Origin: Torymus aiolomorphi
Lineage: Eukaryota; Arthropoda; Insecta; Hymenoptera; Torymidae
Length of the DNA: 64,000 nucleotides
Reading direction: 5' to 3'
Assembly (NCBI GenBank): GCA_036365515.1
Contig: CM070876.1
Location: 38,277,195-38,341,194 of the forward strand
The notes beneath the pieces were generated by a model. That model made no database searches and was not told the DNA's origin. It saw nothing but the letters and a program-made list of their open reading frames with translations. The translations under genes and the position numbers were made by a program. This document shows, piece by piece, positions 1 through 64,000 of the stretch. Within the stretch, counting starts at the first letter, position 1. Every line of letters begins with the position of its first letter.

Positions 1-392
1 TTAAAAGAATCCTCGAATGATTATCTATCGATCTAGATAGTCGAAAATTGACCCTTTTTTGCCATTTAAACTATTGGAAAACCCTATTGAAAAATCGTTG
101 GGTCGTTGTTATGACAAGTCGAACGTACGTTTTTCGCTGAAATCTATTGACTTGGCTTGTAATCCATTGTCAGGATAGAGATTATGAAGGAACCGGAGAA
201 AAGCGGAAAAGCACTATTGAGTAAACCCTCTTGAAAAACCGTTGGGTCGCTGTGATGATAAGTCGAACGTACGTTTTTCGATCAAATCTATCGATTGGGC
301 ATGTAATCCATTGTCAGGATTGCGATTATGCAGTGACCGGAGAAATGCGGAAAAGCCGTATTGAGAAAACCCCCTTGAAAAATGGTTGGGTA
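1..392. repeat. 143-144-bp satellite monomers, left block
   Basis: Two full monomers and part of a third. The landmark ACGTTTTTCG recurs at about 127 and 271, 144 bases apart, and the same monomer forms the long array at 5.2-6.7 kb. The block ends where a copia-derived sequence begins at about 390. Bases 1-153 are nearly identical to 3096-3249, so this segment was duplicated. No coding function is supported; open frames here are only frames through satellite DNA. Confidence 0.85.
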
Positions 393-626
393 ACTGCGGC
401 AGTTTCGAGCGAAGTGTCCAGGCTTCTTACAGCGGTAGCAAATTACGTCACTCGGATTTCGCTTTACAGCTCCAGTGTCCTGCCCAAGATTGTTGCCTGT
501 GTTTATTTTCTTTCTGCCTGAGGTAGAAACAGCCATCGCGCTTAACTCCCCGTCGTGTTGCGCGAATCGAAACTCTTGTTTGATTAGCCTCTCTTTCAAA
601 TTGACGAGCGTCTGTTTGGACAGCAC
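390..626 (-). repeat. duplicated copia gag segment with zinc knuckle
   Basis: Bases 390-626 repeat about 1690-1926 with a few substitutions. The repeat covers the gag region SKQTLVNLKERL through the CCHC knuckle CYRCKKPGHFARNC. It lies in the same frame as the integrase it is joined to. Its left end passes directly into satellite sequence, so it is also truncated there. Confidence 0.85.
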
Positions 627-639
627 TGTTTGAACAGCA

Positions 640-1208
640 CCGTTTTGCTGGGGGGTGTATGGCGCAGTCGTCTCCAGTGTGATTCCATACCTTCAGAGAT
701 ACTTCTTCATATTTTGATTGTAGAACTCTCTTCCGTTGTCCGTCCTCAGATATTTCTGGGGTCGTCCGAACTTGTTGCAAATTTCCCGCTCAAATTCTTT
801 AAAAATGTCGTACACGTCCGCCTTGTTCTTGAGAAAGTATACGAATTTATACCTGGTGGCAGCATCCTTGAATAGCAGAAAATACTTGGCCTTTCTTAGC
901 GATTCTGTCTGCATGGGTCCACATAAGTCGCTGTAGAAGAATTCACCTGGTTGTCTTGCCACCTTATCTGGTTCTGGATTATAAAAGGGCAAACGATGAG
1001 ATTTTCCCATTTGACAGGCCTCACAGAAGAAGTCGCTTCTGCTGCTAACCATTATGCCTTTTGCCATATCCTTATCGAGCATTTTCTTTACGGTGTCTTT
1101 GCATGCATGTCCCAGCCTCTCGTGCCATCTCTTAAGATCTGCGGTCGCCACGTTTGCTTCTTGACTCCCGGATCGAGTAGTCATCAACATGCGGAACAAT
1201 TCATTTTG
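640..1208 (-). pseudogene. copia GAG-pre-integrase and truncated integrase core
   Basis: This continues the gag-protease frame after the TAG. The HHCC zinc-binding set is visible as W-H-E-R-L-G-H and, 28 residues later, C-E-A-C. The integrase core then shows the first catalytic Asp in YSDLCGPM and the second in RTDNGREF. A TGA follows the KKYL residues. Beyond it the frame still reads the copia motif PYTPQQNG, but the segment that should carry the third catalytic residue (E) is replaced by gag sequence from about 640 leftwards. The integrase therefore lacks its complete D-D-E triad and cannot be active. Confidence 0.85.
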
Positions 1209-2444
1209 CTACTTCAGCCCTCGAGCAACCATGACCTGTTCATGGTAGATGCCAACTTCCTTCTCTTGAAAAATAGCACGCAGACTACGAGACGTGCAAA
1301 CACCGACCGAGAACAGATTCTTTTTAAGTTTCGATACAAGCAGAACGTTCTCAATTCTTGCATCTTCCCACTCGCGGTCGATTAGCTTCCTCACGTGAGC
1401 TGTGCCGGAACCCACAACAGCACATGATCCATCGTCGCCTAGTTGAATCGTTTCGTTGCTGCACGCTATGAAGTCGGTAAGCCAGTCGCCTCGATAGGTT
1501 AGGTGGCGCGAGGCGCCGCTGTCGCATATCCATACGTCTGCCGTACTTGCCTGCATGATTTGCCGCTCACACTCTGTGCTAGCGCGCGCGTTGTCTTGCT
1601 CCGTTCCATCGACTGCAGAAACGACAAAAGCCCCGGCGAACTTTGAATTCGAGCCCTGCTCTCCTTGTTTTTTTTTTGGATTTGGCTTCTTCGTGCGGCA
1701 GTTTCGAGCGAAGTGTCCAGGCTTCTTACAGCGGTAGCAAATCACGTCACTCGGATTTCGCTTTACAGCTCCAATGTCCTGCCCAAGGTTATTTCCTGTG
1801 TTTATTTTCTTTCTGCCCGAGGTAGAAACAGCCAGCGCGCTTGACTCCCCGTCGTGTTGCGCGAATCGAAACTCTTGTTTGATTAGCCTCTCTTTCAAAT
1901 TGACGAGCGTCTGTTTGGACGAGTCCATATTATCCCATGCCGTAATAAAACCGTCATATTTAGAGGGCAAAGTTCCGATGATTTTTGTCATAACCGACGA
2001 ATCCTCCACTTTTTCTCCAAAGTCCTCTAACGTGCGCTTGAGGTTCATGACCTTTGCAATATGCTGAACTACAGATCCTCCTGTGTCCATTTTATATTCA
2101 TAAAATCTCTGTTGCGCTAGTATTTTGTTTAGGTTACTCTTCTGCTCGTGTACTTGCAGCATCTGGTCCCACATCTCCTTTGCAGTCTCGCACTGCTTTA
2201 GCGGTTCGAGTTCGTCTGGCACCATTGCACTCGCAATCAGACACATCGCTTTCGCGTTGTCTTTGTTCCACGCGGATATTTTAGTCTTGTTTTCCGCTGT
2301 AGTCCCCGTCGGTTTCTCCCGGATTCCCAAGGTGATATCCAGTAGTCCGTGCGCCGTGAGAGCTGTCCTTACTTGGAATTTCCATGTTGAGAAATCGCTT
2401 CCGTTGAATTTCTGAATAAAACTTAGCGCGATATCAGTGGCCAT
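1209..2444 (-). CDS. copia gag plus protease start (gag-pol 5' part)
   Basis: About 411 residues from the ATG at 2442-2444. The open frame extends to 2483, but the context (MATDIALSFIQKFNG) fits a copia gag start at the inner ATG. The first 190 residues resemble the UBN2/gag-polypeptide family of copia elements (W-x-F-Q-V-R near the start). Counting from 2483, the zinc knuckle is C249-x2-C252-x4-H257-x4-C262, which binds RNA in this family. It is followed by a basic stretch and the aspartic-protease signature DSGASRHLT at 321-329. A TAG at 1209-1211 ends the frame. Downstream codons continue in the same frame into the pre-integrase region, so the stop is probably a point mutation. Confidence 0.85.
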   Translation of the reverse strand: MATDIALSFIQKFNGSDFSTWKFQVRTALTAHGLLDITLGIREKPTGTTAENKTKISAWNKDNAKAMCLIASAMVPDELEPLKQCETAKEMWDQMLQVHEQKSNLNKILAQQRFYEYKMDTGGSVVQHIAKVMNLKRTLEDFGEKVEDSSVMTKIIGTLPSKYDGFITAWDNMDSSKQTLVNLKERLIKQEFRFAQHDGESSALAVSTSGRKKINTGNNLGQDIGAVKRNPSDVICYRCKKPGHFARNCRTKKPNPKKKQGEQGSNSKFAGAFVVSAVDGTEQDNARASTECERQIMQASTADVWICDSGASRHLTYRGDWLTDFIACSNETIQLGDDGSCAVVGSGTAHVRKLIDREWEDARIENVLLVSKLKKNLFSVGVCTSRSLRAIFQEKEVGIYHEQVMVARGLK

Positions 2445-2524
2445 CTTCGAGTGGTTTTGCTTGCGAATTCTTCCTCGATTCACCTTCGCGTATCACACGC
2501 GGAAAACTTATACACACTCCGTCT

Positions 2525-2930
2525 TTTTTTTAACCGTCTTAATATTATCCGATCGGGACGACATAAATATAGGTAGATAGAAAATGTCAAGACCTTACAG
2601 AAAACGGGCCTACTTCCGACCGATATCCAAACCCAGAGGAAAAAATTATTTTCGATTTTTCCATATTTTTCTTTATTTTTTTTAACCAACTTAATATTAT
2701 CCAATTGGACCGACAAGGTTTTAAGGCCTTTCAGAAAATGGGTCTATTTCCAACCGACATCCCAACCCCCAGAGAAAAAAATTATTATTGACTTTTCCAT
2801 TTGTTTCGCTTTTTTTTTTAATGACTTAATATTATCTAATCAGCCCGATAAACATATGGGTAGATAGCAAATTTCAAGACCTTTCTGAAAATGGGCCTAC
2901 TACCAACCGATGGATACCTCCTTAGAAAAA
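2525..2930. repeat. Three degenerate tandem units, about 134-153 bp
   Basis: The phrase CTTAATATTATC recurs at about 2537, 2690 and 2824. Each copy is followed by a GATAGA/AAGACCTT block, then AGAAAAxGGGCCTA, then ACCGATxTCxAACCC, then an A-rich run. Related units in opposite orientation lie at 11165-11480. This looks like non-coding dispersed repeat DNA. It lies just upstream of the copia gag start, so it could include remnants of that element's leader, but no LTR boundary is recognisable. Confidence 0.6.
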
Positions 2931-3095
2931 CAAATTTCAAAAACAAACACTTTTTTGGCATCTAAACTAGTGAAAATAGGGTAAAAATCTAGCTAGTTGC
3001 CAGGAAACACCTTTTTACATTCGAAACTAGTGAAAATAGGGGGACTTGGTAAAACTTGAAGTTCACTTCCGAAAAAAATGCCAAATGAGTATAGG
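2931..3095. repeat. Short degenerate repeats
   Basis: Two copies of a block containing AAACTAGTGAAAATAGGG lie at about 2965-2990 and 3023-3041. They resemble the AAACTATTGGAAAACCC phrase of the neighbouring satellite flank. No gene is seen. Confidence 0.45.
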
Positions 3096-3249
3096 CTTAA
3101 AAGAATCCTCGAACGATTATCTATCGATCTAGATAGTCGAAAATTGACCCTTTTTTGCCATTTAAACTACTGGAAAACCCTATTGAAAAATCGTTGGGTC
3201 GCTGTTATGACAAGTCGAACGTACGTTTTTCGCTGAAATCTATTGACTT
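3096..3249. repeat. Second copy of the satellite left flank
   Basis: This is nearly base-for-base the same as 1-153. It ends with ACTT (3246-3249), where a 1,930-bp insertion begins; the satellite resumes with ACTT at 5180. The copy at 1-200 shows the same place without the insertion. Confidence 0.85.
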
Positions 3250-3419
3250 TGATATAGCCCTAAGTAATAATTGTTTATTTAATATTATTGTAAGACTCTC
3301 CGCGCAATCCATTATGAACAATACGAAGGCGCGCCAGATTCAAATTCAAATCTCCCGCCTTGCGCGCGGCTCCGGCGGAAGTCTAGTTCGCGCGCCGCCG
3401 CTAGGCGTCGCTTGCCGCG

Positions 3420-3600
3420 CGGCTCCCTCAGTCAGTTCGGCCGGCCGCGAAGATATAAGGCCGCGCGACCGAAGCCTGAACGGCTTTTTTCCTCCCGAAC
3501 ATCCGAACGCGGATGGTCACAGCACTCGCAGCGTTTATCGCGGTGGAATAAAGTTGATTATTTTTGCAATCAAATAAGTGTTACTATTTATTTGATTCAC
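3420..3600 (+). promoter_or_regulatory. LTR-like promoter and polyadenylation signals
   Basis: A CAGTCAGTT initiator-like string (about 3429), a TATAA at 3454-3458 in a GC-rich setting and AATAAA at 3547-3552 occur within 130 bases. This is the usual compact arrangement of an insect LTR. The transcript start has not been mapped. Confidence 0.4.
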
Positions 3601-3680
3601 CTTTTTACTTGCCTCGTTTTTGGGCGGGATCAATTTTTAATTGATCCCCTTCCTACCCTATTCTTTTCCTTCCTCCTTCC

Positions 3681-4301
3681 ATGCGCTTTCGAGCCGCTCT
3701 TCAAGCGAAGCTCGTCTTGACACGGACTCTGCTTGCGCAGACCAACCGGGAGCGCACCGTCGAGCGGTTGCAGCGGCCACATCGAGTAGACGCAGGTACT
3801 CAGACAGACCACGAGACGCCCTCGGGCGGGTCTGCTGAGCGCTCTCTCGGCCCACCGCAGCGGATAGACTTGACTACGCAGACGGACCACGAGACGCCTC
3901 CGGGCGGGTCCATCAGCCTGTCACCGCCGCCACCGAGCACCCCAGCGGTCGCTCACTCCGTCGAGCTGCCAGACTCGACAGTAAGCGCTGGGAAGCGCAC
4001 TGCCACCGCTCGCCCGCCACCGAAGACAGGAGCGCTATCCTCCACCTACCGATTCCTGGAGCCTGATCCGACGTCATCAGAGCGGCCACCACTTCAAATA
4101 GTGGTAAAACGGATTCAGGCCGGGCAGGCTCGACGACCACCACCAAGAGCGACGCTCTTGCGCTCGCCGTCGAGGCGAACAACTACCGCTCCGCTCAAGC
4201 CAGGAAGAGCGCGGAAGAAGCCCCGGATCACTTCGGTGGAAGTGGTCGTCCCCGCTTCCAGCGTCAGGGATGACGCTCTGGACTTAACCGTCCAACGCTA
4301 A
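3681..4301 (+). CDS. Pro/Arg/Ser-rich ORF in the 3.25-5.18 kb insertion, function unknown
   Basis: 206 residues from an ATG at 3681. No enzyme motif is recognised. A duplicated module appears twice near the N-terminus (GTQTDHETPSGG and TTQTDHETPPGG). Proline-, serine- and arginine-rich low-complexity sequence follows, with basic clusters around residues 140-190 and a C-terminal DDALDLTVQR. The basic, disordered composition would suit a nucleic-acid-binding gag-like protein, but that is inference. It begins about 130 bases after the AATAAA signal, where a retroelement gag would be expected. A GTTAGTCC...GGACTAAC hairpin follows the stop at about 4335-4357. Confidence 0.4.
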   Translation: MRFRAALQAKLVLTRTLLAQTNRERTVERLQRPHRVDAGTQTDHETPSGGSAERSLGPPQRIDLTTQTDHETPPGGSISLSPPPPSTPAVAHSVELPDSTVSAGKRTATARPPPKTGALSSTYRFLEPDPTSSERPPLQIVVKRIQAGQARRPPPRATLLRSPSRRTTTAPLKPGRARKKPRITSVEVVVPASSVRDDALDLTVQR

Positions 4302-4599
4302 GGAGCCTTCCGGCCCTAAGCATTTTTTTATTGGGTTAGTCCTTTAGGGGACTAACCCCGGCAAATTCCAAAAACTAAACTCTTCGGAGTTCCCTCCCTT
4401 GCAACTGGGTGGTGTGGCCTACACTAAGTTGGGCGGGCTTTCTCTCGTCCAGACTCGCTCAAGAGTCGACGTGGAGGGGTCCGAGCTGTGTCCGCCCTCC
4501 ACGCAACATAGAAGCCTCAACGTGGGATAACGGTTCGAGCAACCGGCAACGGGGGAGCCTCTGCCGGCAGTTCTTGCCCTGCGTACACCCGAGCGCCAA

Positions 4600-4995
4600 G
4601 CACCGCGAGCACATCCATCTCGCATCCTGCGTGGTTGGCGTCGAGCTATTGCTCCGCCAACATCTCCACATGCTTACAGAGCACCACGAGCATATTCAAC
4701 TCATCTCCTGCGTTGGCGTCGAGCTATTGCTCCGCCGACACCTTCTTACGCTCCTCGCGCTCATAGAGCGCCGCGAGCACATACCGCTCGCATTCTGCGT
4801 GGTTGGCGTCGAGCTATTGCTCCGCCAACATCTCCACACGCTTACAGAGCACCACGAGCATATTCAGCTCATCGCCTGCGTTGGCGTCGAGCTACTGCTC
4901 CGCCAAACACCTACTCACGCCCACAGAACGCCGCGAGCGCACTCAGCTCGCATTCTGCGCGGATTCTCGTCGAGCTATTGCTCCGTCAATCAATT
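4600..4995 (+). repeat. Minisatellite, 78-90-bp units, five copies
   Basis: The core GTCGAGCTATTGCTCCGCC starts at about 4640, 4719, 4809, 4887 and 4969. Alternate copies are more alike, which suggests a two-unit higher-order repeat of about 160-170 bp. It lies wholly inside the 3250-5179 insertion. Confidence 0.75.
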
Positions 4996-5179
4996 TCACA
5001 CGCACACGGGGTCCAGCTAGCCTGTACAGCTACGCTCCGCTTCAATCAGAGCACGACCCAGCACCCTCAAACATTCCACAGCGTGCAGAGCACCCCTTTT
5101 GGTGCATGCAACTCACGGTTGGCAATTTGCCTCCCTCCGTGCGTCGTCGCTCTCAGCCCGAGACCGCATGCCTGCATCA

Positions 5180-6690
5180 ACTTGGCTTGTAATCCATTGT
5201 CAGGATAGAGATTATGAAGTAACCGGAGAAAAGCGGAAAAGCACTATTGAGTAAACCCTCTTGAAAAACCGTTGGGTCGCTGTGATGACAAGTCGAACGT
5301 ACGTTTTTCGATCAAATCTATCGATTGGGCTTGTAATCCGTTATCAGGATAGCGATTTCGAAGGGACCGGAGAAAAGCGGAAAAGCACTATTGAGAAACA
5401 GCCCTTGAAAAATCGTATGATCGTTGCGATGATAAGTTAACCGTACGTTTTTGGACCAAATCTATCGATTGGGCTTTTAATCCGTTGTCATGATAGCGAT
5501 TAGGAAGGGATCGGAGAGAAGCGGCAAAGCCCTATTGAGAAAACTCTCTTGAAATATCGTTTTGTCGCTGCGGTAACAGGTCAAACGTACGTTTTTCGAC
5601 TAAATCTATCGATAGGGCTTGTAACCCGTTGTTAGGATAGCGATTATGAAGAGACCGGAGAAAAACGGATAAGCCGTATTGAGAAAACCCAGTCGAAAAA
5701 TCGTTGGATCGCCGCAATGACAAGTCGAACGTACGTATTTCGACCACATCTATCGATTGAGCTTGTAATCCGTTGTCAGGTAGCGATTATGAAGTGACCG
5801 GAGAAAAGCGGAAAAGCCGTCTTGCGAAAACCTCCTGGAAAAATCGTTGCGTCGCTGCGATGACAAGTCGAACGTACGTTTTTCGACCAAATCTATCGAT
5901 TGGGCTGGTAATCTGTTGACAGGATAGCGATTATGAAGGGACCGGAGAAAAGCGGAAAGACCCTATTGAGAAAACCCAGTCGAAAAATCGTTGGATCGCT
6001 GCAATGACAAGTCGAACATACGTTTTTCGACCACATCTATCGATTGGGCTTGTAATCCGTTGTCAGGTAGCGATTATGAAGTGACCGGAGAAAAGCGGAA
6101 AGACCCTATTGAGAAAACCCAGTCGAAAAATCGTTGGATCGCTGCAATGACAAGTCGAACATACGTTTTTCGACCACATCTACCGATTGGGCTTGTAATC
6201 CGTTGTCAGGTAGCGATTATGAAGTGACCGGAGAAAAGCGGAAAAGTCGTCTTGACAAAACCCTCTGGAAAAATTCTTGGGTCGCTGCGGTGATAAGTCG
6301 AACGTACGTTTTTCGACCAAATCTGTCGATTGGGCTTGTAATCCGCTGTCAGGGTAGCGATTATGAAGGGACCGGAGAAAAGTGGAAAACCCCTATTGAG
6401 GAAACCCACTCGAAAAATCGTTCGGTCGCTGCAATGACAAGTCGAACGTACGTTTTTCGACCATAGCTATCGATTGGGCTGTAATCCGTTGTCAGTATAG
6501 CGATTATGAAGGGACCGGTGAAAAGTGGAAAAGCCCTATTAAGAAAACCCCCTTGAAAAATCATTGGGTCGCTGCGATGATGAGTTGAACGTACGTTTTT
6601 CGACCAAATCTATCGATTGGGCTTGTAATCCGTTATCAAGATAGCGATTTCGAAGGGACCGGAGAAAAGCGGAAAAGCACTATTCCCTAT
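5180..6690. repeat. 143-144-bp satellite array, about ten monomers
   Basis: The landmark ACGTTTTTCG recurs at 5301, 5445, 5589, 5733, 5876, 6020, 6163, 6306, 6450 and 6593, always 143 or 144 bases apart. Conserved blocks are CTATCGATTGGGCTTGTAAT, GGGACCGGAGAAAAGCGGAA and AAATCGTTGGGTCGCTG. The monomers at about 6020 and 6163 are nearly identical to each other, which points to recent local duplication. The array stops abruptly at about 6690, at the border of a transposon fragment. Confidence 0.92.
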
Positions 6691-6704
6691 TTAAACTTAG
6701 TATA

Positions 6705-7768
6705 ACAATTTTGACAGAAGAAGAAGATTCATCTCACAATGAAAGTAAAAGAGCTCGATACTCCACTGGTGGGAGTATGTCAAAGAAAGAAAATTTGAAC
6801 AGTGTTTACAGATTGATTATACTATCGATTGTTTTTTAAACTTCTGTTAATAATCAACGGACAGCAAACTGCAACAGCAACATATCCTTGCTCTTACTGT
6901 TTCATTACATTGAGCGAGCTGCAAACTTTTGGAAAATGGACTGCTAGTGTCGATGGAGAAGAATCAATGGAAACTGACGATGAAAATATAATTTTGAAAA
7001 CATTTAAAGATTTAAAAGATGATTATAATAAATTTAAGTTTTATGGCAAAAATAAAAAGTATGCTAAAGAATGCCATAGCACTGTAAATATGCCTCTCTT
7101 TTTTTACGAAAAAGAATTGGAAAGTGAAGATATCGATCATGATGAAGAGGAAAATGATATTTCCATGTACGTTCTTCAAAAATGTGTTCTGCCTGAACTG
7201 CATCTTATACAAGGATTTACGAATCATCTATTTTGGAATGGCATAGTCCCTATTGTAGGACTTGAAAAGGTTATGCTTTGGCCAACAAAATTAAAGTTAA
7301 TCGCCAAAAATTATCAGGGCGAAATTTTCGAGGGTAATGCCTGCAGAAAACTCTTAAAAGAATCTGATAAATTGCATGATTCTGAAATATACGAACATGT
7401 TGGTCCATTGAAGTTACAGCCATACATCGCTGCTTTTAAGGCAATGAATGAAATTGTACGGGATTTTTTCTGCACGCACCGTGCAGATATTGCCAATTTA
7501 GATGAAAACTTGATAAAACTTCGCAAAGCACTAGAAAGTACTGGAATAACTCAAACTTTAAAAATTCATATTATACTTAATCACCTAAAAGAGGGAATTT
7601 CATTATTGAACAATGATGGTTTGGGCTTATGGTGGAACGGGCTGGTGAATCTGTTCACAGAGAATTTCTAAAATTTTGGGAAAGATTTAAAATAAATTTA
7701 ATAGATGATCCGTCATCTTCGAGCCGTTTAAAAAAAGCGGTAGTTACCTTTTCTTCTCAGCATATATA
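6705..7768 (+). pseudogene. Frameshifted ORF of an unnamed arthropod transposon type
   Basis: A 280-residue frame (6829-7671) has no ATG at its start: it opens on TTG directly after an in-frame stop, so its 5' end is not a real start. Upstream, 6705-6810 also reads as coding (KRARYSTGGSMSKKENL), in another frame. The body holds a CSYC pair near residue 22, acidic linkers, and the stretches LPELHLIQGFTNHLFW and YQGEIFEGNACRKLL, which I recall loosely from unclassified arthropod transposon proteins. Near 7632 the frame shifts. The alternative frame carries on as AGESVHREFLKFWERFK and ends at 7768. It is a broken mobile-element gene, and the superfamily is uncertain. Confidence 0.6.
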
Positions 7769-7779
7769 AAAATAATATT

Positions 7780-7944
7780 ATAGTTAAAATTAATTATAAG
7801 TTTTGTATGTGTAAATAATACTTTGAATGTATAAATATGTATATATAAAAAATAAATAAGTTATTTTTAATAATAAAGAAACAGATCAACTTATTATTAT
7901 ATTATTAAATAGTCTTTGGTTGTTTTTTAAATTACAAACACACA

Positions 7945-7977
<33 letters not shown>

Positions 7978-8190
7978 GCACACACACACACACACATACA
8001 CATACAGACCATAACTGGACCAACTTGAATGTTTTTCGTCCATTCGTTTGAAATTCCTAGATAAAAAAGTAAAAAATCCCCTTATCTTAAAAAAAGGATC
8101 AGCTAAGATTTCATTTCAAGTTGATTTTTAATATACAATCGCCTGTCAACAAAACCTCACTTTCCGTTTTCATTGGCATTTTACACAAAC
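7780..8190. repeat. AT-rich spacer with mixed CA/CG microsatellite
   Basis: AT-rich DNA. An alternating purine-pyrimidine tract, CA repeats with a central CGCGCG run, lies at about 7937-8004. No gene is seen. Confidence 0.8.
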
Positions 8191-8194
8191 CTGT

Positions 8195-8398
8195 GTGTCC
8201 TTCAAGCGAGGTGTGTCGATCCTATCATTAAAAAAAAAGCAAGAATAAATTTTGAGAAATCGAAAATTCGAAATAAAATAAAAACGCATCGGCCCAATCA
8301 AAAAACGAAGTTTTGACCCGCAATCACACAAAAAAAAACAAAAAAAAATGAGACCTGTCCAGTTAAAATCACCCGAGTAGAAGCTGAGATCCAGGCAT

Positions 8399-8464
<66 letters not shown>

Positions 8465-8600
8465 GTACGCACGCACGCACGCACGCATTGTGAACAAGTG
8501 AAAAGAAGAAAAGAAGAAAAGAGAAGACGGGAAACGCAGGTCCAAGAAGACGTTTTCAAAGATGATGCAAGGAGCAAGAGGTAAACTACACCATCAACAG
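8195..8600 (+). repeat. CA-bearing dispersed repeat, partial copy
   Basis: Bases 8225-8400 match the internal part of the family at 42.2, 45.0, 50.1 and 51.7 kb (AAATCGAAAATTCGAAATAA, then ATGAGACCTGTCC, then AGAAGCTGAGATCCAGGC). The CA tract runs 8401-8460, then becomes GCAC/GCACG repeats to 8486. The right-hand hairpin terminus seen in other copies is missing. Confidence 0.75.
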
Positions 8601-9930
8601 GACGTCCAAGGACTTCAATTATGCCTATATTAGATACGTATAACTTCGTTACTTATATTAAATAATTCTTTAAAAAAAATTTGGTATTTTGTGTTTGTTT
8701 TTTTTACTCTGTTACAGGTTATCTTCAGGAGACAGCTCATTATAGTGCAACACGGCACATCAACACTTTTTGGATTATAGACAATAGAATATTGTCACAA
8801 CTATTTTTCAATAATCTATGGATAAAGAGGACTCATTGGAGCATGAATACATTAATTATTCTTTGAGTTAGAAAACTAAGGATGGACTACGCTGAAAATG
8901 TAAAGCCATGTTCCAAGGCGACAATTGCTTATAATGTAGTTTAAATGAGAAATATTAGGAAAGAAGGCATTGTATAACTTCAAACACGGTAATGTAAATT
9001 TAATAATAGTATTTTTGAGAAAAAGAATAATATATTTTACCATATAAAACCATTACTTAAGTGATAATAATGTCTGAATGCTTATTTATAGGTATAAATC
9101 AAGGATTTATCGTCAAATAAGCAATTTAAGGGCTTTTACGTCATCAAATAAGGTAATATAAACTAATTAAGAATTCTTTCATTAGAGATTTTTATACATT
9201 TTACCATGTGATACAATAATCAAGCAAGTAATCATGTCTGTATGCTTGTTTATAGGTATTAAAGCAGGTTCATCCGCCAAAAGTGTAATTTTAGTGCAAA
9301 ATACCATTCAATTTTTAAATAATTCAAGGGCTTGTATCTCAGAATCCTCAAAGCATTAAGGTCTAATATCGCATAGGCTTTCATTTTTAGGTAAAAGAAG
9401 AAAGATCCTACGAGCTGGTGAGAATCCATGACCCGGATCTGAGATACACTCCTTGTCAGAAGTCTGCACCGTATGGATTCTGACGTATCCAATGATGAGA
9501 TTGAAGCAATGCTCGAAGCTGGTCTACCAGATGTTTTAAAGGAAAACATTTATGAAAAAAAAGAAAAACTTTTTTTAGGAAAATTTTTTATTCGCTCTCG
9601 CACCCCTTTCAATCTCTACATGAAAAAAATATTTTTGTATAATTTTTTTTATTAAATTTGGATTATAAGGAACTGTTTATTATATCTGCTTTGATTCTAG
9701 TTTTTGCAAAACATAGGAGATTCAGTTTTTAATTTTAAAATGGAGTTATATAAGTAATTATATTATGGAGATGATTCAATCAAAATACAGGTGTTGTAAC
9801 AAGTAATATTTTTAATTTATTATTAAAATTGAAAAGTTATACAATAAAAATTTTTGTTTAGTTAATGCGCTGTAACATATAATTTTTATAGCACTGTGTG
9901 ACCTAAATCCGCACTCAAGTCACGGCTAGC
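8601..9930. other. AT-rich intergenic DNA with a direct repeat
   Basis: Bases 9040-9120 and about 9200-9285 share a degenerate direct repeat: TTTTACCATxTxATA, then TGTCTGxATGCTTxTTTATAGGTAT. A short acidic reading frame at 9473 (MDSDVSNDEIEAMLEAGLPD) might be an exon scrap of a transposon. I cannot place it. Confidence 0.4.
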
Positions 9931-10610
9931 TGTGACTTAAGTAGCCCATTATTACACTGTGAAATAATGAATTTACTTAAGTCACAGGCACATAATTAAC
10001 GCCAATTATCTACCAAAACTATTCAAAAATACGATTTTACATATAAGAATGGACAGGAAAAGAAGTAAAACTTCGTTAATAGTTGACAAACCACAAAGAA
10101 TAAATAAAAATGATGATAATAAGGCTTGTCTATATTATAGGTTAGTTTCATCTGCTATGGGATAGCAGTCCGCGCACTTTTTAAATATTCAATATTAAAC
10201 TGTATGGATTTTAGTTTTAAAAGTCTTTCTCTTTAATGATATAACGTATACAAATCTTTCACTTTCATAAACTTCAACTTATTGTTAAAGATACAAATCA
10301 AATTGCCAAGAATCTAGTTTTATGATTTTTTTATGTATATATTCAATATTCTAGAGTCAATAATAACCATATTCTATATCAAGTATTCTATTATTTAAAT
10401 AACGTTTCATTAATTTTTTTCAGGGCGGGGGGCTGCGCCCCCCCCCCTCCGGCTCACACTTCTCCCACCCCACTTCCAAGTTCCAACTATCATTATAAAT
10501 AAGCACAAATAAATAAAATAAGAATATGGCGGATTTATGCTCGTGACTTAAGTGGCTCATTATTACACGGCGTTTAGCGCCGTGCAATAATGGGCCACTT
10601 AAGTTACACG
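9931..10610. mobile_element. MITE-like element with a hairpin at each end
   Basis: Bases 9931-9987 and 10542-10610 are both self-complementary and share TGACTTAAGTxGCxCATTATTACAC. The right one is nearly perfect, with arms about 31 bases long around a TTTAG loop. Between them lie AT-rich DNA and a GC-rich hairpin at about 10423-10455. They could be two termini of one 680-bp element or two related small MITEs. Confidence 0.5.
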
Positions 10611-11164
10611 TATCGTAATATACTATATTAAAATCAAGTTTGCGTCAATTTAAAGTACTGTTGCATGAAAAAAATCCTAGGTCCTTTTCGTGTCTTGTTT
10701 ATACACAAAATGTCTGTAACGCCCTCTCGCGGTCACTATATACATTACAAATCAATATTTCAAATGGTAAAGAAGAATGTCTCTACTTCTTTACAGTTCG
10801 TTTTGTATTTTCAAGTTTCCTCTGAGATTACTAACTTTTATGATATAAAATAATTACGATAACATTCTTCAAAATTTTATCTAGGGGGGACAACTATCTC
10901 TTTCCGTGAAAAGTGTTGCTGAATTTTGTAATTAATCAAATGGAGCAGTCACCTCATCTACCCCATAAGACTTACACATAGCGCAACGTAGTTCCAAGTT
11001 TTTGAGAAAACAAAAAGCTTTCCACGTGGGAGAAACAGTTCGTTATATTCACCAATAAAAATTGAATGGGGGACAAGCCCTTTTTTTAGTCGAAATATTC
11101 AGGATATTGAATGAAAAGCCAAAAATGAAGTGTTTGGAGGTTATGGTAAAACAGATTCCTACTG
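10611..11164. other. AT-rich DNA, nothing recognised
   Basis: Only short frames through low-complexity DNA. No gene or repeat boundary is supported. Confidence 0.5.
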
Positions 11165-11480
11165 CCGATATCCGACGTCCTCTTAAGTCGGTTTAAAAAA
11201 AATCAAGAAAAATACGAAAAAATCGAAAATAATTTTTTACGAGGCGAGGTTCAAAAATAGGTTGGAAGTAGGAGCATTTTCTGAAAGTACTCTTCATTTC
11301 CTATCCATTCATATTTTTTTCGTCCGAACCGGATAACATTAAGTCGTTTTAAAAAAATAAAGAAAAATATGAAAAAATCGAAAATAATTTTATTCGAGTA
11401 GAGGTTAAAAAATAGGTTGGAAGTAGGAGCATTTTCTGAACGTACATTTGATTTCCTAGCCATTCATATTTTTTTTCGTC
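11165..11480 (-). repeat. Two tandem units of the 2.5-kb repeat family, inverted
   Basis: The block AATCGAAAATAATTTT, GAGGTT, AAAATAGGTTGGAAGTAGGA, GCATTTTCTGAA occurs at about 11222 and 11380. Read on the - strand it corresponds to the units at 2525-2930 (TTTTCTGAAA, CCTACTTCCAACC, TTAATGTTATCC). Confidence 0.6.
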
Positions 11481-11614
11481 TAAATAATTAAGATTTTTAC
11501 TCCATAAATGTTTTTAAATATAATTTTACACGTATATTAAGTGTGTGTGTGGGGGATGTATATACGAATAAAAATATCTTTAAATTTACTATAATGTCAA
11601 TTCATTATTTTAGA

Positions 11615-13190
11615 GTATGTATGTGTTGAATGTTTGTCTGTCTGTGAGAGATCGGAGGAAGAACCATTGGGTGCGTGGGTAGTTGCTCGGCTGGCCGCTA
11701 GGTGGTTAGTGCCTAGCGCATAGCGAGAGTGCGGTTCTCTCGCAAGCAGCCAGCGGAGGCTCCGATTAATACATAAGGCCGCTTTATCGAGGGTATACTC
11801 ACGGCGTATGAGGCAGAGGTTGTCTATCTCCACTGATGAGTCTTGGTGGTCAACCCCGAGACGAAACACCTGGCTCTTTTTCCTGACTCTTACAATTCAG
11901 AAGTGTAATTTATCCATGTGTGTGTTACCAGTTTGGTTTTGTGCATGGTCTGCCCAGCGACGATGTATTAGTGAGCCTGCTTCGTGCTTCGTGCGGATCA
12001 TCTAGTGACGGGTGAACGAGACGCAGCGAACAGTTGTGAGTCGGGAGGACTGCAATTTCTGCTTGTTGGGCATGTGTTGCCTGTTTCCGGTCCAGTACTG
12101 ACATGAGGGTGGTTAAACGTCTCTCAGTAGGGTTACAAATGGGTGACCGAGGACAGTCACTGGCGTCAGTCTGGCCGAGTTGTAGATTATGTATGTGTTG
12201 TGTGTTTATCTGTCTGTGAGAGGTTGGAGGAGGAGCCATTGGGTGATAGGGGATGTCTCGGGCATGCATGGGTAGTTGCCCTACTGGTCGCTAGGTCGTT
12301 AGTGCCTAGCGCACTGCGGAGTACGGTACTCTTGCAAGCGGCTAGCCGAAGCTTCAGTTAATGTATAAGGCCGCGTTATCGAGGGTGTACTCACAGCGTA
12401 CGAGGCAGGGGCTTTATCGAAATGAACGATATTTCGAATGTCGAAGGGAAACTGGCCGTTTTGGTGGCTTATAGCCGTCAGTTTTTTCGCAGATTTGCGA
12501 TATATCGCTTACCTTAATAAAGTCCCAGCGGTTGTCCACCGTCAGCCCCACTGAAGAGTCGCGAACGGAAAAGAATAGGGCTTGCCTTAAATGTTTGTTA
12601 GGGCCCAAGTAGGTTCTCCGTAAGGACCCCTAGCAAGGCGCGTAACGGCGCTCCCGTCCGGCCCCGATAGTAATGATAGAGCCTTAGTGACTCCAGAGAA
12701 ACGCCATATAAGAGCTACCACATATAGCCCTGACTATGGCCTGATGTTCATTCCCGGATCCCCTCCCTGCAGAAGCCTTAATATAATTAATTAATGCATG
12801 CACGTGGTTTCATTCTTTTGGTTAAAATAAATTTTCACTGTCTTTTTACTTTGGCGTTATTGTACGGGTAACTTGTCTAAAACAACTTAATGATGATTTC
12901 CTAATCATTTCGGGCAACTTTAGAGCTTTGCGCGCGATTATTTATTTAATGCAGGAAATTAAGAAGAAATAACAAGTCCGGATAAACTGCCAGGGCCGCG
13001 TAGGCGCGCCATTACTCGCCTTACTTCGGGCCTTACGGGGTGATATGCCAGGACTTTGTAATTTTCCTAGGATATCGGAAAAGGCCCCAATAGCCTTAAA
13101 TCAATTTTCATTCAGGATCTTACAGGAGGGTCTTACACGGGGGAGATCAATCCCGAGACCAAACGTCTGGCTCTTTTCTCTTCTGGATAT
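11615..13190 (+). repeat. Duplicated leader-like module of a retroelement or retrozyme, unclassified
   Basis: A module beginning GTATGTATGTGTTG at about 11615 is repeated from about 12185. The shared CCATTGGGTG lies 572 bases apart, and the second copy has about 22 extra bases. Both copies carry TTAGTGCCTAGCGCA and AAGGCCGC.TTATCGAGGGT. A third partial match is at about 13136-13180 (CCGAGACCAAACGTCTGGCTCTTTT). No long ORF is present. The GC-rich non-coding character and tandem duplication resemble an untranslated leader or pseudo-LTR of a retroelement, but I cannot name the family. Confidence 0.45.
11817..11871 (+). ncRNA. Hammerhead-ribozyme-like core
   Basis: CTGATGA (11833-11839) is followed by a 7-bp stem II, GTCTTGG (11840-11846) with CCGAGAC (11856-11862), and then GAAA (11863-11866): the invariant hammerhead core. 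A possible stem III pairs AGG.TGT (11817-11823, one bulged T) with ACACCT (11866-11871) and would place the scissile GTC at 11822-11824. Only 8 bases separate that site from CTGATGA, so stem I cannot form properly within this copy. It may be degenerate, or fold with sequence elsewhere in a multimer. Confidence 0.4.
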
Positions 13191-13229
13191 TTATTCGAAA
13201 GCAAACATTTGAAAATCTACCAATCAATT

Positions 13230-13550
13230 ACATTAGATACACCCAACATAAAGTGATAGGCATAAAAATTTTTTGATTTTGAGAAAACTTTTTGTCCTGT
13301 CTCTGTGTGTGTGTGTGTGTACGTGCGTGCGTGCGTGCGTACATGCGTGTGTGTGTACGTATGTGGGTGTGTACATACGTATGTGTGTGCGTGTGCGTGT
13401 GCGTGTGTGTGTGTGTATGTGTGTGTGTTTGTGTGTGTGTGTGTATGTGTGAGCTGTGTACAGAAGATATCTCGAGAACGAATCGATCGATTTCGACGGG
13501 ATAAAGCGTATTATTCTCTTCGATTTTGATACCGCTTTAAAATCCACAAC
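13230..13550 (-). repeat. TG/TGCG microsatellite within a dispersed repeat
   Basis: TG, TGCG and TACG repeats run from about 13303 to 13451. The adjoining GATATCTCGAGAACGA and ATCGATCGATTT blocks match, in reverse, the repeat at 21.6-21.8 kb (TCGTTCTCGAGATATC followed by CA repeats). Cys/Val-rich frames here are artefacts of the microsatellite. Confidence 0.75.
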
Positions 13551-14784
13551 GATTTTGAAAATTTATCGAATTTCTTTTGTTTTATGATCAAAAAACGATT
13601 TTGAAATTTCAATTTTTCTCACTTTTTTTAGAATAAACAGTACTTCTACCTCTAAAAATTTCAAGAGGTTTTATCGATTTGTCAATGAGAAAAAATTATT
13701 GAAAAAAAAAATTGCATTTTCGTTGTCGCACGATAAGTGGAGTAAAAATCAATCAATCTTTATGAAATTTCGCAGATGGGTAGTTCTTTTATACTTCTGA
13801 AGCCTTTTCATTGGGCAAGTAAAAATGTTCATAAAATTCGAAGATATTGGAGGTTAAATTTTTTTTTGTAATTTTTTTAAATAGCAGTTTCTTGAAAACG
13901 ATTCGACAAATCAAATTGAAATTTATAGGCTGAAAAAAAAATAATAGTAAAATGTGAGCTATAATTGAAATTTATAGCTTCCACTGTGAAGAATATACGT
14001 ACAAAATTTCATTAAGAGTGCTGGATTATTTTTGGATATATTCCTGAGAAAAAGTTTTGAAGAAAAAAAAATGCGTTTAATAGGAATGTAGGAAAGGGGT
14101 TATTATAGATGGTGTAGTGCATGTATGTTATAGTTGCGCTCCGGGTAGGTAGAGGTTTTATATTATTATTAATATATTAAAATAGTAATTTTGTGTTCAC
14201 ATAATATCAGCGGCAGCTCATAAAAGATTTTAAAAATAAGAAAAAATGTGTAATTTTTGTAAATATTAATGAAGTTTTAAATTATTGAAAAAACATCTAG
14301 AATGAATAAACACCCTAGTGGAAATGGAAAATGTATATAAATGTAAATAAGTGTATATTTCTATAAAAAAATGTATGTAAATGTAAATAAGTGTAAATAA
14401 ATGTTGTAATTGGAACACGCATTTATATTTATTTACATTTGTATACGTACTTTTTTTACAGAAATTTACACAAATTTGTACGAATCCTCCATTTATATAC
14501 AAAAAATTAGAACATCAATTTTCTACTTCTAATATTTATTAATTCACAAAAATTAAAAATAAAAGCGTTTTCTTTAATGAGAAAAAATACTGTTTTTTAG
14601 TTACTTCTGTGCACATTTATAATACTTGATAAGATTATAAAAAATTATAAACATGAAAATTTCAACAAATCTTGAATTTTGAATTTTTTAAAATAATTTA
14701 ATAAGTTAAAATTTTTAAATTTAATAATTGTTTACAATATAATTTTTAATTTTAATAGTTTATATAATAGAATAAAAAAAATGA
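13551..14784. other. AT-rich DNA, no gene
   Basis: It contains short degenerate direct and inverted AAATGTAAATAA repeats at about 14330-14450. Nothing else is supported. Confidence 0.5.
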
Positions 14785-14830
14785 AGTTTGAGGAAGCTAA
14801 GTGCCAATGAATTGGCAGCGGTTTTTTTTT
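14785..14830 (+). repeat. Isolated hairpin terminus of a dispersed element
   Basis: GTTTGAGGAAGC is followed by the self-complementary TGCCAATGAATTGGCA (14802-14817). The same end occurs at 21595-21630, and in reverse at about 39561 and 43716. Here the element is cut off after about 14830, just left of the large TIR transposon. Confidence 0.6.
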
Positions 14831-14863
14831 ATAACGAAAAAACAATTTTAAATTTGATAACAT

Positions 14864-15082
14864 CCCGCGTAAAAATTATTTATATTGCACATATAAGGCC
14901 GATATAGTGCATATATGTAGGTGCAATATAGTAGAGATATATCGCACAAACTTTTTGCAATATATTCCCTGACGCTCGGCAAATACGCATCTGCCGTCAT
15001 TATCCGCATATATTGCTCATATTTTTCAAAATTATATTATTTATCCGATCAACCATATATTCGCGCTATATTGCATATTTTT
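14864..15082 (+). repeat. Left terminal inverted repeat
   Basis: It matches the reverse complement of 21294-21509 at roughly 95%. It contains at least five TATATTGCA-like motifs in both orientations (for example TATATTGCAC, GTGCAATATA, TGCAATATAT, CTATATTGCAT), probably transposase-binding sites by analogy with CACTA elements. Confidence 0.92.
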
Positions 15083-15186
15083 AATAGGTGGTCAATTCTT
15101 TTCACATTATACACACTATATTTTTTATAATAACAATTTTCTGTTAAATTTGATATGAAAGTATTGGTTATTGTCTTTATAATAAT

Positions 15187-15201
15187 GAATAATGAATAAT
15201 G

Positions 15202-15260
<59 letters not shown>
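15187..15260. repeat. TAA microsatellite
   Basis: An AATAATG/TAATAA run with about 18 uninterrupted TAA units, immediately before the 3' end of the transposase reading frame (stop near 15265). Confidence 0.95.
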
Positions 15261-15264
<4 letters not shown>

Positions 15265-15265
<1 letters not shown>

Positions 15266-16434
15266 TATTCAAATTCTAAAGAATTTACAGATTCGCATAC
15301 AAAACACTTGACATTTTCAAATTTCATATGTATACAAACATTTTTTAAATTATCGATGTCTATAATTATTGAATTTAATAGTTCTGTATATTGATGAATA
15401 AAATTTAAAGTACCATCTGCTACATTTAAAAAGAAAGGATTCGTTGTTGCAAATTGTTGTACACATGCGTAATATCTTCCAGTGCATTCACAAAACTTTT
15501 TGCACTTACAATTTGTTACACGTATATAATTTAGAACACAACCTATTCTGACACTAGAATTATGTGTATATGTTACAAAATACGACTCAGTTACTTGATC
15601 TTTTTGCGCAGCTTTAGATGTGAATAATAATTTATGTTTATAAATTTTTTTGAAAGAAAATATATTAGTTACTTCTTGTAAGTTATATTTTAATATGATT
15701 TGTTCTACCTCTGGAGCTTGCATTCTTGATATCATGCCTACTATGTAAATAGAAGGGCCAATATGAGTCAGTTTTAGTCTTTTTTTAGGCGATAAAAGTC
15801 TTTCGCAGAATAAATAAGCAGCAGTATTTTCTTTGAGCCAATCGTATTTTAACGTGTGTACTTTAATATATATATCTAGGTTGGATGTAATTTGTAATTC
15901 CGGATTTTTGCTACTGTGCACTAAATTTTTCATCTGTCCATTAACATCTTCGAGAGGAAAACAGGAACTCGTCCACAAAGGACCTAAACGTCGTACAATG
16001 GTTGGCAAATGCTGGAGACTATGAATATTGCAAGTCATGTGTTTACGCCCATATAGGTATTCAAATTGTCTTACGAATTCAATAATCAATTTTTCAGAGA
16101 AATCTATTATTTCATATGTTAGTTTCTGTTGACATAGTGAATAAATAGCCAAGACAAGATACTTGTAATGATCTATATACTCTAGAGGTAATACATCTTG
16201 CAAAACGGGTACAGAAAAATAAAAAAACCAATTTTTCAGTTCCGATGCTTTCCAGTATTTAAAATGGGTATTGATCGATCTTGGGCGTCGTACTATGAAA
16301 GAAGGTGGTTTTATAGATAAAAGCATATTATCTACAACATCAATCAAGTGTGCAATATTAAAGCTTTTCTCCGAAAATTCAGTATTAAACCATAATTCTC
16401 CTAATTTCTTTGCAACTCCTTGAAAGGCAATGCA
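15265..16434 (-). CDS. Transposase C-terminal half, shifted frame
   Basis: The homologous frame resumes at FQGVAKKLGELW directly after the frameshift, so the ATG near 16347 is not a true start. It covers the region EFVRQFEYLYGRKHMTCN, SLQHLPTIVRRLGPLW and FPLEDVNGQMKNLVHSS that is typical of the C-terminal part of animal EnSpm-like transposases. It ends in a Cys-rich patch and the residues VNSLEFE before the TAA microsatellite. Confidence 0.8.
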
Positions 16435-17616
16435 TTATATCAACAGCTGTAGATGTTACGACATTGTGACATATTTTCGATAAAATAGTTGGCCCTTTTA
16501 CACCACAAACTGGTTTATTAATACTAAAAGCTGATATGGAACACTCAAGCACGCTTTCTTCTGTACGCAAACATTGATTTTCTTTATAGGGATAAATACG
16601 AGTTCTTTCAACAGTCGTGCCTTCTTGCAAACAAACTTGACAACCAAATCTGCCGTTGTACTGATTCACTGCTAGAAATAAAGCTTTCGCTGGCAGATCA
16701 GCTGTGCCGCACGTAATTACCCCTCGAACTTTAATAATCTTGCTTAAATCTTTTACATATAATTGAACACCTTTATATAAACTCCTTAGTGAATCTTTGA
16801 TCGGTTCTAAAAATAGGTTTGGTACCGGTTTTTTATCTCCGAACCATATAGACACTAATAAAAGATTTTCAAGTTTATATCGACAGTCATAAGGAAGCTG
16901 CAATATCACTAAAAAGAAACCCCAGATATTATACTTAGATGATTTGAAAATGCGAACGCCATCCGTGTACCACATTAAGGAAATATTGTTTTTGTCGGAT
17001 AAAATATTATTTGGTTTTGATAATTCTTTGTGTATAGAACCATCATGTATGTCTCTTAAAATTTGTCCATCACCACACGAAGAAGCACCTGTATGCTTTA
17101 ATCGATTATAAAATCCTGTGCGCCGATATAAAGATTCCAGTTGTTGTATTAAGGGAATCTCAATAAAATAATTCAATTTTTCCTCGCATTCACATGCAGT
17201 TATGTTTTGTGAAACTTCTTCGCATTCCATGGACTCATCATTATTTACATCGTGATCTACGTTTTGCATAGGCGTGATACAAGTAGAGCAAAAGAAGTGC
17301 TTTTTCACAATATTATCATTGGAAAGTTTGAAGTACTTTTTAAATTTATAAAGACTTGAGGGGCAATTATTGGGCTGCGGCAATACTGTTGACAACAACT
17401 CTAAATAACTACACACGTGAGAGTCAGGTTGTTTCAAAGTAGTTTTTAGAACACCAATACACAAAACGAATTCTCGCACAGTCATTGAAGCTCCTTCATA
17501 CAGCTTTTCGTCTAACAGCCCTCTGCTCATGAATTCATCGTCATCGTACTCGTTATCACTGCAGCCGCCACACGAATCGTCCGAGCTTTCAGCCTCGCTA
17601 TCGTTATCATCAATAT
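16385..17616 (-). CDS. Transposase exon 3, N-terminal catalytic half up to the frameshift
   Basis: It opens with a strongly acidic run (DDNDSEAESSDDS) continuing from exon 2, so the apparent ATG at 17528-17530 is internal. Zinc-binding-like pairs are visible as CSTC and CECE before the catalytic block. TDGV supplies the first predicted catalytic Asp of the tnp2 family; GTADLPAKA and DIMH are later conserved positions. The frame runs on from MHC for 14 wrong codons to a TAA. Confidence 0.8.
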
Positions 17617-17843
17617 CTACAAAATTTTAATTTAGTTTTATATCTATGTAAAAATTATATGAGAATTTTTAATCTTATATCTACTTAATCATCATAACAG
17701 TAAGATATGTCAAAACAAAATTAATTACCACATTGAATTCCAATTGCTCTTGAACGTTCATTTTGCCTGTTCTCTTCGTCAGCAATACTCAAGTCGTGTA
17801 CTAAATTAGTCGCAGAATCATCATCATCACTTATATGCACCGG

Positions 17844-18555
17844 CTAGAAATATATTAAAAATATTTTTATTGCGTCTGTCTATTATTGACTGTAACTACT
17901 GCACTGAAAAGCAAAAAAGCAGGCTGCCCTATTACTTCGGTTCGACTATAATGTGCCCACCCTATAGGTCCAGTATGAGAGGATATATCACGGTGTTCTA
18001 ATTTTATTATTATCAAATTTATATGAGCTCATTCAGCATTTTCACCAAAGGCCTCGGCCTCTCCTTTCTCCGGACACGCGCACACATGCGAGTACCGACG
18101 TCGTGCGCCTGTGCGTACGTGCGTTCGTGGTCCACCCTCGTGTTCCGCATCGGTCGAGCAGCTTCCCCAGAATAAAAGTTCACGGAAGGAAGAGCTTTCT
18201 CTCTGCATAAGAAAAGGCACTTTAACCTAAAAGACGGCGGTCGACTGAGCGTGGGGAAGGTGGGAGTAATCAGCTTCAGTGAGACCGTCCGCGCGTCGCA
18301 AGAGTGACACACAGAGAGAGAGAGAGGGACGAGCTTTTTATTGAACAATGCATGTGGCACGTTTACGGGCATCACTCCCGGCCTTCTCCCGCCGTCTCAT
18401 TCGTAAAAACTCCTGCAGGGAAAATCTTAGTAGGCGCGCTTACCCCGCATTATACACTCTCATACTGGGCGCGATGTTACCTCTATTATGCTTGCTTGGT
18501 CCCCAGAAGAACCATCGACACACACTTTTAGTGTTTAAGAAGTAAGGGAAAGAGT

Positions 18556-18598
<43 letters not shown>

Positions 18599-18776
18599 GA
18601 GAGCGCGCGCACGTTTGCGACCATTTAAAGCAAATCTGAGATCATGCTTCACGTGAGAGTGTAGCGCACCTGTCGATAAACGTGAATTAATCGATTTCAC
18701 ACGGAGGAAGCTTTCGTGTAAAATCGTTTAGCCGAAAAATTACGCACGTTACGCGCCTTATCACACTACAACTTAC
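17844..18776 (-). other. Large first intron of the transposase gene
   Basis: 933 bases with consensus GT (18776-18775) and AG (17845-17844). It is more GC-rich than the surroundings around 18030-18500 and contains an uninterrupted GA tract at 18558-18594 and a shorter one at about 18310-18327. Frames within it show no family resemblance. The middle could be a captured genomic segment. Confidence 0.6.
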
Positions 18777-18926
18777 TTTGTATCTATCTACGTCAGGTTC
18801 TAGCGTTCCTTCTTCTTGTACCGAAGTTGCTTTTATATCAAAAAGTCCTTTCGAGCGCTTTAAGTACAAGCTATAATTTTTATATTGAATCGGTCGTTTG
18901 GACATCTTGGCGTTCAAAAATTTCAA

Positions 18927-19071
18927 ACAATGTTCTTAACCTTTTAATTAAACTATTGTTCATGCATGACGTCAGTGATGTTAGCGATGTTTTGTTTTTA
19001 TTTTTCTTAACCTTTGAAAAAACTTCAGTTTCGTGTGAAACTACGTACAAAGATTATTCACCAGCATCATT
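18927..19071. promoter_or_regulatory. Shared bidirectional promoter region with a CRE palindrome
   Basis: The two start codons, 18926 on - and 19072 on +, are back to back with only 145 bases between them. The gap holds a perfect TGACGTCA (18967-18974), the cyclic-AMP-response/ATF-type site, in ATGACGTCAG. I infer that this region drives both genes. The untranslated leaders must be short unless further upstream exons exist. Confidence 0.55.
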
Positions 19072-19531
19072 ATGTACGTGTTAATATTTTGGGTGGATTA
19101 TCACACGAAAAGTATTGTTGAGGAAAGCGCTTTATGCCCAAATGTCGAAGAAGGAGAAATAACACTCGTAAAATATAAAGACAAGAAGAAGTACAAGGCA
19201 AAAATTATTAAAAAGAGTCGTAAGTTTGCATAGTTGTATTAGCTTATAGACGTATGAGAAATCGTGTAAAACACATATTTATAATGCACAAGTAGTTTTC
19301 ATGAATAAATTTCGCTCTTTTATTCCATTAGTTTGTGAGTTACTAATTTATAAGTATAAGTATATTTATAAGTATTTATAATGTGCAAAGACGTAGAACC
19401 CTGAATGCAAACAATAGGAATAAAAGGAATGCGATTTATTCCAGCGAAATAATAAATATTGAAATTGTATGTATATTTTCAGATGATAAAGAATTTTTAA
19501 ACCGTATACAAGTGAGTTCTACAGGAGAAAT

Positions 19532-20371
19532 TTGGAAATGAAAAAAAAGTCTATCAATATCAATAAAGCAGTACTATCAAAAACGATAAAATTAAAACAA
19601 AAATCTAAAATGAATTATGAAAATCAAGTTGGCTCCTCTTCTTCAATGAGTTTGAAACTTTTTAATTCCAAATCAATTTTTAGTGATTCAGATACAGAAG
19701 ATATTATAAAAACAAATAAAATAAATTTTGAAGAAAAACAAGATTCAGATGGAAACATAGAAAATCAGTTAGCAAAAAGTCCGAAAAAGAAAGAATTAGG
19801 TTGTAAAAATAAAAAAGGAAAGAAGGGGAATAAGCAAATACAAAAATTCCAATTGCAAAGTGATGGAAACGAATTCGATCAGGGATGCAAATCACACAGC
19901 GATCAAGAAATAAGCGCGGAAGAAGGATTACAAAGTGAAATGTTAGAAAAAGAGCGAGAGGAGGAAAGAGGGGAAATGATGAAAAGAAAGAAAGAGAGAC
20001 AAAGAGAAGAAGAAAGGGAACGAGAGGAAGAGAGAGGAAGAGAGCGAAAGAGAGAAAGACAGCGAAAGAAGGAAAGAGCGCAAGAGAGAGAAAGAGAGCG
20101 AAAAAAGGAAAGCGAGGAAGAGAGAGAAAGAGAGCGGGAGAGGAAAAGAGAGGAAGAGAGAGAAAAAGAGCAAGAGAGGGAAAGGGAGGAAGAGAGAGAA
20201 AGAGAGCGAGAGAGGGAAAGAGAGGAAGAGCGGGCAAGAGAGGAAGAGAGGGAAAGAGAGGAAGTGCGGGCAAGAGAGGAAGACAGGGCAAGAGAGGAAG
20301 ACAGGGCAAGAGAGGAAGAGACAGAGAGGAAGAGTGGGAAAGAGAGGAAGACTGGCAAAGAGAGGAAATAG
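19532..20371 (+). CDS. Glu/Arg/Lys-rich charged region of the BEN-like gene
   Basis: A 279-residue open frame within exon 2. It opens on TTG, not ATG, so it is a segment rather than a gene. Residues 1-125 are Lys/Ser/Asn-rich with acidic patches (SDSDTEDI). Residues 130-279 are nearly pure Glu-Arg-Lys repeats encoded by GAGAGA/GAGGAA tracts, likely a long charged helix. The genuine frame differs after about 20325, where EEDWQREEIDYQMRDYD is encoded. The opposite strand gives Ser/Leu-rich artefact frames. Confidence 0.65.
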   Translation: MEMKKKSININKAVLSKTIKLKQKSKMNYENQVGSSSSMSLKLFNSKSIFSDSDTEDIIKTNKINFEEKQDSDGNIENQLAKSPKKKELGCKNKKGKKGNKQIQKFQLQSDGNEFDQGCKSHSDQEISAEEGLQSEMLEKEREEERGEMMKRKKERQREEEREREEERGRERKRERQRKKERAQERERERKKESEEERERERERKREEEREKEQEREREEEREREREREREEERAREEEREREEVRAREEDRAREEDRAREEETERKSGKERKTGKERK

Positions 20372-20584
20372 ATTATCAAATGCGAGACTATGACTAAGAG
20401 AGAGAAAGAAGGCAGAATATGAGAGATCGAGAAAGGAGGCGACAAAGACAGCGACGAAATTTCGATCGTCCCAGAACACCTATGGGAAACAATTATCAAA
20501 ATGATGTAATTTTAATTTTTTTTTTTTATAATATAAATGTGATACTTTATTAATACATATAAATAATAAACTACTTACTTTCAG

Positions 20585-21019
20585 GGGAATGATGATCCAC
20601 TTATGAAATGTCGTGAAGCTGGCAATGGGAAAGTTCAATTGTGCAAAGCTTATAATGTATGGATCGATCAGGCTGATCTGACATTTTTCCAGCGATGGTT
20701 AGATGTACCTAAAGAAATAACTCGGAGACTTATGAAAGCTTTAGTTGGACCAGATCATTTAAAAAACATGTGCGCTAGAGGCAACTCGCGAAATCATGAA
20801 GCCATCCCAAATGATATTGTAAGGGCTGTCGAGGGTAAGAAATGTTTTTAATAATTTACTATATGCAACCTAAATAAATATATACATGCATATTAAATTA
20901 AAAATTGTTATTTTATTTTAGTTTACGTCAATAAAAAGTGTTCAAAAAGGCTACAACCGGTCGATTTTACAAACACTATTAATATGATGTGTTGCTCGCT
21001 AAGGAACCCAAGACGTTAA
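20585..21019 (+). CDS. BEN-like C-terminal exons 3 and 4
   Basis: Exon 3 begins GNDDPLMKCREAG after a TTTCAG acceptor and ends GTCGAGG|GTAAGA. Exon 4 follows a TTTTAG acceptor, supplies the completing T-T of a Val codon and ends CCSLRNPRR. The central LMKALVGPDHLKNMCARG is the best BEN match (a basic helix followed by LKNxxxxG). These two exons are undamaged. Confidence 0.7.
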
Positions 21020-21293
21020 TATTGTTAATTTCATGTTCGATAAATTATAAAGAATACTTATATTAATTTAATTTCATATTAAAATGAATTATGTTAAAAA
21101 ATACAAAACATATACTTACATGTTTACTTGATTGAAAAGTTATTATAAATAAATTCTAAACTTATGCCATTGTGCCAAAGTTGTGCGCTTTAATGTGGTG
21201 TTTATTGCAACTCTCGTGTTCATCGTTATCGGGGATAATTTGGTCTGTTGCACTTAAATGAAAGTGAAAAGAGATAGCGGTGCATATATTTAA

Positions 21294-21509
21294 ATTATGC
21301 AATATAACGCGAATATATGGTTGATTGGATAAATAATATAATTATGAAAAATATGAGCAATATATGCGGATAATGACGGCAGATGCGTATTTGCCGAGCG
21401 TCGGGGAATACATTGCAAAAAGTTTGTGCGATATATCTCTACTATATTGCACCAACATATATGCACTATATTGGCCTTATATTTGCAATATAAATGATTT
21501 TTACGCGGG
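21294..21509 (-). repeat. Right terminal inverted repeat
   Basis: The reverse complement of 14864-15082; it ends TTTTTACGCGGG at 21509 and is followed by AT. It carries the same mixed-orientation TATATTGCA motifs. Confidence 0.92.
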
Positions 21510-21594
21510 ATATTAAATGCATGCAGATTGATAAATAGCAATCATTTAAATATATACTGATGTAAACAATCAATGTAATAGAGCAATAACTTTA

Positions 21595-21832
21595 GTTTGA
21601 GGAAGCTGTTTTCCAATGAATTGGCAGCAGGTTTTCTTCGAGACAAAGGGAATGAGCCTTGTCTAGCGAAAATCGGTGGAATCGTTCTCGAGATATCAAG
21701 AGCGCACACATACACACACACACGCGTGCATGGCGCGCGCAATAAAAACTTTTCTCAAAATCAACAAATTTCGATATATATCGCCTTAATATTGTTCACC
21801 GATCCAAAGCTTCCTAAATGAGGAAGCAATAC
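21595..21832 (+). mobile_element. Short complete copy of the hairpin-ended, CA-bearing element
   Basis: It starts GTTTGAGGAAGC with an imperfect CCAATGAATTGG hairpin. It carries TCGTTCTCGAGATATC and a CA tract (about 21703-21722), and ends with AAAGCTTCCTAAATGAGGAAGC. With a stem-loop at each end and an internal microsatellite but no TIR or ORF, it resembles Helentron-derived HINE elements. That assignment is inference. Confidence 0.5.
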
Positions 21833-23802
21833 AATAGAATAGAAATATTGTACGATTTATCAAACATATCATGAACCAAGTAAGGTTTCATTTCTGTAAT
21901 ATTTAATTTTATTTATATGATCTTCTTAGGTGTAATTCTCTCGCCTTATTTTCTCGCGTTGCTTGCACGCACAAAATGTGTTGAGCGGCTGCAGTTTTAC
22001 GACTAGACAAAAGCCTCATATATAATATATACTGCCGTCCTGGTCACCTTACACATGCTACGCTGCCTCTCTTTACGCGGCAGTAAAGCTGACTAAGAAT
22101 CGACAAACAATCTATTCCATACTCGTGCTACGTTCGCTATAACAAGAGGTTATGAATGGAGCTGATGATAAGCCTCTCAGACTCTTCTCTGTCTATATCT
22201 TCTTTCTTTTTGTTTCGGTCGAAAGCGGATTTCTGTTAAAATTTCGGCGTAACTCAAAAGCCAAGACAAATATAGGCGTGCTCACGCGCTTGCTGCTGTC
22301 GTCAGTAAATCCAGTAAAAAAAGATACCTAAAGATAAAAAGGAGCGAAATAATCGAAGTGTAAGGAGAGGAGAAAAAAGACAAGAAAGAGTACAAGAAGA
22401 ACAACACGTACGCTTGTAATTCCCGTCATTAGATGGCTTATACAACCTTGAGTCTCTGCAGCGGAGCGATTAGCCTGCGTTATTAGTTCTCGAGCTTATT
22501 TGCCATTTTTTTTACTGCACATACAGAGAAATTAGGTGCGATGTCATTGACAAGCGCGCGCATGCGACTAGTCGTTCGCTATTAAAGTTTATTATTATGT
22601 GCTGAGGAATATTGCTGTGCATGCGTGACGCACCCATTTTCTTCGAGCCACTGCCTGCATCATAGCTTTAATGCTTGTAAAATACAATAGAGCAATTTGC
22701 TAATACTATCTACAATGTGGATGCACGATTGAGTATGCATACCTTGAGAATAAGATTTTGACGAAAAATTTTATATTGCAATTTTACCTCTCAGACTGTT
22801 ATTACGGATCCGTTCACAGCTTTTCAAAGAATTTAAACTTTATCAAGAAGTAATAAAGATACACGAGGTTCTGTTGACAAAATGATTTGCAAACGTGTTC
22901 TAAATACTGAACGGTCATTAATTCGAAGTCATAAATTAATCGAGTATGTATCAAGGAAAATGTGATTTGTAAAAAATGCATATATTCACAAATTAATGCA
23001 AAAATATAGATAAAGAACTCCTTAAAATTTCAGCAAGAAATGAGCCTTATTCACTAAGAATCACAATATTGGTATAAGTATAATGAATGATACTACATAA
23101 AATTATTTGAGGATTTCAAATTATGGGTCACCTACTTTTACACGGGAAGTGACGTAAGCAGCTTAGAACGTATTCCCACGTAAAAACACAAATTCACTAC
23201 CATTTTTCAATACAATGACGAAAAATAGGTAAAAACATCAGAAGTACTCAATTTTAGGCTATTACTTTAGAGGGTTTGACTTAACACAAAAATATTAAAC
23301 ACAAAAGTTGTAGATAAAACTAAAATAAAACTTTTATCATTTGTGAAATCTTGGCAGTTGAGGGAAATACTTTTATATGGTATTTTTATTTTGGGTTGTA
23401 ATTGAATACTTACTCTTTTGATGATGCAGATTCTCCGAAATGAATTGGAACAGAGAATTTGAGTAATAATTATTTATTGATATGAAATCTGGCTTATAAC
23501 TTGATATGGGCTCTTATTGACCCTTACAAAATAGCTACTCCTAGTGTCGTCGGGAGTGTTATGGAGTTCGCGGACTGGCGCGAACTGAATTGTGCGAGTG
23601 ATTACGCTTATTTTATAACACTATTAATTTAGGTCAAGATGATTTTGACGATGAATCGAGATCATATTTTTAAACAAATTAAATAAACATTTTGACGTAA
23701 GCCGTTTGACTTCAAATTAAAAAGTGCTGAGTATAAAGAAAATTACGACGCGCGTATGCTTTCGTGAAGTTTGTGGCTCCCCGCGTAAAAAAAATTGAGG
23801 TG
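21833..23802. other. Intergenic DNA, nothing recognised
   Basis: Mixed AT-rich DNA with no credible ORF. Bases 23260-23350 weakly resemble the tandem repeat at 25.5-25.9 kb, suggesting that the palindrome on the right was inserted into such DNA. Confidence 0.5.
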
Positions 23803-25357
23803 ATTAAAAGATCACTTAAAGATACATCTCGATTATGGCCGTTTTTGTTACTTTTTAAGATGACAAATCTCAGCGAATAATCTAGATGATTTTAATATCT
23901 TATTAATCATCGCCTTTGAAACATTTTTAAGATGATTTTCAGACGTACGAAATTCATTATTTAATATCATTTTAAGGATGTTCAATGGTTACAGCAAAGT
24001 TAACAGAAGTCTTTGAAATTTTAATATATCATTACTTAGATAAAATAAAAGCAGCTTGAATTTTTTCAATATTTTATACTGAGCATTTTTTCGAGAAAAA
24101 AGTTCTTGAAAATCGAGTTTTTAACATAGGCTCTTATGGGAGAGTGAGGTTATGTGACCTTTGAACATAAAAATCTCTTATAAAAAGTTAAGAGATTAGG
24201 TTAAAAGACCTGTATTTGAATAGAAAAATAATCAAAGAATAAAAACTTAGAGGGATCTTGACCGCTTACAGGGCATTTGGGAAAGAAGTAGGTGAAAACG
24301 TAAACAAAACACCGAGTTCGTCGGCTGCGCGAGGAGGTGCGCGGTGAGCGGCGAGCACCCGCGGAGAGAGAGGGGCGTCCCTCGCTTCGCCCCGCAGCAT
24401 GACACCATTGAACATCCTTAAGATAAATTTGAGATGCTTTTGAAATGAATTTGCGACGAATTCGAGACGAGCTTTCGTACTGAATTTAAGATAATTTTTA
24501 GATTTTTTAAGATGATGATAAGATTAACTTGAGACAAACTTTTATGACAACTTTAAGATGTCTAATAAATGAATTGATGCGAAAATTTGTAAATTTATTA
24601 AAAATTTTTTTAATCGATTCTTTAAAAACCCGATTAAGGAGTTTATACCAAAAGCAAGGCAAGCCTTGAAGTTTAGACTCTTGTTAAAGAGTGATTTAAA
24701 AGCAGAATCTCTTGGACTTATATACTCTCGGCGTTTCAATGTGTTTAAGGGTGCCCCGATCGATGCGCCGCATAGCGGCGGCAGACGACAACCAGGAATT
24801 CGGTTACTTCCAATCGGTTGTTACCGTCGTTAGACGCTACGCGGCGTATCAATCGGGGCACCCCTAAACACATTGAAACGCCGAGAGTATATAAGTCCCA
24901 GAGATTCAGCTTTTAAACCACTCTTTAACAAGAGTCTAAACTTCAAGGCTTGCTTTTGTTATAAACCTCTTAATCGGGTTTAAAGAAGTGAATAAAAAAA
25001 TTTTTATTTTAATTTTGAATAAATTCATTTTTCAGACATCTTAAAGTTGTCATAAAAGTTTGTCTCAAGTTAATCTTATCATTTCTTAAAAAATCTAAAA
25101 ATCATCTTAAATTCAGTACGGAAGCTCGTCTCGAATTCGTCTCAAATTCATTTCAAAATCATCTCAAATTTATCTTAAAATGATATTAAATAATGAATTT
25201 CGTTTGTCTGAAAACCATCTTAAAAATGCTTTGAAAGGCCGAATGTAGCGATGATTAAAAAAATATTAAAATCATCTTGATTATTCGTTGAGATTTGTCA
25301 TCTTAAAAAGTAACAAAAACGGCCATAATCGAGACATACCTTAAAGCGATCTTTTTT
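23803..25357. mobile_element. 1.55-kb palindromic (foldback-type) element
   Basis: The left arm (23803 to about 24774) and right arm (about 24835-25357) are inverted copies, for example ATCTCGATTATGGCCGTTTT against AAAACGGCCATAATCGAGAC. Arms are about 500 bases each once a nested 442-bp insertion in the left arm is removed. The centre near 24775-24835 is GC-rich and unpaired. There is no ORF, so the element is non-autonomous. TTAAGATG-like phrases recur many times within each arm. Confidence 0.88.
23976..24417. mobile_element. 442-bp MITE with TTAA target duplication, nested in the palindrome
   Basis: Perfect 13-bp TIRs GGATGTTCAATGG (23976-23988) and CCATTGAACATCC (24405-24417), flanked by TTAA on both sides (23972-23975, 24418-24421) as in piggyBac-type insertion. 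The mirror arm has an unoccupied TTAA at about 25175. There is no ORF. The right third is GC-rich. Confidence 0.88.
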
Positions 25358-25479
25358 GCGTTGTCGAAATGCTGCGTAATTTTGTGGGTCAGACAATTAC
25401 TGATGGGAATATGAATATTTAATGTTTAAGAATACGTGACGGACGTAACACACTTAACATTTTCATGTACAATCAATTC

Positions 25480-25910
25480 CTGACAAACTAAACTTATAAA
25501 AACGGTTTTAACACCTAAAATAGTTGATTTTCGCTTATTATTCAATAGGATTTGATTTTATACAGAAATATTAAATAAAGTTTTAGATAACATTGTGATA
25601 CGTACATACATGGGAATTAAACAATAAAGTGTACAAAAATAAGCGACGAGTGGGTCGTGAACTCACGGACCTGCGCAAACAGTTTTAAACTTATAAAAAC
25701 GATTTTTAACACCTAAATGATATACCTAAAATAGTCGATTTTCGCTTATCATTTAATAGGATTTCACTTTATACAGAAATATTGAATACAAAAGATGTAG
25801 ATGACATTAAAATAAAACTTTTTTCATTTAACATTTCGATATACAATTAATTTCTGACGATCTAGACCTACAAAAACGATTTTTAACGCCTAAATACACC
25901 TCGAATAGTC
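25480..25910 (+). repeat. Degenerate tandem repeat, about 180-200-bp spacing
   Basis: AACTTATAAAAACGxTTTTAACACCTAAA followed by AATAGTxGATTTTCGCTTAT recurs at about 25493 and 25688. A weaker copy is at about 25868. Between them, at 25646-25675, is a fragment resembling the tRNA-like sequence at 51.4 kb (GCGACGAGTGGG, GAACTCACG). Confidence 0.55.
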
Positions 25911-26700
25911 AATTAGAGTAGTTAAAATAAATTTACTTTTTTGGAAGTATATTATTATAAAATAATATATTAGTATTTGAGATGTAACAGTTTTTGCAAT
26001 GGCAAAGATATAAGGTTCTCCTGAGTAGTAGCGGTCGTGCCTCATATGTAAAAACGAAGTTTCTATATAGACAGTGGGGCCCTAGTTATATCACGGCTCA
26101 ATTAGATCAAAGCTCATTTGTTGAAAGTATACAGAACAGTCGAGTAGCGCTCGTTAGCTCGAGAAAGTGTAAACTGCATCGCAGATCAAAATAGTGTGAT
26201 GTACGTGGCATACACACACCTCGAGTAGCACCGTTTCACTCCTATTACAGTGTATACAGGGAATTCTCATTCATACCAGGTCGCGCGCGCTCGTGCCGCA
26301 GGAAAAGGTAATGAGCGAGGGAAACGTCCGCAACGCGTACTGCGAGAGCGTCCGTTCATTCATGTATTCGGCTTGAACGAGCGCTCGTTCACAGCTCATT
26401 CAGAAATGTCCTCGTTCACTCGCCTTACTCCGCTGTTTTACATGCTGCGACGGAGTGGAGTGCGTACGTGAGAGCACACACATATATATACGTCACGTGC
26501 GCAAACACAAAGTAAACAGAATGAGAGAAAGAGAGTAAGAGAGTGGCATCGTTTTTCTGCGGATACACATCTTCCCCGTTCCATTTCTTTTTCTTTGTAA
26601 CTTCCTCTCTTAGTAATCATTGCTCTCAGTTCTACTATTCTTGGTGTTTGTATGTCTATGCACACACGTGATTTGCGCGGAAAGACGATTCCAGACATTC
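25911..26700. other. Unique DNA with a GC-richer core, no gene
   Basis: A CpG-rich stretch at 26230-26470. No frame has recognisable protein features. Possible regulatory DNA. Confidence 0.35.
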
Positions 26701-26804
26701 TCCCGAGAAAGTACATATAAGTATAGTGACCGAAAGAATAAACCTAGTGGAAGAGAAAGAGGAAGAGTCGAACATACTCAGCTCAAATTTCTCCCTTGAT
26801 GCTG

Positions 26805-26805
<1 letters not shown>

Positions 26806-26895
<90 letters not shown>

Positions 26896-26910
26896 CCCTC
26901 GCTCGCTCTC
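26806..26910. repeat. CT microsatellite
   Basis: A nearly pure CT run of more than 80 bases to 26892, followed by CTCG variants. Confidence 0.97.
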
Positions 26911-26999
26911 TCTTAGCTGTCTCTCAGTTGATTTTATCGCGAAACAGCTTTTTCGCTTCCTAATCGCCCCGCTCACCTAAGTATACGATCACCCAGGCT

Positions 27000-28320
27000 C
27001 GCAGTACCTGATCTTTCTATCTCTTGTTGGCGTTCTTTTTGTCCCTTTTTGAAAGCTATGCAAATTTTGTACAGCAGTAAACTTATTGAATCAGACCAAG
27101 AAACGAGTAGATACTTCCAATTAGTTTGTATGGAGGTGATTCTTTATCTGTTTAAGCATTTATTTACAATTAACTTTGTTTTACATTTCTTCTTTTCCTT
27201 TTTTGATCCAATAATCAGAGTTTCCTACAAATTTTGCAGGATTCAAATTAAATCGAAAAGTTAAATTTGATATTTTTTTAATTGATCATTAAAAAATACG
27301 AAATATACACAGGATTTTATTATTAATTCTTATGTTTAATTTATCTGTTTATAAAATAGACGTTTGTTAGATTCAGAAAATGGTAAATTACAATGCTACT
27401 TAGGTTATAAATATATTATTTAGATGTTTAAAACCACGATACTTCCAACAAAAATTCTATAAGTATCTCTCCATATCTCCTATTATTAAAGGAAAGATCA
27501 AATAAATGTATAACACAAGTTGAGAAGGGAAAACAAAAGAAACAGATGGTATCGAAGTGGATGGAACTGAACGAAAACAAAGTTGCGACGACGGGACCCA
27601 GAAAAGATAATAATAATCGGCAGGTTATCGGTTGACATTGGTCTTTGTTGGCAGGACTCTTGGGCGCACGCACTCACACTCGCACTCAGCAAGGGCAAGA
27701 AATAGACACGGGCGGCAAACTCTCTGGCTTCGTGGTCCCACCGAGTGGAAGCAAAAGAGTGCCAAGAAGAAAGATAGAGAACGAGTCGGAGAGAGAAAGA
27801 GACAGGGAAAGAATCGCGGCTTTTATATGCAATGCGGTGGTCGCAATAAAGTCTCTCTCGGCTCGGGCTCGTACATTGCGGGCGGAGCGTATGTGCGTCG
27901 AAGGTGCGGCTCTGTCCACAATATCTCCGTCCGGGATCCCCGGGCCCTCGGGGCCATTTATGCGAGAGCTCCTCTCTTTCTCTCTCTCTCTCTCTCTTCT
28001 TTCTCTTCTTTCTCCTCCTCTCTGGGGTCGTAACGCAGTCCTCTTTTCCGCGACGCTGCCCAGCTTATTTTTACAGTTGCACTGCTCCTTTTGCATGCGC
28101 GATTTCGATTCGCGGTCAGCGCAAAGTAGATCGGCGCGAATCCCCCGAACCCCTTCGATTCCCACGCGTGCGCGAGCTTGATGCCCGTACGTATACCGAC
28201 GCTCATCCCTTTTTCTCAGCTCCTTCAAAAGATCTCGTTGATCGGGAGACCGCACGCAAAGTATTATTTTTTACTTTTCTTTCGACTGGGTCGAGTTTTG
28301 TATGTTTACAGCGATAGATC
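27000..28320. other. AT-rich segment followed by a GC/CpG-rich block (27.64-28.30 kb)
   Basis: Several overlapping frames occur on both strands of the GC-rich block. They are rich in Arg/Ser from TCTC, GAGA and CG repeats and show no domain. No splice-supported exon could be found. It may be regulatory DNA of the downstream developmental gene. Confidence 0.35.
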
Positions 28321-29655
28321 TGCGATTTGTTGATTAATTTTGAAAATCAAAAAATAAAATCATCACCATACAAACCGTTAAGAAACTAATCAGAAAATAA
28401 AGAACATTCTCTTTTTTATCCATAACTTTATCCCAGCGGAATTTAAAAATAAAAAAAAAAAAAACGAAACTTTTTACATAATATAGAGTATTTGACTGCA
28501 TCTTTTTTGTGGTTTATTTAAATGAGAATCAACTTAATCAAATTGAGCATTTTTTGTCATCACAAATTGATACAAAAATTATAAAATGATTGTACGATTT
28601 CATTTTCCCATTTTTTGTTTTTATTTATATTATGCATGTAACCACTATTTTTAATAAAATTCGTTAACAAAAATAAATAAAACACTTTAGTTATTCTATA
28701 AACTTTACGAGTTATCTTAAAATAATATGAATATTATGTAATGTTCACACATATATGTTTAAAATAATTCGTTCATCTTTTATAACGCATTTTTTTAACA
28801 ATTTGCTTCTCTGGAAAAGATTACAATCGATGAAATTTTACGAACTTTCTTCTTGAAACATTCAGATACTTCTAAAAGACGCTTGTTTATATTGAAAGTA
28901 TATATGTTTTTTTCAGTATGGAATATCTATGGTTTCTTATCTTTTATGATGGAAATCAAATTTATCTTTATTCGAAAACATTTTAATTACATCAATATAT
29001 TTTCCAAAAAATGTATAAATCATAAAAGTTGTATATAAATTGATTTAAAATTTAAGTTTAAATTAAGTTTTAAATTTCAAATTTACATTGTTTAAAATTC
29101 TACTTTTAATATTTGGCTCTTCTAACTTCAAAAGAGAAGATTCATTTTGAAGTAGATCTAACTTTTAAGTTAAAAAAACAAAAAACACTACCAATTCATT
29201 GTCAGAAGCCTATAGGATTCTTGGAAAAAAGACAGATCGAATTAAGAACCTCCTCTATTTTCGAAGTCGGTTAAAAAGATACAGATATTTTTATTTTTAG
29301 ATGATTAACGCGAGTTCTTATGCAAAATCTTAATTTCGCCGTATTCATGCATTTACGTATTACAAAATATAGTTAACACTGAAAAAGTTTTCAAAATTTG
29401 TGTACTTCAAAATTCAAGTAATGAATACAGTCTGTAGAAAACCCATTTTTCATTGAGTAATACAATAAAATTACTCATACTATAACTACTCATAGACAAT
29501 GAAATAAAGATCTGCATATAGATTTAATTCGTGAATAATTTTTATTAAACTTTTCCGAAAATATTTAATAAATATTTAATCCCATGTTAATGGGATATTA
29601 TCCAAAGATCGGTTAAAATGTAAAAATTATAATTTTTTGAGCACATATTTATAGA
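28321..29655. other. AT-rich DNA, nothing recognised
   Basis: Low-complexity A/T-rich sequence with only short chance frames. Confidence 0.5.
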
Positions 29656-30660
29656 TAAATTATTCATTCACAGGGTTAGTATTCTGCCTATTAAATGACA
29701 CAAGAAAAATGAGAGATGATTGAAATAAAAGAGAGAAGAAGTAAGTGACGAAATTGTCATTTAGCGAAGAATTATAAGTGTAGTCAGGCGCTCGACGAGG
29801 CGGTAAAGAGGACGACGAAGGAGGAAGGGTGCAAAGGCGCACGTATATACCTAATGCGTGCATGCAGTGCCCTCACACGCTGTACAGATGAAAAGTGGCG
29901 AACGCGGCCGTAAAAGAAAAGAAAAAAATCGCAATGTCATATTCGAACATGCTTATACATGCAGCTCGAAGAGACCCTCTCCTCTCTTCTTCGTCTTCTT
30001 GGGTTTGGCTTTCTCTCTCCCTCCGAATGATCCCACGGGTGATTTTTTTCTTGTGAAAGGACCATTAGGATCGTCGGGTGAGCCTTGGCGCGGGCGGCAT
30101 ACGCACGCGTGCGCTGGGCGCGTCCGCATATCTATACGACTCAAGCGACTTCTCGCCGCAGCGAGAAAGAGCGAGTGAGAGAAAGAGAGAGAAAGGGAGA
30201 GAGAAACTGCGAGTATAGAGCGAAAGAGATAGAGAAAGAGGAAGAGAAAGAGAGAAACGTAGAGCGAGTGGCTTTGATGTTAGCCGCCGTTGCGGGGGAC
30301 AGATATTATCATCGTTTCGAAAGGGCCCCTCCTCCTCTCCTCCTCCACCTCCTCCTCTCCCTTCGTCTCCCACCCCCGCGCACGCCGTGGGTTCCTGCCC
30401 CCCTCGCGCGTCGCTTCCCCCTACTCAGCCCTCGCGCCGAGCAGCACGCGTGCATGCACGCACGCTACAGAGTCGCGCAAAAGTCATCTGTGTATAGCAG
30501 CCGAAGCTATTGTGCGCGCGACGCAACCTGTGACTCGCCGCAAGGGGTCGACATCGCGCGGTATCGCCAAGTCGGATAATGCCAATGGCAAATCTACTTC
30601 TATAGCTTTCTCTACGCTGATTCTCTGTCAAAGAATCCTATTTTTTTGCCTGTAACCTTT
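29656..30660. other. GC/CpG-rich block, no supported gene
   Basis: It includes GA-rich runs at about 30160-30265 and CTCCTC runs at 30320-30370. Arg/Ser-rich frames on both strands look like composition artefacts. Confidence 0.35.
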
Positions 30661-33600
30661 CATAAATAGTGGCTTCGATGAATTTCGAATGGCGCTTTTG
30701 CTTTTTCAGTGTTGATGAGTTAGCATTGTCGAGCTTGCGTCTACCGTGGTCAATCAGTTGTAGAACACTGTTAGTTAGAATGATTAGGGTTGATGCTCTT
30801 TATAGGTTTGAGAGCTCTTTATTAAAGGTGTCAAGGGTCATGTGTATTAAGTATAATGATATGATGAAATTATTCCATTACTTATTGAAAGTGCTAATAT
30901 ATATTATTTCTAAGAAATTTTAGTTTATGCATATTTTTAGTTTTATTTTATGAAAATGTCAGTAAAAATTGAATGTTCGAAATGTGATTCATTAAGTACA
31001 AAAGGCTTTGTAATAATTTTTAAATTAAAATGAAAGTATATAGCAAATGCGCGTTTCTCTACTTTAATCAAAATTAAAATATATTGATCTTTCTCACAGT
31101 TATGATAGTTTAAGTTGAACAACAAAAGTTTAGCAAAATGCTAATATGCTTATCAAACTATCAATCTTGACGATAGATCAGTACATTATCGTTGCATCCC
31201 TTGAAATTGTTATAACTTTCAAACAAGTTACCGTATTTTAATTTTGAAGAAGTAAATAAAAGCTCATTGAGTGTAATCTTATTCTTACTTTGGAAAATAG
31301 TTTAAAACTAATGTTTGAAGCGGAAGATTTTTTTTCCATATTTATGTAAAATAAAATTACAAAATAACTTCAGTTTTTTGTATTGGTATTTTTTCATCTC
31401 TTTACACGTATAAACATATTCCAAATTTAAAATCAAAGTCGTGATATCGATATCTGACTTTTCTTTAAGCACATCATGGATAGCATTAAATAATTATATT
31501 TAATTTATTGTTATAATTCACGTCGGAAGTTGCGTACATGGCGTGCATCCGCTATAAAGTGTTACTATTTGAACAGATTGGCTCTCTTCACACCACACAG
31601 ACATGTCTGAGCGTTACTTTGGCTAGCTCGTAAAGATCCCCTGTCTTAAATAATTGGCTGTCACGCAGGAACGCATGTAAATTATCGAATTTGTATAGCC
31701 TTCTCGCAATCGACGAGGCGATAGTAATGTGCTGAAAGGGAAATACCAGGAGCCGAAAAATCGCCCAATACACAGATGCTATCGGTAGCTATTTATCATT
31801 CGGTAAAAAGAGATCTGTCTGGCTACCACAACTGGCTGCGCGCGAGAGAGGAACGAGCCGAAGCACGACTGGAATCCCTCGCTTCTCATGGAGAGAGCAT
31901 TTTCTCGGTCAGTATAATCCCTTTTGCGGTTCCAGTCAATCGATCCCCGAAAAATCTCCGGCCCCTTCCCTCCTGTCAAAACCTCGCGACGAGAGACCTT
32001 TGACGACTTCATCGAGCGTGAATCATCAGAATTTTTTCCTCGCTCCTTCTATCTTTCTCGCCGGCCGCTCGAGCGACGCGCGCTCGCATCCGATACCATG
32101 AGATCTTTCTTGAAATTGTAAAAATCTGAAGAGAGATAAAGCTCGCTACGACAAAGATGAATGGTTGCGGTGAGCCGTTCTCGCGCGAAAGAATCTGTCT
32201 TCTATTATTTAAATTGTTCTCGGAAAAGTGTTTGCTTTTTGTTAAGCATTATACTGCTATTAAGTGGGATGAACAGTGAAATTTACTGTGTCATGTTTTT
32301 AAAATATTTCTCGTTTGCTCGAATACTATAATTAATATTTACTTATATATCTTTTTAATTTATTGAAAATAAATAGGGGAGAGTGGGGCTATATTTTACA
32401 CTTTTCTTTTGTAATTTTTCTTTTGCAATTTATAATTTTCGTAACTTTGAGGTTTTGGATACTCATAAGTTTCATTTTATTGCAAAACAATTGTTACCGA
32501 AACGCAAAAGTATTAGCTGCAAATAAATTGACTCTGAGTGTACAACATAACCACACTGTCCTCTAATATTCGTAAAAATAAAATAAGTCAAAATATAATG
32601 TAAGAGGACTTTATTACTTGTATGTCGAATGAATTAATACGAGACATGAATAAATTTTACTAGGAATAATATTTCAACAATTAATCAGAATTTTTTAATT
32701 ATTTACAAAGGAGCTATTTATAAGGTGCTTATTTATAAGTACTTATCAGAACAAAAATTTTCCAGTAATCATCCATATTGTTTCCAAGTCTTACTATTCA
32801 ATGTTCAATTACGATATTTATACAGGAAAAGTTCGTATTCCTTTGTCTTCATGAAATACACAATTTTGTAATTAGTTTGTAAATGAAACTAATAAGTAGA
32901 AACACTGGAATTTCACTTTATTTCAAGTATGGTGAATAATGATTAAAGTATTTTTATTGTTTTTCTAAATACTGGCATTGTTTATACGTTCTCTCATTTT
33001 ATATATTATTTTAGAAAATTATAATTTTTAGTTATATAGTAATTCCACACCAAATAATTTAGACAAAACGGTCTTCTTATTGCCAAGAAAAACAAGAGTA
33101 ATAAGTCATGATGCATATTGAAAGAAAACGATACATATATAAACCAAGTATATGAATAAACGCATGAGCGACAAATGAATGATATATGAGATGAGAGCAC
33201 TTGTCACTTGCATTTATAGATACATCATTTGATGGACGAAAATTTTTTTCCAATGCAACTTGCTGCCAGTTATATATCTCTTATATTTCATGAGAGCTGT
33301 CGGGGAAAGCACGCGGCTCTTCCTCTCTCATCTTTCTTACCGCATTCACTTCCTCCTTATCCTATCTTCCGTCCCTTCTCTCCCTTTCTTTTCGTTCCCA
33401 TCTCTCACTTACCTTTCTCACCCGCACGGCCGTTGTTTCTGTGTTTTCCTTGACCAGGGGTTTGAAATCTTTATCAGCGGCAGATCAGGCCCGCCGAGGG
33501 TGAGTCGTGTCTACCTGCTAATTCGCCCGCACAGTTCGCCTACCTCTCATGGTATCCTTAATCAATGAGCCTCGTTATCTTTCTCGGTTCTTTTTCTCTC

Positions 33601-34750
33601 TTCCTCTGGTCCTTGTTTTTTTTTCTTTCTTCTCTCTAACGTGTAGGTATCTGCCGTTGTGGGGAAAAAGATTCATGTTAGGTATCACGCGTTCAGAAAT
33701 TTTCGGGGTTGCATGTTTTTTAATATTTGTTACGTTAGGCACGGCTATTTATTTTTTTGAGGATACATCCTCAGTCGGAAATTTTGTGGCTTATGGCGTT
33801 TCACAATAATTAGAAGTAACTGCAATTTTCGTGTACCAATTTAGATGTAAAACAGGAGCGCAGTTGTCCCTCAGGCTATTCTGTATTTGCCTTCCGCGCT
33901 CCTTGCCACTGATCTTAATTCATATCAACTGGAATATGGTTTTTCAAAATACTGTTAAAACTTTAGATAATTATACCTTATGAAGGTTCTTGCATACGTG
34001 CAGTATGTGTTACTCGAGCGAAACAAGACTGATAAAAATACGAATGCCAGAATTATCCACGCGCATGCGTTATATGCATACTGTTCTGTTAACGAACTCT
34101 GAATTTCAATATAAAATCTTTTATTAAAGCATATACCAATAAAGAGGGTTGTCCAAACTAATTTCTCTTTTTTCAATGAGGAATTGTATAAAAAATATTT
34201 TTATAGTTTTGAATCATTGCAGATGACTGCAACTAATTTTTTTATGGTTACAATAAAAAAATGCTAAAGTGTTGTTACGAATGGGATATTCAAACAAATA
34301 ATGAAGAATAAAAAGAGGCAAGGAATACCATTAGAGTATAACAAAGTAGTGACTAGTTTAAGTCTAGACACGTTATTCATTATTTAAAAAAAAGATTAGT
34401 TAAATTGTATCAATATATATAATGTCATGGAGACTATAATCATTAAAAGACTCAGTTCTGTCGGTAAATTTTATGCATAATAAATCGTAGTTTAAACATT
34501 AAGAAATCGTAATAAATGCTAGTTCTAAATTTAACAATAATTTGAAAACCAGAATCAAGCGGTGCTTGGCAACATCTGTTTTATCATAACTTGAATAAAT
34601 TTCACTTGAGCAAATAAGGATGATAGTCGGCTTATCCTCAAAGGGAAATCAAGCTAACTCCTTGATAGGCAAATACCATTGTAATTCAAATTCAAAATGT
34701 CTACAATAGCGTAAAAGCAAGCTGATCTACGATCATTACATGAAAAAAAT
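30661..34750. other. Mostly AT-rich intergenic DNA
   Basis: Two moderately GC-richer patches (about 31800-32110 and 33290-33560) lie in AT-rich DNA. I see no gene, RNA or repeat boundary that I can defend. Confidence 0.4.
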
Positions 34751-37290
34751 GTTTCCACTTTGATGATCAAAGTGCCGAATGAAAGTGCAACTGACAAAAG
34801 GAAGTCGTCATCGATTAAGCTCGCTTTACGCGTGCGTAAGGTCTTGCTTCGCTGTGCACGCGCTCAGGTATCGGATGGTGATAAGGCGCGGAAAGTACAT
34901 AACGACACTTGGTCTATTTGCCCTTGTAATATTGTCCGCCGGCGGCTCGACCGATGTTTGCCGAGGCTTTGTTTCCGCCAGTTTCCGTTTCCTGCGCTAT
35001 CGCCGCACTGTAAACACGGCGGCACCTCTGATCTCCTTGCGCGCTTTTCACTCGAAACCGACGTGCGCGCGGGCGCGCGAGAATGACGGAATGTGTCACC
35101 GCCACGAAGACTTTCTGGCACATCGTGTGCCACGGAATCGCGCGAAGACATGTCAAATGTGTACACAGGCAGATTCCTTCGCGCACGTCTCTGCGCTTCT
35201 TCTAATGCAGCCGGTTTAAACTGGGGTGTGAACTCTTGATGGTCTGGGATTCCTTTTTTTTTGTCTTTCAAGCTCGCGTCAAAGGTCTGTGAGTTTTGCA
35301 TTTTTATGACAATCTTATCACTATGTTCAAATTTGATTTGCAAATTCTATACTTATATAAAAACTGTTACATAAATCATTTAAAACAAGTCGAAGAAATT
35401 TTTTTAAAATTTCATGAAGATGATTTTCAAATTATTGCTGGTAAAATAATGAATTTTTAAATAACTTCTTTAATATCCTAAGTAAAGTTTTTATAAAAAA
35501 CTTAGAGTATCGAAAAGTTAAAGTTAAGCAGTAAATTAAATGGAGATTGAGTTGATATTGAAATGTTAGTACTTGACCGACAATTTGACAGGCAGTGCAG
35601 TCGCCACCTCGAAATCGGCGCGATTAGTATACTTGCGGATAGATGACTGCGTTTTTTCTGCAACTATTTCGTTTGATCGGTTAGGTGTTGATTGCCTTCT
35701 GACGAATTGAGCAAGAGGTGTGAAATAGTAGAGTTTTGTTATTTAAGCACGGAATGCGATCTATATTCCTATATATCTAAACTGAAATTATTCCAATAGA
35801 TCCCGGAACGGATTTTCCTATTTGGGATACAGGTTTTCACCACCCCAATGACATAACCCTGGGCAAATGCGGAATGGACTATTATAAAATAGAAATAAAA
35901 AGTTAGAGAATATAAGACGTGAATACATGTAAAAAAAATTGAATAAATAAAGATAAGGATAGGCCAGTAGGCTGCGTGGAAATAAAAAAATGTTGGTACT
36001 GTATAAGTGTCAAGAAGAAAACGATAATCTACAAGAACATATTTAATTATTATAAGTGTATCCTTATCATTATCCTACGTGATCCTAACCAATCAGATTA
36101 AAAATGTATATTTAGAAATGAAAAACGCAGCCGACCCTCGAAATTTGGAACTGATATGTATACATTAAAAACGATAAAGCATATATACGAAAGATTATTC
36201 CCAGTAAGAGATATTTTATACTGATAGTAATAAAAAAAAAAATTTTAATTATGAAAAATTAAAAAAAAAAATCAAAATCCATATAATTTTAATGTATTTG
36301 TCTAAACAAATTCCAAAACTATATTTTTGAAGATAAAGAATTATTCACACACACTTTCTCGGTCCCGCTTCATGGGAAAATGTAATTACATGTATAAGTA
36401 GCTAAAAAATGTGAAATATATACTTTATAAATTTTTTCTAAATTTTCAGAAATATTATGAATTTTTTACAAGACAATTAAGCTGGAAAGTGGTCGTATTA
36501 ACTCTTAGTAAGGCTAACTTCATTTTTCAAGTGTCTAGAATTTTTTCCAGTAAAAGATAGATCGTACTTTAATGTATGTCTATAGATTTTTGTCAATTTT
36601 GCTTAAAAAAATGAATGAATTTTTCGGATTAAATTAGTCTAATTTACTACACATAATAAAGCATAGACAAAAGCTCTTTTTACAATTTGGCTTCGTACAA
36701 AGTCAATATTCCTCCTAGAGCGACCGTAATTTTTTTCTTCGTAGATGATATACTATATATTTTGATGACACTTCAACCATTTTTTCTAAACATGCTTGCA
36801 GAAACATACAACAAATTTTATTTGTTATCTCAAGTTACCTTATATGAAAAATATACATGTATTTCTCTTATATTTATCATCCTATACAAATTCAATTTTC
36901 ATTTTAAGGAATTTTTTAAAAATCATAATCATAACATTTTTTACTCTTTCAAAATTTACTCGTGGATAAGCCATGACTTTTTTATTTCAAACATATTTAA
37001 TACTACTCAATTCCGTCCAAAATCTAACCAAGTGTTCTAATCGTTTTTGAAATATGTATATATACTTTGTAAAAAAAATAAAGTAACTTCTAGCTAGAAG
37101 ATTATATCTGGATAACCAGTATTTTGCCTTTTCAGTATATACATTTCACAATTCGCGGAAATCAGAGAACAATGAGTCGTAAAAAATGACGGACGAAAAG
37201 AAATCGTAAAGGAAAATTACAAGAGAGCTTTCGCATCGATTCTTATGTATACAAATGAAAGCGGGCAGGAGAATAGCTCGCTCTTGGCGT
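34751..37290. other. GC-richer patch (34.8-35.25 kb), then AT-rich DNA
   Basis: Frames in the patch overlap on both strands and lack domains. The rest is low-complexity AT-rich sequence. Confidence 0.4.
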
Positions 37291-39300
37291 CTTATCGATT
37301 AACGATGATCAACGCACTGAGATAAGCCGATATCGCGACATTAGAGTGGCAAGTTACCACGCAACCACGCGCCTTAAATACGGTTCTTAACGCGAGCACT
37401 GTGCAAAAAAGCCGCCTGCCGAGTATAGGTATATAAAAATGATTTGTTAAAGCCTCAGAGGCGTGTGCGAGATAAAATACGCAGTAATGCAGAGGCGGGA
37501 GAGGAGCTCGCGGTTCGGCGCGGCGTTTCGACTTTTCAGACAATGGCTGCGGCATACCAAACGCCCGGCAAAGAGCCAAAGAATATACGAAAGATCGAGA
37601 AAGAGCGGGAGGGGAGGAGGGGAGAAACCACAGAGAAGCCGCGAGACGCAGACGCTCCAACGCGTGTACATACGCTTGCGCACACTTATACGCGCGAGCG
37701 CCTATACAGTCAAGACCACCGGCATTCACGACTCTAGTGATGATTTTGCTTATACAACCGAGGAGAGACTTTATACATCGCCGCAGCCGCCGCCACCACC
37801 GCGATGGGAGAAAATCTCTCGCTCGACAGAGGAGAAAGAAAAAAGTGAAGTTCGATATGGGGCTGCCTCGGAAAGAGTGTCCACGCAAGCCTCATTAATA
37901 ACGACGATTCGAACGATTCTTCACGATGGGGCGGCAGCGCGTCCAGGCCTCCGCCGCACGGGAGGTCTCCTAAATAAAAACCATTTAAAATTTGAAGGAA
38001 GTCCCCGTCTCTCTCTCTTCCTTGCTCTCATTCGGCCACCGTTTCTCTAACCCCCTCGTTGACTCGCGATATGGCCAAAAATTTTTAACGAGAACTCTTG
38101 ATTCCTTAGAGCGTGATTAATTCCATATTCGACGGTCGATAGAGTTCGACCGCCGCGGCTGCCGCGCGCAGCCATAAATTGCCGCCTAATTTGCGTGTGT
38201 TAACATATTTATGAATGAGCCAATATTTGCCGTTGGCTTATTTGTGTGACAACTGAAAATTATAGAATATTCATCAAAACCCTGCGAGCCTGCACGCACA
38301 CATACCACGCGCTTATTGGAACTTTGCCTCGTGACGATCGTTTTCTTTTTCTATGGCAAAAATCGCATGAATTATGCGATGATGATCCGGGGGTTTCGCA
38401 GTGCGGCCACGAGGTAGCTAGATCGCATTTTCAAAAGGCCAGAGAGGAATGCGTGTCGCCGGGATAATTAAAATTTCTGCGACATTGCGCAGTGATTAAG
38501 TGCGTGGCCGCGACTAGCAGCGGAAAACTTATGGAAGCGAGCCACCGCGCGGTCGGGCCATTCATTGGAGTCGAGTCGTTTGCATTATACAGTTAGGCGC
38601 GTCCCTCCGCTCTTTTTCGCGCGCGCGCGTGATGCAAAGGCCCGGTGAAATATTACCCCCGGGGCGGAGGCAATAATTTTGTGCGGCGCGCGCAACCGCC
38701 GGCGTTATCCACGCGTCGCCGGTTCATTACGCGGCCGCAGCGGAGACGAGCACGCAGCGATGGCGGATCTTCTCTCCGTGCTCGATTGCGCAACTATACG
38801 TATGTACACTGCCCACGCGCGTTATTCTGCATTTTTCTGCCAGTTCTACGTCTTTCCTCCTTTGCCTCGCGCTTCTTCTTCACCGTCGTCGTCGCCGCCA
38901 CCGCCGCGTCTTCTTCTTCATCGTCACCGCGTATTATTCTTAGCGTGCTTCTTCCGCTTTATTCTCCTGCTGTGTGCACGTTGCCGGCTCTTTTATTTCA
39001 TTTCTCGAATCATTGTCATTACATGTCGCCGCCTTGCCGCCCCGCGCCGAAGACAGCCTCGTCCCGCGGACGGTTCTCTTCCTCGTTGAGAGGGACCTCA
39101 AGATCGTCACACTCGCCGTTTTTAAACTCGACTTTGTCACTTCCTCCTTTCTCAGCGGTACAAAAATACATGGAGAATTAAAGACCCACAAGCGACCATA
39201 AAGCGGTCGAGGTGTATACAGACTACTCACATCAGTACGAGTTTTATATGGCAGACCGGCTCGTGCCTCTATTCAGGACTCTTCATTTCTTGTGGGAAGG
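37291..39300. other. GC/CpG-rich block, no supported gene
   Basis: Open frames up to about 198 residues exist on both strands but overlap each other and are Arg/Pro/Ser-rich. None has a domain or a convincing splice context. CpG is frequent throughout. Confidence 0.35.
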
Positions 39301-40740
39301 TAAATTTTCCTTTCGATATGCCAAAAGAATATTTTTAAAATAAACCATATAAAATTAAGTAATAAAGCAGTGCAAAAATAGTAGCAGTGACTGAAAAACT
39401 GTAATTCTATGGAGTATATATGACGACCATTTTTCCTCTATTTTTCTCATGTTAAATTTCCATAGGAAAAATTGATGTGTGGTTAAAACTGTGTCACAAA
39501 ACTGTTTCTGTTCAAAATTTTGTTGTCACTTAGATGACCTATAGAACAAGAAAAACCCGCTGCCAATACATTGGCACTTAGTTTCCTCAAAATAATGTAT
39601 TTATTCATTTTTTAAAATTTTTTATAACAATAATTAATTGTATCATACCCAATTTTCTTTATGAATATTCGTAATAAATTAATATATATTTTTTGAAAAT
39701 TCATTCTTGTTACTCTTTTTCTCGTGCGACAACCCGATATTTTTATAAATCAATTTTTTCAAAATATTATCACATGTTCAATTAGTTTTATTTTGAACCT
39801 CAAATATCTTTCGTCGTAATAGTTCGATTTTATTGGGCAACGAATTCAGTTTGAAGATATAAAAAATATATCTCTCCCAAATTTTAGGACTATTGGTTGA
39901 TTTTCTTAATATTGTTATCGCGTGACAACAAAACTCCTACTTTTTTATTTTATAAAACATTGTTTTTTTTAAAAAACAAATAAAGATAATATTTTGAAAT
40001 TTCAACCAAATATATTCTTCAATGAGTATAATAAGTGGTTAAAACTTGAAGTCGATAAATCAATTATTATTTGAAAAATGTATTAAATAATTTTGAGCAC
40101 ACTTTCGTTAATAATAAATGACAGAGTGAAGATAATTTAAATATTAAAAAAATAAAATGTACATAATTTAAATACCTTTCAATAAAAATGTATGATGTTA
40201 AGTAATAATATCTGTAACATATTAAACAAGTGGCCGACAACGGTTGCGTTTACCCTATTATTATATTATCATCAACAAAATGCTCATTAATCAAATTTTT
40301 TTTTCAAATAACGTGTATAATATTTTATTGACTTGTCTCTACATCACGTTTCCGAATCATCTGATGATTTTCACAAAAAAAAAGTAGCAGAATTATTTTT
40401 ATGGTGCACCTTCAACATTGAGTAATATTTTAAATCCATAATATTTTGAAAACTTAAAAATAAATTCGAACAAATTACCAAACTCTGTATTACATATATA
40501 TTCGTTTATTACACATATGAATGTTTATTATAAAGTCACCAATCAAGTCAATCAGTCAAGAGACTTTCCAAAAACGTTACAACAAAAATACTGGCATATT
40601 CTGCAAGTAAAATGCAAACTTTTTCCCAATCAATGTTCTATACAAAAAATTTCGATATTTTGAGTAAAAAATAAAGATAATCTTTTGAAATTTCAACCAA
40701 ATATATTCTTCAATGAGTATAATAAATGGTTAAAACTTTA
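39301..40740. repeat. AT-rich DNA with an inverted element terminus at 39561
   Basis: TGCCAATACATTGGCA (39561-39576) followed by TTTCCTCAAA is the reverse of the hairpin terminus at 14.8 and 21.6 kb. AAAATAAAGATAAT with TTTGAAATTTCAACCAAATA occurs at about 39985 and 40670, indicating an internal duplication. Confidence 0.45.
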
Positions 40741-42415
40741 TCGCGCTGTAAATTACCCTCAATAAAAAACAAAAGCAAGTGAACAACACGCACGCATAGT
40801 ACGTGTTATTTCCATTTTCTAGTATAGATATATCCAAAAAATTACGATTTGAAAAGAAGGCTAAATCAGTTTTAACCTCGAATATCTCTGAAATTCATAA
40901 ACGAATTCTTTTACTCTAAAAACGCATATAATAAATAATATACACTCTACATCTCCGCCAAATTAAAAAAAAATTAAAACAAGTTTTCTCTAGTTATCAG
41001 CCGACAAATAAAATAACTTTGTAAAATAGGAAAATTTTGAATATCAAAAAGTAATCGTACGATCTTGATGAAAATTCACATACATAATATCTATATCACA
41101 TACAAAATTGTCTAGAAATCTGTAGCTGATTCATAGAACCGTTCTCGAGAAATTACGATTTAAAAAAAAAAGTTTAAAAAATTTTAACCTCAAATATCTC
41201 TGAAATTTATGGACCAATTATTTTGCCCAAAGAACTCGACCAAGAGCTATCCAAAATCTACCTCCACGAGGAATTTTGAAGAAATTACGACAATTTTCCC
41301 TCCGGAATCGTTGGAGATACAAAACTCATTTTTTTCATTTTTTATGTTTTACGTTTTTATTAATAACCAAAGAACCGTGATAGCTAGAAACCTTTTTTTT
41401 TTAGAAAATATAGCTATTTTAATTCTCTTTTAAATGCTACCTATCCCATTCTCATACATACAGCCGTTCTCGAGAAATTATGATTCGAAAAAGAGGTTAC
41501 AAAAATTTTAACCTCAAAAATCTCTGAAATTTATGAACCAATCATCTATCCCAAAGAAAGGTGCAGGTGGCAACCAAAAATCTACCTCTACAAGGAATTT
41601 TGAAGCGATTAATACAATTTTACTCCCGCAAATTGTCGCCACCTAAAACACGTTTTTTTCATTTTTTAATTTTTTTCTCAAAAACTAACCAACAGAATGG
41701 ATTCAATTTTATACAGATTATAGCTATTCATAATCTCCATTATCATGATTTTTCTCAAAAAAATTGACCATTTAGTTTGGAAGTTTAAAAAAAAACACGT
41801 TTTTGTTGAGAGTAGTATAAATATTGCACTCCAATTGTTTATTAATGTGTAATGGATCGATCTGACGGAGGCAGATAAAAGAAAAAGAAAAACAAAGTTT
41901 TTTCTTTATATTTTCTTTATATTTTTGCAAGGTTTCGTTGGCATGATCCGCCAACCTCTTCAGGCTTATATCGATGCCATGTACTCTATATGAATAAGCC
42001 TGAAGAGGTTGACGGATCATGCCAACGAAACGTTGCAAAAATATAAAGAAAATATAAAGAAAAAACTTTTTTTTTCTTTTTCTTTTACCTGCCTCCGTCA
42101 GATCGATCCATTACACATTAATAAAAACACGTTTTTGTTAATAACAAAATAACCGTGATAGCTAGAGAATTTTTTTTTTAATATAAGGTTTTTTGTGCTC
42201 TCTCGAACGCTACCCATCCGATTATAAAATTTAAATCCAATCATTAAAAAAATCAAAAATAAATTTTTCGAAAATGAAAAATTCGACATAAAACAAAAAC
42301 GAATCAGTTAGTCGTACAAAATTATTTTTTTCCCGAATTCGGAATCAAAAAACAAAAAAAAAATGAGACCCGTCCGGTTAAAAGCGACCGCGTAGATCCG
42401 AAAATAAAGCGGTAC

Positions 42416-42461
<46 letters not shown>

Positions 42462-42582
42462 CCATACGGACATTTTCTAAAATCATGTGACACAAACTTC
42501 TAACACCTTTATTCATGTTTCTAGAGCAATTTAAAGAAAATTAAAATTTTTCTATTACAAAGCTTCCTCTATGAGGAAGCAA
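40741..42582 (+). repeat. CA-bearing dispersed repeat, copy at 41-42.6 kb
   Basis: The copy contains repeated paragraphs of the type TTTTAACCTCAAATATCTCTGAAATT, CCxAAGAACTCGACC, ATCTACCTC. It then has the ATGAGACCCGTCCGGTTAAAA block, a CA tract (about 42415-42461), and a terminal stem-loop GCTTCCTC-TAT-GAGGAAGC at 42562-42582. No protein is encoded. A hairpin MITE interrupts it at 41.8-42.1 kb. Confidence 0.75.
41809..42123. mobile_element. Hairpin MITE with about 125-base arms
   Basis: The sequence from ATTAATGTGTAATGGATCGA (41841) to its inverted copy ending CATTAAT (42122) is almost perfectly self-complementary around a loop of about 25 bases near 41980. The host repeat phrase AAAACACGTTTTTGTT stands on both sides (41793-41808 and 42124-42139). 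Confidence 0.82.
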
Positions 42583-43705
42583 AATTGATTGCAGAGGTGT
42601 GTCTCAACTTTTGTTTTCATCGTTTTTACAACCGAGATATGGGAAACGCTTTTTGTAGAATTTGACATATATATGACTTAATCTTCGCGAAAAATCCATT
42701 AACGCGTTTTCAAAAATGGGAAAAATTTTTTGCAAGGCACACCTTCCGGGTCTAGTTTTCCCTACTCTTTGTACCACATAATATAGGAGAAAAACCATGT
42801 ACAATTAAAAAAGTCTTGGTGACACCCTTATTTCAAAGATTGAAATTTTTTTTTAAATGCAAAATAGCCTTTTTTCTACTTTTAGCTATTTATTCCAGAA
42901 ACACCTCAGACGAATTTGTACAAAATAAATTAAAACTAAAGAAAACCAACTTTTATTTGCTTTTTTAAAAATTAAAAATTGTTGATCCCTTCACAAGTTC
43001 TGACCGCTTAAATTTGAGCGTTAAAAAGGCATAAAACACGCTCAAAGCTGGGGCTGCTGATTTTACGATTTGCGTATTTTAGTGCCCTTTCACGCTTAAC
43101 TTTAGACGGTCAAAACTTATGAAGGAATTAATATTTCAGAATTTTTGAAAAAGCAAATAAAAGCTGGTTTTCTTTAGTTTTATTTTCTTTTTTACGAATT
43201 TATCCAGGACTTTTCTGGAATAAATAACTAAAAGTTGAGAAAAATTGTTTAATTGTACATGATTTTTCTCCTATATTATGTGCTACAAAGAGTAAAAAAA
43301 AACCAGACCTGGAAGATGCGCCTTGAAAAAATTTTTATCCAATTTTGAGAACGCATTAAGGCGATGTGAACCTCAAAATCAACCCAATTTCATTATTTAA
43401 TTAATAAACATTCTAACGTTTATTTGGAAAAGCAATTCTTTCAGGCGCTTCGTGTATGTAAATACTATGCTCAATTTTTTTTGTTAGTAATTCTATTATT
43501 ATTTGCAAAAGAAATATACATTCTAAAATTTGTCGGTAAGTACACATTACCTTAATGGATTTTTCTCGTAGATTTCGTTATATATGTATATGTGCAATTC
43601 TACGAAATGCTTTAACTATCTTGGTTGTAAAAACGACGAAAAAACAAGTTGAGGCACACCGCTGCAATCTACTTTTTCTTGTTCTATAAGTCACTCAACT
43701 GACGA
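42583..43705. mobile_element. 1.1-kb inverted-repeat (foldback) element
   Basis: Left arm 42583 to about 43040 and right arm about 43070-43705 pair with each other. For example, ATTGCAGAGGTGTGTCTCAAC is mirrored at 43645-43670, and AAAGAAAACCAACTTTTATT is mirrored at 43150-43175. The right arm is longer because of a nested 192-bp insertion. A fragment of the same family lies at 45.9-46.1 kb. Confidence 0.8.
43360..43551. mobile_element. 192-bp TTAA-flanked MITE nested in the right arm
   Basis: TTAA on both sides (43356-43359, 43552-43555). The ends GGCGATGTG and CACATTACC are complementary at 7 of 9 positions. The left arm has the matching unoccupied TTAA at 42699-42702. Confidence 0.7.
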
Positions 43706-43715
43706 AAAAAACCTC

Positions 43716-45412
<1,697 letters not shown>

Positions 45413-46330
45413 TTTGAACACAGAAAAACAGCCTTGTGAGACAGTTTTAACCACGCAATAATTTTTCCTATGAAAATTTAACATGAGAAACATGGACAAA
45501 AACGGTGACTGATTAAAGCAAAAAAAGAGCTTTAATTTAAACTAAGAATCGTTGGAATCGTGCGATCCTGTACAAAGCTACTTCGTGCATAAATATAGTG
45601 AAAAATGATAAAAAAATAACGATTTTTGCGAATTTAAGTATGTAATTCTTAAGATTTTCTTCCTTTCGAATTTCGTTTCCAAGGTCGTCCGATTTCAAGA
45701 ATAAGAAATCTCTTTCTTTTACTTTAGTTTGTTTCATGTGAAAAATTTGTTTGCACCTGTGGGAGCTTAATCGTGGTTAGTAGTCAGTAACCGTTATTCG
45801 TCCTTTTTTCCATATCTTATTCCATAAGAAAAAAAATAATGTGTAGTTAAAACTGTGTCACAAAACTGCTTTTCTACCTTCAAAATTTTTTCGTTTATTC
45901 TAGGTATGACCTATAGAACAAGAAAAAGTTTATTGCAGAGGTGTGCGTCAACTTTCTTTTCATTGATTTTAGATCAATTTATGGGAACCTTTTTGTAGAA
46001 TTGTATACATATAATATCTATCCTTACGAAAAATTGTATTGCTTATCTTACATTCTGGTGATATTACCCCTGGTAGAAATGTTAACCATAAATGACCTAT
46101 TTTTTAGTAACTTTATGGCTAAGAACAATATTCTGTTTTTTAATTGTTTTCAGCTGCTGATGGTAGAATCCATATAATTAATAATTTTAAGAATTTAATG
46201 GCCTTGTTACTACCAATCTCGGTGTTTTATTCTACAAACATTTCACTATAAGAAACACTGAGATTGGTAATAACAAGGCCATCAACTTCTTAAAATTATC
46301 AATATTCTGTTTTTATTTGACAATTAGTAC
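45413..46330. repeat. AT-rich DNA, foldback fragment (45.90-46.06 kb) and hairpin MITE (46.18-46.30 kb)
   Basis: Bases 45905-46055 repeat the outer arm of the 42.6-kb foldback element (ATTGCAGAGGTGTGCGTCAAC). Bases 46180-46226 pair with 46252-46299, with few mismatches, around a 25-base loop. ATATTCTGTTTTT stands on both sides of that hairpin. Confidence 0.7.
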
Positions 46331-48964
46331 GTATGTGGCAAAGCGAATACAGACCCCAAGATGGTTTATGAAGATATTGAACAGGATTGGTCCGAGATGA
46401 GACTCTTACCCAGACATGCAAGTGATGCCACTAGATAAATTGCTACCAATCCTGACATACGAAGCTCGCTGTGCCAGATACGAGGTCAACCATCGATATA
46501 GATTACCGCGGATATGTATATCGAATCAACCTGGATATTCGACTCAATGCCTTCTGCTAAGTAACTAGTGTAGAGGTTGGTGATAGTAGATCGTCCCTTG
46601 ATGAACCCATGCTGCTCTCTGACAATTTTTAGCAAGAGAAAGTCGAAGATATGTCTAGCAACTATACAATCTAGAATTTTAGCAAAACAGCTGAGTAACG
46701 ATATAGATTTGTAATGTTGTACGTCTTGTCTATTTCCTTTTTTTTTTGTGAATTGAATACTAAAAAGCCAATTTCCATAATGTGGGGAAAATACCCGTTA
46801 ATACAGATTTATTGTAGATTGCAAGCAGGGGTTAAACAATCGAAAGGCATCGTTTCACAAAATATGGAGGGATATTATCCGGCCCTGATTTAACACTGTC
46901 TTCTAAGCTATTTATCACAGATACTAACTGATCCGACGATACTGTTAAGCTATCTAGAACCTCATTACAGTCAATTTTGTCTATATCAACCAGAACTGAG
47001 TTCATGTAAACAAAGCCAAAGTGGTCAAAGAACAAATCGGCTGACTCGCTATCATTAGACGATGACCGCCCATGTAAAAACAAGTACGTCGGCAGTCTAT
47101 TATTACTTTTTAATTTATTAATGAATGACCAGAAATATCAGAGATTTCTTGATGAACTTGTTTCCACATGGGGTTAGAAATAGTTTTATGTATGCGGCTC
47201 GGAGTCGCTTGAATGGAATGTAGTCGGTCGTCATCCAACTTTGCTTCCATTGCATATGTGCCGTTTTCTTGTCATAAACTAAAGACTTTAATTCGGGTAT
47301 AAACCATACAGGGAAAAAAATTGAACGCATAGAAGACACATGTTTGCCAATGATATGGTTAAGTACATTATAAGATTGCTCAATACAACAACCTATGTCA
47401 GAACCATTTAACTTCGATGACCAATCTGCCTCCTATATGGCTTTTACAATACTTACATAACCATCTTTGGAATAATTGTAATTTTCCTTAAAATTAACGC
47501 AGTAACAAGTGGACGGGGCTCATAGTTGGAAGAAAGTTAATATGAAATTATTAAAAATGTTAATATTCCTCACAGATGCAGATAGAGTGAAGATTAGGTC
47601 TAACGAGTATCCCGTCTGTGGCTGCTCTACGTACAGCTAATGGAGATTTAGGTATGAGAGTGTCTGCTGCAGTGTATATTAGCATTCTCACGTATCGCCA
47701 TGGAGAGACATAGTCCAAAACTTCAAAGTGTAAGGGTTCATTGTGCCATCGAACTTTTGTTAAGTTGAAATCACCACATATTATGAACTCATAATTTAAA
47801 TTTATGAGTGAGATTTCCTCAAGGCAGCTTGAAAAGTTATAGAATATCTCACAGCTGAAGGAAGGTGGCAGATATATGCTGCTTCTAGAAGAAAGAGCTT
47901 GTCCCTAACTCTGAATTCAACAAAAATGGCTTCACACGTTGGTTTAATTTCAAGTAGTCTGACCTGAAGTGAACTATGAATGGCAACGAGTATACCCCCT
48001 CCACATTGAGCGTCATTTGACTGACGATCACACCTGTAAGTGATGTATGACGTTAGACCAAGTTCAGATGAGCTTATGGACGGTTTGAGCAATGTTTCTG
48101 TTATGATGATTATTTTGGGGATAGGTGACTTCTCAGGTGAGATCTCATGTCATCTTGTGTCAATTTCTGACCTGAGATTCTGCTGCAGATGCTACGGAAA
48201 ACGTACGTAAGTAGAAAATCAGGTGGATCAGTATTGGAAATCGCCTTTTAGGATGATTTACCCCCTAGATAAACTCAAAAATGCATGTTTAGAAGCATAT
48301 TACACAAATTTTCAATTCTTACAAATTTGGTACATGAGATCTCACCTGATATCTCCGCAGATAAATCACCTGAGATCTCATTTACCAAATTTGTACAATA
48401 AAAATTGCAAAATTGTGTAAAATGCTTCTAAAGATGGTTTTTTGAGTTCATCTAGGAGGTAAAACATCCTTACAGACGATTTCCAATGCTGAAGAGCAGA
48501 TATCCCTGCTGGCAGTAAATTTTTATTGCACAAGACATTTATAACACTGCTACGAGATTCCATTCTGATTAGTATAGGCCCTAGATCACTTCAAGAAAAG
48601 TTTGGTTTTCCAAGTCTACATGCCTGCATATTGTTAAAATGTTTACCAAAAATGTCTAATATCTCTATCTAATCAGTCGTATGTCACTGCCTCGGCTGTG
48701 TGGTGTGTTCTCAGAGACACCGTATAACAATAAATTATTGGCTCTAGGTAACTGTTCCTTTGCTTCCTCTGCACTGTTAATTGTGTCTATAATTGAGTCC
48801 GGCACGTTCTGCTCCAATGCGACCATTCTAGAGGTTAGGTTGCTTACCGTAGCCTGGACAGAGTTATAAGCGCAGAAAGCGTAAGAAAAAGGTTCTAACC
48901 TTAAAAATAGTAAATGACTATTACAAAACAAAAGCAGGTATACAACACGTGCGCATCGGCGCAT
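46331..48964 (-). pseudogene. Jockey-like LINE (non-LTR retrotransposon) relic
   Basis: Pieces run in order on the - strand. At 48964-48665 is an ORF1-type coiled-coil end (ANNLLLYGVSE). At 48092-47802 is an AP-endonuclease segment with RCDRQ and GGGILVAI. At 47339-47118 is the linker FFPVWFIPELKSLV. At 47083-46832 is the reverse-transcriptase entry SVKSGPDNIPPYFVK. At about 46800-46370, in shifting frames with stops, are RT blocks KSISLLSCFAKI, HGFIKGRST and GPILFNIFI. The catalytic FADD region is not recognisable. The element is long dead, and a palindromic MITE lies between its ORF1 and endonuclease remnants. Confidence 0.78.
48119..48500. mobile_element. Palindromic MITE rich in CAGGTG, inside the LINE relic
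   Basis: Centred near 48345, with arms pairing AAATTTGGTACATGAGATCTCA against TGAGATCTCATTTACCAAATTT and outwards. It is a relative of 52053-52587 (CTGAGATTCTGCTGCAGATGCTAC). Its right arm is truncated near 48500. Confidence 0.75.
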
Positions 48965-50432
48965 AGCGCATAGCGCATGTCATTTCCATTTTCTAGTATA
49001 CATAAATACGTTCCCGAATAATTACGATTTTAAAAGAGGGCTAAAATAGTTTTAACTTTAAATATCTCTGAAATTCATAAACGAATTCTTTTACCCTAAG
49101 AATTTTTCTAATAAATAATATACAAACTCTACATCTCCACCAAATTTCAAAGAAATTAAAACAATTTTAATGTAGTTATATTGTGCGAGAACAAAGAAAG
49201 TCATTTTCAAAAAGACTAAAATTTTAAATATCAAACATCTCAAAAATTAACCATATAATCTGGATGAAATTTTACAAAGGTATTGCCTATATTGCATACA
49301 AAATAGTCTATAAATTTCAAGCTGATACATGAAGTCTTCATTGTGATATTACGATTTTGAAAAAAACGGTAAAAGGATTTTAACCTTAAATATCTCTAAA
49401 AATTATGAGACAATTCTTTTAGCTAAAGGACTTATACGATAATATGTAGACTCTACATCTCCAAAAAATTCAACATGATTAAACCAATTTTTGTTTTCTC
49501 TAGTTATCATGCGAGAAAGAAAATGACTTTGTAAAATACGAAAATTTTCAAAATCAAATATCTCAAAAAGTAATCGTACGATATTGATGAAAATTCGCAC
49601 ACATATTATCTATATCACATACAAAATTATCTATAAATTTGAAGCTGATACATGGAGCCATTCTCAAGAAATTACGATTTGATAAAAAGCTTAAAAAAAT
49701 TTTAACCTCAAATATTTCTGAAATTTCTAGACTAATCATTTTGCCCAAAGAACTCGACCGAGAGCTATCAAAAATCTACCTCTACAAGGAATTTCAAAGC
49801 GATTAAGTCAATTTTACTCCCGTTATCGTTGGACATACAAAACTCATTTTTTTCACATTTCAATTTTTTTCTCAAAAACTAGTCGACAAAATGAATCAAT
49901 TTTTACAGATTACAGCTATTTATATTCTGCATTATCATGATTTTCTCAAGAAAATTGACCGTTTAGTTTAGGAGTTATAAGCTTTTAAAAAAAATTCGTT
50001 TTAGTTAATAACAAAAGAACCGTGGTAGTAAAGAAATTTTTTTTTTAGAAAATATAGATATTTTAATGCTCTTTCGAATGCTATCCATTTGATTCAAATA
50101 TCTCGATCTTATTATTAAAAAAAAGCAAAAATTAATTTTGAGAAAATCGAAAATTCGAAATAAAACAAAAACGCATCGACGAATCAAAAAACAAATTTTC
50201 GACCCGCCATCACACAAAAAAAAACAAAAAAATGAGGCCTGTCCGGTCAAAATCGATCGAGTAGAAGCTGAGATCCAGGCGTACACACACACACGCACAC
50301 ACACACACATCCATACAGACATTTTTCAAAAATCATTTATTTTGATTCCTAACACCTCGAAAAACAATTATAACATGTTTTTACAATAACTCAAAAAATT
50401 ACTATCACGAAGCTTCCTCTAGGAAGAAGCAA
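48890..50432 (+). repeat. CA-bearing dispersed repeat, copy at 48.9-50.4 kb
   Basis: Almost identical to 43880-44700 over about 800 bases at an offset of 5,118. It continues through the ATGAGGCCTGTCCGG block and a short CA tract (50282-50309), and ends with the GCTTCCTC...GAAGC stem-loop at 50412-50430. Its left end shares AAAACAAAAGCAxGTxxACAAC with 40.75 kb. Confidence 0.8.
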
Positions 50433-51400
50433 AAGGCGGCCTTTTAAAAAAAAATCGAAAAATTTTTTCATCAAAAATCTTATAATACATTCTCACGATA
50501 TTTAGAACACATACGAAGTATGTGAAAAGCATAACAAAAGATCCATGCCCGTTATGTAAATTGTGTCGCTTTGAATTTCGTCAGTGTAACACTTGTTAAG
50601 TACTTGCTAAGTCATAGTATTCAAAATGAGTGATCGTCACCCCTGTCTTTCCGACAATATCTTTTGGCTGCAGCTCAGGCTGCGGGGAACTACGGGCTTC
50701 CCGACAAATCTAAAGTTATTTATCGTAAATGTAGTGTATTTCATGAATGGATGAATATGTTTTCCAATTCATGTTTTAATTAATTATTTATTTTAATTAA
50801 CGCATTTCATTGTATGTGGGGGGCTCCGCCCCCCCAAATCCAGGCGGGGGCTTCGCCCCCTGATCCCGTTCCTTCGCCCCACTTTCTTAAATAATTTGGT
50901 GGTTTAACGGGGTTCTTACATTTTTATTTAAATAGTAACTTCCATGTATGTATCAAATTTTACTCACAGTGTTGCAAAAAATAGCGTATGCAACGCGGGC
51001 GTACGAATTACAAGATTGTGCTGGTCAGCGCGACGATCAGCACGCGGGTATAAAATCGCATTTTACGCCCCACAATATTCTATTAATATGAAATAAATAA
51101 TTTTAAAATCTCTATCTATAAGTCTTGTAAAATTTAGGAAAATTCCAAATGTAAATTTAGAGCTTTTTTGTTCAATTTAGTGAGGTAATCATAGCATTTA
51201 AAGAGTACACAATAAAATCTCCAGCGTAACATAAATATTTTAAGTTAAATAAAATTTCTATCAAGTTTTATGCAGCTACAAATAAGTATCACAGTATTTT
51301 ATAGTTTTCATACATTTAAAATAAATCTAAATCCGTTTTCGTCAATAACTTAGAACTAAATATAGTGTTACGTATTTGAGAAATAAATGAACGAGGTGAA
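50433..51400. repeat. AT-rich DNA with two GC-rich hairpins
   Basis: GGGGGGCTCCGCCCCCC (50818-50835) and GGCGGGGGCTTCGCCCCC (about 50843-50860) stand in AT-rich DNA. A similar hairpin preceded by TTTCATT is at about 10423-10455, so this is a dispersed repeat landmark. No gene is seen. Confidence 0.5.
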
Positions 51401-51407
51401 AAAATAT

Positions 51408-51480
51408 GCGACGAGCGGGACGCGAACCCACGAACCCGAGGTTATTGTAGTCTCGCCCTCTACCACTGAGCTAACGTCGC
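51408..51480 (-). tRNA. tRNA-like sequence, probably tRNA pseudogene or SINE head
   Basis: 73 nt. The 5' GCGACG pairs with the 3' CGTCGC. There is an A-box-like TTAGCTCAGTGGTAGAGG and a B-box-like GGTTCGCGTCC. The anticodon stem (CGAG/CTCG) encloses a loop two bases too long, and the D stem is imperfect, so a working tRNA is unlikely. A fragment of the same sequence occurs at 25646-25675, which favours a dispersed tRNA-derived repeat. Confidence 0.45.
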
Positions 51481-51649
51481 GATGCTACAACAAGTGCATC
51501 GCCAGCTAGTTAGGTATGTTTATGCTGACTGAGTTGTTTCTCGTCTTCCACTTTATGTCCAACGTCGACGGAACCCTCCGTGACGATAGCTAGAGGTATA
51601 ATTTTGTTTTAAATTGTAGAGAATTTTATCCTCTATAAAGTGAATTCAT

Positions 51650-51849
51650 AATAAATAAATGATATTAACATTGAATTGTAAAGAAAAATGGAAAAATAAA
51701 ATTTTGAAAATCGAAAAATCGCAATAAACCAAAAAGAATTGACTATAACAAAAAAGAGATATTGACCCTAATTGTCTAACAAAAACAAAAAAAAAATGAT
51801 CCGTGTCCGATTAAAATCGATCGAGTAGGTTCCTAGATAAAGCGGTATA

Positions 51850-51889
<40 letters not shown>

Positions 51890-51923
51890 CACACACACAC
51901 ACACACAGACACAGACACACGTA

Positions 51924-51971
<48 letters not shown>

Positions 51972-52635
51972 GACATCCATACAGACATTTTCTAAAATCA
52001 TGAGATTCAAACTTCTAACACCTCTAATCATGTTTCTAGAGCGATTTAACGACCCTATTGAAAAATCTCAGGTGAGATCTCAGGTGATTTCTCAGGTGAG
52101 ATCTCATGTAAAATCTCACCCCAAAATCTCACCTGAGATTCTGCTCCAGATGCTACAGAAAACTTACGTTAATTGAAAATCAGCTTCTTCGGTATTGGGA
52201 ATCGCCTTTTAGGATGTTTTATCCCCCAGATGAGCTCAAAAATACATATTTAAAAGCATTTTACACAATTTTTCAATTTTTAAAATTTGATACATGAGAT
52301 CTCAGGTGATTTCTCAGGTCATGTGAGATCTCAGGTGAGATATCATGTATAAATTTTGAAAAATTGAAAAATTGTGTTAAATGCTTTTAAACATGTATTT
52401 TTGAGCTCATCTGGGGGGTAAAACATCCTAAAAGGCGATTCCCAATACCGAAGAAGCTGATTTTCAATTAACGTAAGTTTTCTGTAGCATCTGGAGCAGA
52501 ATCTCAGGTGAGATTTTGGGGTGAGATTTTACATGAGATCTCACCTGAGAAATCACCTGAGATCTCACCTGAGATTTTTCAGTAGGGGAAACTTAAAATT
52601 TTACTATTACAAAGCTTCTTCTAGGAGTTAGCAAA
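51650..52635 (+). repeat. CA-bearing dispersed repeat, copy at 51.7-52.6 kb
   Basis: It has the conserved GAAAATCGAAAAATCGCAATAA and TCCGATTAAAATCGATCGAGTAG blocks and a CA tract of about 120 bases (51853-51970). The right end GCTTCTTCTAGGAGTTAGC (52614-52632) is a decayed stem-loop. A 535-bp palindrome is inserted just before that end. Confidence 0.72.
52053..52587. mobile_element. 535-bp near-perfect palindromic MITE with CAGGTG/CACCTG arrays
   Basis: It starts CCCTATTGAAAAATCTCAGG and ends with the inverted CCTGAGATTTTTCAGTAGGG. Arms of about 240 bases are nearly perfect complements, centred near 52320. CTCAGGTGAGAT-type units are repeated at both ends and in the loop. It interrupts the CA-bearing repeat between GATTTAACGA and AAACTTAAAATTTTAC. 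Confidence 0.88.
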
Positions 52636-52939
52636 ATTAAGGATACTCTAGGGAGTGATATTATCTAAAGACGAAACCAAATTGTATAAAGATCGTTTTT
52701 GACTATGTTCTATCATGTTTAGTTGATTCGGCCAATTTAATCCAACTTTTTTTTATCTTTTGCACATTAAAATACATTGACACTTAGCTTACATAAATTA
52801 ATTGATTCCATTTTTTTATTTTTTATGGCCATAATGAATTGTATCACATCAAATTTTCTCTATGAATATTCGCAATAATACGAATACATATTTGCCGAAA
52901 ATACACGTTAGAAATGTAAATACACTATTTTTCTCAAAT

Positions 52940-53275
52940 AGCCACATATGTGTGTGTGTGTGTGTGTGCATGTGCGTGTGCATGTGCGTGTGCGTGTGGG
53001 TGTGTGCGTATGTATGTGTGCGTGTGCACGGACTGCCATGGAGGGAAATTTTGACAAGCAGATTGTCGAAATCGAAGCAGACGCATAGCTTACGCTTTCG
53101 GAAAGCCAAGTTTCAACTTTTGGTAATCGGATGTCTCTCAGTTAGTCATCCGATGACCAAAAGTTGAAACTCAGCTTTCCGAAAGAGTGAGCTATTTGTC
53201 TGCTTCGATTTCGTTGATACTCTTACCAAAACTTCTCTCCGTGTGTGTGTGTGTGTGTGCGCGCGAGTTTAGTGT
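52940..53275. repeat. Hairpin element flanked by TG microsatellites
   Basis: A TG/TGCG tract (52951-53030), then a hairpin with about 95-base arms (53038-53132 and about 53146-53241) around TCTCTCAGTTAGT, then a second TG tract (53242-53260). The arms share AAATCGAAGCAGAC, TTTCGGAAAGC and AACTTTTGGT.ATCGGATG. Confidence 0.78.
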
Positions 53276-53650
53276 GTCAAGGGGGTGGGTTATGTACCAA
53301 TATAACTCTTTGTTTTTCTAAAATAATTATACAAACAGTGTTTAGAATTAAAATATAAAATTTATACAAATGTTCAATTTATTTTATGTTAGCACTAAAC
53401 AATTTGTATTTTGTTCTTATTATATTGAAGTCATTGTAGTATTGTACCATAAGATACGGTCCTTTCAGAAAATAATTTTTATTTTACTTATATAAGATCT
53501 ATTAATGTGTGGAATGTTATATGTTAATTAAAGTAGAGTTAATAAACTAGAAACAAAATTAAAATCGAAAATTACATAATTGCATATGGAAATTGTGTTC
53601 ATTAAAGAAATAATCATTTAAAGTCTCGAATTTTTTTTATTTTTATTTAA

Positions 53651-54355
53651 GGTGTTGCATAGGTTTGGAGGGCCAAAAAAAGAATATTTTCTATAATTTT
53701 TTGGACAAACTAAATGAATTATTTTATTTTTACTTATGGCATTCGAAAGAGTAATATTTGAACAATATTACATACATTTTTCATTGAAAAATATTGAAAA
53801 ATCAGTAGATGAGAGCTGATCTGCGGACGCACCTTCGAAAAAAGTACCCTCGCGGTAGGCGGAATAACTTGTGATGGACTTATCTGAAACAAAAACCCGA
53901 ACGTTTTCTATTAGTAGATAGTAATAGCTCGAGATTTAACGAAGGATTTTGAAAAATAATAAAATTTGAATTTTTGGCCGAGTTTCGTGCAAAAATTTCG
54001 ATTTTCGGTAAAAATTTGGTCATGTATTGGCTTGTAAAATGAATTATGGTCAATAAAAATAAAAATCCTTCGTTGAATCACGGACTATTACTATCTACTA
54101 ACAGAAAACGTTCGAGTTTTTGTTTCAGATAAGTCCTTCACGAGTTATCCTGTATACCGCGAGGGTACTTCTTTCGCAGGTGCTTCCACAGATCAGCTCT
54201 CATCATTATTCAATATTTTTCAATGAAAAATTTATGTAATATTGTACAAATGTTACTATTTCGAAAGCGATAAGTTAAAATAAAATAATTCATTCAGTTT
54301 GTTAAAAAAATTATAGAAAATATGCTTTTTTGGCCCTCAAAACCCATGTAACCCC
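53651..54355. mobile_element. 705-bp TTAA-flanked palindromic MITE
   Basis: TTAA on both sides (53647-53650, 54356-54359). The ends are GGTGTTGCATAGGTTT and AAACCCATGTAACCCC. Arms of about 310 bases pair along their length (for example CCTTCGTTxAATC against GATTTAACGAAGG), centred near 54005. It has no ORF. TIR and target site fit a piggyBac-type non-autonomous element. Confidence 0.88.
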
Positions 54356-54359
54356 TTAA

Positions 54360-55390
54360 TTTCAACGTACAAAAGCTTATTTTATTCCTTACACAATTAT
54401 CTGAAAATCAAGGGTTGAATAAAAACTTAATTGCTCATAGGTTCCAGCACATTTTTCGGAACAACAATAAACTTTTTATCTTTGTAAATTAATTACTTTA
54501 GAATTTTTCAACGATGGATCTTTAGATAACTATTCAAGGAACAAAATAGGCTTTTGTATATTGAAATTGAATAAAAAATAAAAAGAATTAAACACTTAAG
54601 TGCTATCATTGTTTAGTGAACAGTATTTGCATTGGCAATTATAGAATTTTGGATTTACTAACTCTACTTCTTTCGAAATTTATCATCCCTCACATTATCA
54701 AATCATATGTAAGTAGAAGAAAAAAAATTATTTTCTAAAAGATCCTTATCTTGGGATCTAACTATCTTAATTATACAAAAAAATGTGTTATAAATTTCCT
54801 TTTTGTGAGAATAATTTTTGTTTAATTTCTTGTAATTACGACATCTAAATTAATAATTGACATTACTCGTAAATTTATAAAGATCCTAAGTTCGCGTATT
54901 GCGTGAATGTTGACCACGCCACAGCGAGATATAACAAAGTATATATTTATCCATTTTTTTACCATCTTTTCCAGTCTCTTTAATTTTTTAAACCATACCC
55001 CATTGTTCTCAGATTTCTGTAAAGCCATTTAATTAGATTGATACCGGATGCACTGCAATTATTATTTATGGCCAATTTTTTATAACCCAAGACATAATTA
55101 TAATATTTTCTTACTGACGAAACAAAGGGGAATTTACTACCATAAAAGCACAGAAGGGTCTTCGTAAGCGACTAATATATGGTAGTAATCCGCAGACGAT
55201 GAGTATCATTTGCATATGTATATTATTGGCAAATGAAAAAGTCAAATCACGGTGCGGTGATGAGAATGCGACTGAGTAGAGGGGGCGGAGGGCGGAGGGA
55301 GAATTTGCATGGGAAATTTCGTGGCTGTGGTCGCACTGTGCTCCGGCGTATAAGCGCGTAGGAGGCAGAAAGAATCGGGAAAGGAAAAAG
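54360..55390. other. AT-rich DNA, nothing recognised
   Basis: AT-rich until about 55250, then rising GC content towards the drumstick domain. No gene is supported. Confidence 0.45.
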
Positions 55391-57500
55391 AGGTGGTGGG
55401 TAGTGGTGATCGTTATACAGTCCTGTATACCGGGGGTGGCGTGCGGGTGCACGCGGATAATAAGGAAAAAAGGGACGAAAAGCGAAAAGTGCAGCCTGAC
55501 GCGAGTACAGAGCAGAGAATCTGCTATTCGCGAGGACAGCGTCAAGAGGCGCGGGCGCGAGCCAATGGCTCAGTGACTGGATCGCGCTGTGGGCGTATCC
55601 TCAACTCGCTGGGGGCGGGGCCTCCACGGAGCGCGCGCCGCGGAACCCGCGGCCCCGAGCGCTCGGGTGGGGGCCGATGGGGGGCGGAGAGGGGGGAGGG
55701 GGGACCGACACCGACTACTGTGCATTTCCCACGTGCCCTGGGAACCCTTGCGGCGGTCTGCGCGCGCGGCACGACGCGCCGGCCCCCGCGTTTCTCTCCC
55801 GCTCGTACTTGCTCTTTCTCCTCTTCTCTGTCTTGCTCTTCCTTCTTTCTCTCCTATCTCTTTCTCCGTCTCGCCGCAGCAATCGCTTGCTGGCTCGCTC
55901 GCACCCGTGTACGTTCGGTCGCGAGAAGAAAGTCGCGCTCACTCCGACTTTCTTTCGTGGCCGCACGCAAAACGCTGGTATTGTCGCAATTGACAATTGC
56001 TGTTAATTATGCCGGAAAGAAATTACTGCGGGGGCGTAGGGATCCTGAGAGGGAAAGAGAGAGGTATAGCTGACAGCAAGGATTTTTGCCAGGTTTTCCG
56101 GAGCCAGGCTGGCGGCTACCGCCCCCGCGTTCGCTCTCACGGGTGCGCGGGTGCTCGGGTGCGGGCGGGGGATGGGGCCGGGGGGGCGGTGCCTGCAGTC
56201 GGTGGCGGGGGCTGCATCAGAAGGCCCCGGAGCGGCAGCTCTCTAGAAGCCGCCGCGTCTCGCGAAGGATTTGTGAGTAAGCGCGCTGCTATTCGGCGAG
56301 CGCCGAGCGACGAGGACGAGACTAGCCCCACTTGTCTCTCTCTCTCGCTCTCTCACTCTCGTGCGGGTAAAAAGCGCTACTGCCTTTCCCTCTCTCTCTC
56401 TCTGTCGCGCTAACTGGCTTTGTGCGGTGGCGGCGGCGGCGCTTTACGGTGGCGGTGGCGGTGGCGGTGGCGGTGGCGGCTCGTGTGCCGCCGATCGACC
56501 GAGCGCGCGAGAGCGAGAGAGAGCGCGAGCGAGCGAGTTCGGTAGGGAGGTCCCCGGTCCTCCAACCAGAAGAAGCGAGCGAGACGGCACGAGGGAGCGC
56601 GAGCCAGCCAGACAGAGACGGCGACAGCAGCGGGACGGAGACCTTTGGCGTTACTCTACGACCTACCGTCCGACGGTCTACTATTCGGGCTACCAAGTAC
56701 CCGAGCGCCTGGCCAACCGGACTTTTCTTCAGTCGACGCCGCGCACCCAAACGGTCCAGACCTACCTACCTATCTGCACACACGCACACACTGCTATTCA
56801 TCTCGCGTGGCCCTCGCCCCGAGTCCGATTGCATATCAGCGCGCAGTGTCTAGTGATACCACCAGTGGAGCACCAGTTCGCCAGGAGCCTTCGCTCTGCC
56901 GCTACTCTGCAGACGCCTATCAGCATTGAGAAGCCACGGCGTGCACTCTGTCGCGACGGCAGCAGTACTCAACGGCAGTGACGACAGCGATCCCGCTGAC
57001 ATTTGACGTAAGTCTCTACTCCCTGACAACACTTATATCTCGGGCCCCGGCGCACAGGCATGTGCAGCAGCAACTGCTACCGTGCGGCAGCGGCTACCGT
57101 GCAGCGCTCGCGAAGAAAGGGGAGCGATGGGAGAAGGTGTGGTCGGGAGTCGGCCGGCGACTGGTCGAAAAACCGGTAGCCGGGGCTTTTAGCGCAGGGC
57201 GGCGCACAGTAGCGCTCGCTCGCTCCCGGTTGGCCCGTCGCCCCCCCTTGGACGCGCGCGCCGCGCGGCAGTCGCACTCGCGATGCGATACGCGGCCGCG
57301 GGCGACCAGGCGACGAGCGCGGCTCCCTACCTTTATTACGCCCTTCCTTCCCTACGCCCTTTCCCGCCCGTAACGATGTACGCAGCTCGCTGCGCGATTT
57401 CACGAGCCCAGCACTTCCTACAATGAATTTCCGCGCGCGTAAGTAGTAATAGACGAGAGACAAAGGCCGAGCCCATTTGTCATGTCGCGTCGATTGTTAG
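55391..57500 (+). other. GC/CpG-rich domain with a possible non-coding 5' exon (about 56.4-57.0 kb)
   Basis: Very GC-rich, with GGTGGC, CTCT and GAGA repeats. A strong donor GAC|GTAAGT lies at 57008, after a stretch without an obvious coding frame. It could be an upstream untranslated exon of the drumstick-like gene. Long Arg/Ala-rich frames on both strands overlap and have no domain, so I do not call them genes. Confidence 0.35.
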
Positions 57501-59140
57501 CTCACCCGCGAATATAAATTGCGATCGGGACGACGATAATAATACGCTCGAGGGGACAAAGAAAGGAATACGAGATAGAGTCGCTTCCAATGCGACAGAA
57601 GCAGTTAATCGTGTCGTGCAGCCTATCCGACGTGACAAACTCGTTGAGGCCTTGGCTAGCGCGCTCATTGACGCGTCAACGACGTGACGGAGGATAAGCG
57701 CGGATTCGCGAGTGAACGGGGCAAAAAGAGCGACAAAAGTTTTCTAAAATGGAAAGTCGAGAGTGCAACGAAAGGGCGGGCCGGTAGCGGAGAAAGAGAA
57801 AAAACGAAAAAGCCGAGCGTGGCTGCGGCGTAACGCGGGAGCCCAATTAGGCCCCACCAGGCCGTTTCGCCCCGCTAACCAGCCAACCGGGCTACGCCCC
57901 GCGCCGCCGTCGCCGCCGCTGCCGCAGTGGCGGCACGCTTATTACTCATTCGGACACGCCACTTCATGCTCTCGCGAACGACTGCATGCGAGCTATTCGG
58001 CTGGGCGTAACACGGGAGCCGAGAGCGAACGCTGAGAGAGCGGCTTATCGTCACCGGCCAAGTGCAACCCAACTCTTTCGGTTTGTAGAGTCTCTCTGCA
58101 TACAATAAGTTTTTAAATTGACTTTGTTTGAAAGTAGAATTCATTTTATAAAATTATTATTACGTTTTGATAACGAGTTGTAATATACATTGTGCTTTAG
58201 AATGTGTCAGCAAAGTTTCAGATATTTTCGACTTTATAATGTAACAGTTGAGGCAAAATATGTAATATGATGCAATAGATTGAAAACATGAATGTAATAG
58301 AGATATAGACCTCAGAAAAAATTAATAAACGGGTATAAATTTCTCTTCGCCCAATGAATACGCGAAATAATTAATTTTATCCATAAATTTCGTGACAAAC
58401 GATGTTTTCACTTAATTTTCTCTTGTCGTCGGACCGGCGATTTGTTTACGACGAAAAAAAGGTAGCGCTCTCGTGGCATTGACAAAAAAAAAAGTCGACG
58501 GCAACCGGAGAGTGAAAAAAAAGGAGCGAGCCGTTTGTCGGGTCTATAACGAGAGCGTTTTCCCGATGGTTCGAGGATAACGAGCGAGATCCCCCGTGGA
58601 GACTTAATGGGCGGTTTTTATAACGCACGAGCCTCTCGCTATATCGGCTCGCCGACTCTTTCTCTTTCTTTCCTGGCCGCGGAGTCGTTTACATTCTGTA
58701 AATATTGAACTACTAGAGGCCAGCACCGCGCGTGGCCTGATTAATAGTCCTCCGGGCACATTTTTTCGACGATTTTTCAAAAAACTGCGCGGTTATAAAC
58801 CGAAACACTAGCCGCGGCCGCTCGTGATTGGTCATTGTCGGGGGAGGGGGGGGGGGCACATAACTTCTGTACGCGAGAATCTCGGATATCGGTTCCCAAG
58901 GCCCGCGCTGCGGCCGTAAATAATTCATGCAAATGTACGCGACACGAGCCGGCGATCTTGACATTAGCATCGGCGCGGCGAGAGCCGGCGCGTAATGGGC
59001 AGGCCAATAATCCGCACAATTCGAGCGCTTGGGAGCCCCATGGGAAGCTCGGCGCGCTTTCGCGCAAATGAACAGCTACTCGCGCTACTTTATCGCGCCC
59101 ACGAGCGACGGCCGCGAGCGCAGTGCGATCGTGGGCGAGC
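57501..59140. other. Intergenic or upstream region of the drumstick-like gene
   Basis: Alternating GC-rich (57.5-58.08, 58.55-59.14 kb) and AT-rich (58.08-58.45 kb) DNA. A run of G at 58850-58858. No supported exon. Confidence 0.4.
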
Positions 59141-59147
59141 GCGGGAC

Positions 59148-59180
59148 TATATACGCAGCGCGTGCACGCGACTGAGACAA
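59148..59180 (+). promoter_or_regulatory. TATA-type core promoter candidate for the drumstick-like gene
   Basis: TATATA at 59148-59153 in GC-rich DNA, with an initiator-like CGACTGAG about 25 bases downstream (59169-59176). It would give a 5' leader of about 300 bases to the ATG at 59479. This rests on position and motif only. Confidence 0.4.
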
Positions 59181-59478
59181 AGCCGAAAACATAAGGAGCC
59201 GGAGAAAGAGGAGAGGCGCTGGGGGACGAAAAAAAGGTTGAGAAAACGACGACTCTGGTCCTGTTGGCAGGTAGTAGTCCCGAGAGCAGCAGCGGAGCAG
59301 TGCGGCGCAGCGGCGAAGCTCTCCGTCTCTCTCTGTATCTCCGTCTCGCTCTCTCGGAGCAGACGATACGCGCGAGCGAGGCGAGCGAGTGGAGGGAGAG
59401 GCTCTGCGAGCAGCAGCGGCCACACGTACTACACACATACTTCTTCACGGGCCGAGTCAGCGGTGGGAATTTATAAGG

Positions 59479-62400
59479 ATGTTCGCGATAATGCCGATGG
59501 AGACAGAGGGGCACGGCAGGGAGTTCGGCCGCCGGCAGAAGATGCGTGCCAAATGCACCGTCGAGTTCGTCTGCAAGTACTGCCAGCGACGCTTCACCAA
59601 GCCCTACAACCTCATGATACACGAGCGCAGCCACAAGGACGACGTGACCTTCACCTGCGAGGTCTGCGGCAAGTCCTTTAAGCGCCAGGACAACCTCAAA
59701 CAGCACAGGTAACAGGCACACGCCCACACCTTCACTTTGACTCTCCGACACTTTTTCACTTTTCTCTCTCTCTCGCTCTCACTCACATACTCGCGCGTAC
59801 TCTTTTTTCTCGTCTCGCACTTCGGTAAATCAGCCTTTTACGCGTCAGTCGCCGACGAAAAATGTATCGCCGAGGCCACGCCGCTCCGCGCACTGTGAAA
59901 TATGTGCACCGTGGCGCGGAGATAAGCGAGATTTCCGCCAATGGCTCTCTGTGCGTCGGTCTGTGACTTTTTCGCGAATATCGCGCGCTCGGCAACCGGA
60001 CGCAAAAGGCTGGCTCTTACCGCGGTGCATACGCGCAACGCTCGAAGGTGGCCCGATGGAGCACATCCAGATCATCGCCAGGCGCACGGGCTATTCTCGC
60101 GATATGACAATGGCTGGCGCGCGCGAGAGTACGTAAGATCAATAACTACTCGGGAGGAGTTGAGCCTCGCGAATGAGGAAAACCGGTTTGTCGACTCTGT
60201 CTGTCCGAGAGCGCGACGTTCCTTCGTTTTTCTCCTCAGCGTCTCATTCTCTCTCTCTTTTTGCGCGCGCACGTACGATCCTTCCTCCTTTTTTCGCGGA
60301 ACACGCGATTGCGCGACAATTAAAAATGGCATTGCCGCGAGCATGCCGCGTAATGGAGGAGGAGAGCGCGTGTCGCGCCCGCGCGTCCTCGACGTGGCGC
60401 TAAGTGTGTAATTAGACGACGTGGAATTGCTCATACGATGATGAGAGATACGCGCGTAAAGTGCCATGGCGACTTCCTTCTGGGCCACCTTATCGATTGT
60501 TTGTGCTCGTGAATAATACTTTGAAAGAGCGTAGAATGAACTGATTTTTCTTAAAAAAAAAAAATTCATATATTACCATCATTATTTGATGATCAAGCAA
60601 TCTACACTGAGAGAAGGATTTGGTTACTGTTAACATAGCATTGTAACTATTAACATGCGTATGTTTAGATATGTCCAAATATGCGCATTGTAACATTTAA
60701 CTTACAATATGTTACTGGTAAAAATTGATATTGTAATAGTTACTATATTGAGTTTTACCGTCAAAATCTTCCCTATTCAAATATAGGATATTGTAACAGT
60801 TACAATATTGCAGTTTTAATCAAATAGATAAATATTTTAACTATAAAAATATTCTTCTCTCAGTGTAACCTTTCAGAATTGATCGCACTTTGAAACAAGT
60901 TACGCGTTCATCCTGCGCTTTTCCAAAGTAAAACTTCATTAGATTTATTTATAGATGTAACACAATCTTCGTTCTCAGTGGCTACAATGAACTTGAAGTG
61001 GCAAAAGATCTTTGCTCGTCGTAATCCGCACGTTTTCACGCGCGCACATTGCGTAATCCATCTGAGAACGAAATTAACAAGATTTGCACTTGCACGAAAA
61101 AAAATATATATATATTTCTGATATTAATGACTGTAACATAGCAAAAAATAACGTACTTATCTCTTGGAATGATTAGCATGAGGACACACACCATAACACG
61201 ACTTGTAGAATTATACTTAATGACCCATACGATGACTACGTCATAGGATTATCCCACTTATTGCCTCAAATTACGTATACGCGACGCATCGTGCAGAGAA
61301 GTGGTACCGAAAAATGAGACAGAGACGCGAGTTCTGCAGTTCGACACAAATTTCCATGCCGCCGTACAATCGTGCACTTAGTTACATTCTTGTGTAATTA
61401 TAATTATTTATTAGCCATGTGCAAGGTCGATTTGTAGATATCTGTTGTTGAATATTTACATTTAATATATGTACCAACGTAGTTCATAAATTTTATTCTC
61501 GTTAAACATAAAGTAACGTTAGCACTTAACACACTTTGTAATTACTCGTGAGTTTTACGAGCATTTTAACCAAATTCCTGTGCATTATTAATAACTTTCT
61601 TACGCGAGAACGTACATTGAGATAAAAATCTAGATTGAAAAAAATCTTGTTTATTCAGATAATCACAATAAAGGCACGTTGCCAAGATTTACTGGGCGCG
61701 CCGGCAGACTAATGCTGCGAATAGAAGCATCAAGATCATAAAAGCCAGCGCCAAATTGTATAGTTTCGCGGGGGTATAGGTCTCCTCGCGGCGAATGGCT
61801 CGCGAGAATGCAACTTTGAAAATCGTCTAAAATTGATCGTCGAGTCTCGTCGCAAATCACCGTCGGCGGCGGCGGCGGCGAGGGTCAGGGGCAGCCGCCA
61901 CCGCCGGCCGCCCCGCTCGCGGCAAACCGCCCGCGAGATGATATTTTCCGTCGGACGCGCGCGCGACACGTAACCTATAAATCAGAAGGATAACGCGCAG
62001 ATCGTATAACGACGAACGTTAAAACTGGCGCGTGCGCATAACTCTGTCTCATTCTGTCCCTCTCTCTCTCTCTTTCGCGGACGCACGAGCTGTCTCTGTC
62101 TCGGGTCCCCTTGAGACGATCAACGCTCTGCTGCGCGTGCGGCGCGTGTGCGGCACACATGCGCAGACACGCGTGCGCAAAACCTCGTGCGGTCTCTCCC
62201 TTCTGGTACAGCTAATGGATACCTTGTGTGTAATGGCGGTGGTCTTGTTTTTTTCTCTTCTGTTGTAGATGTGGGTGGCGGTGAGCGGGAGCTCGCTCGG
62301 AACCTCCTGCCTTCTCACGCATTCTCACACACAGACACACGCCGCACACGCACGCACACACTCACACGCGCGAAACTGTTCAAAAGACAGCGCGCTATAA

Positions 62401-63401
62401 AACAATGAGAAAGAGAAAAAAAGGCCGAAAAGAAAGAAAAACAAAAAATGATATACCTAGTATATCTGCCACCCCCAGAACCCCACGCCCGACCACCACT
62501 CCGCTATACATGCATTCAAAGCTTTGTTCGCCATGCCACATTTTCGCGCGCGCGCACTTTTTATAAACTTGAGCCTTTCTTATTAGTCGAGCGCGTCGCG
62601 TCGCGTTTTTAAGTTTTTATTGTTTTTTTTTGTTTATTGCCTCTGCTTGTTACATTCTCCCCTTGATTTGACCCTATGCCCAGACTCTACCCCGCATGCC
62701 GCATACTCTGCACTCTGATACTAACACTATGTACTTTGGACGTGGGAAGTGATAAAAGATGAACGGTCAGTTTCGATTGCGCATTAATATATATGTGAAT
62801 GGCGACGCAACGTTGACGTGAGATATATGTATCGAAGCACCGCTCGGCGAGAGAGCTTTCGCAAAGAGTCGCGTCTGCATCCTCGAGAGCACGAACGACA
62901 CGGGCCAGCGCGGTTATTATTGTAACTTTGCACGACTGTGATATTTACGATTGTTTTCTATTTTTTTTCTTTTTGTTTTGTTCTCTCCTTCTGTGGTACT
63001 TCTTGTTTTCAAAGAAACCGTCTCTGCAGCCCCTAGTGCGTAGTAGAACTTTGGTTTTGATATGTTATTTATATGTACGTAGTTTGCGCGACTGGCCAGA
63101 AACGCGTTCCGTGCTGCGGCTCGAGGGCACTCGCGACGACGAAGAGCTTTCCCGCCGACAGTGACGATGCATCATGTATATGGGTATAATGAAACTTAAC
63201 ACTAACAAAATGATTGAAAAAAAAAATATTAAAAGAACGCAAAAAGCAGTAAAAAAAAAGAAATATTGCCGACAGCACAGCAGCACATCCTCTCACCTCT
63301 CGTTTTGGCACGATCTCTGTTCCAGGAGCATACACTCCGTTCCCTACAAGGGTTCCAACGGCTACTCGAATGGCTATTCGAATGGCTACTCTAGGTACTA
63401 G
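59479..63401 (+). CDS. drm: Drumstick-like zinc-finger protein (odd-skipped family), two coding exons
   Basis: Coding exon 1 is 59479-59708 and exon 2 is 63326-63401; the donor is CACAG|GTAACA and the acceptor CTGTTCCAG. Together they encode 101 residues. I chose the ATG at 59479 because MFAIMPMETE and the short basic lead FGRRQKMRAKC resemble drumstick; an in-frame ATG at 59389 would add 30 unrelated residues. Finger 1 is C32-x2-C35-x12-H48-x3-H52 and contains RRFTKPYNLMIHER, the odd-family signature. Finger 2 is C60-x2-C63-x12-H76-x3-H80, and H80 comes from exon 2 (SIHS). The tail is a Gly-Tyr-Ser repeat (NGYS three times). Odd-family proteins are nuclear; drumstick acts in gut and leg patterning by relieving repression by Lines on Bowl. 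The short length separates it from odd, sob and bowl. Confidence 0.86.
59709..63325 (+). other. Intron of the drumstick-like gene
   Basis: 3,617 bases with GT-AG ends. It contains a 261-bp MITE (60605-60865), AT-rich DNA to 61.66 kb, then a GC-richer part with a GGCGGC run (61862-61880) and CA/CG-rich runs (62330-62370). No further coding exon with family resemblance was seen. Confidence 0.75.
60605..60865. mobile_element. 261-bp MITE with CACTGAGAGAA inverted ends, in the drm intron
   Basis: The left end CACTGAGAGAAGGAT and right end ATTCTTCTCTCAGTG are inverted copies, flanked by TA on both sides (60603-60604, 60866-60867). The inside is AT-rich, with repeated GTAACAGTTAC/GTTACAATA phrases. 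No ORF. Confidence 0.78.
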
Positions 63402-64000
63402 AAGCCATGCGGCCAACTCGCCAGTGCCCCCCTATCTTCCTACCTAAGCACCCCTCCCTCTGCACACTCTTCTCTATCCAACACCTACCCGTTCGTAAAC
63501 AATGTAGATTATACCTTTTCACACATAGATGAAAAAAAAAGAAACGATCCCAATGACGATCCCAGTGTTTGAACCTTCTCACTTTGGCAGTATGTCCGTT
63601 CGCTGTTGTTCGTCGTCGTCGGACACGCGCGACGCAAACGTGCTAACGCTATTTAGGTACCGGCGCTGATTGACGCGGGACCTTTCGTTGCAAAAAGAAA
63701 CTCCCGCGCTCTCGCTAGTCCAGCAGTCCCACTCTCACATCTGTCTCTATCGCTCTATCTGTCTGTCTGTCTGTTTACTCTCGCCACTTTTCTGTGTCTC
63801 TCCACCTGTTTTCTCTCTCTCTCGACACGCATCTTCATCTCCCCCTGATCCCGCATAAAAAGCATGTCCCGCACTCTTGTCCTGGCTAAACACCGAGCAG
63901 AAGAAGCATCAGCAGAGAGTCGCCATCGCTAGCAGCAACAGCCAGCAAACATCGACGCTGCAGCAGGGAAGAGCGCGCGAGAAGGAGGGAGTATAGTCGA
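63402..64000 (+). other. Probable 3' untranslated region or downstream sequence of drm
   Basis: No AATAAA or ATTAAA signal lies between the drm stop and the window end, so the transcript probably ends beyond it. CAG/AGC-rich sequence near 63890-63960 could belong to another transcript starting further right. Frames here have no recognisable domain. Confidence 0.35.

Follow-up and report, generated by a model that had tools for sequence, protein, structure and literature searches.

A decayed animal CACTA/EnSpm transposon of Torymus aiolomorphi pairs a tnp2 transposase with a divergent Tudor-like and BEN protein

A stretch of 64,000 nucleotides of the Torymus aiolomorphi genome (CM070876.1, positions 38,277,195 to 38,341,194; hereafter the window) raises the question of whether a transposase gene and a BEN-like gene lying back to back between inverted repeats make up one mobile element and, if so, what the second protein does for it. 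A sequence-only reading had proposed a two-gene DNA transposon and had likened the second protein to the plant partners that bind repeats near the element ends. Our analysis reveals that the window holds, in decayed form, an autonomous cut-and-paste transposon of the animal CACTA/EnSpm (TRC) type, and that a tnp2 transposase with a divergent protein made of a Tudor-like domain, a charged linker and a BEN domain is the usual gene set of this element in the genome examined. The two-gene observation was confirmed, apart from the intact frames that had been claimed for it.

The element spans 6,646 bp (14864-21509) with both boundaries exact (Table 1), and its terminal inverted repeats (TIRs), previously put at about 215 bp, are present but measure 223 bp. 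CCCGCG forms both termini of the window copy and most termini read in other copies, with exceptions at the right ends of L019 (one C missing), L021 (CCCGGG), L017 (first bases missing) and L024 (CCCGCA). The 2-bp target duplication was read from the flanks of filled sites, where the dinucleotides match in 8 of 10 two-ended copies (AT five times, TA, CA and TT) and do not match in L019 (TG/TA, beside the missing terminal C) and L029/L023 (CG/AG); because the flanks of L009 and L010 are 98-100% identical, distinct insertions with matching dinucleotides amount to 7/9. Around L024 and L023, the elements likewise end in CCCGCG/CCCGCA, their TIRs being about 229 and 339 bp long.

Table 1. Features of the element, in window coordinates
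Feature	Position	Strand	Basis or remark
Left target-site dinucleotide AT	14862..14863	.	Pairs with AT at 21510-21511
Left TIR, 223 bp, starts CCCGCGTAAAAAT	14864..15086	+	95% identity to right arm
Transposase exon 3, with a Transposase_21 and a DUF4218-like part, frame lost near 16430	15265..17616	-	Pfam
Candidate catalytic Glu, FPLEDVNG	15949..15951	-	Kept in alignment rows reaching there, except P0012
Candidate catalytic Asp, GTADLPAK, residue 309	16697..16699	-	Near-invariant, 12-row alignment
Candidate catalytic Asp, WYTDG, residue 221 of window:16430-17623:-	16961..16963	-	Near-invariant, 12-row alignment
Transposase exon 2	17729..17843	-	GT/AG junctions; tblastn matches in several copies
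Transposase exon 1 with ATG	18777..18905	-	GT/AG junctions; tblastn matches in copies
Gap between the two start codons, 166 bp, putative shared divergent promoter	18906..19071	.	Position only
BEN-gene exon 1, Tudor-like N-terminal domain	19072..19219	+	GT/AG junctions
BEN-gene middle exon(s) for the charged, Glu/Arg-rich linker, with frame breaks	19483..20506	+	GT/AG junctions
BEN-domain exon, first part	20585..20834	+	Profile and structure of relatives
BEN-domain last exon and stop	20922..21019	+	GT/AG junctions; tblastn in copies
Right TIR, 223 bp	21287..21509	-	95% identity to left arm
Right target-site dinucleotide AT	21510..21511	.	Pairs with AT at 14862-14863

Plant-type CACTA elements have CACTA ends and a 3-bp duplication, and the window copy, with CCCGCG and 2 bp, falls outside that type; its CCC core at the TIR ends and 2-bp target duplication are those of the animal TRC type. 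In animals, the CACTA superfamily includes the TRC elements (SmTRC1 in Schistosoma, and others in Tribolium and Aedes), for which the available part of DeMarco et al. 2006 (PMC1636069) describes CCC termini and a direct repeat of 2 bp, so the window ends are of the expected animal kind. The earlier remark that the termini differ from classic CACTA ends therefore holds against the plant type, but what it took for an anomaly is the published animal pattern. According to the same part of that paper, TRC elements share with the window element Transposase_21, CCC termini and spliced genes (predicted in our case), and the 2-bp direct repeat is common to the window element and 7 of 14 SmTRC1 copies, whereas their TIRs are 54, 27 and 10 bp long as against 223 bp. 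They are described there with a transposase ORF and no mention of a BEN partner, while the window element has a Tudor-BEN gene.

On the minus strand, the assignment to the tnp2 type was borne out by a match of the window to PF02992 (Transposase_21, tnp2; E 5.8e-13, 49 bits against a cut-off of 28.6). For the DUF4218 part, PF13960 stays below threshold in the window (E 0.0023, 18.2 bits against a cut-off of 27) and is present as a precomputed annotation in the homologues P0013 and P0018. Two aspartates and a glutamate are, as judged from their conservation, consistent with the DDE triad of the CACTA superfamily and are candidates for its catalytic residues. Relatives of the transposase include proteins of Microctonus, Frankliniella and Gigantopelta, and a scan of IMG/VR with the transposase gave 18 pattern matches and zero relatives.

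The plus-strand protein required another route. Pfam BEN (PF10523) had no match in the window sequence, and among 22 family members a single one matched below the cut-off (P0042, 19.5 bits against 23.2); since this direct route failed, profile and fold comparisons were used. A profile of the relatives is related to solved BEN domains of NACC1 (8yzs, E 1.7e-7; 7bv9, E 2.5e-7; next match E 0.15), and the modelled structure of a Trichogramma relative (whole-model pTM 0.41) shows the BEN fold in its C-terminal domain. The BEN-like C-terminus that had been read from the sequence was thus recovered through relatives, although the HMM support expected for it in the window itself was missing. By modelling, the N-terminal domain is predicted to be Tudor-like, the class considered being the KDM4-like Tudor. 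Relatives with a species name come from Trichogramma, Eretmocerus, Phymastichus and Nasonia, all Chalcidoidea, in a search that needs shared exact words, and in a viral fold library the top matches are bracovirus BEN proteins.

Exons with GT/AG junctions on both strands bear out two spliced genes diverging within the TIRs, and the 166-bp gap between their start codons may act as a shared divergent promoter. By eye, simple repeats and a stretch of differing composition lie between the genes at about 18000-18700. The junctions had been said to agree in phase, which holds for the transposase exons (the final phase being derived by hand), but neither gene has an intact frame: that of the transposase is lost at the VDIMHC motif (near 16430), a point which relatives read through, and that of the plus-strand gene is interrupted near 19538 and then two or more times between about 20300 and 20400. 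The window copy is therefore dead, although its architecture is real; long uninterrupted transposase frames of 787 and 854 aa occur in more than one other copy.

Whether this architecture belongs to the element was examined across the genome (1.08 Gb, 21 contigs). The left arm matches at least 22 places, a figure that includes both arms of the window copy, and 14 stretches around the others were read. The search for further copies by their TIRs, proposed beforehand as a check, bears out the two-gene reading: pieces of the transposase and of the BEN gene lie divergently inside the TIRs in 9/9 two-ended copies, namely the window, L009, L010, L011, L012+L013, L018, L019, L020 and L021, although in L012+L013, which carries a large insertion and whose right arm extends in its outer part beyond the stretch read, the main BEN exon has no tblastn match and the last BEN exon is a trace only. 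Arm identity to the window is about 75% in L018, L019 and L020 and about 72-75% in L021. The one-ended fragments L014, L015, L016 and L022 gave no transposase by tblastn, and L017 has broken transposase exons divergent to a BEN locus about 10 kb off.

This observation was extended by counting pairs genome-wide, with the main BEN exon giving 99 matches in 94 loci (150 of 151 candidates scored) and transposase loci counted among the matches listed (104 of 1253 candidates scored). Among those transposase matches, a divergent transposase lies within 10 kb of at least 30 of the 47 BEN loci of 50% identity or more (none at 17), of at least 4 of the 23 loci at 43-49% identity (none at 19) and of 0/24 loci below 43%. 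Spacing in the 30 pairs is 0.9-7.4 kb (median 3.2), and 26 of the 30 have a divergent transposase alone; the other four also have a differently oriented one (tandem in three, convergent in one), which is partly due to elements lying close to one another. Counted from the listed transposases, a divergent BEN match falls within 10 kb at 34 of 100 loci. Reading the divergent side of seven transposase loci that lack such a match recovered BEN-like exons at L023 (E 1.1e-4), L024 (E 2.6e-7) and L025 (E 1.6e-5) with a profile built without these three, and at L033 (E 4.5e-17) and L032 (E 2.3e-9); at L031 and L034 the 5.2 kb read yielded nothing of the gene beyond a Tudor-like exon, and L031-L034 stand outside every profile built. 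Conversely, L026 (61% identity) and L027 (38%), the two BEN loci read from those with no transposase among the matches listed, had none by tblastn in 6-7 kb upstream. Random placement yields a mean of 0.09 and a maximum of 2 pairs for the 47 loci (with C5 at an assumed length). That the two genes adjoin by chance, or came together by nested insertion between inverted repeats unrelated to them (the odd-composition stretch seen by eye could be inserted sequence), has next to no probability, and the reading is refuted by the copy structure and by a divergent pairing that recurs at many sites.

Selection was found to act on both genes. Between the window and L018, Ka/Ks is 0.14 and 0.18 in the transposase pieces, 0.14 in the main BEN exon and 0.05 in the last exon. 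Between families it is 0.12-0.19 in the transposase pieces and, where computable, 0.14-0.20 in the main BEN exon; no ratio could be obtained from three BEN-exon comparisons with L026 or, owing to saturation of its silent sites, from most comparisons of the first exon. Values of roughly 0.12-0.20 in both genes indicate that both are kept by selection. Near-identical copies give transposase ratios of 0.39-0.78, their BEN exons holding too few changes for the contrast. The transposase thus shows the familiar course of constraint while the element spreads, followed by decay of inserted copies; for the BEN gene the first half of that course is shown. A passenger status of the BEN gene, as a captured host gene without a role in the life cycle, would accord with the BEN loci that have no nearby transposase among the matches listed, but the gene is present in 9/9 two-ended copies and in diverged families, divergently oriented, and is under purifying selection about as strong as that on the transposase. 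Copy structure, orientation and selection largely refute this reading, which we consider very improbable.

What the protein does may be approached through the TIRs, of which the left arms were searched for repeated 10-mers. In the window left arm, TGCAATATAT has 7 near-copies (at most one mismatch, both strands), a number reached by the best 10-mer in 0/200 dinucleotide shuffles (9-mer 1/200, 8-mer 12/200), and the L018 left arm has 6 copies of a near-identical 10-mer, matched by 0/200 shuffles. The left arm of L021, from a third family, shows no 10-mer enrichment, its 3 copies being reached by 97/200 shuffles. A near-palindrome at arm offset 113, inside the best-conserved 26-nt stretch of the three-family TIR alignment, was set aside as a binding site, since 178 and 172 of 1000 mononucleotide shuffles reach it in the window arms; with 227/1000 in the L021 left arm and 18-22/1000 in three other arms, it is at most a weak lead.

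We infer that the BEN protein probably has an accessory role, binding repeats of the long TIRs and assisting transposition. The BEN domain would bind sequence in the TIRs, where the recurrent 10-mer is a candidate target; the bound protein could then help to bring both ends together and to load the transposase, and it may also control the divergent promoter, in the manner of TnpA in Spm of plants. Through its Tudor-like domain, the protein may recognise methylated histones and so tie the element to chromatin. The plant CACTA element En/Spm encodes TnpD (tnp2) and a second protein, TnpA, and has repeats near its ends. The repeat-binding role first suggested for the wasp protein is plausible. 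The window element resembles En/Spm in its tnp2-type transposase, second protein and repeats near the ends, and differs in having a Tudor-BEN protein instead of TnpA, CCCGCG instead of CACTA ends, divergent genes, and repeats inside one long TIR. A precedent for a BEN-like fold at transposon ends is DBD1 of the Tn3-family TnpA, which, in the portion of PMC9579193 available, binds the inverted repeat sequence-specifically; there the system is bacterial and the fold lies within the transposase itself, whereas the wasp element has a separate protein whose DNA binding is predicted.

The protein might instead serve mainly as an anti-silencing or transcription factor at the ends or promoter, outside the transposition complex, a possibility that we regard as real though rather improbable. 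The start codons of the divergent genes are close together, a Tudor-like fold is joined to a DNA-binding fold, and animal BEN proteins are described as chromatin and transcription factors in the accounts available; against this, the repeated motif lies in the TIR, the left arms being where it was sought. Compared with NACC1, Insensitive, Bsg25A, BANP and BEND3/6, the window protein is transposon-encoded and has a Tudor-like N-terminus and a charged linker. Steering of integration to particular chromatin, in line with the Tudor-like domain and with Tudor-related domains elsewhere, which bind methylated histones, appears unlikely.

What is known in this element is the animal TRC/CACTA pattern of CCC ends and a 2-bp repeat; its long TIR and its Tudor-BEN partner set it apart. 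In the literature searched, with partial journal coverage, BEN and transposon terms meet in papers that include PMC5704228, PMC4574769, PMC11075544 and PMC9579193, the last of which ties the BEN fold to Tn3 in its available part, and no title or abstract beginning pairs BEN with CACTA or another eukaryotic transposon; a pairing of Tudor-like and BEN domains was likewise not found there. Bracovirus BEN proteins of parasitoid wasps, as far as the accessible part of PMC4574769 describes them, resemble the window protein in a C-terminal BEN and a separate N-terminal domain (conserved, of 68 residues), and differ in being viral genes of up to 1200 aa.

More tentatively, an entire lineage of animal CACTA elements may as a standard carry a Tudor-BEN accessory protein, which would have replaced or arisen apart from plant TnpA, may act on chromatin as a reader as well as on the element ends, and could have given rise to free-standing BEN genes, among them BEN-only loci of wasps and the BEN family of their bracoviruses. 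With tens of transposase-paired BEN genes in the one genome examined, and with constraint on the families compared, the question is open to direct attack by comparison. If that role is true, animals and plants would recognise CACTA ends by unrelated DNA-binding proteins, and a BEN-like fold would have been used on transposon ends at least twice, in the bacterial Tn3 transposase and in the wasp element. BEN domains, familiar chiefly from chromatin and boundary factors, would then gain a home within selfish DNA and a testable source.

Several further sequence features lie next to the CACTA/EnSpm element or elsewhere in the window. A direct repeat brackets the element closely and includes CCAATGAATTGGCAG; this repeat is not the element's target duplication. 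Further along, an additional transposon terminus starting CCCGCGTAAAAAAAATT was found, a fragment that belongs to a further element of this type.

Features of the window outside the element
Feature	Position in window	Strand	Evidence
Direct repeat, two arms	14776-14829 and 21585-21638		80% identity
Further transposon terminus, 82 bp	23780-23861		78-81% identity over 82 bp to the TIR of a distant family member (L028/L024)
Copia-type LTR retrotransposon gag/pol fragments	693-2492	-	Retrotran_gag_2 E 6e-35; rve (integrase core) E 2.6e-6, score below cut-off
tRNA-like match, single	51407-51480	-	Rfam, 37 bits; no call by ARAGORN run on the bacterial code

Elsewhere in the genome, the two-ended copies L009 and L010 and the one-ended fragment L014, which occupy separate positions, share flanks that are 98-100% identical over about 300 bp beyond the left TIR, and for L009 and L010 this level of identity is also seen beyond the right TIR. 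Either the element was duplicated together with its surroundings or it is located in a repeat.

The BEN loci L026 and L027 showed no transposase within the 6-7 kb read upstream, and they represent either decayed copies or free-standing genes. L027 also belongs to a set of 17 genome loci with 36-38% identity to the BEN exon, each carrying an open frame whose length is exactly 100 aa and none having a transposase among the transposase matches listed; the set looks like a separate repeated BEN-like family.

When the predicted structure model of P0037, a relative of the transposon BEN protein, was compared with a viral fold library, the best match and two others in the first four were named bracovirus BEN proteins, and several leading rows had alignments of more than 300 columns. 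On this modelled fold, the leading viral matches and the transposon BEN gene may have both protein ends in common.
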